From positions 186,001 to 250,000 of the forward strand of contig NZ_RSCL01000001.1 of the NCBI RefSeq assembly GCF_003991905.1: a DNA stretch of 64,000 nt. The letters run 5' to 3'. The position numbers and the translations under genes were made by a program. Positions 1 through 64,000 of this stretch are shown in pieces. The DNA comes from Dulcicalothrix desertica PCC 7102 (lineage in GTDB: Bacteria > Cyanobacteriota > Cyanobacteriia > Cyanobacteriales > Nostocaceae). The notes below the pieces were generated by a model. That model was not told the origin of the DNA and did no database searches. It saw only the letters and a program-made list of their open reading frames with translations. How positions within the stretch are numbered: the stretch's first letter is position 1; every line of letters begins with the position of its first letter.

Positions 1-1113
1 ACACCCTTACAAACGGCGCCACAACCTCAACCAGTACAACGTCGTCAAACACCGCAACCAAATGTAACTCCAACGACACCCTTACAAACGGCGCCACAAC
101 CTCAGCGTCAATCTAAACCTGTGCAACGTCGTCAAACACCGCAACCAAATGTAGCTCCAATGACACCCTTACAAACTGCGCCACAACCACAGCGTCAACC
201 TCAACCTGTGCAACGTCGTCAAACACCGCAACCAAATGTAACTCCAACGACACCCTTACAAACGGCGCCACAACCACAGCGTCAATCTACACCTGTACGT
301 CAACGAATAGAATCAATACCTTCTGAAAATATTGAATCTAATCAAATACCTCAAAGACAGAGAAATCAGCAGCAAAGAACAAAATCACCAGTTTCTTCGT
401 CTGGTAATTATAAAAATATTAACTTTGTAGATTTAGAAATTGGAGTTTTAAAAAGAGGTGATTTCCAGTCACAAGGCAGATATTTTCATTTTTACCAGTT
501 CGAGGGTACAGAAAATCAACTTATTGAAGTTAGGTTAACTGGGAGTATAGATAAGCGTCGTTCTAATAATTTGAGTCTAGACCCCTTTATGTTTCTACTA
601 GACTCAAATAATCAAGTTATTTTAACTAGAGGTAGCAACGAATTAAATAATGGACAAGCTAGCGGAAGGGTTAAGAGTGCATTTGCGTTCGTTCGACTTC
701 CTGCTACAGGCAAATACACCATTGCAGTAACTAGTCGTAACCCACGAGATAGTGGTCGTTATAGTTTGGCTTTACGGAACGATAGAGCTAGTTATGCTTT
801 AGATAAATCTGGTGTGCTAACTACGCGAGGTTCTACTATTAGAAGAAATGGCAGTCCTTATAGCGTTTCTAAGTTTCAAGGTAGAAGAGACCAGCTTGTA
901 AGTATACGTGCTGATAGTGTTTTTGAAGATTTTTCTCCTTATGTTGTGCTTTTAAACTCTAGAGGAGAGGTTGTTGCTAGGGATAATGATAAGGATGGTA
1001 GATACAGTGCTTTAATTGACAGGGTTAGGTTGCCTCAAGATGATATTTATTATGTGGTAGTTATTTCTGCTATTGCACGTGAGAGGGGAACGTATAGACT
1101 AACTGTTTTTTAG
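1..1113 (+). CDS. Secreted repeat protein with two PPC-like domains (5' truncated)
   Basis: The reading frame is open from base 1, so the true start and any signal peptide lie outside the window; about 370 residues are visible. The first ~105 residues are Pro/Gln/Thr-rich and built from an 87-bp (29-residue) tandem repeat, with units beginning VQRRQTPQPN at nt 34, 121 and 208. After a short linker come two beta-rich segments (about nt 415-775 and 800-1110) that resemble bacterial pre-peptidase C-terminal (PPC) domains, with a GRYFHFYQFEG-type opening and a GKYTIAV / GTYRLTV-type ending. PPC domains are usual in exported cyanobacterial proteins. The stop codon overlaps the left arm of a hairpin. 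The molecular role is unknown; export is an inference from the domain type. Confidence 0.75.
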   Translation, partial: TPLQTAPQPQPVQRRQTPQPNVTPTTPLQTAPQPQRQSKPVQRRQTPQPNVAPMTPLQTAPQPQRQPQPVQRRQTPQPNVTPTTPLQTAPQPQRQSTPVRQRIESIPSENIESNQIPQRQRNQQQRTKSPVSSSGNYKNINFVDLEIGVLKRGDFQSQGRYFHFYQFEGTENQLIEVRLTGSIDKRRSNNLSLDPFMFLLDSNNQVILTRGSNELNNGQASGRVKSAFAFVRLPATGKYTIAVTSRNPRDSGRYSLALRNDRASYALDKSGVLTTRGSTIRRNGSPYSVSKFQGRRDQLVSIRADSVFEDFSPYVVLLNSRGEVVARDNDKDGRYSALIDRVRLPQDDIYYVVVISAIARERGTYRLTVF

Positions 1114-1149
1114 TCCAGCGGTGTCGGCTTCCGTGCCGCAGGCTGGACT
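1112..1149. repeat. Hairpin repeat at convergent gene ends
   Basis: An 8-bp inverted repeat (AGTCCAGC at 1112-1119, GCTGGACT at 1142-1149) encloses a second small stem (CGGC/GCCG). It begins inside the stop codon of the PPC protein and lies between two convergent genes. It may act as a bidirectional transcription end, but there is no clear U-tract, so it is called a repeat. The following GC-rich stretch up to 1190 ends in CCCAACCTAC, a motif of another repeat family in this window. Confidence 0.5.
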
Positions 1150-1186
1150 CACCGGGAAACCCGTAAGGGCGCAGTGGCTCCCCAAC

Positions 1187-2671
1187 CTACTTATTTATGA
1201 CTAAAGTATTTGCTATTATATCGTGGAGAGCTTGTTTCTTTTTGGTAAAGATGGCAACTACGTAACCAATACATAACATTATACCTGAAAGATTTTTACT
1301 CCAATATCTAATATTTGCTTGAGCAAAACTAAGACGTTTTCCATTTGCATCTGTTGCGATAATTTGTAGCGGCATTTTTCCTACTGTTGCTTGTAAATTT
1401 GAGCTTTCTAAGAATACAAAATACAACCATTGCAATATTAATATAAGAAGACTCGTAATTTTTGCCACTGGATATAGTGGTGGGTCTGAGACAAAAAAAA
1501 CAAGTAATAGTCCAAATAAACCGAAGCTAGAAGTGAAAAGTCCTCCGACAACTGCATCTGTAATTGGGGTACTTGTTATTTTCTCTTTTGGTATGGAACT
1601 TGGTAGCGTTGCCATTGAAGCAGGAAATACATCTACCAGTATTGACCCGACTATTCCACTTATTACCATTACACCAATTACGATAATTACGTAATCAATT
1701 ATGTAAGCTATTGCGCGCTTCCAAAAACCAGCATATTTTGGTGTGTTATGTACAGGCGCCTTTTCGTAATTTGATGAGTCTTTATCTATAGCTGCAAGCA
1801 AATCTAAAATTTGAGATGCATCTTTGGGTCGATTTCCTGGAAACGGCGCCACTAAATAATCGATTAAGTTACCAAGTTGCTGTGATACATGGGGAGCGTA
1901 ATTTCGCCAGATTAATTCACCTGTTCGAGGGTCTTCAGGAAAAGAATTTGGAAATTTTCCTGTGAGTAGAAATATAAAAGTGCGTCCCAAAGCATAAAAG
2001 TCTGATTGTGGTACTGCCCTACCATTCATTTGTTCGGGAGGTGTGTAACCGAGGGAAACAATACCTGTTACTTCTTGTCCAGCAAGCTTTTGCATGAACG
2101 TTTGTGTAACTTCCCTGGCAGTACCAAAATCTATTAAAGCTAATTGCCCATCTGGTCGCAGCATGATATTCGCTGGTTTGATGTCACGATGGAAATATTG
2201 CTGATGATGAACTTGATGCAAAATCTGAACGAGTTGCTTTAACCAGTTAATTGAGGCAAGTTCGGCAATAGGTTGATAACTCCGAGATTCTCGCATGTAT
2301 TCATCCAAGTTAACTCCCTCAATTTTCTCCATCACTAAACAATGGAAAGGATGTTCACTATCTCTGGGCAAATATGTAAAGTATCCATCTGACTCCACTT
2401 TGGGAATACCTGGATGTTGCAAACGACTTAGCACTGAGCTTTCTTGTTGGAATAGCTCAATAGCTTTGGGTAAACTATTTGTAAGAACTTTTAAAACTTT
2501 GGGCAACCCAGAATCATCAATTTCATAAGTTATGCCAAAACCTCCACCACCAAGTGTACGCACAACTCGATAACGTCCTTGCAAAAGCAGCTCGGAACCA
2601 CAAGTCTGACAATACAACGGTTTTCCCGTGTTTTCTTTTTTTAGACAGTTGGGATTTATGCAGTAGCTCAT
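1187..2671 (-). CDS. Serine/threonine protein kinase with N-terminal zinc ribbon and C-terminal RDD membrane domain
   Basis: A 494-residue eukaryotic-type kinase. The N terminus has a four-cysteine zinc-ribbon pattern (C4, C9, C21, C24), common in cyanobacterial kinases. The kinase domain spans about residues 34-300, with glycine loop LGGGGFG (40-46), probable ATP lysine K61, catalytic HRDIKPAN (161-168) and DFG (181-183), so it should be active. The C-terminal ~180 residues are hydrophobic with several membrane segments and resemble an RDD domain, which would tether the kinase to the membrane. It is convergent with the PPC gene and monocistronic. The substrate is unknown. Confidence 0.9.
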   Translation of the reverse strand: MSYCINPNCLKKENTGKPLYCQTCGSELLLQGRYRVVRTLGGGGFGITYEIDDSGLPKVLKVLTNSLPKAIELFQQESSVLSRLQHPGIPKVESDGYFTYLPRDSEHPFHCLVMEKIEGVNLDEYMRESRSYQPIAELASINWLKQLVQILHQVHHQQYFHRDIKPANIMLRPDGQLALIDFGTAREVTQTFMQKLAGQEVTGIVSLGYTPPEQMNGRAVPQSDFYALGRTFIFLLTGKFPNSFPEDPRTGELIWRNYAPHVSQQLGNLIDYLVAPFPGNRPKDASQILDLLAAIDKDSSNYEKAPVHNTPKYAGFWKRAIAYIIDYVIIVIGVMVISGIVGSILVDVFPASMATLPSSIPKEKITSTPITDAVVGGLFTSSFGLFGLLLVFFVSDPPLYPVAKITSLLILILQWLYFVFLESSNLQATVGKMPLQIIATDANGKRLSFAQANIRYWSKNLSGIMLCIGYVVAIFTKKKQALHDIIANTLVINK

Positions 2672-2771
2672 TTGCGCTACGAAATTCCTGGGTTGTTATA
2701 AGACCAATATAATATACAACCTTGGTTTGAACAGGGTAAATAGTTGTAACTGCACAGTTTTATTACAATAC

Positions 2772-2798
2772 AGCCTGGTTTTTAGGTGAAACCAGGCT
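2772..2798. repeat. Perfect 10-bp stem hairpin
   Basis: AGCCTGGTTT (2772-2781) pairs perfectly with AAACCAGGCT (2789-2798) across a 7-base loop. It lies between the start of the kinase gene and the end of the small membrane-protein gene, both on the minus strand, so it could terminate the latter or be a short interspersed repeat. The core resembles the AAACC/GGTTT palindromes found elsewhere in the window. Confidence 0.5.
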
Positions 2799-2851
2799 TA
2801 CTGAAATATTAAACGAAAGCATCCTCCCATAACCTACAAGTATTGGCAATT

Positions 2852-3067
2852 TTAAACTTTCACTGGCTTTAAAAATATCCAGGCAACAAAGAAAGTTGCT
2901 GCTGTAAATAATTGCGTCAAGTCTAATGCAGATAAATACCCATCGGAAAATGAAGCGATGCTTCTATCGGTTATGCCGAACACCCAAGACGATACACCAA
3001 AAAGCCATATCCCATTCTTAAGGTTTCCTACAAATTCATTCGAGTCGCTCGATTGCTGATTATTCAT
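2852..3067 (-). CDS. Small membrane protein, unknown function
   Basis: A 71-residue protein with a polar N terminus and hydrophobic segments around residues 18-33 and 50-67, probably two membrane passes. An AGGAA Shine-Dalgarno sequence sits 4-5 bases before the ATG on the minus strand, which supports translation. I do not recognise a family. It stands alone between the kinase gene and uvsE. Confidence 0.5.
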   Translation of the reverse strand: MNNQQSSDSNEFVGNLKNGIWLFGVSSWVFGITDRSIASFSDGYLSALDLTQLFTAATFFVAWIFLKPVKV

Positions 3068-3450
3068 AATTTCCTATTTTTTCGTATAAGTTGGCAAAAT
3101 CGCACTATTTAGACTCAATTGATAAAATTAATCTCCTTAACATAAATCAATACGTTTGTTGCCAAGTATGTACTTATATTAATAAATATTTTTCTTACTT
3201 GACATCACTACCCCCAGGTACATGTAGATTTATTCCCGACTATGCCTTTGGATAGTTTATTGTTCGCTCGGATTCGGTGCCAAAGCAATTTATCTATGCT
3301 GCATAAGGCTTTTAACCTTTATAGCCATGCGAAAACCCACAAGCTGATTCATTTGTATACTGCACCCAGGTAGTACTTTTTTGATGCCATTGTAATCACT
3401 GGTATTCTGAATTGGTGTTACCAATGTAACAATTTACGTAACAAATCTTA
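3068..3450. other. Intergenic region without recognised genes
   Basis: About 380 bases between the divergent small membrane-protein gene and uvsE. The sequence is AT-rich with stop codons in all frames. No RNA gene, promoter consensus or repeat was recognised before the AGAAACC palindromes that start at 3451. Promoters for both flanking genes are expected here. Confidence 0.5.
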
Positions 3451-3545
3451 AGAAACCGGGTTTCTATGTAAAATTGTTGTTTCTATTACAAGTCTTTGAA
3501 AAGAAACCCGGTTTCTATGGCACTTTGGAAAGAAACCCGGTTTTT
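3451..3545. repeat. Three AGAAACCcGGTTTCT palindromes upstream of uvsE
   Basis: Three near-identical 15-base palindromes lie at 3451-3465, 3502-3516 and 3531-3545. The first two form the same ~66-bp paired unit found at 8283, 18700, 44739 and 45000. They fall in the uvsE leader, so the long upstream reading frame is repeat-encoded and the real start is downstream. Confidence 0.75.
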
Positions 3546-3626
3546 ATGTCTTTAGATACTGATTGTGCGGCGCCTGAGTTTGTCAAAGTAGAATTGAACG
3601 GCGCCACTCAATCACAGAACCTGATT

Positions 3627-4568
3627 ATGACTGCAACTCAAATCAAAATTCCAAGACAGGAGGCGAGACGTAAGGATATTACGCCACAATTAGGATTGGT
3701 TTGTATTACGTTCTCCAAAGATGTACGTTTTAAGACAATTACGCGCACACGTTATTTACAACTAACTGAGAATTTCAAAGTACGCACTCTAGAAGAGCTT
3801 TATCGTGAGAACTTACGGCGCCTGCATATTGCATTAGAGTATTGTCATAAGCGTGGAATAAAACTTTATCGTATGTCTTCAGGGTTATTCCCACTTAGTG
3901 ACTGGGAAGATAATATTGGTGCCACTATTTTAGATAATATGGGCGCCGAGTTAGCGCGGGTTGGACAAAAAGCTACAAAATTGGGTGTAAGAGTCGTGTT
4001 GCATCCTGACCAATTTGTTGTGTTAAGCTCAGATTCACCATTAATTGTTGAATCAAGCATCAAAATTTTAACAGGACACGCACACACTTTCGATTTAATG
4101 GGTTTACCGCAGTCACCTTGGGCATTAATGAATATTCATGGTGGAAAATCGCAGCGTACAGATAATTTAGTTAGTGTGGTTTCGCAGCTACCTCACAATA
4201 TAAAAAATAGATTGACATTTGAAAACGACGAACACGCTTATAGCAGCAGTGAGATATTAGAAGTGTGTCAACGTACTGGGGTGCCAATGGTATTTGACGC
4301 GCACCATCATATCTGTCACGAAAACTTAGAATCGTATGATGACCCTAGCGTTGCGGAAATGTTTTATGCTGCACGTGCAACTTGGGAAAATCCAGATTGG
4401 CAATTAGTACATATTTCTAACGGAGAAGAAGCGTTTAAAGATAGAAAGCATAGTGATTTAATTAATTCTATGCCTGAAGTGTACCGAGAGGCGCCTTGGA
4501 TTGAAGTTGAAGCCAAACATAAAGAAGACGCTATCGCTAATTTGCGAGATTGGTGGATTGATGAGTAA
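3627..4568 (+). CDS. uvsE: UV damage endonuclease UvsE/UVDE
   Basis: This protein nicks DNA 5' of UV photoproducts and abasic sites, starting an alternative excision-repair route. Family features: the LGLVC opening strand, RMSSGLFPLSDW, VVLHPDQFVVL, an ENDEHAYS block, FDAHHHICH, and a C-terminal IEVEAKHKEDA motif; the His/Glu/Asp residues form the TIM-barrel metal centre of UVDE. Starting at the ATG at 3627 (MTATQIKIP) gives 313 residues, normal for the family. Earlier in-frame starts at 3474 and 3546 would add residues translated from interspersed repeats, so I disfavour them, though 3546 cannot be excluded. It is monocistronic. Confidence 0.92.
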   Translation: MTATQIKIPRQEARRKDITPQLGLVCITFSKDVRFKTITRTRYLQLTENFKVRTLEELYRENLRRLHIALEYCHKRGIKLYRMSSGLFPLSDWEDNIGATILDNMGAELARVGQKATKLGVRVVLHPDQFVVLSSDSPLIVESSIKILTGHAHTFDLMGLPQSPWALMNIHGGKSQRTDNLVSVVSQLPHNIKNRLTFENDEHAYSSSEILEVCQRTGVPMVFDAHHHICHENLESYDDPSVAEMFYAARATWENPDWQLVHISNGEEAFKDRKHSDLINSMPEVYREAPWIEVEAKHKEDAIANLRDWWIDE

Positions 4569-4705
4569 ATTTAGAGACCTGTCTCTACAACACGGAAATT
4601 TACGAATGATTGAGAAATATTATATATTAATAATTCTTTCTTTGTGTACGAGCGTGCCTTTGTGGTTCATTCATCTTACCTGTACGTGGTAACTCAAGAC
4701 TTGTT

Positions 4706-5296
4706 CTAAGTTGTATATTCATCATCTATCGAAGTGCGGAAGAAGAACATACAACCACCTATTGTATGAGGAGCATGACTCGAATTTGGTTCAGAACGGA
4801 TATAGTCGAAGGCGCCATAAACTTTACCATCAACGACTAAATCACCTTCTAACATAAAAATTTCTTCTCCTGTTGCATGACGGTGTAAAGGATAATGAAC
4901 ACCACCTTGCGCGCGTAACACTCCGGTAACTTCGCGCTTTGTATTATCTATATATAAGTTCGCAATTTCTACACCTGGGACTGAGTACGGTTGCCATTCT
5001 AAATCTTGAAAACGTATTGTCGTTAATGGCTTCTCGACATTTTCTGACTGTGTTCTTTGAGATGGTGGCGCCAGTTGTAAGCGTGCGAATAGTCGGTCTT
5101 TTAAATCTGGAGCCATTGGTGCAACGGGTGCGCTGTAAGGAATTGCCGTTGCAGCTGTTTGGTAATAAGCTAATTCTTCAGCTAGCTCTGGAGATTGTTG
5201 TATTTCGCGCTCGACCCAAACCCGCTTTGAGTCGGCTAGTAAATCTAGTACATATAGTGGAACTAGTTCGCAGAAACAGTTGTTTTCAATAGCCAT
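4706..5296 (-). CDS. ChrR-like cupin anti-sigma factor
   Basis: A 196-residue protein. The N-terminal ~85 residues resemble anti-sigma domains (LVPLYVLDLLADSKRVWVER), although the HxxxCxxC zinc motif of classical ChrR is not evident. The C-terminal half is a cupin (about residues 92-190) with a probable metal motif HYPLHRHATGEEIFMLEG. In the ChrR family the N-terminal domain holds an ECF sigma factor inactive and the cupin helps sense oxidative or chemical stress. The gene starts 27 bases after the ECF sigma gene on the same strand, so the two form a sigma/anti-sigma pair. The inducing signal is unknown. Confidence 0.85.
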   Translation of the reverse strand: MAIENNCFCELVPLYVLDLLADSKRVWVEREIQQSPELAEELAYYQTAATAIPYSAPVAPMAPDLKDRLFARLQLAPPSQRTQSENVEKPLTTIRFQDLEWQPYSVPGVEIANLYIDNTKREVTGVLRAQGGVHYPLHRHATGEEIFMLEGDLVVDGKVYGAFDYIRSEPNSSHAPHTIGGCMFFFRTSIDDEYTT

Positions 5297-5323
5297 TGGG
5301 AGTTTAGTTTACGTGTACGGGTG

Positions 5324-5878
5324 TTATTCAAGTGCCGATTTTAACTTATTTAAGCCTAACCGAATTCTGGTTTTAACGGTTCCCAAAGAGATACCGGTTT
5401 GAACAGAAATTTGACTATGGCTTAGACCATGATAATAAGCTAGCTCAATTACTTGCCGCTGCTCTTTGGGTAAAACTTGTAGCGCATCACTAACGCGCTG
5501 GCGCCGTTCGTAAATTGCTACATTCTCTGTTGGGTCTATAGTTGTCGGTGTTTCAATTTCTGAAAGTTTTGTTAAAACAGGGGATGAGAATTGAGATCGC
5601 TGGAGTTTGCGAAGTTTATCTAAAATCCGACTGCGGGCTAGCATAAAAACCCAAGTATCGACTCTACCTTTAGTAGTATCATAACGTTCAGCGATTCGCC
5701 ATACTTGAGAAAAAACATCTAGTACAACTTCTTCGCTTTCCTCTACTGATTTCAAACTGCTAAAGGCAACCGAATAAATAACTTTCGCATAGCGATTATA
5801 CAGTTCAGACAAAGCAGTCTGGTCATGCTTGGCGATTTGACTTAGCAGCGCATCATCGGATACAGGTCGGCAATCCAT
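5324..5878 (-). CDS. ECF (group 4) RNA polymerase sigma factor
   Basis: A 184-residue sigma factor with region 2 at about residues 20-90 (LYNRYAKVIYSVAFSSL, VFSQVWRIAERYD, TWVFMLARSRILDKLR) and region 4 at about 125-180 (LPKEQRQVIELAYYHGLSHSQI...GTVKTRIRLGLNKLK), separated by a short linker. Region 3 is absent, as expected for the ECF class. It is the first gene of a two-gene operon with the cupin anti-sigma factor. Targets probably include its own operon and perhaps the bicupin gene at 6352-7116, but this is inference. Confidence 0.93.
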   Translation of the reverse strand: MDCRPVSDDALLSQIAKHDQTALSELYNRYAKVIYSVAFSSLKSVEESEEVVLDVFSQVWRIAERYDTTKGRVDTWVFMLARSRILDKLRKLQRSQFSSPVLTKLSEIETPTTIDPTENVAIYERRQRVSDALQVLPKEQRQVIELAYYHGLSHSQISVQTGISLGTVKTRIRLGLNKLKSALE

Positions 5879-6341
5879 TTACAGGCTTTGTTTATTTTAT
5901 CTGACTACTAAGTATACCAAGTGTTTACTTCTCTAATCAAATTTTTATTTCAAAAATTAATTTACACAAATCAATTAAATACGAATATATATGTAGACAC
6001 TGTGTAATTTTTATTTCATATGTTCTTCCATACAATCCTTACTACGAGTTCTAGATTAGTTAAAAATGCAAATACCAGTAAAATCCAGTTGGTTAGGAAC
6101 GCCAGGGCAAACGCATCTAAAAAATGTTCAGGGATATTGACAAAAGTCGATATTAATGCGATTTTTAATGCATTACTATTGAAACTTATATTACATTTTT
6201 ATTGTTTGACAGTAACAAGGTCAACTTACTCTTTTTTCTCGTCTGAAAAGCTTATTTGACCTATATTGTGACTATTTAGGTGCGTTTCCCCTGATGACGT
6301 ATAATCAAATTTTTTTGTTGGTAACTAATTTAAACGTGGTT
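5879..6341. other. Intergenic region upstream of the ECF sigma operon
   Basis: About 460 AT-rich bases between the sigma gene start and the 3' end of the bicupin gene, both on the minus strand. The promoter of the sigma/anti-sigma operon should lie near 5885-6000. A short plus-strand reading frame at 6020-6259 has no ribosome-binding site and unconvincing composition. Nothing else was recognised. Confidence 0.45.
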
Positions 6342-6376
6342 CTAGGTTGGGTTACGCAAAGCCTCCACCCAACCTA
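6342..6376. repeat. CTAGGTTGGGT...ACCCAACCTAC fold-back repeat
   Basis: An inverted repeat in which CTAGGTTGGGT faces CACCCAACCTAC across a short loop. It is one of a family of (G)TAGGTTGGGT elements also seen at 18788, 22720 and 28150. The stop codon and last residues (about CRLGGGFA) of the bicupin gene are encoded by this element. Confidence 0.7.
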
Positions 6377-7116
6377 CAGTTTTGAAGTGGATGTTGGAAG
6401 TCTGCTCCGACAATAAATCTGGTTGTATCTGTAGGATAGGTCTTGACGTAAACAGTACAACCTTCAATAGAAGAAGGAGTATAAGGACAATTTGGTGGAT
6501 ACCGCAGCCAACTGCCCGCTGGGTAGTCTCCCAATTCATCGCTCCAAGTACCTTCCAAGACGAAGATTTCTTTAACTTCAGATTCGACGACTAGAGACAG
6601 TACCGTTCCAGGGTGCCAGCGCTCAATGCTGACTTTTTCTGAAAACCCTGCTTGCTGGTATAAAGGCTTTACCTCAATAGTCGGAATGATACTGGGTTGC
6701 CAAGGTAAGGAATAAATATTTGTTTTAATTTGTTGACGAGATTCACCACCATGTTGTCGTAACTTAACAAAGGTCAAACAACCTTCCTGACTGTATGGAC
6801 GATGATTAAACTTTTCAGGATTAAGCATATAAGAACCTGGTGGATACACACCAGTTTCATCAGTAAAGTTTCCCTGAAGCACTAAAATCTCCTCCCCACC
6901 AGGGTGTCCATGTAGTGGAAAAAAGCCACCTGGGTCAAAACGAGTCAGCATAGTCACAGGATGATCTTGAACCAAATCATCAGACTCGAAGCAACCGAAC
7001 CAAATTCCGGTAAAGTCTGTCTGATACCAAGTTAGCGCTTCTGGTCGCACAGAATATCGCTTCAATAAGTGATTGTGAACTTGTCGAGAGTTCCATTTGG
7101 GTTGAGAAGATATCAT
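6352..7116 (-). CDS. Bicupin, ChrR-cupin-like regulatory protein
   Basis: A 254-residue protein with two tandem cupin domains. The first, about residues 25-120, carries the metal motif FPLHGHPGGEEILVLQG and a GVYPPGSYMLNP strand. The second, about 128-235, has WHPGTVLSLVVESEVKEIFVLEG and GDYPAGSWLRYP; its metal motif has lost the paired histidines, so only the first cupin may bind metal. Both resemble the cupin of ChrR anti-sigma factors, but no anti-sigma domain is present. It lies upstream of the ECF sigma/anti-sigma pair on the same strand, so a role in the same stress response is plausible. The last eight or so residues come from a repeat. Confidence 0.8.
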   Translation of the reverse strand: MISSQPKWNSRQVHNHLLKRYSVRPEALTWYQTDFTGIWFGCFESDDLVQDHPVTMLTRFDPGGFFPLHGHPGGEEILVLQGNFTDETGVYPPGSYMLNPEKFNHRPYSQEGCLTFVKLRQHGGESRQQIKTNIYSLPWQPSIIPTIEVKPLYQQAGFSEKVSIERWHPGTVLSLVVESEVKEIFVLEGTWSDELGDYPAGSWLRYPPNCPYTPSSIEGCTVYVKTYPTDTTRFIVGADFQHPLQNCRLGGGFA

Positions 7117-7510
7117 ATGTTTTAATATTGTTAATTAACTTGCGGTTCTTCAATCGAAACAGTTCTACTTCACATATCAGGGGTAAAACTATTAATTTAT
7201 GCACTGTCTTACAAATGTACTATTTCGTGCAAATGTTCACCATCACTACCTTAGAACTGCATAAATAAAAACACAAAAAATTTTAGGTGAATTTAGGAAT
7301 AATTTATTTTTCTTACTTGTTGTAGAAAGTGGGAGCGAACAGCAGTATTGCCAGAATACCAGTGCAATCCTTTATGGCACCTGGATTGTTACATTTGTCT
7401 TGTACTAATGAAGCAGAAAAGCTGGAGATAGCCCATATCTGGAATGATAAAGCTAAATATTGTAGTTAAATACTATGGATAGAAAACGAAAAATATAGCC
7501 GGATATAGCG
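7117..7510. other. Divergent intergenic region
   Basis: About 390 bases between the divergent bicupin and DUF928 genes. The sequence is AT-rich and should hold both promoters. No gene, RNA or repeat was recognised. Confidence 0.4.
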
Positions 7511-8350
7511 ATGTTGATAGATTGTAAAAAAGGTTTATTTTTCTTTTTGTGGTTAATCGTTAGCTTTCCTTCGTGTTCGGCGCCTTCTGTTGCATCTACA
7601 AAAAAGCTAGCTAGTAATGACCATCAGGCACAAACTAATGCAGTCCAAGAAGAAAAAGACCCTCCAAGTAGGGGAACTCCTCCAGCCAAAGAGGGTACAG
7701 GAAGCAGAGGTGACTGTGGATATAAGCAGGGCATGATACCACTAACTCGTGTGGTAGGTAGTAATCAATTGAAGTCAACAGTAAATGAACGTCCAACTAT
7801 TTGGGTTTATGTGCCTTATACTTCGACTGATGCGGAGTCGGGAGAATTTTCTTTGCAGGATGGTGACGTTGAGTTATATCGTACTCGCTTTCGCTTACCA
7901 GAAAAAGCTGGTATTATCAGTGTGAGTTTGCCATCAACAGTACCAGCTTTAGCGATTGGTAACTCTTATCGATGGTATGTTGAAGTTAACTGTCACGGCG
8001 CCTCCAATAGAGGTAACTCAGCTACACCAGCTTCCGTAACAGGACTTATACAACGACAGTCAATACCAGTTGAACTGGCAAGGCAATTAGAAAAAGCAAG
8101 CAGTCCTTTAGAGAAAGTTTCTGCTTATGCCAAGTATGGTATTTGGTACGAAACAATAACGGAGTTGGCGCAATTACGTTTAAAAGAGCCACAAAATTCT
8201 ACTTTAAAAAAAATGTGGGTTGAGCTTTTAAGCGCTAAACAAGTTGGCTTAAAAAGTATTGCTCAAGTCGATATAATTGGCGAGAAACCGGTTTCTAAGC
8301 AAGATTATCGTTTTTATTACAAGTTATTAACAAAGAAACCGGGTTTCTAA
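7511..8350 (+). CDS. DUF928 family exported protein
   Basis: A 279-residue protein. Residues ~8-25 form a hydrophobic signal sequence ending at PSCSAPS, possibly a lipoprotein-type cysteine. A low-complexity linker follows (~30-70), then the DUF928 region (about 75-275) with GMIPLTRVVG, PTIWVYVPY and YRWYVEV. In cyanobacteria DUF928 genes often accompany CHAT-TPR proteins and haemagglutinin-like exoproteins, which are the neighbours here. The C terminus (GEKPVSK...LTKKPGF) is partly encoded by an AGAAACC repeat unit, and the stop overlaps the stop of the convergent CHAT gene by 4 bases. The biochemical role is unknown. Confidence 0.85.
   Translation: MLIDCKKGLFFFLWLIVSFPSCSAPSVASTKKLASNDHQAQTNAVQEEKDPPSRGTPPAKEGTGSRGDCGYKQGMIPLTRVVGSNQLKSTVNERPTIWVYVPYTSTDAESGEFSLQDGDVELYRTRFRLPEKAGIISVSLPSTVPALAIGNSYRWYVEVNCHGASNRGNSATPASVTGLIQRQSIPVELARQLEKASSPLEKVSAYAKYGIWYETITELAQLRLKEPQNSTLKKMWVELLSAKQVGLKSIAQVDIIGEKPVSKQDYRFYYKLLTKKPGF
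8283..8348. repeat. 66-bp paired AGAAACC palindrome unit at convergent gene ends
   Basis: Palindromes at 8283-8296 (AGAAACCGGTTTCT) and 8334-8348 (AGAAACCGGGTTTCT) are separated by an AT-rich spacer. The unit covers the last codons of the DUF928 gene and touches the stop codon of the CHAT gene on the other strand, so it shapes both 3' ends. Confidence 0.75.
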
Positions 8351-10971
8351 AGCCAGTTTCCCACTAAAATGAATGAAGCCCAATAATAAGGACGATTATA
8401 ATCTCGGCTTGAAGATTCTTTCAAAAACTTAATTTGAGCGTTTCTTAAAGCTTCTGCTTTTGTGACTTGTCCGAGATTGAGTTGTTGGTAAAATTCAATC
8501 ATAAATTCTGCGGTAGATGCATCGTTAATTTGCCATAACGAAGCTAGGGTAGTACGGGCGCCTGCTCGAATTGCTACTCCTGCTAGTCCTAATGCTGCCC
8601 GCTTGTCTCCACTTGCTGTTTCGCAAGCACTAAGAATTAGTAATTCAATTGGCTTGGCACTTCTTTGGTAATCTAAACGCAGTAAGTTATCTAAATCTTT
8701 AACTTTTATACGTCCATTCCAATCTAAAATATAAGTTTGTTCAGGATTGGAGCTAAATTTACCGTGAGTTGCCAAGTGGACAACATTGAAATTTGTTGTA
8801 TTAATCTTGGCTTGCACGTTATTTTTAATGAATTGTTGATTTTCTAGTGTCTGATTGCGTTGTACCTTCTGCTTAATTCCTGCTAATTCTAATTCAACAT
8901 TATCAATTACTCCTAATCCTTCTTTTTTAAAGCTAGGAGCATCACTGGCGCCTGCAATTAACACATTGACGTTTGAGCTTTGTAATGGTTTAGCTTCGAG
9001 TAATTGTAAAGTCTGAGTAACGCTTACAGCATATCTTTCGACCAAATATTTGTCTCCGTCATAAAGAACAGCCATTGGAATATTTCGTAATGAACCATCT
9101 AAAACAAATACTAATGTTTTAATCTGACTTTGTTCTCGTGTAGTTGTGGCGCCAAGTTCAGCCGCAAAAGGTTTAATTAACCAGTTATATAATTGTTGTG
9201 CTTCTGCTTTGACTTGTTTTAAACTCGTGCTAGGTCGTGTTAGAGACTTTTGCAGTTGTGTTACTGCTGCATCAACTTCTTGCTCCGAGACATTTACATG
9301 AGCATAATGACGTAAATTATCTGAACCTGGTAATTTGAGTATTACCTCCAAACGGTTTTGTAAGACAATTGGATAAATAACAGCAGCATTTGAGTCTAAA
9401 TTGTCAATATTTACTTGTTTTGGTTTGGCACAAGCATCTCCAAAAAAGTTATCTAATTCTGCTAGTTGTAGCGCTTCCATTACCTGACGCGCTTGGATGA
9501 GATTACTTTTACTGGGGGAGCGCAAAAGCAATTCGACTAATTGCCGATACACTGGTTCTACACTTTCTCGGAAGGAAAACTGAACTTCTGGACTAAGAGC
9601 AATTAAATCACTGCGTAAACTACTGAGGTTATTAAATGCTTGAGTATAATATTGAATTGCTTGAAAGTTGGCGCCTTGTTGTGTTTCTGCTTGTTTTTGA
9701 AACAATCTTCCCATTTGCCACTGCCACAGGTAGCTAATATCTGGTGCATTTATACCCTGTGCCAGAGATAGTGCAGTAGTAGTAATTTTTTTTGCATTCG
9801 ACCAATCTTTGCTGCTTTCGTATAATGTGCCAAGAGTGCCAAGTGCATAAGATTCCGCACGCTGGTCTTGCAAAGTTCGAGATTGATTAATAGCTGTTTC
9901 TAATACCTGAATAATATTTTGAGAATTATCTCTTTCTTCCATCTTCATTAAACTTTGAGCAAAGTTGACGCGCGCGTAGATGGATACTCGACTTGCTGGT
10001 AATTGACTAATTGAAGCATTAACTTGATTTATTAATGGCGAAATAGATGTAAGCTCACTAGTATTAATTAACACTGCAATTTGATTGAGTTGCGCTTGAA
10101 TTTTGGTAATAGGCAAAGCTGCAAGTGCTGCGGATTTTTGATAATATTCTAAACCTTTTTGTCTGTGCTTTTGTGTGTTATCTGTATCTTTTAATGCTTC
10201 CGCTCTGTTAGCAAAAGCTATTTCAACATTTCCTAAATTGAGCAAAGCTGTACTTTGTTCTTGGGGTAAATTCAATTTTTGGGCAACACCTAAAGCAAGA
10301 GTCAAAATTTCAGTCGATTTTTCTAAATCTCCATCAAATCGGCGAATATTACCAAGATTCAGTAAACCAGATACTTTTAAGGAAGAGTCTGATTGTTCAT
10401 ATAATTGTTGCTCGGCTTGAGTTAATAATTTCTCCGCTCTACGGTAAAGCCCCAAACTTTGCAACGAATTAGCTTGATTTATCTGACTACCAACAACACT
10501 AACAGTATCACCAGAAGAAGCATAAAATTTTTGTGCCAACGTAAAGCTTGTGAATGCTGCTTCAGTTTGTCCTTGTGCTAACTGCCAATGTCCCTGACTG
10601 TTAAGAACTTGCGCGCGCACTTTATATGACTCTCGCTCAGATGGTAATTTATCTAGTAAATCTAAACTTGTGTCAATTGCTGCCTTTGCTTGCTGCCATT
10701 GTCCAAGTTTTTGCTTAACTAAAGATAATAAACTTAATACCTGAGCTTGATTAAGTTTGTTTCCCGAAGCTTGATAAATACTAACTGCCTTTTCTAACGA
10801 CTGCGCTGCTGCAAAAAATTGTCCAGCATCATAATATTTTTTACCAGACTGCACTAAAGTTAAAGCTGGCGCCAAGTTACTTTGTGGTAATGCAACTGGA
10901 ATTAATGGAATAACCAAGCTGAATATTAGTGCAAAAATACTCAACAAAATCAAGTTTAGCAGGCGCCTCAT
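8347..10971 (-). CDS. CHAT domain protease-like protein with TPR repeats
   Basis: An 874-residue protein with an N-terminal hydrophobic segment (about residues 5-28) that should direct it to the envelope. Tetratricopeptide repeats follow over about residues 35-430 (e.g. GKYYDAGQFFAAAQSLEKAV), and the C-terminal third is a CHAT (caspase-HetF-associated with TPRs) domain. The catalytic pair is present: His in HLATHGKF (about residue 735) and Cys in LSACETA (about 781). CHAT proteins are caspase-superfamily peptidases. The gene starts 3 bases after the haemagglutinin-like gene on the same strand, a coupled arrangement common in cyanobacteria, which suggests processing or sensing of that exoprotein. 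The substrate is not known. Confidence 0.92.
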   Translation of the reverse strand: MRRLLNLILLSIFALIFSLVIPLIPVALPQSNLAPALTLVQSGKKYYDAGQFFAAAQSLEKAVSIYQASGNKLNQAQVLSLLSLVKQKLGQWQQAKAAIDTSLDLLDKLPSERESYKVRAQVLNSQGHWQLAQGQTEAAFTSFTLAQKFYASSGDTVSVVGSQINQANSLQSLGLYRRAEKLLTQAEQQLYEQSDSSLKVSGLLNLGNIRRFDGDLEKSTEILTLALGVAQKLNLPQEQSTALLNLGNVEIAFANRAEALKDTDNTQKHRQKGLEYYQKSAALAALPITKIQAQLNQIAVLINTSELTSISPLINQVNASISQLPASRVSIYARVNFAQSLMKMEERDNSQNIIQVLETAINQSRTLQDQRAESYALGTLGTLYESSKDWSNAKKITTTALSLAQGINAPDISYLWQWQMGRLFQKQAETQQGANFQAIQYYTQAFNNLSSLRSDLIALSPEVQFSFRESVEPVYRQLVELLLRSPSKSNLIQARQVMEALQLAELDNFFGDACAKPKQVNIDNLDSNAAVIYPIVLQNRLEVILKLPGSDNLRHYAHVNVSEQEVDAAVTQLQKSLTRPSTSLKQVKAEAQQLYNWLIKPFAAELGATTTREQSQIKTLVFVLDGSLRNIPMAVLYDGDKYLVERYAVSVTQTLQLLEAKPLQSSNVNVLIAGASDAPSFKKEGLGVIDNVELELAGIKQKVQRNQTLENQQFIKNNVQAKINTTNFNVVHLATHGKFSSNPEQTYILDWNGRIKVKDLDNLLRLDYQRSAKPIELLILSACETASGDKRAALGLAGVAIRAGARTTLASLWQINDASTAEFMIEFYQQLNLGQVTKAEALRNAQIKFLKESSSRDYNRPYYWASFILVGNWL

Positions 10972-10974
10972 AAT

Positions 10975-11535
10975 TTACCTCCCCGTTTGGCAATTTAAAG
11001 AATGTAACCAAGTATTTTTAGGCGCCACGGTTACAGGTTTTGCCGTAAGTATTACATTACCATTTGCATCAGTTACCCAACCTTGAGCTTCAACAATTGT
11101 TGTAGATATGTCTGGTGAGGAGCGTGGTGAGTTATTAATTATTGCTGGTTTGCTTTGATATGGTTCTAATATCGACCAATCTTCCCAAGCTGCATTTGCA
11201 CTAACAATTCCATAAGGAGAAGCAGGTAAACCACCTCTACCCGTGATAGTAAATTCACTTCCAATAGAAGCTACACAAAGATTTTGGTTAACTAACCCAG
11301 AAGCATCGACTATTTCTGTGGGTAATTCTGTTATTCCCCTACTAGGGTCAGTATCAGGTGTATTGAGATTTATTTCACCATTCAACGAAGGGTTGGTTTG
11401 AGAAATGGCGGTAATCTCACTTGTTTGTAACTGACTAGGGTCTAGTTTTTGTGGGTCAGTGGTTTGCAACAACCGCTCAAGTTGTTGACGACTAAGCGGT
11501 TTTATCCCAAATATTCCAGCAGCATTAATATTCAC
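10975..11535 (-). CDS. C-terminal part of frameshifted haemagglutinin-like exoprotein
   Basis: 186 residues from the GTG at 11535, but the same frame stays open back to about 11645 and there continues the family sequence of the upstream gene (SGGDGGDIDIDAKFIVAPP, then ITANAFQG). It has the conserved family ending: DPSRGITELP, a VDASGLVNQNLC cysteine, TITGRGGLP, and an EAQGWVTDANGNVILTA block with a final Cys. It is therefore the distal portion of the gene at 11619-14672, separated by a net one-base frameshift, and not an independent gene. Whether the shift is genuine or a sequencing error cannot be decided from sequence alone. Confidence 0.85.
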   Translation of the reverse strand: MNINAAGIFGIKPLSRQQLERLLQTTDPQKLDPSQLQTSEITAISQTNPSLNGEINLNTPDTDPSRGITELPTEIVDASGLVNQNLCVASIGSEFTITGRGGLPASPYGIVSANAAWEDWSILEPYQSKPAIINNSPRSSPDISTTIVEAQGWVTDANGNVILTAKPVTVAPKNTWLHSLNCQTGR

Positions 11536-11618
11536 CTTACCACCGCTACCCTGAAAAGCATTCGCGGTGATGTCCCTGTTTTCGTTTGGAGGAGCGACGA
11601 TGAATTTGGCATCAATAT

Positions 11619-14600
11619 CTATATCACCACCATCTCCTCCTGAAGAGTTAGTTCAGCGTTGGTGGAGATTTTACCACCACGACGCAGTAGTAATAGTTCT
11701 TGCATTTTAAGGGTGATACTACCCCCAGTGTTGCTAGCGGTTTCGGCAAAAATAGCAGCTTGATTGTCTAAGGTGAGGGCGCCTGCTTCAATTTGAATAT
11801 CACCACCCTTTCCGCTACCTTGGCTATCTACAGCAATACGGGCGCCATCTCGTAAAATGATGCTTCTAGGGTCGATAAAGATATTACCACCATTGCCAGT
11901 AGAGCCTGTTTGGGTGTTGGCAAACAACCCACTATTTACTCCAGCTATAAGTATGCTGTCCCTAACGTTCAAAGTGATGTCGCCAGCTTTATTAACGCCT
12001 GTGGTACTAGTGCGGAATTTACCTCCATTAATAGTCTCTAAGCGATTCGCAGTGATTGAAATGTTACCACCAGCACCATTATTGGTGGCGCTGGAGATAG
12101 TAGCTCCATCCCGGATAATGAGTGTTGGACTATTAACGGTAATATTTCCCGCTTTTCCCGTGCCTCTAGTCGCAGTAAATAAACCACTTGGAAATCTACG
12201 AATTGCTGTAGTTCCAATTAATTGAACTGATTCTGATGCATTTACTATTAAATCTCCACCCGAACCTGTACTACGGATATCGGTACCAGCATCAATCTGC
12301 GCTCCATCTTGGAGAATAAGAATTGGGGTATTGATAGTCAACGTTTGTGCTTTTCCAGTACCTTGAGTTTGGGTAAACAAACCAGTTATACTCTGTTCAT
12401 TGGGATTATTTATTACTTGTATTGATTCAGTGGCGTTTACCGTTAACTTGCCACCGCTTCCCTCGTTTGTAGTGGCACTAGAAATAATTCCACCATCTTG
12501 AATCATCAATTTATTAGTATCAATATTTATATTTCCTGCGTTGCCTTTATTAATGGTTTCTGCTGCAATTCTTGCTTGTTTTTGGATAGTTAGGTTGGGG
12601 GTGTTAAGGGTGATGCTTCCTGCATTACCTGTACTCAAAGCTTGAGAAGATAATCCACTACCTATACCTTCAAGCAGCACCGACTCTGAAGCTTTTATTG
12701 TTAATTTTCCTCCCTGACCTCCACCAATAGTACTAGTTGAAACTTGAGCGCCGTTCTTAACTATCAGTACCGGAGTATCAACAATCAAGTCTCCGGCTTT
12801 GCCTACATTGTAAGTACTAGCAAAAAAACCAGTAGTTTGTTTGCCATCATCTGAAGTTCCATTCAATTGCACTTGTTTTGAAGCATTTACAGCTAAACGT
12901 CCTCCATTCCCACTGCCAACAGTTAAAGTAGAAATCTGCGCTCCCTTGTCAGCAAATAAATAACCAGTATTAATTGTCAGGTTGCCTGCATCACCTTTAC
13001 TAGCGGTTCCTGCAAAAATATCCGCCCCTTCAACTCGTAACAGTGGTGTGTTAATTGTTAATTCTCCCCCTTTACCTGTTGCGTAGGCGCCAGCAGTCAA
13101 CTCACTCACATTACCCGAAGCTGAAGCCCCGCGTACATGTACTGATTCCGTGGCGTTTACAATTAAACTTCCGGCATCGCCATCACTATTAGCAGTAGCA
13201 GCAATTTCTGCACCATCTTGGACAAGCAGTTTTCCTGTATTGATTATCAGGTCTCCCCCCTTGCCTTTCCCATTTGTGTTGGCTGCTAAAATACTTTCAG
13301 AGGAGCCACTAACTTCTACCAATTCAGATGCGTTGATAGTTAACTTTCCTCCATTGCCATTTCCAAACGTCGAAACCCCGACCTGTCCCCCATCCTGCAC
13401 TAATAATCGTTTGGTAGTAACAGCCAATTCTCCGCCATCTCCAGTTGAACCCCTCCGAGTTTGAGCAAATAAATCACTACCAAATTCGCGACTTTTAGTG
13501 AAACCACTTACTTTGACTTCTGATGCTGTTACCCTCAAATTTCCCGCTTTTCCTGAACCAGCAGTAGTAGTGGAAACCCTGGCGCCCTCTAAAATGCGAA
13601 ACACGGGAGCAGTAATTGTTAAGTTTCCGGCATTACCTGTTCCTGTAGTGCGTGCAACCAACTCGCTACGTTGACCAGTCGCAGATTCTCCAACTACTTC
13701 TAATATTTCTGAAGCATCTATGTTCAACTCTCCACCAACTAGCGACCCTAAAGTATTGGCTTCAATTCGCGAACCATCACTAACTGTCACATGTTTTCCA
13801 AAAACCCTAATATTACCCCCTCCTTGGTTACTAGTGCTGACAGATGCTCCGTTACGAAGGGATATATCTGCTCGTTCTATTTTTTCAGGATTGATACTCG
13901 GTTTGTTGTCATTGAAAGTTAATCCTAACCTTCCCACTGTCACACCTGCTAATTCGACTTGACCCCCTAATGCGTGAAGACCTCCGGAATCAACGACAAT
14001 TTTTCCCCCCAGTAGTAACAAGCTTTTGCCATCTGGTACTCGTAAGCCAAATAAAGGAGTTCCTGCTACGTTTAACCCTGCTTCCACCCTAGAGCGATTT
14101 TCGATTTGTTTATTATTTATCTGGTTAAAGAATAATGCATCCGGATTGACTGTTAGTAGCGCAGGGCTAGAAGGATTAGCTGCACTGAAAAAGCCTTGCT
14201 CGCCAAACTGAATTGCATTTGCCGTACTAGCAACAAATGAACCCCCAATATCCAAACGTGCATTTTGTCCAAAAATTATCCCATTGGGATTGAGTATAAA
14301 TAAATTGGCATTACCTTTTACACCTACAGTTCCCAAAATATTCGATTGGTTATTACCTGTAACTCTACCCAGAATATTATTTATACCAGGAGGATTTGAG
14401 AAATATACTCGTTGTCCATCTTGGATATTAAATTCACTAAAGCTGTGAAAAATGTTACTGCCTCGAATGGCGCCACCATCAATTTGGTCAGCAGTCGCAC
14501 CTTTGATATTTACATTCGGGGTAATTAGTGTACGTTCGGCGCCTAAAGTTTCATCTGGAATAATTTGAGCAAGGACATTATTGCAAGAAAATGTAATCGC

Positions 14601-14672
14601 CAATCCTCCGAAAAATGCGAATTTAGCTACGCGAACTGCATGTAATAAAAAATTAACTTTGCTGGTTTTCAT
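11619..14672 (-). CDS. Filamentous haemagglutinin-like (TPS-domain) exoprotein, main part
   Basis: 1017 residues. A signal peptide (residues 1-35, ending VLAQ) precedes a two-partner-secretion (TPS) haemagglutinin N-terminal domain (about 38-270; IIPDETLGAERT, GANLFHSF-like GSNIFHSF, NANLFILNPNGIIFG). A long beta-helix of imperfect repeats then follows (G-G-x-L-x-I-N-x-x-x-L-x-V-x-x-G-A-x-I). Such proteins are exported by TpsB/Omp85 transporters and sit on or leave the cell surface. The frame ends abruptly (ELTLQEEMVVI) where relatives continue SGGDGG; that continuation lies in the adjacent frame. The full gene would be 10975-14672, about 1230 residues. It heads an operon with the CHAT gene. 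Confidence 0.88.
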   Translation of the reverse strand: MKTSKVNFLLHAVRVAKFAFFGGLAITFSCNNVLAQIIPDETLGAERTLITPNVNIKGATADQIDGGAIRGSNIFHSFSEFNIQDGQRVYFSNPPGINNILGRVTGNNQSNILGTVGVKGNANLFILNPNGIIFGQNARLDIGGSFVASTANAIQFGEQGFFSAANPSSPALLTVNPDALFFNQINNKQIENRSRVEAGLNVAGTPLFGLRVPDGKSLLLLGGKIVVDSGGLHALGGQVELAGVTVGRLGLTFNDNKPSINPEKIERADISLRNGASVSTSNQGGGNIRVFGKHVTVSDGSRIEANTLGSLVGGELNIDASEILEVVGESATGQRSELVARTTGTGNAGNLTITAPVFRILEGARVSTTTAGSGKAGNLRVTASEVKVSGFTKSREFGSDLFAQTRRGSTGDGGELAVTTKRLLVQDGGQVGVSTFGNGNGGKLTINASELVEVSGSSESILAANTNGKGKGGDLIINTGKLLVQDGAEIAATANSDGDAGSLIVNATESVHVRGASASGNVSELTAGAYATGKGGELTINTPLLRVEGADIFAGTASKGDAGNLTINTGYLFADKGAQISTLTVGSGNGGRLAVNASKQVQLNGTSDDGKQTTGFFASTYNVGKAGDLIVDTPVLIVKNGAQVSTSTIGGGQGGKLTIKASESVLLEGIGSGLSSQALSTGNAGSITLNTPNLTIQKQARIAAETINKGNAGNINIDTNKLMIQDGGIISSATTNEGSGGKLTVNATESIQVINNPNEQSITGLFTQTQGTGKAQTLTINTPILILQDGAQIDAGTDIRSTGSGGDLIVNASESVQLIGTTAIRRFPSGLFTATRGTGKAGNITVNSPTLIIRDGATISSATNNGAGGNISITANRLETINGGKFRTSTTGVNKAGDITLNVRDSILIAGVNSGLFANTQTGSTGNGGNIFIDPRSIILRDGARIAVDSQGSGKGGDIQIEAGALTLDNQAAIFAETASNTGGSITLKMQELLLLRRGGKISTNAELTLQEEMVVI

Positions 14673-14844
14673 CAGTTACCTCCTTAATACTTTATGAGCA
14701 GTTATAAAAATAAAAAGTTTTGATATAGTGTTTCATAAGCTACTGGGGTACATATATTTTTTTGCTAACAAAATAATCAGCTTTAAAAATATACCTTACC
14801 AGGTTAGGAATCGATACATTAATCGGAGGAAATATAAAATTTTT

Positions 14845-15702
14845 ATGAACTTAAGTGTGATAGTACCGTGTTTTAATGCTGCGGATACCATCGCTTTTCA
14901 ATTAGAGGCATTGGCTAAACAGCAATGCTCCTTACCGTGGGAGATTATTGTTGTTGATAATGGCTCCACTGATGACACAGTAGCCATCATCAAACAATAT
15001 CAGCACCGTTTGCCTCATCTTCGTTTTGTGGAAACATCTGCTATTCAATGTGCTGCCCACGCGCGTAACGTTGGTGCAAGTGTTGCATATAGTGAAGCGC
15101 TTGCATTTTGCGATGCGGATGATGAAGTAGCTGCTTGTTGGGTGGCAGCTATGATTGAGGCACTTTCCAAGTACGACTTTGTTGCTGGTTATAATGATTA
15201 CTGGAAACTGAATCAACCGTGGGTCATTGAGTGCTGTAAATACAGAGAAGGCAATGGAGTTAATAAACATCCATATCTTCCTTATGCAGGCGCCAGTAAT
15301 CTTGGTGTTAAGCGTTCAGTTCATGAAATGGTTAGTGGTTTCGATGAAAAAATGCTTGTACTCGAAGATGTTGACTACTGCTGGAGAATTCAAGAGGCAG
15401 GGAAAACTCTTAATTCTGCAACAAATGCACTCGTTCATTTCCGCTTTCGCAACACTATAGGAGATTTGTACCATAGATATCGGAAATTAGCTGTTTACGA
15501 CGTTTTGCTCAATAAACAGCATCAAAAAGTGGGTATGCCTAAGTTGATTAAATGGCAAAGTTTCGTCAAAGACGCAGCCATTCTTCCTGTGAAATTTCTG
15601 CTTAAAGTTCATAATCGAGAAAAGTTGGTAAGGTGGTTATTAGATGTTGCCTGGTTTACTGGACATTTACAAGGTTGTATAAAGTATAAGTATCTTCCTT
15701 AA
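14845..15702 (+). CDS. Family 2 glycosyltransferase
   Basis: A 285-residue GT-A glycosyltransferase. It opens with LSVIVPCFNAADTI, followed by WEIIVVDNGSTDDT and an acceptor/metal motif FCDADDE (DxD-like), then LEDVDYCWRIQ near residue 170, the ED-containing motif of GT2 enzymes. The start ATG at 14845 is chosen because the GT2 fold begins there; a GGAGGA sequence lies 14 bases upstream, and the longer reading frame from 14728 adds only non-homologous residues. No other sugar-metabolism gene is nearby, so donor and acceptor are unknown. Confidence 0.88.
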   Translation: MNLSVIVPCFNAADTIAFQLEALAKQQCSLPWEIIVVDNGSTDDTVAIIKQYQHRLPHLRFVETSAIQCAAHARNVGASVAYSEALAFCDADDEVAACWVAAMIEALSKYDFVAGYNDYWKLNQPWVIECCKYREGNGVNKHPYLPYAGASNLGVKRSVHEMVSGFDEKMLVLEDVDYCWRIQEAGKTLNSATNALVHFRFRNTIGDLYHRYRKLAVYDVLLNKQHQKVGMPKLIKWQSFVKDAAILPVKFLLKVHNREKLVRWLLDVAWFTGHLQGCIKYKYLP

Positions 15703-15725
15703 TGCTAGGAGAATTTTGAGAGATT

Positions 15726-18029
15726 TTAATGAGTTTTGTCAAATATCTTGTATTTATATATGACCAAAAGACTTTTAACAGCTATCAATGCTAAAGCTGA
15801 AGGAACTAGGGGTATCCAACCTCCTTTTAAAATTAGTAATCCCCCACAAGTTAGATACAAGGCGCCATTTTCAATTCCTGCTCCTAGTAATATTAAATGT
15901 GGTGACATTAAACGCCAAGCTAGTACACCTCCTACTAATGACCAACTAAAAATCCATATAGTTTCTATTGGTTTTGGCAAAGACCAAATTAACGGTCGTT
16001 TATCAAGTACTGTACTGAGAATATGACTAACCATGTGTGCTTGAATTTCTACACCTGCTAGAGTTTCTTCTGTTAAATCGCCACTACTATAAGGTGTGCG
16101 CCACTGATAATCTCCAAAGCTAGGGTCTGTCGTGCCAATAAGTACTATACGATTTTTGGCTCTTTCTACATCAAACTGATTGCTGAGAATATCTCGAAGA
16201 GTTACTTTTTCGGCAATTTCTGATGACGCGCGATAGTTAAGTAATATTTGATGACCACTAGCGTTGATTTTGCGATAGCCACTGGTATTCTCTTCTAAAG
16301 GTTTAAATGTTACTTCGCCAAGTTTTAAGTAATTATCTGGTGTAAATTCTTGTTTAATTCCAGAAGAAGCTAAATAATGGGTCGCAAGTTTCCAACTAAA
16401 CGAGTATTTGCTTTGACAAGGAGATGCAGAATCCACAGCTAATATTTGGCGCCGCAAAATTCCATCGGGGTCGCGTTCTACATTATTAAATCCTTGACCA
16501 CGTTTAGGAACATATGAAGGTGGTTTGATACCTGGTTTACCATATAAGCAAATTGCAAAGAAGTTATTGCGTTTTATTTTTTGGGCTAGGGTTGGGTATT
16601 TTTCTCCTACACCTGTTTCTCTATATATATCTAAACCAATAGCTCGCGGTTGAGACTGTTCTAGTTTTGATAGTAATTGTGCTAAAGAACGCTCTGATAT
16701 AGATGCTGCTCCTCGCTCTATAACGGGTTGAGACTGAACGTCTTCGTCTGTAATGGTAACTATTAATAACCGCTTATCTACTCCTTCATAAGGGCGCCAG
16801 CGCATTAGTTGGTCGTAAGCTTGAAGTTCCCATGCTTGTAAAAAACCAAGCGCTCTAACAAAAGTAATTATACTGGTAACAGCAACACTTGTTAAAGCAA
16901 CTTGCCAAAATGGTATAGTATTGGTGTTGTGCTGTTTATCTAAATGTTTGTTAAGCCACTTTAAATCAAAAACAGCTTGATAAATAGGGTTTTTAATAAC
17001 TAAATTTTCATTGTACTTATGTACTAAACCAGAAAGACGTAATTCTAATTGCTCGTTAGAATTATTTGCAGGTATTTTTCCCTTCTGCAAAATTTGTTTA
17101 TACAGTAATAGCAAGCGTTGTGTGGAGCGCGCGTTTCTAAGAATGCGGTCACGAACTGTACGTAAATGCTCTGGTTCATCTTGAGATTCCCAATTTTCTA
17201 TAATTTGCTTTTTGACTAATTGATTTATTGACTGGGGTGTTTGCAGTTTAGATTGCTGGGAAATAAGTAAACAAAGCTTTTGGGTTAAAAACGGTTGTCC
17301 AGAAGTCCAGTACAGTACTCGTTTTAAAGCTGCTTCTGGGTTGCTGGTTTTTTCAAGCAAACCTTGCATAAAAATGTTACTTTCGTGCAGTTGAAAGCCT
17401 TTTAATTCAATGGCTCTACCGATATTAAAGGGAGTGGCATTTTCATCTTGTATCAAATCAGCAGGTGTTGCTACACCCAATAGTGCAAAAGAAAGTCTTC
17501 GATATTCTGTTTTGCTAGCTCTTTTATCGTAGCAGTTGCGGATTAAAGCAAAAAACTCATCTGTGGCAAAGCTTAAACTCAGAACGCTGTCAATTTCATC
17601 AATAAAGATAACTATATTTTGTTTAAGTTGCGTCAGTAATACCTTTTCAATAAACTCCCCTAAACGTTGCACTGGCGAAAGGTCTTCTTGTTGGCGCCAC
17701 CAACTACGACGGTCTATTTTTAGCTCAAAACCGCTTATTAATTCTTGAATAATACCCCCATACCATTGGGAAGCAGTAATTTCTTGGCTTCCAATTCCAC
17801 TTAATTCAATTTCAACACAGGCGATGTCTTGTGCTTGTAGCTTGTACATTGTACGAATGCGTAAGCTTGATTTGCCCATTTGCCGGGAATTAAGGACATA
17901 GCAATATTCGCCTGCTAACAAAGCATTGTAAAGTTCATGGTCTGCTGCACGAACAATGTAAGTAGGAGCGTCAGCAGGTAGGCTTCCTCCGGCTTGATAT
18001 TTGTAGTTGGAGTTAAAATCAGCCCTCAT
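15726..18029 (-). CDS. AAA-like ATPase (AAA_35) fused to CHASE2 sensor domain
   Basis: 767 residues. The N-terminal ~370 residues form an AAA-like STAND-type ATPase with phosphate-binding RQMGKSSL (about residues 49-56) and acidic [13 protein letters not shown], followed by a winged-helix-like region. A membrane segment (about 378-396) leads into an extracytoplasmic CHASE2 domain (about 400-680; [39 protein letters not shown]), and two or three membrane helices end the protein (about 700-760). Unlike most CHASE2 proteins there is no downstream kinase or cyclase, so the output is probably the N-terminal ATPase. It is convergent with the glycosyltransferase; function unknown. Confidence 0.88.
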
Positions 18030-18276
18030 CTTCGATTCCCCACAAAGGCTTTATTTTTACCAAATTATATATCGTTTCAGCCCACTGGCGATATTTTCAG
18101 TGTCTTACCTGAATTTTACTGAATTTCACAGAATTACTGCTTTGTAAATCTAATTTGATACTCCTAAATTTAACTAAACACTTCAAGAATGTCTTCAAAC
18201 ATACTATTAATAGAAAGCAACATTAAAGCTTTCTTTCCCAACAATTAACACAAATCAAAAATTAAGGACTTTCTTT

Positions 18277-18693
18277 ATGTCACTTTCTACTTCTAACATT
18301 ACTAGCGTCGAACAAGAACTGTTTACCGAATTAACTGCTGAAGAAGCATCTGTAATTGAAGGAGGCGCCTACCTAATTTTACATAATGCAACTGCTGTTA
18401 AAGCAGGCGCCGACTTTGGACCAAGTAACGGAGACGACCTTAAGGTTAAAGTTAACGGCAGACAAGTCTTTGGAACTCTTGACGACGTAGATACTGGCGA
18501 AACTGCTCGTATTAACAAACGAGTATACTTCAATGGAACCGCCAAGGTTAATCTTTTTGACGGCGACCCCTGGCCCAACGATGACGACTATATGGGAGGT
18601 TTTACTGTAGGAAGCACACCAACTAACGGTACAAGAACAATGCGAGTTAGGGGTTCTGGTTCTACTTACGATGTAACTTACAGCATTGTGTAG
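18277..18693 (+). CDS. Double-glycine-leader secreted protein, probable substrate of the adjacent C39 exporter
   Basis: 138 residues with an AAGG-type ribosome-binding site (near 18264) upstream of the ATG. The first 30 residues are a typical double-glycine leader: acidic, with LFTELTAEEASVIEGG followed by AYLILHN, so cleavage after G30 would release a ~108-residue protein. The mature part is acidic and beta-rich with Gly/Asp repeats (SNGDDLKVKVNGRQVFG, VNLFDGDPWPNDDDYMGG, a GSGSTYDVTY end); the aspartate clusters are reminiscent of calcium-binding C2-like beta-sandwiches, which is inference. It is much larger than usual bacteriocins and lacks a Cys-rich core. The exporter with its C39 peptidase lies 130 bases downstream on the same strand. 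Confidence 0.8.
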   Translation: MSLSTSNITSVEQELFTELTAEEASVIEGGAYLILHNATAVKAGADFGPSNGDDLKVKVNGRQVFGTLDDVDTGETARINKRVYFNGTAKVNLFDGDPWPNDDDYMGGFTVGSTPTNGTRTMRVRGSGSTYDVTYSIV

Positions 18694-18699
18694 TCCTAA

Positions 18700-18766
18700 A
18701 AAAACCAGGTTTCTCTACGAAAATTTAGCTTTGTTAGCATAGCTTATCATCAGAAACCGGGTTTCT
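18700..18766. repeat. 67-bp paired AGAAACC palindrome unit
   Basis: Palindromes at 18700-18714 (AAAAACCAGGTTTCT) and 18752-18766 (AGAAACCGGGTTTCT) with an AT-rich spacer. It lies just after the stop of the GG-leader protein and before the exporter, so its hairpins could attenuate transcription between substrate and transporter. Confidence 0.75.
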
Positions 18767-18787
18767 TGTTTAGTGTTGTTTAGAGGT

Positions 18788-18812
18788 GGGGTTGGGTGTT
18801 AACCCAACCTAC
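18788..18812. repeat. GGTTGGGT/ACCCAACC hairpin repeat
   Basis: GTTGGGT (18791-18797) faces ACCCAAC (18802-18808) with a 4-base loop, followed by CTAC. It belongs to the (G)TAGGTTGGGT family. It ends about 10 bases before the exporter start codon, and the upstream in-frame GTG/ATG-like extension of the exporter is encoded by it. Confidence 0.65.
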
Positions 18813-18821
18813 TATTTAATT

Positions 18822-21014
18822 ATGAAATATCAGATTGTTCTTCAACATAGCGAGGAAGACTGCGGTGCTGCTTGCCTTGCAACTATTGCTAAACACTATG
18901 GACGCACTTTTGCGATTAACCGTGCGCGTGAAGCGGTTGGTACAGGTTCGCGAGGTACCAGTTTGCTGGGGTTAAAACGAGGAGCAGAAACGTTAGGTTT
19001 CCATGCACGCTACTGTAAAGGTACTCCTCAGTTACTTGAACGACTCTCGGAAATTCCTTTGCCTGCGACTATTCACTGGAAGGGCTATCACTGGGTTGTT
19101 TTATACGGTAAGAAGGGGAATAAATACGTAATAGGCGACCCTGCCGTTGGTCTACGGTATTTAACCAGTAAAGAATTAGTCGCTGGTTGGATGAATGGTG
19201 TGATGTTGTTATTAGAACCTGATGATAGCCGTTTTTACTTACAAGAGTCTGATAAAATAGGCGGTTTTGGGCGTTATATTCAACGGGTTTTACCTTATCG
19301 CTTAATTCTTGCTCAAGCTATTGCGATTAATTTATTTATTGGACTATTATCGCTTGCCTCTCCCTTTATGATGCAACTGCTCACTGATGATGTATTGGTG
19401 CGGGGAGATACTCAGTTGCTAACTACTGTGGCAATTGGGGTAATTGTCATGAATTTGGTTAGAAGTGCTATCGGTTTAGTACAGTCAAACTTAATAGGTC
19501 ACTTTGCACAAAAGTTACAGTTAGGACTAATTTTAGAATATGGTCAAAAATTACTACATTTACCGCTATCTTATTTTGAAGGGCGCCGTAGTGGAGAAGT
19601 AGTTAGTCGCATTTCTGATGTTAATGCTATCAATGCCTTAGTTTCCCAAATTGTCCTTGGTTTACCTAGTCAATTTTTTATTGCTCTGGTTTCCTTAAGT
19701 TTAATGCTGGTTTACAGTTGGGAACTAACTTGCGCTTCAATTGTTGTTTTTATCGTCGTTACGGGAATTAATTTACTTTTTTTGCCAGCATTACGTAATA
19801 AAAGCCGTAATCTCTTGGTACTGGGCACAGAAAATCAGGGTTTTCTCGTTGAAACCTTTCGGGGTGTTCAGGTGCTAAAAACAACACAAGCTACTCCTCA
19901 AGCTTGGGAAGAGTATCAAAACAATTTCGGGCGCCTAGCTAATTTGGGTTGGAGTCGGATGCAACTAAGTTTATATAGCGGTACGTTTACGGGTATTATT
20001 TCAACTTTAACTAATATTGGTTTACTTTGGTTAGGTAGCAGTTTAGTAATTAATCAAACTTTAAGCATTGGGCAATTGCTGATGTTTAATGGCATGAGCG
20101 GTAACTTTCTGGGTTTTTTGAGTTCGGTTATTGGGTTAGCTGATGAATTTATCACTGCTCAAATAGTAATTCAACGCTTGACAGAAGTTATTGACGCAAC
20201 TCCAGAAGACGAGAATGATTTTAAAAAGCCTTGGGCAGAAATTCCTGGTAATGCCGATATTAATTGTAATAACCTTAATTTCCACCATGCAGGTAGGGTT
20301 GACTTACTAGAAGATTTTTCTCTTACTATCCCTGGTGGTAAAGTAATTGCTTTAATTGGTAAATCTGGTTGCGGTAAAAGTACCCTTGCTAAACTGCTTG
20401 CTGGTTTATATGAGTCACAATCAGGTAATATTCGTTATGGTCTTTATAATCAGCAAGACCTTTCTTTAGACTGTTTGCGTTCCTCAGTTGTATTAGTTCC
20501 TCAAGAACCGCACTTCTGGAGTCGCTCTATAGTTGATAATTTCCGCTTTAGCTATCCTAATATTAGCTTTGAACAAATTGTCAAAGCCTGTCAAATCGCT
20601 GGTGCAGATGATTTTATTAGTAAATTACCTGATAAATATCAAACTGTGTTAGGTGAATTTGGCGCCAACCTTTCCGGTGGACAGCGACAAAGGTTAGCCA
20701 TTGCCAGAGCTATAGTTACAGACCCACCTATATTAATATTAGACGAATCTACAGGCGCCCTTGACCCAGTTAGTGAAGCGGAAGTATTAGACAAACTACT
20801 GTATTACCGTCAGGGTAAAACCACAATCATGATTAGTCACCGTCCCAAAGTCATCCAGCGTGCGGATGTAATTGTACTACTAGAACAAGGGCGCCTGAAA
20901 ATTCAAGGTAGTCCAGAACAACTACGCGCTCTCCCAGGTACACACTTAGATTTTTTAGAAGACTTTCTCCCCCCATCTCACTATGCTTACACACGAAGCT
21001 TCAATCCCTGTTGA
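18822..21014 (+). CDS. Peptidase-containing ABC exporter (C39 bacteriocin-processing type)
   Basis: 730 residues from the ATG at 18822; upstream codons are repeat-derived. The N-terminal C39 peptidase (about 1-130) retains the Cys-His-Asp set: C14 in EEDCGAACL, H90 in GYHWVVLYG, D106 in IGDPAVG. A six-helix transmembrane domain (about 155-430) follows, then an ATPase (about 480-710) with Walker A IGKSGCGKSTLAK, signature LSGGQRQRLAIARAI, Walker B ILILDESTGALD and the MISHR switch. Such PCATs cut double-glycine leaders and export the cargo. It overlaps the HlyD-type gene by 32 bases, and the GG-leader protein just upstream is the obvious substrate. Confidence 0.95.
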   Translation: MKYQIVLQHSEEDCGAACLATIAKHYGRTFAINRAREAVGTGSRGTSLLGLKRGAETLGFHARYCKGTPQLLERLSEIPLPATIHWKGYHWVVLYGKKGNKYVIGDPAVGLRYLTSKELVAGWMNGVMLLLEPDDSRFYLQESDKIGGFGRYIQRVLPYRLILAQAIAINLFIGLLSLASPFMMQLLTDDVLVRGDTQLLTTVAIGVIVMNLVRSAIGLVQSNLIGHFAQKLQLGLILEYGQKLLHLPLSYFEGRRSGEVVSRISDVNAINALVSQIVLGLPSQFFIALVSLSLMLVYSWELTCASIVVFIVVTGINLLFLPALRNKSRNLLVLGTENQGFLVETFRGVQVLKTTQATPQAWEEYQNNFGRLANLGWSRMQLSLYSGTFTGIISTLTNIGLLWLGSSLVINQTLSIGQLLMFNGMSGNFLGFLSSVIGLADEFITAQIVIQRLTEVIDATPEDENDFKKPWAEIPGNADINCNNLNFHHAGRVDLLEDFSLTIPGGKVIALIGKSGCGKSTLAKLLAGLYESQSGNIRYGLYNQQDLSLDCLRSSVVLVPQEPHFWSRSIVDNFRFSYPNISFEQIVKACQIAGADDFISKLPDKYQTVLGEFGANLSGGQRQRLAIARAIVTDPPILILDESTGALDPVSEAEVLDKLLYYRQGKTTIMISHRPKVIQRADVIVLLEQGRLKIQGSPEQLRALPGTHLDFLEDFLPPSHYAYTRSFNPC

Positions 21015-22476
21015 ACAAAATTTTCTACCCCCAATTAAACGCTGGACTCAGTTTGGTGGAATTTTTATCCTTACTGTATTGAGTCTAACTATTCCCATAG
21101 CTTCCTTTGCCAAATATAAAGTTACCGTCAAAGCACAAGCAACTATCCGTCCTGCTGGAGAATTACGAATCGTTCAGTCAGCAACCGAGGGTCAAGTAAT
21201 GCATATCTCCGTCCAAGAAAACCAAATAGTCAAAAAAGGAGATATCATTGCCACTATTGACGACTCGCGTCTGCAAACTAAAAAAAGTCAACTACAAAGC
21301 AATCTTCAACAAAGCAAATTACAACTCGTCCAAATTAATGCCCAAATAAATGCAATGGGTAATCAAATTCGCGCCGAAACAGAGCGCATAACCCGCACTA
21401 TTGCCTCAGCAGAAGCCGAATTAAGCGGTCGTACCCGTGAGTTTAGAGATAAAAACTTGACGACAGTTGCAGAAGTCCAAGAAGCTGATGCCAATATAGG
21501 AATCGCTCGAGAAGAACTACATAAAGGTTACGCTGATTTAAAATCGGTACATTCAACCTTTTATGCAACTCAAGCTATTTTAGCAGCAGCACGAACAAAA
21601 CGAGAAAGATACGAAAGTGTAGCTAAAGAAGGAGCTATTTCCAAGAATCAATTAGAAGAAACACAGTTAGCAGTCTCGCAACAAGAACAAGCAGTAGAAG
21701 CGCAAAAAGCATTAATAGAATCACAAAAACAAACAATTAAACGCTTAGAACAAGCAGTCTTAGCAGCACGTGCTAGAAAACAACGCGCACAAGCTATATT
21801 AAATCCAAGTAATTCAGAAGTAGGAATAGCACAACAACGTATAGCTCAAGAAAAAGCAACACTCAAAGCTAACTTTGCAGCACTAAGCAAAGAAAGACAA
21901 GCTCTTATTCATCAAAAAATTGATATTCAAAAACAACTCGAACGAGATAGTCGTGAGTTAATACAAGTAGAAACCGATATTAAACAAACAGTTATAGCGG
22001 CGCCAGCAGACGGTACTATATTCAAACTAGTTCTACGAAATTCTACCCAAACAGTACGAGCAGGTGAAGAAATTGCTCATATTGCACCCAACAACAGCAA
22101 CGTAGTAGTAAAAGCTATCGTTGACTCCCAAGATGTAAGCAAAGTCAAAATAGGACAAAAAGTCAACTTACGAGTATCAGCTTGTCCTTACCCAGACTAC
22201 GGAACACTTAATGGTAAAGTCAAAGCCATATCTCCAGATGCCATTACCCCCCAAGCTAATGGTACACAAACAGGCGCCATTGCCACAACTCAAAAACCCG
22301 GTGTAGGCGCCACATTCTACGAAGTAACAGTAGAACCAAACAGCCTCATCCTAGGCAAAGGCAAAAACAAATGTTCCATCCAACTAGGCATGGAAGGCAG
22401 AGCAGATATTATCTCCAGAGAAGACAATGCACTCCAATTCTTCCTAAGAAAAGCAAAACTAATCACAGACATCTAA
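20983..22476 (+). CDS. HlyD-family membrane fusion protein
   Basis: 497 residues. One N-terminal membrane helix (about 24-43) is followed by a lipoyl/beta-barrel half (TIRPAGELRIVQSATEGQV, VKKGDIIATID), a long alpha-hairpin rich in Gln/Glu/Lys (about 95-335), the second lipoyl half (IAAPADGTIFKL) and a C-terminal beta-barrel with VGATFYEVTVEP. This is the periplasmic adaptor that links an ABC exporter to an outer-membrane channel. The overlapping start with the C39 ABC exporter indicates translational coupling. No TolC-like gene is in the window, so a channel encoded elsewhere is probably used. The stop codon abuts a MITE-like element. Confidence 0.94.
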   Translation: MLTHEASIPVEQNFLPPIKRWTQFGGIFILTVLSLTIPIASFAKYKVTVKAQATIRPAGELRIVQSATEGQVMHISVQENQIVKKGDIIATIDDSRLQTKKSQLQSNLQQSKLQLVQINAQINAMGNQIRAETERITRTIASAEAELSGRTREFRDKNLTTVAEVQEADANIGIAREELHKGYADLKSVHSTFYATQAILAAARTKRERYESVAKEGAISKNQLEETQLAVSQQEQAVEAQKALIESQKQTIKRLEQAVLAARARKQRAQAILNPSNSEVGIAQQRIAQEKATLKANFAALSKERQALIHQKIDIQKQLERDSRELIQVETDIKQTVIAAPADGTIFKLVLRNSTQTVRAGEEIAHIAPNNSNVVVKAIVDSQDVSKVKIGQKVNLRVSACPYPDYGTLNGKVKAISPDAITPQANGTQTGAIATTQKPGVGATFYEVTVEPNSLILGKGKNKCSIQLGMEGRADIISREDNALQFFLRKAKLITDI

Positions 22477-22601
22477 GGGACTTCCAAATAAAAAAATCTC
22501 CAATATCTTCTTGTGGAATGGGCAGGAAAGCCCGTTTATTTAAAGAAGGCGGGCAAGGATGCCCACCCCACAAGATGGAGAATTAAATTTTTGGAAGTCC
22601 C
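22477..22601. mobile_element. 125-bp MITE-like element with GGGACTTCC termini
   Basis: The ends are inverted repeats: GGGACTTCCAAATAA at the left and TTTTTGGAAGTCCC at the right, with a further internal inverted match (AAATCTCCA... against TGGAGAATT...). It carries no coding capacity and contains a TTGTGGAATGGGCA-type repeat. It starts at the base after the HlyD stop codon, which suggests insertion at, or recruitment as, the operon end. Confidence 0.65.
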
Positions 22602-22614
22602 TAATACAACTCTC

Positions 22615-22753
22615 TCTTGTGGAACGGGCATCCTTGCCCGTCATAAACATGGGGCGGGGACACCATTTACGTCAAGTTAAGAAAAACGGAGTCTTGTCAA
22701 GCGGAGGCGCCAGGATATTTGTAGGTTGGGTGTCAGCGAGTGCGGAACCCAAC
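22615..22753. repeat. Repeat cluster: TTGTGGAACGGGCATCCTTGCCC and GTAGGTTGGGT elements
   Basis: After the MITE there is a CTTGTGGAACGGGCATCC element with a GGGC...GCCC stem (about 22617-22642), sister copies of which are inside the MITE and at 53110-53133. At 22721-22753 there is a GTAGGTTGGGT...GGAACCCAAC fold-back. No open frame of interest was seen. Confidence 0.6.
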
Positions 22754-22941
22754 ATGAACAATTGACTTTTGATTATATCCTAACCAAGAGGATGTAATTA
22801 AAAGGTAGTCAATGAAACACCGAATGGGTTGTAGTCGGTGTTATATTTACTCAGTCTGCGGGAACACTAAAAATAAGGAGTTTTGAAGCCGCTAAAACAA
22901 TTTAAGCGAGAGTCAGGCACTTATGGATAGTAGTTTGCAGA

Positions 22942-23208
22942 TTGACAACATTCAAAGTTTTATCAAAGCTCCTCCTTGGAAGAGATGTTGTGCATGTTGA
23001 CGGAAGACGAGGAAAAGTCTTCTTAATAAATCCTATAGGTTTACAGATAGGTTTAGAGTTAACAACTAAAAAAATAAACAATTTTAAATGTCAAGATAAT
23101 TCTACACGAGAATTATATAGTACAAAATATTTAAATAAAATATATCCACCTCTTTTACATGAAGCAGCAAAAATACTTGGTACCGTACTTTTGGAAACAA
23201 CGCGGTGA
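22942..23208 (+). CDS. Possible small protein, unknown
   Basis: An 88-residue frame from a TTG codon (the frame is open back to about 22906). The central part (GRDVVHVDGRRGKVFLINP) looks protein-like, but the start is weak, there is no clear ribosome-binding site, and I do not recognise a family. It overlaps the start of a second small frame (23159-23320). The stretch may be a decayed gene. Confidence 0.25.
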   Translation: MTTFKVLSKLLLGRDVVHVDGRRGKVFLINPIGLQIGLELTTKKINNFKCQDNSTRELYSTKYLNKIYPPLLHEAAKILGTVLLETTR

Positions 23209-23320
23209 AGAAATCCTTCAACTAAATCGTAATCAACGGCTAAAATTAAAGTTACTAGCAAACCCAACGCTTGCTGAGTTGGTAAGAGCGGTTAAACAGA
23301 AAAAAATAAGTCAACTTTAA
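23159..23320 (+). CDS. Possible 53-residue basic protein
   Basis: ATG at 23159 to TAA at 23318-23320. The product is basic and helical (MKQQKYLVPYFWKQRGEEI, then LLANPTLAELVRAVKQKK). It overlaps the 88-residue frame by 50 bases and ends 35 bases before the next gene. It may be a genuine small protein or the tail of a decayed gene; no family recognised. Confidence 0.3.
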   Translation: MKQQKYLVPYFWKQRGEEILQLNRNQRLKLKLLANPTLAELVRAVKQKKISQL

Positions 23321-23355
23321 AGTTTATTTGAAAAACTCCCACAGTGAGGAAAACA

Positions 23356-23877
23356 ATGTTAAGTGATATTGAGTTTCAGGAATTAGCCGAGGATTTGTCA
23401 AGTCCTGACGTATCAATACGTGTTGATACGTTAAAATGCTTATATAGACAGCCTGTTCTTGATGAGCGGGTATTACCATACTTGGAAGATTTGTTAGATG
23501 ATGACACAATATCCGTTATATTTCTGCCCTACCGTTTTGGAGAAGTTAGGTGGTTAGCAGCTAAGGTATTGGTCGCAGAGCGCGCAGCACTTGGACATAG
23601 CCAGCCTGTATATTTAGATAACGTTTTTCAACCAATTAATACAGAAGAGTTTGCATCGTTGGCAAGGAGTGCCGGAGTAAAAAGTTCGGGTGGTCTTGAC
23701 GGTATACTTGAAGCTCTTGTTGTTCTTCGTCAAATGAAACGATTACCATTACATACCTTACAACTTATACCGAGCAGTAGAAATAATCAAAATATAAAAA
23801 TGAACGATTTAAATTCTATCAGCGACAAATCTGATAGTCAGGTAACAGAAACCATTGCTGGACAAAGAATCAAATAA
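23356..23877 (+). CDS. HEAT-repeat-like protein of unknown function
   Basis: 173 residues from the ATG at 23356, chosen because GAGGA ends 5 bases upstream; the GTG at 23344 would place that site inside the gene. Residues ~1-70 resemble one or two HEAT/armadillo repeats (LAEDLSSPDVSIRVDTLKCL, VLPYLEDLLDD, EVRWLAAKVLVAERA), and the C terminus is polar. It is probably a protein-interaction module. It is convergent with the VMAP-type AAA gene. Confidence 0.55.
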   Translation: MLSDIEFQELAEDLSSPDVSIRVDTLKCLYRQPVLDERVLPYLEDLLDDDTISVIFLPYRFGEVRWLAAKVLVAERAALGHSQPVYLDNVFQPINTEEFASLARSAGVKSSGGLDGILEALVVLRQMKRLPLHTLQLIPSSRNNQNIKMNDLNSISDKSDSQVTETIAGQRIK

Positions 23878-23935
23878 TTGGTTATTAACCCCAAAATCTA
23901 GTACTGGTATATTACATGCCAAGGATATAACATTA

Positions 23936-25264
23936 TTATTCTAGTAAATGCGCTTGAAAATACTGGCGATATAAATTACACCTTGGCTCTACTAAATTAC
24001 CAGAAAGTTTAACTAGACCTATGCTTTGTAATTGATAAGCTAACACTGGTTCTAATTGCACGGGATGTGTAGAATTATTAACTTTAGTAAAGGCTTTTGC
24101 TAATTCAGGATGTTGTTGTAAATTTAACCAATGTTCACGTAAATGATGAGCGTAAATACCAGTTTCTGTAGTTCCTTCCATCAAGATTTGCTCTAGGGTA
24201 ATATCTGGATAATTTTTAAGGTGAGAAAAAGCCATTTCTAATAAATGAGGATGTCCCCCAACTAAGTTTATAAGCGAGTCTATTAAAGTCGCATCTAAAT
24301 TAAGTCCATGTTGCTGGGCAAAATCTTGCACTTGCTCGCGCGTAAATTCAGACAATTCTAACGGTAGTCCAACATTAAATGGTGATTGATTAATATTTAA
24401 TCGGATATAAACATTAGTAGAATGTATTAGTACCAACCGCAACTTTGCCCAAATTTTTCTGGTTCTTGCTTTCTCATACCAGGAGCGTAACAGTCCAAAA
24501 AAATCTTCATAAATTTCTGGATAAGGAAAAAGTAAATCTACATTATCTAAGCACAAAATCAAGGGACTATCGGTAGCAGCTAACAAATATTCTTCAAAGT
24601 AGGTCGTGCAACTGACCTTTGCTCCCATACCTTCTTCATCCCAATATTCATCTAACTCGCTTTTGTATGATAACTCTCGACTCACATTAGTACAAAACCA
24701 ACGTAAGAATTTATTCAGGTTAGTAAAATGGGTGTTTCTATCTGCTAGCTCAAAACTTAATATTACGCTGCGAAAGTCTTGTTTCGATAATTTTGTAATT
24801 ACATTAATCATCAGTGACGTTTTCCCCATTAAACTCGGTGCTTTAATACGGATTAAAGAACCAGGTTGTAAAAGAGTTTCGTAACAAATCGATTCTATCG
24901 GATGTCTTTCAACATAAATTTCAGGAATTATATTTTTTAATTGTTCTTGCTCTATATCTAAGTCAATACCTAAAGCATTTGTATTAGTGCTTAATTTCTC
25001 CCATCTTCGCTTTAATGCTTCTTTGAAACTATTTTTTTTGACTTTTTCTCCCAATGAATCAGAAAGTAGTTTCCAGAGCTTCGGCGCCACATCTTGACTA
25101 ATATAAGTAGTAGCATACTGATGTTTAGCAGCTATTTGATCATATTCTTGCCGTTCCCAGGCGCCTTTGAGAATGATAATCTCTATATCTGTTAAATTTC
25201 TCTTAAATTTTTGATTAACTGCTTGATTAGCAACCTGAATTGCCTCATTTAAGTTGAAATCCAT
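23936..25264 (-). CDS. VMAP-type HTH domain plus AAA-like ATPase
   Basis: 442 residues. The N-terminal ~85 residues (FKRNLTDIEIIILKGAWERQEYDQIA...YISQDVAPKLW) match the helix-turn-helix domain of cyanobacterial vWA-MoxR-associated (VMAP) proteins. Residues ~110-440 form an AAA_35-like ATPase with LMGKTSLM as phosphate loop, LILCLDNVDLLF as Walker B, and a winged-helix end (GLVKLSGNLVEPRCNLYRQYF). VMAP proteins belong to proposed conflict/signalling ternary systems, but no vWA or MoxR partner is next door and there is no effector domain. Function is unproven. Confidence 0.8.
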   Translation of the reverse strand: MDFNLNEAIQVANQAVNQKFKRNLTDIEIIILKGAWERQEYDQIAAKHQYATTYISQDVAPKLWKLLSDSLGEKVKKNSFKEALKRRWEKLSTNTNALGIDLDIEQEQLKNIIPEIYVERHPIESICYETLLQPGSLIRIKAPSLMGKTSLMINVITKLSKQDFRSVILSFELADRNTHFTNLNKFLRWFCTNVSRELSYKSELDEYWDEEGMGAKVSCTTYFEEYLLAATDSPLILCLDNVDLLFPYPEIYEDFFGLLRSWYEKARTRKIWAKLRLVLIHSTNVYIRLNINQSPFNVGLPLELSEFTREQVQDFAQQHGLNLDATLIDSLINLVGGHPHLLEMAFSHLKNYPDITLEQILMEGTTETGIYAHHLREHWLNLQQHPELAKAFTKVNNSTHPVQLEPVLAYQLQSIGLVKLSGNLVEPRCNLYRQYFQAHLLE

Positions 25265-25396
25265 AATGCTAGCCTGTAGATGGATATTTTATTACTCCCG
25301 CAGTTTGCCCATTATAAACTGTTTATGGATAATATTTTTGAGGTGGCTTAGTTTTAAGAGGAAACCTAAAAGAAAACTGTTTTGAACAAGTTTATT

Positions 25397-26092
25397 ATGT
25401 TAGCTACTGTAGAACAACTCATCAAGATTCACATTTTTGCGCTTATAAAACCAGAAGAGTTAGAGCAATTAGTACAGCATTCTCAAGTACTAAAGTACCT
25501 ACGTGAAGAAATTATTTTTCATGAAGGTGACTCTTTGCCAGCAAAACTGTATGCACTTGCATCGGGAAGAATTCATATCAAAAAAACTTCTGCCACAGGT
25601 AAAGAAACTATATTAAGAATTTTGTACACAGGGGATATATTCGCCGTACATGTGCTAATAGGTGATGGGATTGCACCAGCAACGGTAGTTTGTGAACAAG
25701 ATTGTGAAATTCTCACAATTGAGCGGACAGCATTATTAGAGGCAATTCGACAAACTCCAGAAATTGCCCTACAGATTATGTCTGTTTTAAATCAACGTAT
25801 TCAATTACTTCATAATACTATACACGGGTTGGTTTCCGAACGCGCGATAGTTAGGTTAGCAAGGTTTATTCAGTGTGCGATGTTACAGTATGGAACTGAA
25901 ATATCCAAAGAAGGGCAAAATTTAAAAGTGAATCTTTCTTACTATCAAATATCTCGGAGTATTGGCATTACCTACGAAGAATGTGTCCGTTTGATAGGAA
26001 GTATAAAATCTGTTATTAATTATCGTCGAGGTGGAAAAATTACTATTTTAGATGTGAAAGCGCTGGATGAAATAGCTTTCTCGTTCAAGTAA
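25397..26092 (+). CDS. Crp/Fnr-family transcriptional regulator
   Basis: 231 residues from the ATG at 25397 (a TTG at 25382 is less likely). A cyclic-nucleotide-binding-fold domain (about 10-125; FHEGDSLPAKLYALASGRIHIKK, LRILYTGDIFAV) is joined by a long dimerisation helix (QLLHNTIHGLVSERAIVRLARFI) to a C-terminal winged HTH (about 160-225; LSYYQISRSIGITYEECVRLI). The phosphate-binding cassette of cAMP receptors is not preserved and no Fe-S cysteine set is seen, so the signal is unknown. Divergent from the VMAP gene and convergent with a small cupin gene. Confidence 0.9.
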   Translation: MLATVEQLIKIHIFALIKPEELEQLVQHSQVLKYLREEIIFHEGDSLPAKLYALASGRIHIKKTSATGKETILRILYTGDIFAVHVLIGDGIAPATVVCEQDCEILTIERTALLEAIRQTPEIALQIMSVLNQRIQLLHNTIHGLVSERAIVRLARFIQCAMLQYGTEISKEGQNLKVNLSYYQISRSIGITYEECVRLIGSIKSVINYRRGGKITILDVKALDEIAFSFK

Positions 26093-26149
26093 ATGTAAGC
26101 CTGCTTGATAATTTCTAGAGAATTCGTTTGCATTTTTTCGCTTTATATT

Positions 26150-26479
26150 TTAAGAATTTTCAGAAAATATCAACAAGAAAGCAAGATTTTCTTCTGATTT
26201 CAAAGCATGTCGCGTTCCTGATGGCATTGATACAAACACACCTGGTTCTAAAATAACTGGTTCACCTTTTAATACAAGAGTACCTTTTCCTGATATGACT
26301 GTAATAATTGCGTTACGATTTGTGCTGTGTTCAGCCATATTTATGCCTGTAGCAATGCAAATTAAGTTGTGCTGGCTGTTGTTATCTTTGAATAGAACTT
26401 TGCTGAAAACTTGATTGCTCGGATATTCACATTGGTCTTGTAATTGAGTATACCAAGCGTTGCTTTCTTTTAATGACAT
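26150..26479 (-). CDS. Single-domain cupin protein
   Basis: 109 residues forming one cupin barrel: GINMAEHSTNRNAIITVISGKGTLVLKG is the first motif region (EHS...N in place of the usual HxH), and EPGVFVSMPSGTRHALKSEE is the second, with one conserved His. The substrate is not predictable. It is convergent with the Crp-type regulator; a (G)TAGGTTGGGT half-element lies just upstream at about 26500. Confidence 0.7.
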   Translation of the reverse strand: MSLKESNAWYTQLQDQCEYPSNQVFSKVLFKDNNSQHNLICIATGINMAEHSTNRNAIITVISGKGTLVLKGEPVILEPGVFVSMPSGTRHALKSEENLAFLLIFSENS

Positions 26480-26670
26480 GATGTTTCCCCTTTTTAGTAG
26501 GTTGGGTGGTATGTACTGACTGTTGAGTTGTTATGCTTCTATTTTGCTCAAGTCTTCGATTTTCTTCTCTGAGGTAGCTCAAGTTTTGTAAAGAAATTGG
26601 GAAACCTCTATTGGAGAATGGGTACAAACCAGATTATGCAGCAAGCAAATACGTTATTTACAAAATTTTA

Positions 26671-26845
26671 CTAGTAGTCCGTGTCATTAGTTTTGGTGGG
26701 TAGGAATATTGGCAACGGATGATACAACGGATGTAACGGATAGGTAATTTTAGATAACAAAATCTATATTTTTGACGAATAACTCATCCGTTACATCCGT
26801 TACATCCGTTGCAAACCAACCAAAACTAATGACACGGACTACTAG
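26671..26845. mobile_element. 175-bp fold-back MITE-like element with ATCCGTTAC repeats
   Basis: Perfect ~27-bp terminal inverted repeats begin CTAGTAGTCCGTGTCATT and end AATGACACGGACTACTAG. Inside are oppositely oriented short tandem motifs, CAACGGATG...GTAACGGAT on the left and CATCCGTTACATCCGTTAC on the right. The whole element can fold into one long hairpin. No coding capacity. Related CATCCGTTACATCCGTT motifs occur at about 51382-51420. Confidence 0.7.
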
Positions 26846-26953
26846 CTGCTTGAGTGAGGTGCCGAATTTCATTATTTTTTAACTATTGCCTTACCTTTTT
26901 GTTGGAAATTGGCTGTGAAATATGAGCTAGCTCAAAGAAGTATTTAAAGAAAT

Positions 26954-27922
26954 TTAGCTTTCGACCAAAGATAATTCTTTGACTGGCGCCAGTACTTTGA
27001 GTGCTATTTTAGCTAACATGAGATGAGCTGCTGTTGTTGGGTGTATTTCATCCCAAAAGAAAAATGTTTCGCTGCAACCTTGAAATTTTTCGTATTGTGC
27101 AAGTGCAGAGTCTTTCACATTTGTAAAGCCAAACTCTTTAGGGTTACTAAAAACTTGATTAAACAGCGAATAAACATCGATTGACATTATTCTGATGCTT
27201 TCACAAAACGATTGCCTTAAAGCTTCTAAAGAATTTTCTAATGTCGAATTATGTAATTTAGTTAAATTTGTCAGGAGGACGGATTTTTGACTATCATTAC
27301 GAATGGCTGGCAGAAGACCTAAATCAGGTAAATTTAATATCATTATATTCTTAGCGCCTTCATCTACAAGTGATTGAACTGCATTTGATAAATTTTTGGT
27401 TGATATAGTAAGGTCAGTAATACTACCACTTAGATAATCATTGGCGCCAGCCCAAATAATATAAAGCGATTGACTATCTGGCTGATAATTTTCTGCCTTA
27501 AATTTATCGATTTGCTGTTGTAGTCCTAGTAAACCAATAGAATTATTCGGAACTAATGTATTAGTGTTGCCAGTATTGGCGCCACCTACAGCAAAATTAG
27601 TACATCGGTCGTGATTTATTCCTAATAGTTCTGCAAGATATTCTACCCATACCCGACCGTTGGAAAAGCGGCCACAAAAATAGGGAGGTGTTGCTGGTAT
27701 GGGTTGCCCTAAAGCTAATGAAGTCACATCGAAAGAATTCCCAACATCACAGAGACTATCGCCAAATACATAAATCTTATTTAGATTATAAAGTTTTTTA
27801 TTAAATTCAGCGTCACGTTGAATATTTGATAAACTTGGGAGGTCTATCGATTGAGAAATATTTACTAAGTCGAGATTAATATGTCGATATTTGTTAACAA
27901 CATCATATAAATTAACAATCAT
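26954..27922 (-). CDS. SGNH/GDSL-family esterase or lipase
   Basis: 322 residues. The four SGNH blocks are present: IYVFGDSLCDVGNS (nucleophile Ser56), the block II glycine in AVGGANTGN, WAGANDY (block III Asn), and DEIHPTTAAH (block V Asp and His). The spacing and CGRFSNGRVWVEYLAELLGI resemble the plant-type/thermolabile-haemolysin branch of GDSL hydrolases, which act on ester bonds of lipids or glycans. There is no clear signal peptide. It is followed at distance, on the same strand, by a Calx-beta-like gene. Confidence 0.88.
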   Translation of the reverse strand: MIVNLYDVVNKYRHINLDLVNISQSIDLPSLSNIQRDAEFNKKLYNLNKIYVFGDSLCDVGNSFDVTSLALGQPIPATPPYFCGRFSNGRVWVEYLAELLGINHDRCTNFAVGGANTGNTNTLVPNNSIGLLGLQQQIDKFKAENYQPDSQSLYIIWAGANDYLSGSITDLTISTKNLSNAVQSLVDEGAKNIMILNLPDLGLLPAIRNDSQKSVLLTNLTKLHNSTLENSLEALRQSFCESIRIMSIDVYSLFNQVFSNPKEFGFTNVKDSALAQYEKFQGCSETFFFWDEIHPTTAAHLMLAKIALKVLAPVKELSLVES

Positions 27923-28149
27923 GATTTTACTCCTTATTTTAGATATAGCAGTTTGTGTTTACATGGATATATTTTTTAAAATTCCTGCACGGATTGCTAT
28001 ATATTAATAGATGTAAGCAAAATCAACTTATGCAATACTGTGATTAAAACCATCGCCTAAAACTAGATTCCCGACTTATTTAATAAATCGGGAATATATA
28101 ACAAAATGTCAAAATGATGTTGCCTAAATTTCTACCAGTTTGGATATTT

Positions 28150-28225
28150 GTAGGTTGGGTGTAGGCTTTGCGGAACCCAACTCGCGTCCTGAAAACGTTG
28201 GGTTCCGTTCCTCCACCCAACCTAC
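28150..28225. repeat. 76-bp GTAGGTTGGGT fold-back repeat
   Basis: GTAGGTTGGGT (28150-28160) faces ACCCAACCTAC (28215-28225), with a second inner inverted pair (GGAACCCAAC / GTTGGGTTCC). It is the most complete member of the family also seen at 6342, 18788 and 22721, and lies between the esterase and Calx-beta-like genes. Confidence 0.75.
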
Positions 28226-28266
28226 GAATTGTTCGATTTTTGAGCTATCCCTTGCAGTATTACCAG

Positions 28267-29226
28267 TTAGGTCGTTTCTTGTGGTCTACCTGTAACAGTG
28301 CTAGAACGAGGAATATTAATATTAGATGAACCAGATTCAACGTCTATTTTTACAGTTAAAGAATCTAAAACATCTGCTAACTTATAATCAATTCCATAAG
28401 GTGTAGGAATTGGTTCCGTTAGTAAAGACTTAACTAGATTTTTATTCAAAATCTCCCAAAAATCAGTTTCGTTGGGATAATTAACCAAGAAATTTTTAAC
28501 ATAATTAGAGATAGGCACAAAATCTGGGTACTGTAAAGGGTCTGGAACTCCAATTCCATCAATATAGTCATAGCTAACGTCAATATCGATTACCGCTTTT
28601 CCTTGATGCTCAATTGCATAATCATCGATTTTAAAAGACCAACTTTCATCAAAATCTATAGTTTTAGGTGTCGGTGATATTACACTCTCTGCATCTTTAA
28701 TCGTAGCAATAACAAAACTGTTCTTTGTGTCAATAGTATAGCTGTTTTTGTTATCGACAAGGCTAAACACAACAGTCTCCGAACCTTCTGCAACATTATC
28801 TTCATATGCTCCAACCGCAAAGGAAGCATTTTCAGCACCTTCTGCAATACCAACTAGGAAAAAAGCACTACCATTTTCTACGGCAAATGATATATCTTTA
28901 ATATTGCTACTTTGTGACTCAAAACCTACAGCAGATGCATCATCCTCACCACCATCAGTGTCACCCACCAAAAATTTAAGTTGCAAACCTCCTTTTGGTG
29001 CAGGTTCACTAAGATTAAATGAATATACCAATGGTATTCCACTTCCTTCAACAACTGTCGCTGGTGAGAGCGTCACACCAACCTGCGGTTTTCTGTCAAT
29101 TATTTCACTGCTACGATAGAATTTACAACTTAACTCTTCAAATGGTACTCTTTGACTCGAAATAAGATTAGAATTGCTGTTGTAAAGAGATTCTGCGATA
29201 ACATTTGCGTTCTGCTGATTAAACAT
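28267..29226 (-). CDS. Calx-beta-domain-like protein
   Basis: 319 residues. Residues ~50-180 resemble a Calx-beta repeat (VTLSPATVVEGSGIPLVYSFNLSEPAP, GAYEDNVAEGSETVVFSL, SFVIATIKDAE), a calcium-binding beta-sandwich found in cyanobacterial exported proteins. The C-terminal ~130 residues (SWSFKIDDYAIEHQGKAVID onward) are of no recognised family. No standard signal peptide is visible. It lies divergent from a haemagglutinin-like exoprotein gene, so a cell-surface role is plausible but inferred. Confidence 0.65.
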   Translation of the reverse strand: MFNQQNANVIAESLYNSNSNLISSQRVPFEELSCKFYRSSEIIDRKPQVGVTLSPATVVEGSGIPLVYSFNLSEPAPKGGLQLKFLVGDTDGGEDDASAVGFESQSSNIKDISFAVENGSAFFLVGIAEGAENASFAVGAYEDNVAEGSETVVFSLVDNKNSYTIDTKNSFVIATIKDAESVISPTPKTIDFDESWSFKIDDYAIEHQGKAVIDIDVSYDYIDGIGVPDPLQYPDFVPISNYVKNFLVNYPNETDFWEILNKNLVKSLLTEPIPTPYGIDYKLADVLDSLTVKIDVESGSSNINIPRSSTVTGRPQETT

Positions 29227-29426
29227 AAACTCTTAACCTTATTAATGACCACATTTGGATATTATTTTGCTCAATATTATAGGCGCCAATCTTGCTAAAA
29301 CGTACTCGACTTTAGTATAGGATGGCATTATAAAAATTGTTGCAAAATAGTTCTACTTTGTATATGGGGGCGAAATTATTAATTTATGCACTCCAACCAA
29401 CAATCGATACTTTTATTACTGCAACT

Positions 29427-31751
29427 ATGATGAAACATTTGTTCTGGGCATTCGTAATTGGTATTAATGGTACAATAGTTTTTACTGGATATTCGGCTGT
29501 AGCCCAAATTACACCGGATAGCACTTTACCCAATAACTCTAATGTCAAATTAGAAAATAATACCTTAAATATTACAGGTGGCACACAAGCAGGCGCCAAT
29601 TTATTCCACAGCTTTCAAGAGTTTTCTGTTACAACAGGCAATACGGCTCATTTTCAAAATAACCCAGACATTCAAAATATTATCAGTCGGGTAACAGGTA
29701 GTAATATCTCTAATATAAATGGTTTAATCAAAGCGAACGGTGCAGCAAACCTATTCTTAATTAATCATAAAGGAATTATATTTGGTGAGAATGCAAAACT
29801 AGAAATTGGCGGTTCTTTTACTGCCACCGCAGCTAGTGGTGTTAAATTTGGCGACTCGTTAGAATTTAGTGCTAAAAACCCGTTGGCGACACCGTTACTT
29901 AGTGTTAATGTACCAATAGGATTACAATATGGAAGTAATCCAGGCGATATTGAAGTCAAATTAGCGAATTTACAAGTAAATCCTGGTAAAACTCTAACAC
30001 TAACTGGCGCTTCGGTTAATATCAATGGTGGAAAATTGCTGGCGCCGTCTGGACGTGTCGAGTTAGGAGATACGGCGGCACAAACAAATGTATTGCTAAG
30101 TAATTTTGCAGAAGTGAACGTACTTGGAGATAATGGAGGTAGTATTGCTATTAATGCTCGTTCTGTGGAATTAGCAGGGCAAAGTACTCTTCAAGCTGGT
30201 ATAGGACAAGGGTTAGGGTCTGTTGACAGTAAAGCATTCAATATTGATATTAATGCAATTAAAGATGTTTATTTAAAAGACGGAAGTAGAGTTCGCAACA
30301 CTGTGGAACCCGACGCAACGGGACAAGCTGGTGATATAAACATTAATACTGGTGGTTCGCTTTATGTAAAAAGCGCCGCCTTAATAAGTGCCAGTATTTA
30401 TGGAAAAGGTTTGGCTGGCAACATTAGAATAAATGCTCTTGGTACTGTTTCATTTGATGGAGGGAATAATACATCTGCGACTACAGTGGGAAGCGGTATT
30501 AATCTTGAAGGTATAGGCTCAGGAGGTGATACAAACATTACTGCTGATTCATTCTCTGTTACTAATGGCGCCGCATTAACTTCTTTTGCTTTAGGTTCCG
30601 GCAATGCTGGCAATATTACTATTAACGCCAAAAATGATGTTTTGTTGAGTAATGTTGCCAGAAGAGAAAGATTTTCAAACGCAAGTGGAATTTATACCAG
30701 TATTGCTTCACCTACTTCTGTTGGTAATGGGGGTGATATTAACATCAGAGCGGCTAGCCTCGAAGTTAGCAAAGGCGCCCGCTTATCTGCAAGAACATTC
30801 GGTCAGGGGGATGCTGGAAATATTAATATCAATGTTCGCAAGGGCATTTTATTTGATGGAGTTGGTCTTCGAGGACCGAGTGGCGCCTTTACTAGCGTCG
30901 AACCTACAGGTATAGGTAATGCTGGTAATGTAAATATTACATCTCAAACGCTAAGAGTTATGAATGGCGCCCAATTGTTTAGCAGTAGTAAAGGTAAAGG
31001 AGCAGCAGGAAATTTAGGCATAAATGCTGACTTTATTCGTTTAGATAATCAAGGAGCGATTACATCTGACACCGTTGGTGGTCGCGGTAATATTGATTTG
31101 AATGCAAAGGATTTAATATTGCATCGAAATAGTAATATTACTACTAATGCCACAGGAAGTAATAATATCGGTGGTAATATTAAAATTAATACAATTAATC
31201 TAGTTGGTATTCCTGAAGATAATAGCGATATTAGCGCTAATTCTATAGATTTTCGCGGTGGAAATGTGACTATTAATACTACAGGGTTATTTGGACTACA
31301 ATTCCGTGATGCACCCACTAATATGAGCGATATCACTGCGAGTGGCGCCAATTCTCAGTTGAATGGTACTGTACGAATTAATCGACCAGAAGTAGACCCA
31401 ACATCCGGGTTAATTGAATTACCTGTTAATATTGTTGACCATAGTTACCTAATTGCTCAAAGTTGTCCCGTTAAACGAGGTAATACATTTATAATTACTG
31501 GACGTGGGGGTTTACCAGTCTCACCGAATGCAATGCTTCGCAATAATCAAACAGCAAGTATTGATTGGGTGACAACTAATGACTTAGTATCGAATCAGAA
31601 AGATACTAATTATAAAGAGCAATTAATAAAACCTGAAATTAGCGAAGCTGATAATTGGGTAATTAGCAATTCTGGTGAAGTAATGTTAATTGCTTCTGCA
31701 TCAAAAGACATACATGGGCATTTCATCAGTTCCGCAGTTTGTCCGTTATAA
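29427..31751 (+). CDS. Second filamentous haemagglutinin-like (TPS-domain) exoprotein
   Basis: 774 residues from the ATG at 29427 (29430 is equally possible), which places a good signal peptide at the N terminus (MKHLFWAFVIGINGTIVF, cleavage near AVAQ). A TPS domain (about 28-250) has ITPDSTLPNNS, GANLFHSFQEFSV, VTGSN and NLFLINHKGIIFGENAKLEIGG; note NHKG in place of the usual NPNG. A shorter beta-helix follows, then the conserved ending (DPTSGLIELP, AQSCPVKRGNTFIITGRGGLP, ADNWVISNSGEVML, final SAVCPL). It is intact, unlike the paralogue at 10975-14672. No TpsB transporter gene is nearby, and it converges on the WD40 gene. Confidence 0.9.
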   Translation: MMKHLFWAFVIGINGTIVFTGYSAVAQITPDSTLPNNSNVKLENNTLNITGGTQAGANLFHSFQEFSVTTGNTAHFQNNPDIQNIISRVTGSNISNINGLIKANGAANLFLINHKGIIFGENAKLEIGGSFTATAASGVKFGDSLEFSAKNPLATPLLSVNVPIGLQYGSNPGDIEVKLANLQVNPGKTLTLTGASVNINGGKLLAPSGRVELGDTAAQTNVLLSNFAEVNVLGDNGGSIAINARSVELAGQSTLQAGIGQGLGSVDSKAFNIDINAIKDVYLKDGSRVRNTVEPDATGQAGDININTGGSLYVKSAALISASIYGKGLAGNIRINALGTVSFDGGNNTSATTVGSGINLEGIGSGGDTNITADSFSVTNGAALTSFALGSGNAGNITINAKNDVLLSNVARRERFSNASGIYTSIASPTSVGNGGDINIRAASLEVSKGARLSARTFGQGDAGNININVRKGILFDGVGLRGPSGAFTSVEPTGIGNAGNVNITSQTLRVMNGAQLFSSSKGKGAAGNLGINADFIRLDNQGAITSDTVGGRGNIDLNAKDLILHRNSNITTNATGSNNIGGNIKINTINLVGIPEDNSDISANSIDFRGGNVTINTTGLFGLQFRDAPTNMSDITASGANSQLNGTVRINRPEVDPTSGLIELPVNIVDHSYLIAQSCPVKRGNTFIITGRGGLPVSPNAMLRNNQTASIDWVTTNDLVSNQKDTNYKEQLIKPEISEADNWVISNSGEVMLIASASKDIHGHFISSAVCPL

Positions 31752-31770
31752 ATTAGTATTTTTGTATGGT

Positions 31771-34700
31771 TTATTTTACTCTATTAATATTGTCGCATAA
31801 ATGCTGGTCATGAATTCTGACATTAGAATTATATTGCAAATAACCACCTGCCCAATTACAACCCAGTTTAATTAGCTCATTTAAATCTAAATTCTCGCTA
31901 GCTGCGATAAAATTATTATTGTCTGGAACTTTCCACAGCATTACTTTTTCATCTGCACTACCAGAAGCTAAAGTTTTGCCATCTGGACTAAAAGTAACGC
32001 TCAATATATCTTCGATATGTTCTGTGAATGTTTTTATATCTTTACCCAAGAGAATATCCCAAATTTTAATTGTTTTGTCAGCACTACTAGATGCTAAAAG
32101 TTTGCCGTTAGGGCTAAAACTGAGGCTATTAATTTTACCACTATGTCCTTTTAAAGTTTTAATTAGTTTGCCTTCTTCGACATCCCAAAGCTTAATAATA
32201 TTGTTAAAGCTACCTGATGCTAAAGTTTTACCATCAGGACTAAAGCTAACAGTATTAACTTTACTATTATGCCCTTGTAAGGTTTTAACTAGCTTACCTG
32301 TTATAATATCCCAAATTTTAATAGTATTGTCAAAACTACCAGATGCTAAAAGTTTATCATCGGGGCTAAAACTAACACCACTAAAACCGTCACTTTCTTG
32401 AAAAATACGAATTAATTTATCTGTTTCTAAATCCCAAATTTGAACAGTATGATTAAGAGTCGCAAAAGCGATTTTTTTGTCATCGAAACTAAAAATAATA
32501 TTGTTAATCCAAGTATTATTATCAATAAATTTAGAATCAATTTCTTGACCAGTGGAAGCATCCCAGAGTTGAATGAAGCCATCTGCACTACTAGAAGCTA
32601 ATATTTTACCATTATGGCTATAACTGATGCTATTAATTTTTCTTTGGCGCGAATCGCTATTATTGCCTTCAACTGTATAAATAGTACGTTCTTCTTTACC
32701 TGTAGCAATATCCCAAATTTTGATAGTACTATCGAGACTGCCAGAAGCTAATTTAGTTTCATTTTTGGGGTTAAAACTAACACTACTAACCCAATCGCTA
32801 TGTCCTGTAAAAGTTGTATTTTCTTCAATTCTACTAGCATCCCAAATTTTGATTGAACCATCGGCAGCAGCAGAAGCTAAGATTTTGTCATCTGGACTAA
32901 AGCTGACATCTAAAATCCAATCACGATGTCCAGTCACAGTAGTAATTTTTTTACCTGTAGCAACATCCCATAGTTTAATTGTATTATCGAAATTGCCAGA
33001 GACTAACTTAGTACCATCTTTGTTAAAGCTAACGCTGTTGACACTATATTCATGTCTATTAAGGATACGACTTTCACGAGTATTAGCGTTCCAAAGTTTG
33101 GCAGTGTCACTTGCATTCCAAAGTCTGATGGTTCCATCTGCACTACCGGAAGCTAAAATTTTGCCATCTCGACTAAAACTAACACTGTGAACAAAGTAGT
33201 TATCTTTACTGAGAATGGAATTATTGTGTGTGTCAATATTCCATATTCTAACAGTACCATCTGTACTACCGGAGGCTAAAGTTTTCCCATCCGAATTAAA
33301 ACTGATGCTGTAAACCTTGCCATTATGTCCTTTGAACGTGTTAATTTCTTCACCCGTAGCAGCATTCCAAAGTCTTATTGTACCATCGGCGCCACCGGAG
33401 GCTAAGATTGTACCATCTAAATTAAAACTAACACTGTAAACTTTGCCACTATGTCCTTTTAACGTGTTAATTTCTTCACCCGTAGTAACATTCCAAAGTT
33501 TAATTGTACTATCGGCGCTACCTGAAGCTAGAGTTGTACCATCCGAACTAAAACTAACGCTATATACTCTACCACTATGCTTTGTTAAGGTATTAATTTC
33601 TTCACCCGTAGTAACATTCCAAAGTTTAATTGTACCATCGGCGCCACCAGAGGCTAAAATTTTACCATCCAAATTGAAACTAGCACTGTAAACTGAACCG
33701 ATATGTTTTTCCAGTCTATTGCGTTCTTTTGCCCCATATACAGTTCTTCGCAATACTGATACAGTCTCATCCTTCATTGGGGTATCTAGCTTTAATTTTT
33801 GCAGTGGTATTGCTGCTCGTAAACCTTCTACAAGTGCATCAAATTTTTGCCCTTCTCTGAAAAGAGCATCTGAATAACGAGTCAGAGCAACGCTTTGGTT
33901 TAACTGAAATCTTTCTGCTTGCGTGTTTTTTTCCTTTTCGGAAACAAACAATAAAGATAATAAAAATAAAATTAAAAGTAAACTTATAATTAAAATTCTT
34001 AGAGCCGTAAAACGCTGTTGCCTGATTTTATCTCTCTTTTGTTCTTCGCTAACTTGATTTGCCTTACTTTCTTGAATAAACTCTTTCTCTTCTGCTGTTA
34101 ACTGCAAAAGATACCCGAAATTTTCAATAATTTTTTCAGCTTCTTTTAATTTTTCTCCGGTATATAAAAAACTTTCAATATTTTGATTCCCTGATTTTTT
34201 TTCAATTTTACACTTTTTTGTATCCAATTCAATCGCAGCTTTGAAGGGGCGGTAAACACGTTTTTTATCTAGCAATTCACGTAAAGTTTTCCAGTGAATA
34301 ATTAAAATTTCATGAGCTAAAGTAACTACTTCGTATTTGAAACCATCATTCTGTATTTCTTCGCTAATAATTATTATATTATTACTTGTTAAATGATTAA
34401 TTACTGCTCTGATTTCATTTAAAGAATACTGTGCTGATTCTGCTAAATTTGTTATGTAAACTCTGATACGTGTACTTCCTGTGCCATTTCCTATTTCTAT
34501 TAAATTTACTAAAATGTAATTTGCAATCTCTGTCTTTCGCTTATCTAAGCTGTTATAGACGTGTTCAAGATGTTTTTCTAGTAATGCTTCTAAAAATCCT
34601 CGATTATCGACCAACTGTTTTTTTATTTCATTTTTAATTTCCTCATATAACGAATATGTTAATGTTAATTCTTGATGATTTCGCCGCTTCCAAAGTTCTG

Positions 34701-36237
34701 TTAAAGAATTTTGTAGTAAAGGTAAACTTCCTGATACTTCTCTTGCATCTGTAATTAATTGTCTTTTTAAAGCATCATCTACTTTAACACCTACTTTTTT
34801 GGCAGGTTGAACAATTACTTCTTCTAAATCCTCCTCACTCATCGGTGTTACAGCTACTAGATGTTGCTGAATTTTCCTAGCAAGTCCAAAATATTCCTCT
34901 TCGGCACACTTACCAAAAAAATCTGCTCGTATTGCTAATACTAAGCAAAATTTCTCACCCAAGTCATTTAAATCTTTTAACAAGCATTGAATAAACTTAT
35001 ATTGTTCAGAATCTTTAGCCAAAGGTTCATCAGGATTATCACGCAAAGAAAAAACTTCCTCAAACTGATCCACTATTAACACCACTCCCTCTACGTTAGT
35101 GCTAATAACTTTATTTATCAGTTGTTTTAAGCCTTGATCTTCTTGATTTAATAGTTCTCTAAACTCTTTAAAGCGAATATTCTGTTCATCCTCTGGTAAT
35201 TTTGTATCTACAAAGGCTCGTGCTAAGTTATTAAGTGGCTCCTTACCAGGTTGAAAAACTTGAGGAATATACCAATTTTCACTGCCTGATATTCGTAGTC
35301 CTTGTTGCAGCTGATAAACTATACCAGCCCTAATAATACTTGATTTTCCACTTCCTGATGCTCCTAGTAATGCTAAGAAATTATTTTTATTTACTTTTTC
35401 TAGTAACTCGTCAGTTAGAGTATTGCGTCCGTAGAAATATTCAGCATCTGCTTCAGTATAATTAAAATAAGCTAAACCTTTGTAAGGGCTATCACTTGGT
35501 TCTGACTTGTTTTCTAGCGTGTACTTATCTTCTCCCGGTATAAGATAAATAGTCTTACCAAAAGAGATACGTTTAAAATCTCCACATGTATTTAACTGCT
35601 TTTCATATTCTTTCAATTGTTTCACTAATCTTTTATTATCAATACTTTCTTTACTCTTAGGTTTAAGTATATTAAGTATTGCAGCAGTTAATTCAGTACA
35701 TTTCCTTAATTTAGTATTTTTATGGTATTTGTCTCTAAAAGATTTACTATGGCTATGGAACGAAACAATAAATAATCTATTTTTACCATTTTCATTTCCA
35801 GCAATAAATTTGTCTAAATCAAGTTGTTTTTTTTGATGATAGCAACAATCAAAAATAATGATTTGATTGGTGACTGGACTTTCTTTTAGTATTTGTTTTA
35901 ACCATTGTAAAGATAATCCCAAATCGTCTTGAGAGGGATTAGATTCATTAGTCGTAAAAAAAAGTTCTGAAACTCCTTCGTTCTTAGCTAAAACATATCC
36001 AGAAAAATACAATATCACTGTATCTGCATGTTCGCCACTTGGCATTAAAAGATTGATAATCGCATTTTTAATTTGCTTTCGAGTTACATTTTCTAATCGC
36101 GTAACTTGAAATTGACACAGCGTTTTAAAGTTATTCTCTATAAATGTTGCATTGACAGCAGGTGCTTGAAGATTTTTAAAGCAATTGTACTTATTAATTC
36201 CAACTACTAAGGCTTTTCGCTTATTGTTAGATAACAT
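31771..36237 (-). CDS. Pseudo-caspase (C14-like) - STAND NTPase - WD40 repeat protein
   Basis: 1488 residues. A caspase-like domain (about 5-240) retains the fold motifs (KALVVGINKY, ADTVILYFSG, GLSLQWLKQIL, IIIFDCC), but the catalytic His position reads SGYV (Y81) instead of SGHG; the Cys (C132 in DCC) is kept. A STAND ATPase (about 255-600) follows with GASGSGKSS and VVLIVDQFEEVF, then a membrane-like helix (about 775-795) and about 14 C-terminal WD40 repeats (GTIKLWN / TIKIWD). It probably acts as a sensor/scaffold, with WD40 as sensor; proteolysis is doubtful given H-to-Y. It starts 3 bases after the pentapeptide-repeat gene. Confidence 0.9.
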   Translation of the reverse strand: MLSNNKRKALVVGINKYNCFKNLQAPAVNATFIENNFKTLCQFQVTRLENVTRKQIKNAIINLLMPSGEHADTVILYFSGYVLAKNEGVSELFFTTNESNPSQDDLGLSLQWLKQILKESPVTNQIIIFDCCYHQKKQLDLDKFIAGNENGKNRLFIVSFHSHSKSFRDKYHKNTKLRKCTELTAAILNILKPKSKESIDNKRLVKQLKEYEKQLNTCGDFKRISFGKTIYLIPGEDKYTLENKSEPSDSPYKGLAYFNYTEADAEYFYGRNTLTDELLEKVNKNNFLALLGASGSGKSSIIRAGIVYQLQQGLRISGSENWYIPQVFQPGKEPLNNLARAFVDTKLPEDEQNIRFKEFRELLNQEDQGLKQLINKVISTNVEGVVLIVDQFEEVFSLRDNPDEPLAKDSEQYKFIQCLLKDLNDLGEKFCLVLAIRADFFGKCAEEEYFGLARKIQQHLVAVTPMSEEDLEEVIVQPAKKVGVKVDDALKRQLITDAREVSGSLPLLQNSLTELWKRRNHQELTLTYSLYEEIKNEIKKQLVDNRGFLEALLEKHLEHVYNSLDKRKTEIANYILVNLIEIGNGTGSTRIRVYITNLAESAQYSLNEIRAVINHLTSNNIIIISEEIQNDGFKYEVVTLAHEILIIHWKTLRELLDKKRVYRPFKAAIELDTKKCKIEKKSGNQNIESFLYTGEKLKEAEKIIENFGYLLQLTAEEKEFIQESKANQVSEEQKRDKIRQQRFTALRILIISLLLILFLLSLLFVSEKEKNTQAERFQLNQSVALTRYSDALFREGQKFDALVEGLRAAIPLQKLKLDTPMKDETVSVLRRTVYGAKERNRLEKHIGSVYSASFNLDGKILASGGADGTIKLWNVTTGEEINTLTKHSGRVYSVSFSSDGTTLASGSADSTIKLWNVTTGEEINTLKGHSGKVYSVSFNLDGTILASGGADGTIRLWNAATGEEINTFKGHNGKVYSISFNSDGKTLASGSTDGTVRIWNIDTHNNSILSKDNYFVHSVSFSRDGKILASGSADGTIRLWNASDTAKLWNANTRESRILNRHEYSVNSVSFNKDGTKLVSGNFDNTIKLWDVATGKKITTVTGHRDWILDVSFSPDDKILASAAADGSIKIWDASRIEENTTFTGHSDWVSSVSFNPKNETKLASGSLDSTIKIWDIATGKEERTIYTVEGNNSDSRQRKINSISYSHNGKILASSSADGFIQLWDASTGQEIDSKFIDNNTWINNIIFSFDDKKIAFATLNHTVQIWDLETDKLIRIFQESDGFSGVSFSPDDKLLASGSFDNTIKIWDIITGKLVKTLQGHNSKVNTVSFSPDGKTLASGSFNNIIKLWDVEEGKLIKTLKGHSGKINSLSFSPNGKLLASSSADKTIKIWDILLGKDIKTFTEHIEDILSVTFSPDGKTLASGSADEKVMLWKVPDNNNFIAASENLDLNELIKLGCNWAGGYLQYNSNVRIHDQHLCDNINRVK

Positions 36238-36240
36238 TTT

Positions 36241-37125
36241 TTATTTCTCAGATGATAAATTAAGCAAATTTAAAAAAGATTCATCGTAGTTTGCAAGTTC
36301 CCAATTACGAGCTTTTTTTACTTGTTGAGAAGTTAGATTTTTTGCTCCCATTAATTTAGCGGAAATAAGGTCTGCATTGCTAAGGTCTGCATCGCTAAAA
36401 TTTACACTACTGAGGTTGGCGCCTCTGAGGTCTGCATAGCTGAAATTTGCACCGCTTAAATTGGCGCCACTGAAATTTGTATTTACTAGCTTGGCATTTA
36501 TTAGTTGAGCTTTGACTAATTGGGCATCGTTAAGGTCAGCATGGCTAAGGTTTGCATCACAAAGATTAGCACTCATTAGATTTGCACCAACTAAGATGGC
36601 GCCAGTTAAGTCCGCTCTATCAAGCTTCGCATCACTAAAGTCAGATTTACTAAGATTAGTCCCTTTTAAATTAGCTCGAACTAAGTCTGCTCCTTGTAAT
36701 TGAACTCCTGTTAAGTCAGCATCAGTAGCAGTTAGACCAGCTAAACTTTCCCCATCTTCGTTTAAATTTTCTAGCGCTTTAACACGTCCACCACTTCCAC
36801 CTTGACCCTGTGCAGAATTAATTAGTTGCCATGCTTCATAATGAGTACGCTTTTGCTGTTCGGGAATATTTAAAAGAAAAATAACCAAACCCACAATAAT
36901 ACTAAAAGATTCCAGCTTTTCAAATAAATAATTATTTTTAATAAGTCTTTCAATATCTTTTGGAAAATTGGTAAAGTTTAATAGGTGAATACACAAGATA
37001 ATTACACATAGTACCAATAAAACTAATAGAAAAAATATTAAAATCCTAAGCAAAAATATCCTCTTTAACCGAAGCCAAAGCATTTTCGATGACAAAAGTG
37101 TTTTTTTATACTTTTTTGTTTTCAA
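36241..37125 (-). CDS. Membrane-anchored pentapeptide-repeat protein
   Basis: 294 residues. The basic N terminus is followed by two membrane helices (about 22-50 and 70-88), then a cytoplasmic linker and about 25 pentapeptide repeats of A(D/N)LxX type (about 125-270), which fold as a right-handed quadrilateral beta-helix. The first gene of a two-gene operon with the caspase-like STAND-WD40 protein (3-base gap), so the two probably work together at the membrane. The molecular role of the repeat is unknown. Confidence 0.88.
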   Translation of the reverse strand: MKTKKYKKTLLSSKMLWLRLKRIFLLRILIFFLLVLLVLCVIILCIHLLNFTNFPKDIERLIKNNYLFEKLESFSIIVGLVIFLLNIPEQQKRTHYEAWQLINSAQGQGGSGGRVKALENLNEDGESLAGLTATDADLTGVQLQGADLVRANLKGTNLSKSDFSDAKLDRADLTGAILVGANLMSANLCDANLSHADLNDAQLVKAQLINAKLVNTNFSGANLSGANFSYADLRGANLSSVNFSDADLSNADLISAKLMGAKNLTSQQVKKARNWELANYDESFLNLLNLSSEK

Positions 37126-37461
37126 TATTCACACTCACTTACAACAATCTATAGTTTACTTTTCACTTTTCAAGTTATCCGTATTGAACACAATTAGTCA
37201 AGTATTAATTAAAACATAATATTCTTTTGAGTATTGTCTTTTATTTCCACATCTACCATTAGAATGAAATTTTGGCTGGTTGTAAGTGAGGCATAGGCAC
37301 ACCTACGCGGGAGTGCCAACTACCCAAAACTTTTGACATATCCGTTGCCAGTTTTTCTATCTACAAAAATTAATTACATCAATCCGGTAGTTATATAATC
37401 TAACAAGAACATATTGTTTTAAAATTCTTAATTTTAATCATAAAGGGCGAAATACAAAACC
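37126..37461. other. Divergent promoter region
   Basis: About 335 bases between the divergent pentapeptide-repeat and giant-kinase genes. AT-rich except for a GC-rich patch at 37290-37325 with a weak GGCA...TGCC inverted pair. No gene recognised. Confidence 0.4.
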
Positions 37462-40400
37462 ATGTTTTCTATTCCTGGGTATAAAATTAACGAACAGATT
37501 TACGCGCGTTCTAAAACTGTTGTTTATCGAGCCGAAAGGACAGTAGATAAAGAATTAGTTATTATCAAAACATTATCTGCATATTATCCCAATGTTAAGG
37601 ATATTGCTCAAATTAAGCAAGAGTATATGGTAGTTAAAGATTTGAATAACGAAGGTGTTGTAAAGTGTATAAATTTGGTTGAATATAATCATGGAATCGC
37701 ACTAATTTTAGAAGATTTTGGTGGTAAATCTCTCGAAGAGGTGATCAACTCTTGTAATATTGAGTTACCGTTGTTTTTACGCATTGGTATTCAACTTGTA
37801 GAAGCAATTGGCTATTTACATCAAAATCATATTATTCACAAAGATATTAAACCAGAAAATATTATTATAAATCTCGAAACAGAGATAGTAAAAATAACTG
37901 ATTTTGGTATTGCAACATACCTAGAGAATGAAACCGACAAAGTTAATCATGTAAATGTTATTGAAGGAACCCTCGCTTATATTTCTCCTGAACAAACGGG
38001 TCGAATGAATCGTAATATCGATTATCGTACTGATTTTTACTCTCTGGGTATTACTTTTTATGAACTGCTGACTAAACAGTTACCGTACTCAACATCAGAT
38101 TCAATCGAATTGATTCACTGCCATATTGCTAAAATACCACAGGCGCCTCATCAAGTTAATCCGAATGTGAGTCCCGTAATTTCTAACATAGTGATGAAAT
38201 TAATTGCAAAAACTGCGGAAGAAAGGTATCAAAGCGCATGGGGTATAAAGGCAGATTTAGAAACTTGTTTACATCAGTTAACAAGCACTGGACATATTGA
38301 TGACTTCCCCCTTGCTAAACAAGATTTCTCAGATAAATTTCAAATTCCCCAAAAACTCTATGGCAGAGAGAACGATATTGCGATTTTGATGGCTGCTTTT
38401 GAGCGAGTTAGTCAAGGTCAGACAGAGATAATGTTAGTAGCTGGTTATTCGGGAATTGGTAAATCAGCATTAGTATCAGAGGTTCACAAACCAATTATTC
38501 GTGAGCGCGGGTATTTCCTAACTGGAAAATTTGACCAATTTAAGCGTAATATCCCTTACAGTGTATTAATTCAGGCTTTTCAAGATTTGATACGGCAGCT
38601 ATTAACAGAAGATGAATCGAGTTTAGCTGCAATTAAAGCTGAAATTTTAGAAGGGGTGGGTAATAGCGGACAAATCATTATTGACGTAATTCCCGAAGTT
38701 GAGTTGATTATTGGCAAACAGGCGCCTATATCAATTTTAGAGCCAACTGAGTCACGAAATCGATTTCATCATGTTTTTAAACAATTCATCCATGTTTTTA
38801 CCAAAAAAGAGCATCCTTTAGTGATTTTCTTGGATGATTTACAATGGGCTGATACTGCTTCTCTGAGTTTATTAAAATTATTGGTAACTGACCCTGATAG
38901 TCAATATTTATTAATTATTGGAGCTTATCGCGATAACGAGGTCAATGCCACGCATCCGTTAATGGCGACTTTAAATGAAATTCGTCAATATAGCGAAAAG
39001 CTAGATACTATTACGCTTTATCCTTTGAACATTAATAATATTATTGAGTTAGTCGCTGATACTTTGCACGAATCGCGAGAAAAAGTTAAAACATTAGCCC
39101 AACTTTTAGAAGCTAAGACAAATGGTAATCCTTTCTTCTTAAATCAATTATTCAGTTCACTTTATCAAGAAAAACTTTTATCGTTTAACTTGGGTGTAAC
39201 CAAAAGCGAATGGCAATGGGATATTGAACAAATTGAAGCTACCGACATAACTGATAATGTTGTCGATTTAATGATTGGTAAGATACAAAAACTAGATGCG
39301 AACACACAAAATATTTTAAAGCTAGCTGCCTGCATCGGTAATAAATTTGATTTTAGTACCTTAGCAATAGTGTACGCACAAACTTTTCGAGAAACGGCTG
39401 ACTGTCTTTGGACTGCTTTCCAATCAGGTTTAATTTTACCTCTTAGTAATGCGTATAAAATACCTCTATTTGTCGATAATCTTGATAATTTAACTATATC
39501 TTACAAGTTTTTACACGACCGAGTACAGCAAGCTGCATATGCACTAATTCCAGATGTAAGTAAAAAAGAAGTGCATTTGCAAATTGGCAGACAGTTATTA
39601 AATAAAAGCCAGCAACATGAAATTGAAGAAAATATTTTTGAAATTGTTAACCACCTCAATATTGGCGCCGACTTAATTTTTAGCGAAGTCGAAAAATATC
39701 AACTCGTAAATCTAAATTTAATCGCTGGACAAAAGGCAAAGGCTTCTACAGCTTATTATGCCGCAGCTAAATATCTAAAAACTGCTCTGTCACTTTTGAC
39801 ACTAAATTCCTGGGATTGTCAGTACGAACTGACTTATTCAGTTTATTTGGCAGCGATAGAAGTTGAATACCTCAATACTAATTACTTAGACTCTAAAGCT
39901 TTAATTGATGTTGCCATAGCCAAATCAAAGACGGTATTACAAAAAGCAGCAATTTATAAGCAAAAAATTCATTTCTATACTAGCCAAAGTGACTTAACAA
40001 CAGCTATTCACGCAGGTTTGGAAGCTTTAGAAATATTAGGCAACCCAATTCCAACTCAGTTAGAGCAATTACGTGCGGAGTTAAGCTTTGAAATCAAGCA
40101 AATAGCTGCATTAGTTGATTTACCATTCATGAATGATGCAATTAAAACAGCAGTTGTTGAGATTTTAGTTACTATCATACCACCTGTTTATTTCAGCAAG
40201 CCAGAATTATTAGTACCAGTTATTCTGTCCTTGGTTAATTTGTCAGTGAATTATGGAAATGCTGCTGAGTCGGCTTATGGTTATTGTTTATATGGTTTAC
40301 TGTTGTGCGGAATGTATAATGATTTTGATTCGGGTTATGAATTTGGATGCTTATCTTTAAAAATCGTTGAAAAATTTCCGCAACACGCAATTAAATGTCA

Positions 40401-43400
40401 AGTTCATAAAGTATTTGCCAGTCACATTCAACCTTGGAAAGAACCTTTACGTAACTCTGCAAACAATTTTAGTGTAGCGATTCAATTAGGATTAGAAACA
40501 GGAAATTTTGAATATTTGAGCTATGGTAGTGCTGAATACTGCCTATATTTATTTTTTCAAGGTGAAAATTTAGAAGTTGTCAATCAAAAGTTTTACGAGT
40601 ATGAAGAATTATTAGTAAATCTCAAACAAGAACTCGGCAGCTTTTATATTAAAATTGGGCGCCAAGCTGTTTTGAATCTTACAGGTAATACTAGTAACCC
40701 AAAAGTTTTGACAGGGGAAAGCTTTGACGAAGTAGCAATGTTGCCATTAATAGTTAAAGCTAACTACAAAATGCTAATATTTTGTTTTTACCTTTTCAAG
40801 CTAATTTTAGCTTATTTATTCCAAGACTATAAACAAGCTTTAGATAATGCAGTTAATTCGTTTGCACATCTTGATGGTGTAGTTGGAACTATTTTTGGTG
40901 CTGAGTATAATTTTTATTATTCTCTAGCGCTATTAGCTCAGTGTAGTAATATTAGTGAAGCTGAAAAACAGCAATCAATTAGCCAAGTAATTGCTAATCA
41001 AAAAATAATGCAAAATTGGGCTAACCATGCACCTAGTAATTATCAGCATAAATATGACTTGGTAGAAGCAGAAAAAGCACGGGTATTAGAAGAAATTTTG
41101 ACAGCGATGAATTTTTACGACAAAGCTATCCAAGGTGCTGCATTGCAAAAATATTTACACGAAGAAGCACTTGCCAGCGAATTAGCAGCAAAATTTTATT
41201 TGGCGATTAAAAAAGAAAAAGTTGCTTGGGCATATCTTACAGACGCTCATTACTATTATCTTCGTTGGGGAGCTAAGGCAAAAGTAAAGCAACTAGAATC
41301 TGAATATCCTAAGCTAGCGGAAAAAAGCAATGTTAGAACAAGTAAGGATACTACAAGTATAAAGACGACTAATTATAATTTAGACACTCTCGACTTACAA
41401 ACTGTAATTAAAGCTTCTCAAACTCTATCTAGCGAAATAGAATTGACAAAATTGCTAGGTCGAATGATGAATATTGCCGTCGAAAATGCTGGCGCCCGTA
41501 ATGGACTTTTCATTTTAGAGCAAGACGATAAACTATTGATAGAAGCATCTGTCAATGTCGATAAAAATGAAATAACTTTGCAGCAATCAATTCCTGTTGA
41601 AGCGAGTAATTTATTACCGTTGTCTGTAATTAATTATGTAGTGCGAACTAGAGAAAATGTACTTTTAACAAATGCATCTCAAAGTGGAATATTTACGAAT
41701 GATACTTATATAAAGGGTAAACCATCACTTTCGATTCTCTGTATTCCTATTGTTAATCAAGGTAAATTTATTGGAATACTCTATCTAGAAAATAATTTAG
41801 CAGATGGCGCCTTTACACCAGACAGATTAGAAATTTTAAACCTTCTTTGCGCTCAAGTTGCAATTTCTCTAGAAAATGCCCTACTTCTAGAAAAACTTAC
41901 AGTTGCAAAAACGCAGTTAGAAGATTACTCGCGAACATTAGAGATAAAAGTCGAAGAGCGCACCCAAGAGTTAAAACAAGCAAAAGAACTTGCCGATGTT
42001 GCAAATCAAGCTAAAAGCGAATTTGTATCAAATATGAGCCATGAATTGCGAACACCTCTAAATGGTATTCTTGGCTATGCTCACATCCTTAAGCAAAATG
42101 TTTCAATACTTAAAGACACAAGTTTAATTAATAAACAAATGGAGGGGCTAAATGTAATTGAAGAGTGTGGAAGCCATTTACTGACTCTGATTAATGATAT
42201 TTTAGACATTTCTAAAATCGAAGCTGGAAAGATAGAGCTAGATTTAAACAATTTTGATTTTGCTGACTTGATACAAGGTATTGTTAATTTAATAAGGCTT
42301 CGCGCCGAACAAAAAGGTATTTCGTTTGTTTATCAGCCAAGCTATCCGTTACCGACAATTATCAGAACCGATGCCAAAAGATTACGACAAATTTTGATTA
42401 ACTTATTGAGTAATGCCGTCAAGTTTACCGATAAAGGTAGCGTAATTTTTAAAGTTTGTATAATTAATGACCGAATTCGCTTTCAAGTTGAAGATACAGG
42501 TATTGGAATGGCGCCTGAACATATAGAAAAAATCTTTTTACCCTTCGAGCAAGTTAGCTCACAACGTCATGTGATTGAAGGTACAGGTTTAGGTTTAACT
42601 ATCAGCCAAAAAATTGCCCAGCTAATGGGTGGCAATATCAACGTTAAAAGTACCCTAAATCAAGGTAGTGTTTTTTGGGTAGATTTAGATTTACCTCAAG
42701 TCGCAGAGGCAATTGCTCAAAATCAAAAAAACAAAAGTAATATCGTTGGTTATGAAGGTAAACAGCGTAAAATTTTGATAGTAGACGATAAATGGGCTAA
42801 TCGTGGTGTTTTAGCCGGATTGCTTTCACCTCTTGGTTTTGATATAAACGAAGCTGAAAATGGTTTAGATTGTATCAATAGAGCTGTAGAATTTCAACCA
42901 GATTGTATTTTTATGGACTTAGTTATGCCTATCATGGATGGATTTGAGGCAACTCGGCGCCTGCGAAAGCACTCTGAAACGCAAAATACGGTTATAATAG
43001 CCACGTCTGCTAGTGTTTTTGATAACTCTAAGTCCCATAGTTACCAAGCTGGTTGTAATGATTTTCTAGCCAAACCAATAGATTCGGAGGCACTTTTTGA
43101 AGCATTGCAAATACATTTAGGGCTAGAATGGGTTTACCAGGAGCGCGAACAACAATCCTTACATTCTCATTCTCATTCTCATGTTAATGAATCGGTAACT
43201 ATAGTACCCCCACCGATTGAAAAACTCACTGTTTTACTTGATTTGGCTACAAGAGGCAATGTTCCAGCGATTTTAGAGCAAGTTGCTTTAATTGAAAGTA
43301 TGGAAGGAGATTTTATTCCTTTTACTACACTTGTACGTGGGTTTGCTAAAGGCTTTCAAGTCAAGAATATTCGAGATTTAGTTTTAAAATTTTTACCTAC

Positions 43401-43410
43401 AAATCAATAA
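37462..43410 (+). CDS. Giant multi-sensor kinase: Ser/Thr kinase - AAA - GAF - histidine kinase - receiver
   Basis: 1982 residues. Domains in order: Ser/Thr kinase (about 5-270; VIIK lysine ~36, [13 protein letters not shown]), AAA/MalT-like ATPase (about 290-560; [21 protein letters not shown]), a long helical TPR-like region (about 600-1290), GAF (about 1310-1475), coiled coil, HisKA (H near 1525 in [13 protein letters not shown]), HATPase (about 1630-1750; [21 protein letters not shown]), receiver (about 1770-1890; CIFMDLVMP Asp near 1817), and a C-terminal helical tail. A HSHSHSH linker lies near residue 1903. This class occurs in Nostocales and related cyanobacteria and integrates Ser/Thr and His-Asp signalling. 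The REC-kinase gene 29 bases downstream is its likely partner. Confidence 0.95.
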
Positions 43411-43439
43411 TTTCAAATACGTTCCTAAAGGTTCATAAA

Positions 43440-44606
43440 ATGGAGAAAGCTACAAAAGAAGTTATTTTGATTGCCGATGACTTACCAAATAATTTGGCAG
43501 TTTTGCAAGATTATTTAATCGAATCAGGATTTGAAGTTTTAGCTGCTCTTGATGGTGAAAGTGCAATTCAACAGGCAGAATATGCACAACCTGATTTAAT
43601 TCTTCTTGATGTATTAATGCCTGGAATGACTGGGTTTGAAACTTGCCTTCATCTTAAGGCTAACCAAGCTACTCATAATATACCAATTATATTTGTTACA
43701 TCTCTCGCTGATACCGAAGATAAAGTAAAGGGTTTTGAAGCAGGCGCCGTAGATTACATTACAAAGCCCATCAAAAAGCAAGAACTTTTAGCTCGCGTCA
43801 AAACACATCTTAACTTACAAAATTTACAAAAGCAACTGCAACTGCAAAATCAGCTTTTACAACAAGAAATAGGCGTTCGTCTTCAAGTTGAGGAAGCGCT
43901 CAAACAACGCACCGCTCAATTAGAAGCAGTTAACCAAGAATTAGATGCTTTTGGACATTCTGTGGCCCACGATTTACGTTCTTCAATTACTAGTATTAAT
44001 GGGTTTAATTATTTTCTAGAAAAAGAATATTCTCAACTACTAAGTGATACTGGGCAACACTATACTCGTCGTGTGCGGCAAGCCACTATGCAGATGGAAG
44101 AACTCATAGAAGGTTTAATGCTTCTATCTCAAGTTAAAGGTAGCAAAATGTTATTTGAGGACGTTAACTTGAGTAAAATAGCTAGTGAAACTATAGCACA
44201 ATTGCAGCAAGCACACCCAGAACGAAAAGTAGAATTTATCTATTCTGAAAATGTTTCTGCTTTTGGAGACACACGGTTATTAAGAATATTGTTAGAAAAC
44301 TTACTCGGAAACTCTTGGAAGTATACTGCCAAAAACCCATTAGCTCGTATAGAATTTGGCGCCATGCAAAACGAGCAACAATCTCAAGAAATTTTTTTTG
44401 TGCGGGATAACGGAGCAGGTTTTAATATGGCTTATGCGAGTAAACTTTTCAGTGCTTTCCAACGTTTACATCACAAAAGCGATTTTCCTGGCTCTGGTAT
44501 TGGACTTGCAACCGTCAAGCGAATTATTGACCGTCACAATGGACACATTTGGGCTGAAGCTGTTGAAAATAAAGGCGCCACCTTCTACTTTACCATCAGC
44601 CCGTAA
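43440..44606 (+). CDS. Response-regulator/histidine kinase hybrid (REC-HisKA-HATPase)
   Basis: 388 residues. Receiver domain 1-125 (LIADDLPNNLAVL, phospho-Asp about 58 in LILLDVLMPG, KPIKKQEL), coiled coil (about 125-165), HisKA with His in FGHSVAHDLRSSITS (about 178), and a HATPase with NLLGNSWKYT, DNGAGF and GSGIGLATVKRI. The order REC then kinase lets an upstream kinase's phosphate tune this one. With a 29-base gap after the giant multi-sensor kinase, whose own receiver is C-terminal, the pair suggests a phosphorelay. Confidence 0.93.
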   Translation: MEKATKEVILIADDLPNNLAVLQDYLIESGFEVLAALDGESAIQQAEYAQPDLILLDVLMPGMTGFETCLHLKANQATHNIPIIFVTSLADTEDKVKGFEAGAVDYITKPIKKQELLARVKTHLNLQNLQKQLQLQNQLLQQEIGVRLQVEEALKQRTAQLEAVNQELDAFGHSVAHDLRSSITSINGFNYFLEKEYSQLLSDTGQHYTRRVRQATMQMEELIEGLMLLSQVKGSKMLFEDVNLSKIASETIAQLQQAHPERKVEFIYSENVSAFGDTRLLRILLENLLGNSWKYTAKNPLARIEFGAMQNEQQSQEIFFVRDNGAGFNMAYASKLFSAFQRLHHKSDFPGSGIGLATVKRIIDRHNGHIWAEAVENKGATFYFTISP

Positions 44607-44718
44607 CCCCCAACTGCTGTACCAATGTTGGAACCTAGTACTACACCAAGGGAGGTAGGCGCCCTAACACAGAGGGATAGAAAACTAACGTAATTACAAA
44701 GCAATACTCAAATATGTC

Positions 44719-44818
44719 AGGACTTACGCAAAAATCCTAGAAACCTGGTTTTTTGGTCGATAATTTGTCATAAAAACGACGATTTTTGGTAGAAACCAGG
44801 TTTCTGTGCGTAAGTCCT
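44719..44818. mobile_element. 100-bp MITE-like element with AGGACTTACGCA termini
   Basis: AGGACTTACGCA at 44719-44730 and its complement TGCGTAAGTCCT at 44807-44818 are perfect inverted termini. They enclose exactly one 67-bp paired AGAAACC unit (44739-44805). No coding capacity. The terminal sequence is of the type seen at ends of small cyanobacterial transposable elements; the family cannot be assigned here. Confidence 0.65.
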
Positions 44819-44999
44819 ATATGTAAAAAACTTGTTATTGAGTCTCATCAAAAAAAACATATTAACTCCTTACAATACCTACCGTTTTTGTTCTGCAAGT
44901 ACTACTTTAAAACTTTTACGTATAGACCTTTTACTACGATGGTTATATTTAGAAAGTTAAACTTTTATTAATCTAACGTTATCTTCTATTAAGAAACTA

Positions 45000-45066
45000 A
45001 CAAACCGGGTTTCTTTATTGATAAATTATGATGAAAATAAGGATTTTGCGTAGAAACCCAGTTTCT
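45000..45066. repeat. 67-bp paired AGAAACC palindrome unit upstream of the lipoxygenase gene
   Basis: Palindromes near 45000-45014 (ACAAACCGGGTTTCT) and 45052-45066 (AGAAACCCAGTTTCT), same spacing as the other copies. It lies in the leader region of the lipoxygenase operon, about 90 bases before the start codon, where its hairpins could affect transcription. Confidence 0.7.
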
Positions 45067-45156
45067 TTCCGTAATTGCAAAAGTCCAGATTGTAGCTTGT
45101 GATAATGCAATAGTAAATACAAACTCTTATTAAAATAATACGAATACGAAGTATAT

Positions 45157-47043
45157 ATGCCTACTTCACCACAGTTTAACTTCAACAACCCCTCGGTTAC
45201 TAACAATGTAGACTATACAAAGCACGAGTATCAATACAACTATACGCGCATTCCACCTTTAGCGATGGTTGATACCCTTCCTGCAAAGGAAGACTTTTCC
45301 ATCACTTGGTATCGTCTATTAGTCAAGCAATTAAAAATTATTTTCGTTAATACCTTAATTACGAACCGAGGTAATCGCGGTTCTAAGTCGTTGCGTGATG
45401 ATATTAGAAATTTTATTTTTGAATCAGTACGCTCTGAAGCACTTCCAACTCAGCTTAATATATTGGGTCGAGTTCTACAAATTGCACCTCAGTTGCTGCT
45501 TGCTAGAATGTCCAAAGATTACCGTGAAGTTGACGAGTTGTTGCTTTCGGTTATTAAAGACTGTGGACTCTCCATTTTTAGAGACTTGTTAGGTCGCATT
45601 AATACCCGTTTAGAAAGGGGACATCCTACCGGACATGTAAGTAGTCTTAACGATTACAGTAAATTATTACCAGTAATTGATATACCTCAATTTGCTAATA
45701 CTTTCCTTGAAGATGAAAGCTTTGCTTACATGCAGGTAGCTGGATTTAACCCGCTAATGATTGAACGTGTATCTCGAGAAAGCGCCAACTTTCCCATTGA
45801 AGATTCTCATTATCAAGCTGTAATGGGAAATGATGATTCATTAGAACTAGCACTCAAGGAAGGAAGACTTTATTTAGCAGACTATAAAATTTTAGACAAT
45901 GCAGTCAACGGTACTTATTCAAAATATCAAAAGTACATTTATGCTCCTATAGCGCTTTTTGCTGTTCCTAAAGCTGAAGATTCCAATCGCTCACTGCAAG
46001 CAGTAGCTATTCAATGCGGTCAAAATCCAGGCGCCCATCCAATTATTACACCCAAATCAAATAAATACGCTTGGTTATTTGCCAGAACAATTGTTACTAT
46101 AGCAGACACCAATTACCACGAAGCAGTTAGTCATCTTGGGCGAACTCACTTATTTGTCGGTGCTTTTGTTCTAGCGACAAGACGGCAACTTCCAGATAAT
46201 CATCCTTTAAGCATACTTTTGCGTCCGCATTTTGAAGGCACTTTAGCAATTAACGATGCTGCTCAACGACTTTTAATTGCACCCGTTGGTGCGGTCGATC
46301 AATTGCTCGGTTCAACTATTGATAACTCACGGGTTTTAGTAGCACTTGGGTTACGAAGCTATGGTTTTAATGGTGCCATGTTACCGAAACAACTTAAGCA
46401 ACGAGGAGTAGATGACCCCAACTTACTGCCTGTTTATCCTTATCGAGATGATGCACTCCTAATTTGGAATGCCATTCATCAATGGGTAACTGACTACTTA
46501 AGTCTTTACTACTCGACAAATCAGGACGTTCAAAATGATACAGCCCTTCAAGCATGGGCAACAGAAGTTCAAGCTTTAGATGGGGGACGTGTACCTGATT
46601 TTGGTGAGAATGGTAGTATCCAAACGCTTAATTACTTAATAGATGCTGCGACGCTGATTATTTTTACCGCAACTGCACAACATGGCGCCGTCAACTATCC
46701 ACAAAAAGATTTGATGAGCTATGCAGCAGCGGCGCCGCTAGCAGGTTATATGCCAGCTTCGACACTAAAAGGTGAGGTTACAGAACAAGACTATCTGAAT
46801 TTACTTCCACCTCTAGAACAAGCTCAAAGACAACTAAACGTACTGACTTTGCTCGGTTCTATTTATTACAAAAATATAGGTAATTATTCACCAGGACACT
46901 TTCCAGCACAGGTAACACCATTGTTGGATAAGTTCCAAAAAAATCTCATCCAAATTGAAGAAATTATCAATGACCGTAATTTGCACCGTCCAACTTACGA
47001 ATATTTGCTCCCTTCTCGAATTCCTCAAAGCATAAATATTTAG
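45157..47043 (+). CDS. Lipoxygenase (non-heme iron fatty-acid dioxygenase)
   Basis: 628 residues, a compact bacterial lipoxygenase without an N-terminal PLAT domain. The iron ligands are all in place: H321 and H326 (YHEAVSHLGRTHL), H509 and N513 (TAQHGAVNYPQ), and the obligatory C-terminal isoleucine, I628 (IPQSINI). Other family blocks: RPHFEGTLAINDAA and PYRDDALLIWNAI. It should add O2 to polyunsaturated fatty acids to give hydroperoxides; regio- and stereospecificity cannot be read here. It heads an operon with a P450 (37 bases downstream) and an uncharacterised gene, which suggests further hydroperoxide metabolism. Confidence 0.95.
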   Translation: MPTSPQFNFNNPSVTNNVDYTKHEYQYNYTRIPPLAMVDTLPAKEDFSITWYRLLVKQLKIIFVNTLITNRGNRGSKSLRDDIRNFIFESVRSEALPTQLNILGRVLQIAPQLLLARMSKDYREVDELLLSVIKDCGLSIFRDLLGRINTRLERGHPTGHVSSLNDYSKLLPVIDIPQFANTFLEDESFAYMQVAGFNPLMIERVSRESANFPIEDSHYQAVMGNDDSLELALKEGRLYLADYKILDNAVNGTYSKYQKYIYAPIALFAVPKAEDSNRSLQAVAIQCGQNPGAHPIITPKSNKYAWLFARTIVTIADTNYHEAVSHLGRTHLFVGAFVLATRRQLPDNHPLSILLRPHFEGTLAINDAAQRLLIAPVGAVDQLLGSTIDNSRVLVALGLRSYGFNGAMLPKQLKQRGVDDPNLLPVYPYRDDALLIWNAIHQWVTDYLSLYYSTNQDVQNDTALQAWATEVQALDGGRVPDFGENGSIQTLNYLIDAATLIIFTATAQHGAVNYPQKDLMSYAAAAPLAGYMPASTLKGEVTEQDYLNLLPPLEQAQRQLNVLTLLGSIYYKNIGNYSPGHFPAQVTPLLDKFQKNLIQIEEIINDRNLHRPTYEYLLPSRIPQSINI

Positions 47044-47080
47044 CATAAACATTTAAATATACAACACTTGGTAAACTATC

Positions 47081-48430
47081 ATGGAACCAAAAAAAATACT
47101 TAAAGCACACGACCGTCAACTTTGGCTTTCACGTATTATCGCCAAAGTAGGTTATAATAGCCCTATTGGTAAACTTCTACGCTTATGGGTTTATTACACA
47201 GATGGCTTGCTTATACTTAGAGCATGGACAGATGTTCTCAACGTCCGCAAGCAAAATATTGGCGACAAGTTTTACGCAGTAGACCAAGCAATAATGCACG
47301 CTTCTCATGCTGACGTAAAACAATTAATGCAAACAGAACCTCAATGGCGAGGAAATGATTTAGGCATTATTAGAATATTAGCTCCTAGTTACATGCTTGG
47401 CAATCCGCTAACATTGGGAATGAACGGTTTGGAACATACAGGAAGTCGTGCTGTAATATTACAAGCCTTACCAAACCCAATTGAAAAAGCAGATGTATTA
47501 GGGCATTTAGTCGATAAAGTTTTGGCAGACGCTGCAACAGAAGGCAAATTGCATGTTGGAGAAGATTTGCCCAGAATGATGGTTTGGATTCTGCACAAAC
47601 TTGTTTTTGATATATCATTATCAAAAGAAGAAACTATCGCATCAGCAGGGTATATCAAAGGATTGCCCCTTTCATCTTTGCCCAATTTTATTAGTAAAAC
47701 ACTGCTTGGTTTTAGAACAAGACCAATTATCCAACATCGTAAGCGCTTAATAGAGAAATACAAACAATCACCTCAATGGAAAGCTTATCTTGAAACAGGC
47801 GCCGAATACCAATTAAACGAACACCAAATAGCCAACAGTCTTTTTGATACAATTCATATAGCCGGAACAGCAGGAACAAGCGCACTATTAGGGTCTGTAA
47901 TAGGGGTTTTATGTTTAGATAAGACCCTAAGAAACAATGTAATATCAGAAGTTAACGCTGTTTGGAATGGAGAGCAAACACCATCAGGAAGTGCGTTAGA
48001 ACAATTAGCAATTGTCGATAAAGTCATTCTAGAAACCGCACGCTTCTACCCACCAGTACGATTTGTTAGTCAACTTGCAAAACAACCAGGTGAAGTTACA
48101 ATTGGCAGCCAAAAATGTCCATTCCAAAAAGGGACACGATTACTTGGCTCAATTTTCACAGCAAATCGCGACCCGAAAAAATACGAAAATCCAGATAGCT
48201 TCAACATAGAGCGCGACTTTTCAGATATTTTATCTTGGAACGGTAAAGAACATGAGCGCGCGTGTCCCGGTAGGTCTTTATCGGTTGGTATAATCAAGAT
48301 GTTTTGTTTATACCTGTTTAAAAAATATAACTGGGAATTTTTTACAGAAGTTAAATGGGATTTTCAAAAAGTAACCGCAGTTACTCCAAATAACTTAATC
48401 TTACAAGGCTTCACCCAACAACACGAATAA
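47081..48430 (+). CDS. Cytochrome P450-like heme enzyme, possible hydroperoxide-metabolising type
   Basis: 449 residues. The ExxR pair is E318/R321 (ETARFYPPVRF) and the heme-thiolate Cys is C395 in HERACPGRSLS. Two P450 signatures are unusual. The I-helix segment (IHIAGTAGTSA, about 258-268) lacks the acidic residue of the acid-alcohol pair. The heme loop has H at C-4 and G at C-7, where O2-activating P450s have G and F. Such departures are known in P450s that rearrange fatty-acid hydroperoxides (CYP74-type allene oxide synthases/hydroperoxide lyases and fungal Ppo-type CYP domains). With the lipoxygenase immediately upstream, a hydroperoxide isomerase/lyase role is a reasonable inference. 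Confidence 0.9.
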   Translation: MEPKKILKAHDRQLWLSRIIAKVGYNSPIGKLLRLWVYYTDGLLILRAWTDVLNVRKQNIGDKFYAVDQAIMHASHADVKQLMQTEPQWRGNDLGIIRILAPSYMLGNPLTLGMNGLEHTGSRAVILQALPNPIEKADVLGHLVDKVLADAATEGKLHVGEDLPRMMVWILHKLVFDISLSKEETIASAGYIKGLPLSSLPNFISKTLLGFRTRPIIQHRKRLIEKYKQSPQWKAYLETGAEYQLNEHQIANSLFDTIHIAGTAGTSALLGSVIGVLCLDKTLRNNVISEVNAVWNGEQTPSGSALEQLAIVDKVILETARFYPPVRFVSQLAKQPGEVTIGSQKCPFQKGTRLLGSIFTANRDPKKYENPDSFNIERDFSDILSWNGKEHERACPGRSLSVGIIKMFCLYLFKKYNWEFFTEVKWDFQKVTAVTPNNLILQGFTQQHE

Positions 48431-48439
48431 TACCTGTAC

Positions 48440-48493
48440 GGGCGGGTTAAGTCACATCCTAGTTAACAACGAAAAATTCATCTAAACCCGCCC
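48440..48493. repeat. GGGCGGGTT...AACCCGCCC inverted repeat
   Basis: A perfect 9-bp inverted repeat (GGGCGGGTT at 48440-48448, AACCCGCCC at 48485-48493) in the 88-base gap between the P450 and the third gene of the oxylipin operon. It may be a short interspersed repeat or a partial terminator reducing expression of the third gene. Confidence 0.6.
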
Positions 48494-48518
48494 CCCTACC
48501 TCTTATATATTTGAAATA

Positions 48519-49067
48519 ATGATTACAATCGAAACACGACAACTTGCAAATATTGCAACCTGGATGGTTCCAGTTAAATCAACTGACTTACCAACCGTTC
48601 TAAAAGGTGTATTCTTTATGGATGGTAATCCGCTTCCAGACCATTGCATCACCATGTATAACTTAGAATGGGACAAAGAGAATCTAGTTTTATTTTTACC
48701 CGTATTTGCTCCTCTCCAATGGACATTTCATAAATCGATTCCAGGATGGTTATTACTTATTGGCGCCCAAATATCGCGATTTAGCTATAAAATCCAATTT
48801 GAAGATAAGACCTTACAGCGCGCGCAAGTTACACCGTTGTCGTTTGGAATAACAATACCAAAATGGCTCGTAAATGCCACAATGTATCAAGATACAAACA
48901 GTAACAACGGAGATACATGGCAGCGAAAGAACCTTTGGTTTGGGGGAACTGTCCGTATTGGTGAATATACACTTCGTAGAGTCGTTGATGAAAATGGATG
49001 TTACACAAACGCATTCCAAGATATGCTCACCAAAGTTAAAAGTGAATGTTTGGTGATTTTACCTTAA
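48519..49067 (+). CDS. Unknown protein in lipoxygenase/P450 operon
   Basis: 182 residues, no family recognised. It appears soluble and mainly beta-stranded with aromatic-rich segments (VLKGVFFMDGNPLPDH, LVLFLPVFAPLQWTFHK, NLWFGGTVRIGEYTLRR). There is no signal peptide, and the visible His/Cys residues do not form a known motif. The position as third gene after lipoxygenase and P450, same strand, and followed by a terminator-like hairpin suggests a role in the same pathway (for example an isomerase/cyclase or lipid-binding protein), but this is inference from context only. Confidence 0.7.
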   Translation: MITIETRQLANIATWMVPVKSTDLPTVLKGVFFMDGNPLPDHCITMYNLEWDKENLVLFLPVFAPLQWTFHKSIPGWLLLIGAQISRFSYKIQFEDKTLQRAQVTPLSFGITIPKWLVNATMYQDTNSNNGDTWQRKNLWFGGTVRIGEYTLRRVVDENGCYTNAFQDMLTKVKSECLVILP

Positions 49068-49089
49068 GTTATTACATTTAAACCTGTAG

Positions 49090-49118
49090 AGACGTTATAT
49101 ATAACGTCTTTATTTATT
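49090..49118 (+). terminator. Terminator-like hairpin after the oxylipin operon
   Basis: AGACGTTATATATAACGTCT is a perfect palindromic stem (49090-49109) followed by a T-rich tract (TTATTTATT). It lies 22 bases after the stop of the third gene, in the position and form of an intrinsic terminator. Confidence 0.6.
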
Positions 49119-49142
49119 CCTAGAAATATATTTAATTTCAAC

Positions 49143-49400
49143 ATGGTAACAAGTGACAATATATACATTAGTCCTAGTCGTCATATAAATTCAAGGCTAG
49201 AAGAGGACAATACCAAGGATATTTGTGTGCATCAGATGTTTGAGGAACAAGTCTCGAAGGCGCCGTAAAACATAGCTGTAGTCTTTGAAGATAAATATCT
49301 CACTTATCAAGAACTCAATGAAAAAGCAAATCAGTTAGCGCACTATCTTCGCAACTTAGGTGTTGGCGCCTGCGTCTTAAACGTGTATGTGCATAAATGA
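49143..49400 (+). pseudogene. NRPS adenylation-domain N-terminal remnant
   Basis: Starting at the ATG at 49143, the frame reads a linker and then CVHQMFEEQVSKAP, an in-frame TAA at 49266, then NIAVVFEDKYLTYQELNEKA and NQLAHYLRNLGVG before homology is lost and a TGA occurs at 49398. This matches the opening of NRPS adenylation domains (LFExQVxxxPxxIAVVFExxxLTYxELNxxANQLAHYLxxLGVG). Only the first ~60 residues survive, with an internal stop, so it is a dead fragment. Confidence 0.8.
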
Positions 49401-49865
49401 CATACCTAGTTGAGCATAATCAGTTTTCTTCTGTTCATATTCGCCGTTATTTTTTTTACTTGGAAGAAAACTCTTACGAACGCACGCCACCTGGCTTCCG
49501 CTATGGGTGGGTGCGTTCAACTTGCTTTATAGGTAGTTGCCGGGTTCAACATTCTTGCTCAAAACCTAAAATCCAAAAGTCATCAAATCATGACATTTCT
49601 TTTCAATGAAGATTTTATTAAAATTTTGATTTAATATTTGATTATGTTGCCTTAATCAATTCTTAATCATGCATCTCAAAAACAAGGGGTTTAAGCAAAT
49701 ATAGAGGAGTTGCCTCGACCGCAGTTCCAGAGATGAATTTTCATTTGTCAGAGAATTTTTACGTCGAACGCCAAAATTCCTTAAATGCAGAAATTCATCG
49801 ATTTACATAGGTTTAACTTTTTTTCCTGAAACAGAATCCTTTATTAATTGAGGAAGATATTTAAG
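49401..49865. other. Intergenic region after the NRPS remnant
   Basis: About 465 bases. It holds an imperfect inverted repeat at 49478-49518 (GAACGCACGCCACC facing GGGTGGGTGCGTTC). A short reading frame at 49397-49609 runs through this repeat and looks spurious. No further NRPS homology was found. A GAGGA sequence at 49850 belongs to the next gene. Confidence 0.45.
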
Positions 49866-50606
49866 ATGAATATAAAATCAAATCCAAATAATTTTCGATT
49901 ATTTAAAAATCTGTCATCAGTTATATTCAAGGTTGTTTTTCCAACTACGGTTTTTTTTATAGCGGTACTGTTGATATCTAGACTTCAAGGCATTTCTACA
50001 AATATATTAGTAGGAGACCCCAACGAAATTGCTGGCTTACCTCCCTATGCGGGTATGATTTCTATGCTGGGTGTATTGTTTTGGTGTGCGTCTGCTGTAA
50101 TTTGTATATTTACTTCCTATATTCTCACGAAAAATGACGGATTACAAACAAGAAAATGGTCAAGATTTTTATTGTTTTCCGGTTGTATAACAGTGCTTAT
50201 GCTTCTTGATGACTTATTTCAGATTCATGAATATTATTATCATCCATTTATAAATTTAAGCGCTTTCAAAAATTCTAGATTTGTTATCAATCTATTTGAA
50301 TCATTGTTTTTTAGTATATATATTGTTTTGATTTCAATTTATTTACTAAAGTTTAAAAACCTATTCAAAAATACAAATTATCCTATTGTAATTATGGCAA
50401 TTTTATTTTTTGTACTATCAGTTTTAGTTGATGTTGGTACTCCAGAAACGATGGTTTTACATACTTCAATAGAAGATGGTTCAAAATTATTAGGAATTGT
50501 CACTTGGTTTAGCTATTTTTTAGATTGTTGCTACGAGCAAATTCAGAAATTACTCTCAAATAACAAAAAACTTTCCTCCGAAGAAATTACAAACAATATC
50601 TATTGA
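49866..50606 (+). CDS. Polytopic membrane protein of unknown function
   Basis: 246 residues from the ATG at 49866 (GAGGA 11 bases upstream; a TTG at 49848 is an alternative). Six probable membrane helices, about residues 18-40, 65-85, 100-118, 140-158, 170-190 and 205-222. The conserved-looking polar motifs LLDDLFQIHEYYYHP, near the third helix, and SIEDGSKLLGIVTWFSY, near the last, put Asp, His and Glu near the membrane and could form a metal or active site. I do not recognise the family. AT-rich and isolated. Confidence 0.6.
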   Translation: MNIKSNPNNFRLFKNLSSVIFKVVFPTTVFFIAVLLISRLQGISTNILVGDPNEIAGLPPYAGMISMLGVLFWCASAVICIFTSYILTKNDGLQTRKWSRFLLFSGCITVLMLLDDLFQIHEYYYHPFINLSAFKNSRFVINLFESLFFSIYIVLISIYLLKFKNLFKNTNYPIVIMAILFFVLSVLVDVGTPETMVLHTSIEDGSKLLGIVTWFSYFLDCCYEQIQKLLSNNKKLSSEEITNNIY

Positions 50607-50667
50607 GATTTTATTTCATTATCAACATGATATAGATAAGCAATAATACTTTTATATATGATTTCAA

Positions 50668-51288
50668 TTAGACTACGGCGCCATCTTTATTTTTGTCTTT
50701 CTTAGAATTGAACAGTTGGAGGAGATTTTGAAGTTTGAAATCATTCCAACTCAAGCTGACAGAAGATTCAATAATTAAATCTCCTTGTTTAACATTCGTT
50801 ATTAAAGCAGAACCGTTTTTAAGGTTATGGAAAAGACCATCTACGAGCTGTGCTTGATTTCGAGGTAGGGTATAGTAAACCTTATTATTTTCAACCCTAA
50901 CGCCATTTGGTAAAGCTCCATTCGGAATTTTTCCTCCTAGAAACATATTCCAACCAGCAATAAGATAACGGTATACTATAGAATCAGTTTGAAATTGAGG
51001 CGCCTTCAATAAGCGAAGCTCCCCTTCAATACTATCTTCGGAAAGAGTTATTTTCTCAGGAGTAAAATGTAATTGCACCTGAATTTTATTATGCTCGATT
51101 ACTGCAATAAATCCCTCCTCTGAATCTGGTTGTAAGCTTTTTAACTGTTCAACTTTAGATTCTGCTTGTTGACAGAGAGCTAAAACACTTTTCTTCTTCA
51201 AAATCAACTGTTTAGCTTCTGAGTTAAACATTATATATTCCTCAAAAGTTGCCCTAATTTTGTTAAAGATGCCCATATTTAAATTCAC
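50668..51288 (-). CDS. Unknown protein divergent from Hsp70-like gene
   Basis: 206 residues, soluble. A helical, Lys/Gln-rich N-terminal part (about 15-55; KKKSVLALCQQAESKVEQL) is followed by a beta-rich region (about 60-175; GELRLLKAPQFQTDSIVYRYL, GVRVENNKVYYTLPR). No family recognised. It is divergent, sharing a ~185-base intergenic region, with an Hsp70-like ATPase gene; shared regulation or a client/adaptor role is possible but unproven. Confidence 0.6.
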   Translation of the reverse strand: MNLNMGIFNKIRATFEEYIMFNSEAKQLILKKKSVLALCQQAESKVEQLKSLQPDSEEGFIAVIEHNKIQVQLHFTPEKITLSEDSIEGELRLLKAPQFQTDSIVYRYLIAGWNMFLGGKIPNGALPNGVRVENNKVYYTLPRNQAQLVDGLFHNLKNGSALITNVKQGDLIIESSVSLSWNDFKLQNLLQLFNSKKDKNKDGAVV

Positions 51289-51378
51289 TTATAAGTACAG
51301 CTTTATACATTATATTTGGATGCCACTCGTTTGAAACACGTATTTATACGCAAAAAGACCTTCCCCACACTCACGAAA

Positions 51379-51422
51379 CAATCCATAACCCATCCGTTAC
51401 ATCCGTTTATAATCCGTTGCCA
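51379..51422. repeat. ATCCGTTAC/ATCCGTTGCC motif cluster
   Basis: CATCCGTTACATCCGTTTATAATCCGTTGCCAA-like sequence shares its short tandem motif with the right half of the MITE at 26671-26845. It lies about 70 bases upstream of the Hsp70-like gene. No terminal repeats are present here. Confidence 0.45.
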
Positions 51423-51491
51423 AAATTTCTTTCAAGATGTGTTGTAAGATAAGAAGGTATTAGTCGCTTTTGAGTGCTTGCCCTCGAACCA

Positions 51492-53096
51492 ATGACAATA
51501 GCAATCGATTTTGGCACCAGTAACACCGTCATCGCGCGCTGGAATCCTGTCACACAGCAGGCAGAGACTCTCAGTATACCGGGTTTATCGATTCAGCAAA
51601 GCTTGAATCCCCCCTTAATTCCCAGTTTGGTTTACATAGAGGATGCGGCTAAAAATCAAGTATTGGTTGGGCAACAAGTACGTGATAAAGGTTTAGACTT
51701 ATCCAACGAGCCAAGATTTTTTCGCAGTTTCAAACGTGGTATTGGCGCCAATATTCAAGGATTTATGCCTGAACTCGATGGACAAAATGTCACGTTTGAG
51801 CAGGTAGGGAAATGGTTTTTGACTTCAATCATCACACAGCTAAGTACAGCACAACCCGAAGTTGCCGACTCATTAGTATTAACGGTACCCGTCGATAGCT
51901 TTGAAGCATACCGTCACTGGTTAGGAAGCGTTTGTCAAGACTTAGCAGTACAAGAAGTGCGGATGTTAGACGAACCAACCGCAGCAGCATTAGGTTATGG
52001 AATTGCCGACCAAGATATATTATTAGTTATCGACTTTGGTGGTGGTACACTCGATTTATCATTGGTACGGTTAGATAAAAGCGCACAGCAACCCAACAGT
52101 AAACCATTAGGATTTTTATTAAAGTTTGGTAACAAGTCTTTAGCTTCTGACTCTAAGCAGAAAGTTAAAACTGCGCGTGTACTAGCAAAAGCAGGTCAAA
52201 ACTTAGGTGGTACCGATATAGACAACTGGGTAGTAGATTATTTCGTTAAAAACACAGGTTTAGTGGCAAGTCCCTTAACTACCCGTTTGGCAGAAAAAGT
52301 CAAAATTCAGCTTTCGACGCAAACCACTGCAAGCGAAGTTTACTTTAATGACCAAACGTTTGAAACCTACGAACTCGATTTAAACCGCGAGATGTTCGAG
52401 AATATTCTCAAACAACACGCATTTTTTGAACGTCTTGATGACTCAATGACAAGTTTACTCCAACAAGCACGGCGCCAGGGCATTGAGGTTACAGATATTA
52501 ACTCAGTATTATTAGTCGGTGGAACATCGCAGTTACCAGCAGTGCAAACATGGATAAAAAATTATTTTGATACAACTAAAATCAAGAGCGAGCGTCCATT
52601 TGAAGCAATTGCTCAAGGCGCCTTACAATTAACGCAAGGTGTAGAAATCAAAGATTTCTTATATCACAGCTACGGTATTCGTTATTGGGATAAACGTAAC
52701 AGTCGTCACAGTTGGCACCCCATCGTCAAATCTGGACAACCTTACCCAATGAGTCAACCAATAGAATTATTATTAGGCGCCTCGTTAGAAAATCAACCCA
52801 GCATAGAATTAATTATGGGTGAACTCGGCGCCGAAACAGGTGGTACTGAAGTATTCTTTGACGGAGATAGATTAATAACTAGGCGCTTAGATAGCGGTGC
52901 AACTACCGTTAAACCCCTTAATGATACAGAAGGCGCCAGAACTATTGCAAATCTCACACCTCCAGGTTTTCCAGGCAGTGACAGAGTTAAAATATACTTT
53001 CAAGTAGATAAACAACGGTTTTTACGAATTACCGTAGAGGATTTGTTAACTAACGAAACCTTATTAGAAAACCAACTAGTAGCACAACTAAGTTGA
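51492..53096 (+). CDS. Hsp70/DnaK-family ATPase, divergent type
   Basis: 534 residues from the ATG at 51492 (MTIAIDFGTSNT); the upstream in-frame codons add only non-conserved residues. Actin/Hsp70-fold motifs: phosphate 1 IAIDFGTSNTVIA, connect region MLDEPTAAALGYG, phosphate 2 VIDFGGGTLDLSLV, adenosine VLLVGGTSQLP. The substrate-binding part is short (about 400-534) and unlike canonical DnaK, with no lid or EEVD/acidic tail. Cyanobacteria carry several such DnaK-like proteins besides the essential copy. No DnaJ or GrpE is adjacent. Confidence 0.9.
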   Translation: MTIAIDFGTSNTVIARWNPVTQQAETLSIPGLSIQQSLNPPLIPSLVYIEDAAKNQVLVGQQVRDKGLDLSNEPRFFRSFKRGIGANIQGFMPELDGQNVTFEQVGKWFLTSIITQLSTAQPEVADSLVLTVPVDSFEAYRHWLGSVCQDLAVQEVRMLDEPTAAALGYGIADQDILLVIDFGGGTLDLSLVRLDKSAQQPNSKPLGFLLKFGNKSLASDSKQKVKTARVLAKAGQNLGGTDIDNWVVDYFVKNTGLVASPLTTRLAEKVKIQLSTQTTASEVYFNDQTFETYELDLNREMFENILKQHAFFERLDDSMTSLLQQARRQGIEVTDINSVLLVGGTSQLPAVQTWIKNYFDTTKIKSERPFEAIAQGALQLTQGVEIKDFLYHSYGIRYWDKRNSRHSWHPIVKSGQPYPMSQPIELLLGASLENQPSIELIMGELGAETGGTEVFFDGDRLITRRLDSGATTVKPLNDTEGARTIANLTPPGFPGSDRVKIYFQVDKQRFLRITVEDLLTNETLLENQLVAQLS

Positions 53097-53109
53097 GGTA
53101 TTCTATATA

Positions 53110-53133
53110 TTGGGACTCTTGTGGAATGGGCAT
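53110..53133. repeat. TTGTGGAATGGGCATCCTTGC repeat
   Basis: The same element as at 22499 and 22617, here without the closing GCCC arm. It lies immediately after the Hsp70-like gene and before the convergent mazF gene. Confidence 0.55.
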
Positions 53134-53162
53134 CCTTGCTCTTAAACCAGGTACTGTAAAAA

Positions 53163-53531
53163 TTATTCCGTTGGTGGTGCAGTATCATCCTCTAACTCAT
53201 CAAGTTGTAATGTATACTTTATCGCTTCCTTCAACATCAATAGATATTCTGAAGATAAAGTACCTAACTTTCTTGTTAAACGCTGCTTATCAATAGCGAC
53301 AATTTGATAACAAAGCGCTACCGAATCTTGTAATAAACCACCATTCCCTGAAGGTATAGTAATTGTACCTGGTATTCTAGAACGTCTCTGATTACCAGTT
53401 ATAGGTACTACTACAACTGTTTGTGTAAAGCGGTCAATAGTATTTCTTTGAACAATAACAACTGGTCGAATACCTGCTTGTTCTGAACCACGACTTGGAT
53501 TTAAATCGGCTAGATAAACATCTCCACGCAT
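53163..53531 (-). CDS. mazF: MazF/PemK-family mRNA interferase toxin
   Basis: 122 residues. Family motifs: MRGDVYLADLNPSRGSEQ at the start, RPVVIVQRN, TVVVVPITGN, and QDSVALCYQIVAIDKQRL. MazF toxins cut RNA at short sequences and are blocked by the cognate antitoxin. It begins 6 bases after the antitoxin gene, the standard antitoxin-toxin order. The C-terminal acidic tail (LDELEDDTAPPTE) is longer than typical. Confidence 0.93.
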   Translation of the reverse strand: MRGDVYLADLNPSRGSEQAGIRPVVIVQRNTIDRFTQTVVVVPITGNQRRSRIPGTITIPSGNGGLLQDSVALCYQIVAIDKQRLTRKLGTLSSEYLLMLKEAIKYTLQLDELEDDTAPPTE

Positions 53532-53537
53532 CTAAAA

Positions 53538-53783
53538 TTAGTCCTCAGAATCAATGAGAAGTAAGTAATCACTTAAAACAGCTTCTGTAAAGTTAATATC
53601 TTCTTCAGCAAATTCTGCTTTTAAAGAAGCTGCTTCTTCATCTGAAATATTATCCCATTCTTTTATTTTTTCTTTATAATGCAATGAAATAGCAAAATCT
53701 AAAACTTTTTTTTGCTCTTTACTTGACAATTGTGAAATAATGTCAATTAATTGCACATTTAAATTATCGGTTATTTTATTCAT
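53538..53783 (-). CDS. Putative antitoxin of the MazF-type module
   Basis: 81 residues, acidic and mostly helical (SSKEQKKVLDFAISLHYKEK; ISDEEAASLKAEFAEED). It lacks an obvious MazE-type AbrB fold and resembles DUF2281-like antitoxins paired with cyanobacterial MazF proteins. Identification rests mainly on its position just before mazF. Such antitoxins usually autoregulate the operon. Confidence 0.7.
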   Translation of the reverse strand: MNKITDNLNVQLIDIISQLSSKEQKKVLDFAISLHYKEKIKEWDNISDEEAASLKAEFAEEDINFTEAVLSDYLLLIDSED

Positions 53784-53886
53784 AATTTATATTTTGTTTA
53801 ATGTTGTATTTGTATATATCATATCTTAAAAACTGAAAAAAAGTTTATCTAGAAGTTAAGTAAGTGCCACCTATATATCGTAGAAA

Positions 53887-54003
53887 TTAATTTGTTAATA
53901 ATACAGCATCAATTTCTTGAGCCAATTTTAAAAGACGAAAAGGTTTAGCAAATACAGCGACAACATCTAACTGTACGAGCGTATTTGATGGACAGGCGGT
54001 TAG
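53887..54003 (-). pseudogene. Response-regulator C-terminal remnant
   Basis: On the minus strand, in the same frame as and directly after the stop of the hybrid kinase gene (54004-54006), the sequence reads LDVVAVFAKPFRLLKLAQEI then a TAA at 53889-53887. This matches the last strand-helix of CheY-type receivers (AKPF...L). The rest of that receiver is missing, so a response-regulator gene was probably deleted here, leaving its tail. Confidence 0.65.
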
Positions 54004-55968
54004 CTATCCTACTATGGTTAAAATAGCCTGTATTAGTACCTCTTGGTCAATTGGTTTGGAAATATGCTGTTGAAATCCGGCGGCTAGTGCAAGTTGTTGA
54101 TCAATTTCTCCCGCATAAGCAGTGAGGGCGATTGCTGGAATCTTTCCGCCCTGGTCAGGCGCCTGGTTTCTAATATGACGAATTAGTGTGTAGCCATCCA
54201 TGTCGGGCATACCAATATCACTTATCAGCAAATCAAATTTTGCCTGCCCCAAACTGCTCAAAGCTTTACTAGCTGAGTCCACTACGGTCACTTGCACCCC
54301 GTACTGTTCTAGCAAAAAGGCGATGAGTTCCCGCGAATCTGTGTCATCGTCTACAAGCAGTGCTTGCAATCCATTTAAATTTAAGTTTGAGCAATTACAT
54401 GACGCAGTATCATCTTGATTCGATTTTACCGCAGCCAATGGAAGCTTGACTGTAAATGTTGCTCCTTGCCCTTCTCCAGAACTCGCTGCTTCAACTGTTC
54501 CTCCGTGCAGTTCAACCAAATAACGCACAATCGCTAACCCCAACCCCAACCCTCCAAATTTTCGGGTCGTTGTGCCATCAGCTTGGCGGAAGTAGTCAAA
54601 GACGTAGGGCAGAAAATTATCAGAAATGCCCCTGCCATTGTCGCTGACAGTGATTTGAGCGTATTCCAAGGGATGAGTATCAATTTCATTTACCCTTTTT
54701 AATTGCACCTCTACTCGACCACCCTGTGGGGTAAATTTAATCGCGTTGGCAAGTAAATTCCAAACAATCTGTTGCAGGCGCCCGGAATCACCCAACACTT
54801 GCCCAACGTCAGATTCAAATATTAATTCAATTTGAATACATTTAGCTTCAGCAGCGAGTCGCACGGTTTCAAGGGCAGCTTTGATGGTACACGCTAGATC
54901 GATTGGAACAAAGTTCAAACTCAACTTGCCTTGAAGAATACGCGACACATCGAGTAAATCCTCAATTAGTTGTGCTTGTAATTTAGCGTTGCGTTCGATT
55001 GTTTCGAGGGCGTACCGAGTTTTGCCTGCGTCCTGCTGGGTCGTTAGTAAAATTTTTGCCCAACCCAAAATTGGATTTAGGGGTGAGCGCAATTCATGAG
55101 ATAGTACTGCTAAAAACTCATCTTTGATTCGGTTAGCTTGCTGTGCTTGCTCAGTTTGTTGCTGCAAAGAAAGCATTAGTTCATTGAGGCTTAAGTTCTG
55201 CTCTTGCAGTAATGCTTCTGCTTGTTTACGTTCGGTAATATCGGACAAAATGAAAACGGCGCCTGTGAGAGTCCCATGCTGATCAAATACTGGGTCGATG
55301 GTTTTGGCAAACCACTGTCCTTGGGACTCAAATTCTAGAACTTGCCGTTGGTGAGTTTCTTTAGCACGGCGAAAACAGATGCCATCACCCATTCCCATTT
55401 CTGCGCCCATCAACTCATGGTGAGCAAGACCTAAGATTTCGTGGTGAGGCTTGCAAAAAAGCTGCGTCATTGCTCGATTACAGCGCAGTATTATACCGAA
55501 CTCGTCTACTAGACATACACCGTCGTTGATAGAGTCAAAGGTGGTTTGCCACTCCCGTGCTGACGTGCGATTAGCTTCCTCCGCGCGTCGAATTCGCAAC
55601 AGAGATCGCACGGTGGCAAGCAGTTCGATTGGTTCAACGGGTTGTATTAAATAAGCATCGGCGCCGCTGTCCAAGCCTTCTGCTTTATCCTGGCTTTGGA
55701 CAAAGGTAGCAGAAAGGTGTAGCACCGGAATAAAAGCCGTTTCGGGATTTGCCTTAATTTGGCGACATACCTCAAAGCCGCTGAAATCTGGTAATTGCAC
55801 ATCCAGAATTACCAGAGCAGGCTGATACTCAGCAACTGCCTTTAATCCAGTTGCTCCAGTTGCTGCTTCCACGACAGTAAAGTTCGCATTTTGCAAAATA
55901 CGGGACACAATGTAACGATTGGCTTCGTTATCGTCAACATATAAAATCGTTACCTGTGGCTCAGACAT
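54004..55968 (-). CDS. Hybrid histidine kinase (REC-PAS-HisKA-HATPase-REC), last gene of the stressosome operon
   Basis: 654 residues from the ATG at 55968 (MSEPQVTILYVDDN), which overlaps the stop of the preceding gene by 8 bases; longer starts lie inside that gene. N-terminal receiver (about 5-125; LVILDVQLPDFSGFE), PAS (about 140-260; FDSINDGVCLVDEFG), coiled coil, HisKA (AVLSHELRSPLNPIL), HATPase (NLLANAIKF, DNGRGI, GLGLGLAIVRYL) and a C-terminal receiver (LLISDIGMPDMDGYTLI). Probably an output or cross-talk component of the stressosome cluster. Confidence 0.94.
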   Translation of the reverse strand: MSEPQVTILYVDDNEANRYIVSRILQNANFTVVEAATGATGLKAVAEYQPALVILDVQLPDFSGFEVCRQIKANPETAFIPVLHLSATFVQSQDKAEGLDSGADAYLIQPVEPIELLATVRSLLRIRRAEEANRTSAREWQTTFDSINDGVCLVDEFGIILRCNRAMTQLFCKPHHEILGLAHHELMGAEMGMGDGICFRRAKETHQRQVLEFESQGQWFAKTIDPVFDQHGTLTGAVFILSDITERKQAEALLQEQNLSLNELMLSLQQQTEQAQQANRIKDEFLAVLSHELRSPLNPILGWAKILLTTQQDAGKTRYALETIERNAKLQAQLIEDLLDVSRILQGKLSLNFVPIDLACTIKAALETVRLAAEAKCIQIELIFESDVGQVLGDSGRLQQIVWNLLANAIKFTPQGGRVEVQLKRVNEIDTHPLEYAQITVSDNGRGISDNFLPYVFDYFRQADGTTTRKFGGLGLGLAIVRYLVELHGGTVEAASSGEGQGATFTVKLPLAAVKSNQDDTASCNCSNLNLNGLQALLVDDDTDSRELIAFLLEQYGVQVTVVDSASKALSSLGQAKFDLLISDIGMPDMDGYTLIRHIRNQAPDQGGKIPAIALTAYAGEIDQQLALAAGFQQHISKPIDQEVLIQAILTIVG

Positions 55969-58105
55969 TGTTTTTCCCCCAACCACCCAAAACGAGTCCG
56001 GCTTTAACGAGCGCATCTTGAAGTTGGACTTGCGCTGCTGTTTGAGAGCTTGTTTCTTTGGAAAGAATGGCAATACTTTGTTCTGCTAACCGCCTTTGCA
56101 CTTCTGCATCCAGTTGTGCAGATGAGTGAATAATCACAGGAATCGACTCAGTGACGGAATTGTTCTTAAGCTGCTTGAGTACATCAAACCCGGTCATAGA
56201 AGGCATCTCCAAGTCAAGCACAATCGCGTTTGGCTGCTCGCGTTGTGCCTTTTTTAACCCTTCCTCTCCATTTGCGGCTTCTAAAATACTCAACGGTGTG
56301 CTTACCAACAGCTGTTTTATAAGATACCTATAAGCGGCATCATCGTCAATTAATAAGATTTTTTGAGTCCTATTTTTATTAATTAGGCTATTGAGTTTGT
56401 TCAACAGAGGCAATCTATCTACAGGCTTAATTAGAAAGCCGTCAGCTCCTAGCGCCAGTGCTTGCTTTTCATTATCAATGATGGTAATAACGAGTACAGG
56501 GATGGTGCGAGTCGTTCCATCTCCTTTGATTTCTCGCAAGAACGTCCAGCCGTTTTCTCCTTCTAGCATAATATCTAGCATAATCGCCGTCGGCTGAAGT
56601 TGCTGTAATGCAAGCCTAGCCTGAGCTAAGGTGCGGGTCGCAATAATTTGATAAATTGACTCCTGAAGGTGCTTTTCGTAAACAAATAGTGTTTCAGGAT
56701 GATCTTCAACCACCAAAATGGGCAAGCGAGTTGGCTCAAGTGACGGAGGTTGCATCCGGGTGGGAAATTCAGTCCTGTGTGGGTAGACAATTGGAATAAA
56801 TGCTGTAAAGGTGGAGCCAGTACCTAGATTACTTGTAACCGAAACGCTGCCACCAAGTAGCTCTGCCAGCTTGCGCGATAACGGCAATCCTAACCCGGTT
56901 CCCTTCACCTGCTTTTGCAGAGGGGACTCAATTTGCACAAAATCCTCAAAAATGCGCTCAAGATCAGCTGGAGCAATCCCGATGCCCGTATCAGATACTG
57001 TGAAGGCTACGGTATAACCTGTTTGCACAGCGGTTACGCGCACTTCTCCCTGCTCGGTAAATTTGAGCGCATTCGAGACAAAGTTTCTGAGAATTTGAGC
57101 GACTTTGCCCTCATCGGTATAAAGCTCCGGTATGGCATCGGGTTCCTCCACAATCAGCGCGACAGAGGCGCCTTGAACCAATAATGGACGCAACATTCCC
57201 CGCAGTGTGCCAAACAAGTCGCTAACTTTAAAGGAACTGGGACGCACTTCAGTTTTTCCAGCTTCCACCTTTGCCAAATCCAGCAGGTCGTTGATCAGTT
57301 CTGATAATCCGCTCGCCGCATGACGGATAAATGTTACCTGCTTTTCTTGCTCGGTGGTCAAATCGCCATCCATCCGTGCCAGCAACATCCGAGAGAGCGA
57401 CAAAATCGAGTTGATCGGCGTGCGAAACTCGTGACTCATGTTCGAGAGAAAACGGGTTTTTAGCTCGTTTGCCTGCTGCAAAGAACTTGCTTTCTCATCC
57501 AGTTCCGCATAGAGGGCAATTACACCGCGATTGGTATCTTCCAGTTCCCGGTTGAGCTGTGTTAATTCTTCCTCGCGCTTTCGTAGCTCTGCCATTGCCC
57601 GCAGTAACTCCTGGTTTTGGCGCTGGATTTCTTCATAGGGATTTTGGGGTGATTGCCCAATCAAGGTTTCTCGGATCTGTTGCAATTGGAAATCGGTGAA
57701 AGTAGGTGTACGCTTCGACAACCTTTTGCTCATCACCACTGTTGTTCCCTGTTCTGACGATTCAATCTCAAAGAAATCCATTAGCCTGCGGGCACCCAAG
57801 ATGCCCAGCCCCATTCCTGTGTGAGAGGTGTAACTTCCTGCCAAAACAAGAGCCAAATGAGGAATGCCCCCACCTTGATCCTGTATCCGAATCAAAAAAG
57901 TCTGAGGCTCTCTTGCCAAATAAAATTCAACTCTTCCGCCTTTGGCATACTGAAATGCATTGCGGGCAATTTCTGAAACTGCCGTTGCCAATCGTACCTG
58001 ATCTTGAGCATCAAAGTCCAACGCGGAAGCGAGTAAGCGAGTTCGTTGCCTAGCTCGTACAACATCCTGTTCATAGTGGATTTCGAGCGTAAAAAGGATT
58101 GTCAT
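55961..58105 (-). CDS. Hybrid histidine kinase with N-terminal RsbT-like ATPase domain and two receivers
   Basis: 714 residues. Residues 1-135 form an RsbT/anti-sigma-type HATPase (ATAVSEIARNAFQYAKGG, QDQGGGI, TGMGLGILGARRL). A coiled coil (about 165-220) follows, then HisKA (His near 228 in SNMSHEFRTPINS), HATPase (NFVSNALKF, DTGIGIA, GTGLGLPLSRKL) and two receivers (about 465-580, AIMLDIMLEG; about 595-710, AIVLDLEMPSMTGFD). The RsbT-like module at the front offers a direct route from stressosome partner-switching to His-Asp signalling. It overlaps the upstream phosphatase gene by 4 bases and the next kinase by 8. Confidence 0.94.
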   Translation of the reverse strand: MTILFTLEIHYEQDVVRARQRTRLLASALDFDAQDQVRLATAVSEIARNAFQYAKGGRVEFYLAREPQTFLIRIQDQGGGIPHLALVLAGSYTSHTGMGLGILGARRLMDFFEIESSEQGTTVVMSKRLSKRTPTFTDFQLQQIRETLIGQSPQNPYEEIQRQNQELLRAMAELRKREEELTQLNRELEDTNRGVIALYAELDEKASSLQQANELKTRFLSNMSHEFRTPINSILSLSRMLLARMDGDLTTEQEKQVTFIRHAASGLSELINDLLDLAKVEAGKTEVRPSSFKVSDLFGTLRGMLRPLLVQGASVALIVEEPDAIPELYTDEGKVAQILRNFVSNALKFTEQGEVRVTAVQTGYTVAFTVSDTGIGIAPADLERIFEDFVQIESPLQKQVKGTGLGLPLSRKLAELLGGSVSVTSNLGTGSTFTAFIPIVYPHRTEFPTRMQPPSLEPTRLPILVVEDHPETLFVYEKHLQESIYQIIATRTLAQARLALQQLQPTAIMLDIMLEGENGWTFLREIKGDGTTRTIPVLVITIIDNEKQALALGADGFLIKPVDRLPLLNKLNSLINKNRTQKILLIDDDAAYRYLIKQLLVSTPLSILEAANGEEGLKKAQREQPNAIVLDLEMPSMTGFDVLKQLKNNSVTESIPVIIHSSAQLDAEVQRRLAEQSIAILSKETSSQTAAQVQLQDALVKAGLVLGGWGKNNV

Positions 58106-59109
58106 TCGCCTAATCCTTTAGCTACTAACACCGTCACATCGTCCCGTTCTCGGTTAAAGTCTCGGTATAGCACACCTGCAATCAGGCTGGGATGTTTTTG
58201 ACTCAAGCCGGGATAGCTTGAAAGGCGCCACTTAGCGCTTAATCCGTCAGAATGCATAATTAAAAGTCCGTTCTCGAACCAAGGGTAGCTAAACTCTTGA
58301 ATTTTGCCGATTTCATGCCCGACCGTGCCATTGTGCGATAGCAAATTGCGATGTTCAGTAAACGAGAAAATGGTAGCAGCGATATTGCCAATTCCGGCAA
58401 AACGGACAGACTGTTGTTCAAAGTCAATTTCGGCAATGGCTAGTACTGCTCCTCGTGTACTTCGCAAGGCTGCGTGGGCAGCTTCGACGTAAGCACCAGG
58501 AGAACGATAAAGATCGTCAGTAAAGATTCTCACGGCTAAGATAGCAGCACTGGCAGCTACAGGTCCATGCCCTAAGCCATCAACTACTAGCAACAGGCTG
58601 CGGCGATTCACTACTTCACATGCCCAGGTATCCCCTGAAACGTCCTCCCCTCGTTTGGGCAAACAGATCACCCCAATTTCTAAGGTTTTTTCCGCACTCT
58701 TCGTAGCACTGTTTGACCAGAGGTGGGCGAGGAGCGCTGTCCCTTGGTTGGGAATGGAGTAAATTTCAAATAAATTAGAGAGGCGACGAATTGCGCCCAT
58801 TCCATTGCCTGACGTTCCGGCTGTGGAAAAGCCATCTTGCAAACACTCATCTACATTGACCATCCCCGATCCTTTATCGAGCGACAAAACCTCAATGCCA
58901 ACGGCTAAATCCTGCTTGAGTACGCGCAGCAACAACACTCCGCCTTCTGCGTGCTGCACCAAATTGTTAGCAATCTCTGTCACCACAATGCCGACTTTAC
59001 CCCGTTGGGTTTCCTCAAAGCCGAGCCGAGTTGCCAAAGCTATCGCTGCCCGTCGGGCTTCCCCGGTTTGGCTGGACTCAGTAATTGTGATAGCGACAGA
59101 TTCGTTCAT
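58102..59109 (-). CDS. RsbT-like ATPase fused to SpoIIE/RsbX-type PP2C phosphatase
   Basis: 335 residues. N-terminal RsbT-like HATPase (about 5-135; VTEIANNLVQHAEGG, DKGSGM, GNGMGAIRRL) joined to a PP2C-type phosphatase of the RsbX/SpoIIE family (about 145-332; LLVVDGLGHGPVAASAA, IGNIAATIF, LLIMHSDGL, ERDDVTVLVAK), with the metal-binding aspartates visible. In stressosomes RsbX dephosphorylates RsbR and RsbS to reset the complex. It starts 1 base after rsbT ends, and is translationally coupled to the hybrid kinase downstream. Confidence 0.92.
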   Translation of the reverse strand: MNESVAITITESSQTGEARRAAIALATRLGFEETQRGKVGIVVTEIANNLVQHAEGGVLLLRVLKQDLAVGIEVLSLDKGSGMVNVDECLQDGFSTAGTSGNGMGAIRRLSNLFEIYSIPNQGTALLAHLWSNSATKSAEKTLEIGVICLPKRGEDVSGDTWACEVVNRRSLLLVVDGLGHGPVAASAAILAVRIFTDDLYRSPGAYVEAAHAALRSTRGAVLAIAEIDFEQQSVRFAGIGNIAATIFSFTEHRNLLSHNGTVGHEIGKIQEFSYPWFENGLLIMHSDGLSAKWRLSSYPGLSQKHPSLIAGVLYRDFNRERDDVTVLVAKGLGE

Positions 59110-59110
59110 T

Positions 59111-59509
59111 TTATTTCCATCGTATAATTGTTACTCGTGTCCCTTCTCCCACCACAGACTGAATCTCAAACTCGTTGGCAAGTCGTTTGGCGCCGCTCAA
59201 CCCCATACCCAATCCGCTCCCCGTCGTGAAGCCATCCTTCAGCGCCAGATCAATATCGACAATTCCAGGGCCTTGATCTTCAAAGGTCAGCTTGAGTCCT
59301 CGTCGTCTCCCAGACTCAACCGTTTCTAGCTTGGCTGTGCCGCCTCCCCCATAGTCTAGGGTATTGCGGGCTAACTCACTAGCGGCTGTCACAATTTTAG
59401 TTTGGTCTACTAAGCCAAAGCCAATCTCCACGGCAAACTGGCGCACGGACTGCCGAACTAAAACTACATCTGTAGAAGATTGAATTAAGATCGTTTCAGT
59501 CCTCTCCAT
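59111..59509 (-). CDS. rsbT: RsbT-type serine/threonine kinase (switch kinase)
   Basis: 132 residues from the ATG at 59509 (MERTETILIQSSTD), overlapping rsbS by 14 bases; the longer frame from 59593 is inside rsbS. GHKL ATPase motifs: ASELARNTLDYGGGG (N box), EDQGPGIVD (G1), GSGLGMGLSGAKRL (G2). In stressosomes RsbT phosphorylates RsbS and RsbR on stress and is then released to bind an output protein. Here no RsbU gene is adjacent; its targets may be the kinases downstream. Confidence 0.93.
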   Translation of the reverse strand: MERTETILIQSSTDVVLVRQSVRQFAVEIGFGLVDQTKIVTAASELARNTLDYGGGGTAKLETVESGRRRGLKLTFEDQGPGIVDIDLALKDGFTTGSGLGMGLSGAKRLANEFEIQSVVGEGTRVTIIRWK

Positions 59510-59906
59510 CGTCCGAAACACGCCCAGTAGTACTGATTTGATTTGTAGTTTCATTAAGTGACGAGCGCAACAATGCCATGCCCTTGGACACATTTAGGGC
59601 AGTGCGAATGCCCGTCAGTGATAACCCCAATTCGACTAAGGTAATTGCGACAGCAGGCTGCATCCCAACAACAACCGTTTCCGCATCCAGCACCCGTGAC
59701 ATTTTGGCAATGTTGCCTAAAATTCTACCAATAAACGAATCAACAATTTCTAAGGCAGAAATATCGATCAGCACACCGTGAGCCTGAGTTTGAGTGATGC
59801 GATTGGTCAGGTCGTCCTGTAGCGTCATGGCAAGGCGATCGTGCATATCCACCTGGATTGTCACAAGCAGCAAATTGCCCATTTGGAGTATGGGAATGCG
59901 TTCCAT
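59496..59906 (-). CDS. rsbS: RsbS stressosome STAS protein
   Basis: 136 residues, single STAS domain (IPILQMGNLLLVTIQVDMHD; GVLIDISALEIVDSFIGRIL) with the phospho-acceptor serine in VDSFIGR. This is the core antagonist that holds RsbT in the stressosome. The C-terminal ~25 residues are extra and overlap rsbT. A 17-base gap separates it from rsbR. Confidence 0.94.
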   Translation of the reverse strand: MERIPILQMGNLLLVTIQVDMHDRLAMTLQDDLTNRITQTQAHGVLIDISALEIVDSFIGRILGNIAKMSRVLDAETVVVGMQPAVAITLVELGLSLTGIRTALNVSKGMALLRSSLNETTNQISTTGRVSDDGED

Positions 59907-59923
59907 TGGTTTCTCCTATCCAC

Positions 59924-60772
59924 TTATTTAGCTTGAGAGCTAATGGTCGCTCCCAACCGTTTTAGCGCTATAAGAAAGGCATCGGCTAACGTTGCCTTTG
60001 TGATCACATTAGCCAAATCAATGCCTAGATAGACAATCGTTTGGGCAATTTGAGGACGAATACCACTGATTATACAATCGGCGCCCATGAGACGGGCAGC
60101 AGTAACGGTTTTAAGCAGATGTTGAGCGGTAAGGGTATCGACAGTAGGAACCCCAGTAATGTCAATAATGGCAACTTCTGACCCTGTTTCCACAATTTTT
60201 TGCAATAACGACTCCATCATTATTTGAGTGCGGGCACTATCCAGGGTGCCGATGATGGGTAATGCCAAAATTCCCTCCCAGAGTTTAACTACTGGCGTAG
60301 ATAGCTCCATCAACTCTTCCTGCTGTCGCAAAATCACCTCTTCGCGCGCCTTTTGATACGCTTCCATAATCAGCAATCCCAGCTGATCTAGTAAGTTTGT
60401 GGCTAGCCAAATTTCTTCACCGAACTCAATTGGGTCTTTCAATTGCTGACGCATCCGCTTGAACAGGGGTTGCTTGAACGAAAAAACGAATGTAGCCGTT
60501 TCAGATGGTGTAAAGCCTTTTTGTGACCGTGATCGAGAAATGCTACTCAACATCTCCCGCATCTCCTGCCACGCTGCTGCCTGAATATTGCTCAAGTTGC
60601 CCTGCCCAACGGCGCCCCGAAACAAACTAAGGAATTCCCGACACTCTTCCTTTAGCTCGACTTCTTTAATCAAACCTCTCCGAATATTAATAGCGGCTAA
60701 CTCAGCCATCCACTCCGACAACAAATCTGCCTCGAAGGTTTCCAGAATCTGTGGTATTTTACTTTCGCTCAT
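59924..60772 (-). CDS. rsbR: RsbR-type stressosome sensor/co-antagonist
   Basis: 282 residues. The N-terminal ~145 residues form a helical sensor domain of the RsbR globin-like type without an obvious heme histidine arrangement (EECREFLSLFRGAV, FVFSFKQPLFKRM). A linker helix leads to a C-terminal STAS domain (about 160-275; SEVAIIDITGVPTVDTLTAQHLL) with the conserved phosphorylatable threonine in VDTLT. First gene of the six-gene operon. The sensed signal is unknown. Confidence 0.93.
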   Translation of the reverse strand: MSESKIPQILETFEADLLSEWMAELAAINIRRGLIKEVELKEECREFLSLFRGAVGQGNLSNIQAAAWQEMREMLSSISRSRSQKGFTPSETATFVFSFKQPLFKRMRQQLKDPIEFGEEIWLATNLLDQLGLLIMEAYQKAREEVILRQQEELMELSTPVVKLWEGILALPIIGTLDSARTQIMMESLLQKIVETGSEVAIIDITGVPTVDTLTAQHLLKTVTAARLMGADCIISGIRPQIAQTIVYLGIDLANVITKATLADAFLIALKRLGATISSQAK

Positions 60773-60832
60773 CGTTTCTACAAGGTAAGGGCAACCTATT
60801 CATTAGCTTAATACAGTAAGAAGCCCCGCACC

Positions 60833-61312
60833 CTACTTTTGAACAATTACAGGAGTTCCAACTGTTGCCCAATCATATAACCATTTTGCATGGTTCGGCG
60901 CCACGTTTACACAACCACGACTAACAGGTGTACCAAAACTACGATGCCAATAGGCGCCATGTATTCCATAATTGCCATCATAATACATTACATATGGCAC
61001 ATTCTGAACATCATAATCGGCGCCACGCATTCTTGCTTTACGGTGTTTGGTTTGAATATTGAAAGCTCCTATTAAAGTTGGAGTCTTTTTTTTACCTGTC
61101 GAAACTTTGACTGCGTAAACAGGGTTGCTTCCTTCCCAAGCTGTTAATGTTTGCTTCGATATATCTACTAGTATCCAGCGCTTTTCTGATTTTTTGAGAG
61201 TTTGAATTTGGGTTTGGATTCCTTTGGTTTTGGATTGCGCTAAAACTTGGTTCGGGGGTGCGGTGATGGAGAGGGTTAGTAATGTGGCAAGGAAAAATAT
61301 TTTTAATTTCAT
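60833..61312 (-). CDS. L,D-transpeptidase (YkuD family)
   Basis: 159 residues with a signal peptide (about 1-25, ending VLAQ). The YkuD domain (about 42-158) has ILVDISKQTLTAWEG, FNIQTKHRKARMRG and the active site YGIHGAYWHRSFGTPVSRGCVNV with catalytic Cys. These enzymes make 3-3 peptidoglycan cross-links or anchor proteins to the wall in the periplasm. It is a separate transcription unit after the stressosome operon. Confidence 0.93.
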   Translation of the reverse strand: MKLKIFFLATLLTLSITAPPNQVLAQSKTKGIQTQIQTLKKSEKRWILVDISKQTLTAWEGSNPVYAVKVSTGKKKTPTLIGAFNIQTKHRKARMRGADYDVQNVPYVMYYDGNYGIHGAYWHRSFGTPVSRGCVNVAPNHAKWLYDWATVGTPVIVQK

Positions 61313-61350
61313 TTTTTGATTTGCTTTTATATATTTTTAGAGTTAGGTAA

Positions 61351-64000
61351 TCATCTGGGCAATAAAATTATAAACTTACTACCTTGGTTTGGCGCCGAGG
61401 TACAAGTTAATTTACCTTGATGTTTCTCAACAATAATTTGATAACATATTGATAACCCTAAACCAGTACCTTTGCCAATAGGCTTGGTAGTAAAGAATGG
61501 GTCGAAGATTTTGCTTAATATATCTTGGCTCATGCCAATACCGTTGTCAGCTATTTCAATCGCTATATGATTATTTTGGCTAAGATAGGTTTTTATCCAG
61601 ATTGTACTATCGTCACATACATCTAAAGCATCAATAGCATTAGTAAGTATGTTCAATATAACTTGATTTATTTCTCCAGCAAAACAATTAACTTGTGGAA
61701 TGTCACCATAGTCTTTGATAATTTGAATATTTCCTAGCTTTTGCTGAAGTATCATTAAGGTGCTTTCTATACCTAAGTGAATGTCTACTTCTTTAAATAT
61801 TGCTTCATCGAGACGTGAGAAGGTTCGTAAAGATAATATTACATCTTTTATTCGTTTGGCGCCAGTATGCATTGATTCGATAATTTGAGGTAAATCTTCT
61901 GAGATAAAGTCTAAATCTATTTCGTCAATTTTATTTAATATTGTTGTGCTAGGGTTGGGAAGTTCATCTTGATATAATTTAATTAATTCCAGTAAATACT
62001 CAGTATATTCTTTTGTATGTAGTAAATTACCAAATATAAAACTAACGGGATTATTTATTTCATGCGCTATACCAGCTACCAACTGTCCTAAACCTGACAT
62101 TTTCTCGCTTTGAATTAATTGTATTTGGGTGCGGTTGAGTTCTTCGAGTGCTGTTTCTAATTCTTGAGTCCGTGTACTAACACGTGCTTCTAAGGTGGCG
62201 TAAAATCGTGCGTTTTCTAGAGATATTGCTGCTTGTGACGCAATAACTTGTAAAAGCTCGACTCTTTCACTTGTAAAGGCGCCTTTAACTAAATTATTCT
62301 CTAAGTATAAAACTCCTAACAATTTACCTGTATGGATAATTGGTAAAGCTAGTACCGATAACGGTTTAGTAATAATTATATATGGGTCGCTGCTAAATTC
62401 TAATGATTGTGATGCATCATCTAATACTAAGTGCGTTTGCGTGCGTTCGATATAGTTGATTAAAGAAACAGGTAACTGATAGCTTTCGGTGACAGGGATG
62501 CGTTGCCATACCGTATTATCATCGTTATCACCCACAAGCGATGATTCGATAATGAGTTGATTATTCTGTTTAATTATAAAGTATACTTTCTCGGCGCCTG
62601 CGTTTTCTCGAACTAAATGTAAAAGCTTGTTGTTTAAGCGACTAGGAACAAGTTCACGAGAAAGTGCTAGCGAAGCTTTAACTACGGTTGCAATATCAAG
62701 CGAGAATTTTTTTTGGGTAGCAGTTATTGATTCTTTGAAGTCGATAACTAAATACGGATAAGATGTTTCTAATTGTTTTACTTTCGCTTTTGCTCCCCAT
62801 TTATCGTAACAGCGATGTGCTTTGCTCAAATAAATCTTAGCAAAATCTTGTTTATTTTGATTTTGCCAAAATAAACCAGTAAGTTCGTTGGCTAAAGCTT
62901 CATTTTGAATAAATCCGTTTTCGTGTGCTAAATTAATTGCTTGGTCGTATAAATCAAGTGCTTGCCAATTTTTACCACAAATCCGCGCAATTTCTGCTTC
63001 GATAAGTAAATATTTATGTAAAAAGTTTTCAGGACAATTATCTGCCCATTGTTTATATTGCTCCTGATTTTGATGAATTTGTTTTAAATACTTATTTTGC
63101 GTTTGAATATCACACTGTTGATATAATCCAGTTAAGATGAGCGAATAATAAAAATAATATTCTGAAGAAATAGTAAAACCTAATATTGCTGGTAAATATT
63201 CTTTAACTTCATTGATATAGTTGAGCGCATCTAAAACTTGATTGAGTAAGTATAATGTTTGAATTTGATAAATATAATATGTACATAATGTCAAAAAAGA
63301 TTGGCTTTGTTTAGATTGGCTGATGATATCATATTTAGAAAATTTTTTATTTTCAAGTTCTATTTGATTTAGATTATTCTCAGTATTAGTTAGGTCAGTG
63401 ACTGCAAATTTAACCGCTATAATACTCTCAACCGCAATAATATTGTTAATTTGAGCAGCAGCATGGTAACTATCTGATATTTCTTTATTAAGTAATTGAA
63501 GCGGATAACCTTGGATAAATAAGTTATGAATAAGTGTGAATAAATTGCAACCAGCAAACATAAATTCGCCAGATTCTAAACCTGCTTGATAACCTTTACG
63601 ACTTATTGCCGCAGCATATTTAATGTGTTTAGACCAGCAATGTAACCATCCTGTTAACAATGCACTAGCTTTTGATTGCTGTGATTGATTGTTAAGTTTT
63701 TCACTGAGTTTATATGCTGACAAACCCAGTTGATAACCACTATGATAATTGCCTAGATTAGAACCAATAATTAGACCAAAGTTTGCATATGCTTTTACAG
63801 ACTCTGAAACGTTGCCATATAGAAGCGATAAATTAACAGCTTTGCTCACAATGAATGTATAAAGTGTGAATTTTGACGCAGCATAAACTAATGGTTCCAG
63901 ATTAATTAAAAGTTTGATAGCTATTTCTACTTGCTCATTTTCAATTGCTGGCAAGTCAACAATTGAGTCAATACCGAGTTTATCTAAGTTTTGTTTCGCA
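61351..64000 (-). CDS. Giant multi-sensor kinase paralogue, 3' part (GAF-histidine kinase; 5' end outside window)
   Basis: The frame is open to the window edge, so the start lies beyond 64000; about 880 residues are visible. The helical TPR-like region (from the edge to about nt 62750) aligns with the same region of the 1982-residue kinase at 37462 ([18 protein letters not shown] vs the equivalent [18 protein letters not shown]). A GAF domain, coiled coil, HisKA ([19 protein letters not shown]) and HATPase ([29 protein letters not shown]) follow. Unlike the paralogue, no receiver follows. The Ser/Thr kinase and AAA domains presumably precede, outside the window. Confidence 0.93.

Follow-up and report, generated by a model that had tools for sequence, protein, structure and literature searches.

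A double-glycine-leader protein with a predicted C2 fold beside a C39-peptidase exporter in Dulcicalothrix desertica, and apparently exchangeable cargoes of related exporters

The window, by which we mean the whole stretch of 64,000 nucleotides analysed from Dulcicalothrix desertica PCC 7102, contains a gene for a double-glycine-leader protein followed by a C39-peptidase ABC exporter and an overlapping HlyD-type adaptor (Table 1), a layout that an earlier note had read from the sequence and on which open reading frames (ORFs) and Pfam agree. Peptidase_C39, ABC_membrane and ABC_tran all exceed the Pfam cut-off in one protein, which has no N-terminal extension and is thereby of the short type, and HlyD_3 exceeds it in the adaptor. 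The peptidase Cys (DCGAAC), His and Asp, previously described as intact, were all found when the sequence was read by eye. The exporter probably starts at the ATG at 18822 (730 aa), as in congeneric homologues, rather than at the GTG at 18786 given in the ORF list. An 18-kb gene map around the cassette contains no further ABC gene. The scanned neighbours are a glycosyltransferase, AAA_35 and CHASE2 proteins, a Crp-type regulator, a cupin and a GDSL lipase, and the claim that modification enzymes are absent holds by Pfam for these neighbours. The same genome carries a second cassette of the same kind and 22 OEP matches, which are candidates for the outer-membrane channel.

Table 1. Features of the cassette and its flanks, with positions in the window
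Feature	Position	Strand	Remarks
CHASE2-AAA_35 protein, divergent from the cargo gene	15726..18029	-	Pfam; gene maps place it likewise in all three congeners seen; at most a possible member
Upstream block, probable promoter or 5' region	18146..18233	+	Also found upstream of a cargo gene in another genus (L051)
Cargo ORF	18277-18693	+	138 aa; leader 1-30 plus mature core
Double-glycine leader, cargo residues 1-30	18277..18366	+	G29 and G30 invariant in 20 aligned leader-bearing homologues
Mature core, residues 31-138 (108 residues), predicted C2 fold	18367..18690	+	AlphaFold, Foldseek, VIA-align, profile match to C2 chains, alignment column counts
C39-peptidase ABC exporter, PCAT short type	18822..21014	+	Pfam over cut-off; beside 13/15 leader-bearing C2 loci
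HlyD-type membrane-fusion adaptor, overlaps exporter gene	20983..22476	+	Pfam over cut-off; near 12/13 such exporters
AAA_35 protein, perhaps a conserved partner of exporters of this type	23936..25264	-	Pfam; cassettes of genera g1, g19 and g10 have an orthologue alongside

TPS exoprotein genes lie near several cassettes, with 47 matches in this genome. A link of the AAA_35 protein specifically to C2 cargo was rejected, as its orthologue in genome G015 adjoins a cassette with crystallin cargo (L131); the orthologue lies about 18 kb from the exporter in G054 and on another contig in G076.

The cargo leader matches the PCAT substrate consensus, as given in PMC12184118, at positions -12 (L19), -8 (E23) and -2/-1 (G29 G30), and departs from it by Ile for Val at -4 and Ala for Leu at -7. 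Cargo genes from four congeners give a dN/dS of 0.12-0.26, which indicates a real, constrained gene. The cargo of a culturable relative, Calothrix sp. PCC 7103, is 96% identical. A leader-pattern scan of the window returned this cargo and four short ORFs unlike leaders, in keeping with the view that it is the sole candidate cargo there. The cargo had also been called unusually large and its core acidic; at 138 aa, it falls within the 28-164 aa of 290 cyanobacterial precursors in PMC3140520, and the core, a whole domain without Cys, is acidic only mildly (12 Asp and one Glu against 11 Lys/Arg, counted by eye). Upstream of the gene, the block in Table 1 aligns by blastn with the region just upstream of the L051 cargo over 91 columns at 78% identity; despite this similarity, the cargo genes of the window and L051 give no blastn match to each other.

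A C2-like fold had been suspected from the Asp clusters of the core, and structure prediction, structural matches and a profile match now agree on it. The best of five AlphaFold models of residues 31-138 reached a pLDDT of 81 (the other four, 58-69), and the model of the full-length precursor was poor (pLDDT 54). The predicted core is an eight-stranded C2 sandwich that matches C2 domains with Z up to 10.8 (Foldseek, VIA-align). The profile of the core family matches otoferlin C2 at E 4.2e-7, and of the 14 PDB rows with E no higher than 10, we take 12 to be C2-containing proteins. Pfam C2 (PF00168) remained below cut-off, with just one of 16 family members listed (E 0.19). A viral fold library gave no match at E 0.001 or below, and neither plasmids nor viral contigs, the latter scanned first with one leader pattern, yielded a relative of the queries; the PHROGs match, at E 5e-4, was a weak one to an unnamed family. 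On the models and profiles, the core very probably has a C2 fold.

By our own reading of this fold, the expected calcium positions are D46, D53/D54, D95, D97 and D103/D104. These are acidic in 14-16 of the 16 cores of alignment A5, which omits the branch L048-L050, and four other Asp positions are so in 3-4 of 16. In alignment A1, whose 20 rows include that branch, 15 of 20 rows carry an acid at positions 97, 103 and 104, and 13 do at position 46, where the other seven have gaps; most loop-3 acids are lost in L048-L050. Calcium binding by the core is, in our judgement, likely on this pattern, with less assurance than the fold itself.

The presence of the leader goes with that of the exporter. 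A C39 exporter is adjacent at 13 of the 15 leader-bearing C2 loci, against none of the 14 leaderless ones, and HlyD is near 12 of the 13 linked exporters in the stretches fetched; in the thirteenth (L045) the contig ends after the exporter. Contig ends shortened several fetched stretches, including L045, L047, L053, L054 and L068. Two weak matches (L062 and L067) that the profile did not recover were left out and other weak matches kept, and 157 unlisted genomes gave no match in the homologue search. Cargo homologues without the leader, which the earlier note had thought would count against its proposal, do exist; they are confined to a second branch, the same 14 loci at which no C39 exporter is nearby. 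That the two are merely chance neighbours, the cargo being no substrate of the exporter, might be argued from the leader-bearing genes L046 and L050, which have no exporter nearby, yet this is very improbable given such a linkage across several genera. We therefore regard it as highly likely that the neighbouring exporter exports the cargo. Collectively, the sequences give good support to export and fold; calcium binding and function are what we infer from them.

The exporter had been described as dedicated. In the sense of being specific to C2 cargo this does not hold, since close exporters elsewhere stand beside beta-gamma-crystallin and two other classes. At 75% identity or more, 45 exporters were listed, of which 39 were examined (nine from C2 cassettes and 30 fetched; six were unfetched), and every one of the 39 adjoins leader-bearing cargo of one of four classes: C2, beta-gamma-crystallin and two unnamed families. 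These figures hold among the matches listed, for which at most five candidates per genome were scored (at most 12 in another scan). The loci counted are the ones that served to define classes B, C and D, so that the result means that few kinds recur, rather than that a prior prediction was borne out. In the exporter tree, the label 'C2' denotes a cassette with any C2 cargo, and 'other' was assigned before class D was recognised. None of nine fetched exporters at 64-73% identity lies beside the four classes; 75% identity is no sharp border, however, because four C2 cassettes found via their cargo have exporters at 66-69%. Beta-gamma-crystallin is a second family known for calcium binding, although none of the crystallin-like proteins of L131 exceeds the Pfam cut-off singly. 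For classes B and C no link to calcium is known, and their PDB matches are only weak (best E 0.027, to a lipoprotein and then nanobodies, for B; best E 0.0057, to L,D-transpeptidases, for C).

Promoter-leader DNA is common to 27 gene pairs with different cores, and in one such pair it is 94.5% identical over 200 nt. Nearly identical DNA of this kind before different cores points to an exchange of cores behind a common start, a pattern not seen for the window's own cargo gene. It is as if the C2 core were one of several exchangeable modules that can stand between a similar leader and a closely similar exporter gene.

Motif, gene linkage and what is known of the family lead us to propose that the C39 peptidase would bind the leader and cleave after G30, which predicts AYLILHN as the mature N terminus. 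The chain would leave, largely unfolded, through the exporter, HlyD and an outer-membrane channel whose gene lies elsewhere. The Asp-rich loops may then bind Ca2+ outside, by the logic of RTX proteins, aiding folding and retention there, and, once folded, the domain might serve as a calcium-dependent binding protein at the cell surface or in the sheath or matrix, the weakest step. The whole explanation, in which a short-type PCAT exports a single C2 domain that folds outside with the aid of calcium and has a surface or matrix role, has in our view slightly less than an even chance. The role itself is tentative; among the functions guessed earlier (contact-dependent toxin, adhesin, or matrix or signal protein), a matrix or surface protein fits best. 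A wider proposal, which we consider rather doubtful, is that this PCAT branch serves small calcium-folding domains in general, C2 and beta-gamma-crystallin included, which would remain unfolded in a cytosol poor in calcium and take their fixed shape outside. Recombination would swap whole folds behind a promoter and leader that do not change, and related strains would thereby display different secreted surface or matrix proteins via the same machine.

The same exchange of cores could stem from an arms race like that of polymorphic toxin systems if the cargo were a protein bacteriocin whose folded domain attacks competitors, for example their membranes. C2 domains are often membrane-binding. 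C39 exporters of this type are described in bacteriocin clusters (PMC3140520). We hold this unlikely, if the least so of the alternatives: between cargo and exporter no immunity gene was recognised in maps of ORFs of at least 80 aa, which would overlook one that is shorter or further away, and the near-identical tandem cargo copies at L051 fit dosage as well as diversification. Somewhat less probable still is a surface or signal protein with a calcium-independent C2 fold, its Asp loops serving another purpose. Many C2 domains do not bind calcium, and L048-L050 keep the leader and (L048 and L049) the exporter despite their losses in loop 3; the remaining rows, however, retain the acidic positions and vary at Asp positions next to them. 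Some cyanobacterial C39 clusters do encode modifying enzymes (PMC3140520), but a modified-peptide (RiPP) precursor with a trimmed or modified core is most improbable here, as the scanned neighbours include no usual RiPP enzyme and the core is a whole Cys-free domain.

Double-glycine clusters have mostly been mined for antibiotic peptides; here, one exporter branch goes with conserved whole domains, among them two from families known to bind calcium, and different folds appear to be exchanged as cores behind one promoter and leader. Two questions thereby become testable: whether calcium-driven folding serves PCAT export as it does RTX proteins, and whether cargo exchange is a way in which filamentous cyanobacteria vary surface or matrix proteins. 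Free-standing, probably secreted C2 domains would also be added to a fold that, according to PMC12922734, is typically not found in prokaryotes.

In gene layout, the cassette resembles the group III clusters of Wang et al. 2011 (PMC3140520), with a short-type C39 exporter, HlyD, an adjoining double-glycine precursor and no peptidase-free partner ABC gene. The precursors of that group are 29-129 aa, so the cargo exceeds the longest listed by 9 aa, and their cores are diverse, little conserved and often Gly/Cys/Ser/Thr-rich, unlike the conserved C2 fold predicted here; crystallin, C2 domain and calcium are absent from the main text of that paper. EbfG1-4, exported by PteB in Synechococcus elongatus, are likewise cyanobacterial double-glycine proteins: EbfG is needed for biofilm, the C39 Cys of PteB for efficient secretion, EbfG4 is found on the cell surface and in the matrix, and EbfG1-3 are amyloid-prone, yet the precursors are only 9-10 kDa (mature, 6-7 kDa) and are reported to have no homologues in other cyanobacteria (PMC4997328, PMC9981879). 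MAM of Faecalibacterium duncaniae, a double-glycine protein of about 135 aa beside a PCAT, is on the cell envelope; its core is three-helix, its phylum different, and its PCAT processing rests on modelling (PMC12184118). A C2 domain also occurs in the nitric oxide synthase of the cyanobacterium Synechococcus, as an intracellular enzyme-regulatory domain that lacks the usual Asp residues and yet binds Ca2+ (PMC12922734). The predicted fold, with loop 1 between the first two strands, which we read as type II topology, resembles PKC epsilon, cPLA2 and perforin, whose C2 domains are eukaryotic and intracellular or within larger proteins, whereas here a lone domain carries an export leader. Protein S, which polymerises with calcium, is a precedent for a calcium-dependent surface or matrix role. 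With RTX proteins of type I secretion, the likeness is in the proposed logic only, namely unfolded export and calcium-driven folding outside. RTX proteins carry Ca2+-binding nonapeptide repeats together with a C-terminal signal that stays uncleaved; the cassette has no Pfam RTX match and no nonapeptide repeats were seen in its sequence. Its cargo differs in having a C2 fold and a predicted cleaved N-terminal leader, and the proposal, if true, would extend an RTX-like principle to such a leader.

The core of the cargo (residues 31–138, behind a 30-residue double-glycine leader) is predicted by both structural modeling and profile searches to be a C2 domain. With three close sequences as input, the best AlphaFold model of residues 31–138 had a pLDDT of 81 and a pTM of 0.77 (remaining four models, pLDDT 58–69); the full precursor gave a poor model. 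Foldseek of the core model returned a best E of 5.2e-4 and six matches at E ≤0.001, and nearly all of the 50 rows shown are C2 domains or C2-containing proteins. VIA-align gave Z scores up to 10.8, with an rmsd of 2.3 over 101 residues (SMURF1 C2). Independently of the model, a core profile of 16 sequences matched otoferlin at E 4.2e-7, followed by weaker matches to extended synaptotagmin-2, Piccolo, and others; of the 14 rows at E ≤10, 12 are proteins that contain a C2 domain. The Pfam C2 cut-off was not reached, with one of the 16 members listed (E 0.19).

Reading the core against C2 domains assigned putative calcium positions 46, 53, 95, 97, 103, and 104, which are acidic in 14–16 of the 16 cores aligned without the L048–L050 branch; four other Asp positions (69, 70, 72, and 102) are acidic in 3–4. 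With this branch added (20 leader-bearing rows), positions 53 and 95 are acidic in all 20, positions 97, 103, and 104 in 15, position 46 in 13 (seven gaps), and positions 69, 70, 72, and 102 in 6–8; the loop-3 acids are mostly gone in L048–L050.

The cassette resides in an 11.4-Mb cyanobacterial genome. Among named relatives, the cargo is 96% identical in Calothrix sp. PCC 7103 and 93% in Calothrix sp. HK-06. It is a coding gene under constraint, with a dN/dS of 0.12–0.26 across four congeners. The genome contains 19 C39 matches and, elsewhere, a second cassette, likewise with exporter and HlyD, whose cargo is 36% identical; a leader-only query matched both cargos and, weakly, one site within a 1053-aa frame. 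Twenty-two OEP matches elsewhere in the genome are candidates for the outer channel. Portions of large TPS-type exoprotein genes (window 12001–14672 and 29337–30002) flank the cassette on each side, and this family has 47 matches in the genome. A further C39 locus of the genome (L081, 856–11043) carries HlyD, two ABC genes, and five small double-glycine ORFs alike in leaders and ends (RRF..NDLD), and resembles a published three-gene export cassette.

Features of the cassette and its neighbor in the window
Feature	Position	Basis
Cargo	18277-18693	ORF + leader
Exporter	18822-21014	C39-ABC, Pfam
HlyD adaptor	20983-22476	Pfam
AAA_35 gene	23936-25264	

Cargo matches occurred in 21 of 198 relatives' genomes, 12 of which had a leader-bearing gene. 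A C39 exporter adjoins 13/15 leader-bearing C2 loci (window included), versus 0/14 leaderless loci with one in the fetched stretch; because related genomes are not independent, no probability is attached to these counts. The leader belongs with the exporter. In an even phylum sample, the domain was present in 12/386 genomes, nine of them from the window's family (own genome counted).

Two leaderless family members (L096, 1279–1782; L100, 1267–1770) carry, ahead of the conserved DE motif, an extended hydrophobic insertion rich in Gly and Ala that looks like a membrane hairpin inserted in loop 1. In L068 (567–1913), L101 (547–2055), and L065 (6117–7430), C2-family domains are followed by repeats reminiscent of lectin-type propellers, which in L068 and L101 read W..LGG...DVF.RG.D.ALWH; L065 starts with a signal-peptide-like stretch.

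Exporter relatives at E ≤1e-200 were found in 137 of 198 genomes. We examined 39 of 45 listed places at ≥75% exporter identity (nine C2 cassettes and thirty others), and near all 39 lies a cargo with a leader that belongs to class C2, B, C, or D, the last three classes being defined from these same loci. The exporter is not specific to C2 cargo. Of ten class D proteins scanned, eight exceeded the cut-off of Pfam's Crystall model and another that of Inhibitor_I36, a fold related to beta-gamma-crystallin; class D is assigned to the beta-gamma-crystallins on these sequence matches. Three class D proteins of L131 passed neither cut-off in Pfam, and a profile of four L131 proteins matched Myxococcus Protein S (E 0.0097). 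Pfam and PDB profile searches found no named family for classes B and C. None of nine exporters fetched at 64–73% identity has a cargo of these four classes. Mapping the C2 label onto a 52-exporter tree requires six changes, five forced by well-supported branches. In some cassettes two classes occur side by side: C2 and B in L044, C2 and C in L045 and L047, and B and D in L104, L106, L112, L116, and L123.

Promoter-leader DNA (≥60 nt, ≥85%) is common to 27 gene pairs of differing core class, drawn from 12 loci and not representing 27 events. In two species of one genus, the L044 C2 gene and the L107 crystallin gene share 94.5% identity across a 200-nt promoter-leader stretch and 82% across 3.6 kb of exporter-HlyD sequence; the intervening cores do not align. 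Cores have thus been exchanged behind a shared promoter and leader. The window's cargo gene is absent from all 27 pairs; with L051, from another genus, it shares the upstream block alone (91 columns, 78%). L051 (7044–10152) carries six tandem C2 cargo genes, two types in strict alternation, identical at 395–396/396 nt within and 372–373 between types, which may reflect a recent pairwise amplification or may stem from the assembly. A leaderless 61-aa C2 core fragment upstream of an intact C2 cargo in L045 (3754–3939) may be what is left of a core that was replaced.

Two small ORFs without a Pfam match (22942–23208 and 23344–23877) lie between HlyD and the AAA_35 gene. AAA_35 orthologues (65–83% identity over the aligned part; remaining matches ≤54%) adjoin C2 cassettes in two genera (g1 and g19), as well as the crystallin cassette of genome G015; the orthologue is ~18 kb from the cassette in G054 and on a different contig in G076. 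In G006, the orthologue beside the cassette (L070, 813–2200) is interrupted by a TGA stop. Since the window's genome has 54 AAA_35 matches, chance neighbors are expected, and the case for partnership rests on orthology; the protein is a possible partner of the cassette and could be a regulator.

PCATs remove the leader and export the remainder (PMC6959990). The cargo leader would be cut by the PCAT and the chain passed via HlyD and a channel from elsewhere in the genome, probably unfolded, because passage of the domain in its folded state is unlikely. One exporter branch is associated with two fold families in which calcium binding is known, and this suggests, by analogy with RTX proteins, calcium-assisted folding of the domain outside the cell. 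Protein S polymerizes on spores in a calcium-dependent manner (PMC10574481) and EbfG proteins are matrix components (PMC4997328 and PMC9981879); these precedents suggest a structural role for the cargo. The cargo may instead be a toxin, since competition systems likewise exchange cores behind a common leader. A search of open-access titles and abstract openings yielded no report of a C2 or beta-gamma-crystallin domain as PCAT cargo. The machinery is known; what seems new is the fold of the cargo and the fact that cores are exchanged.
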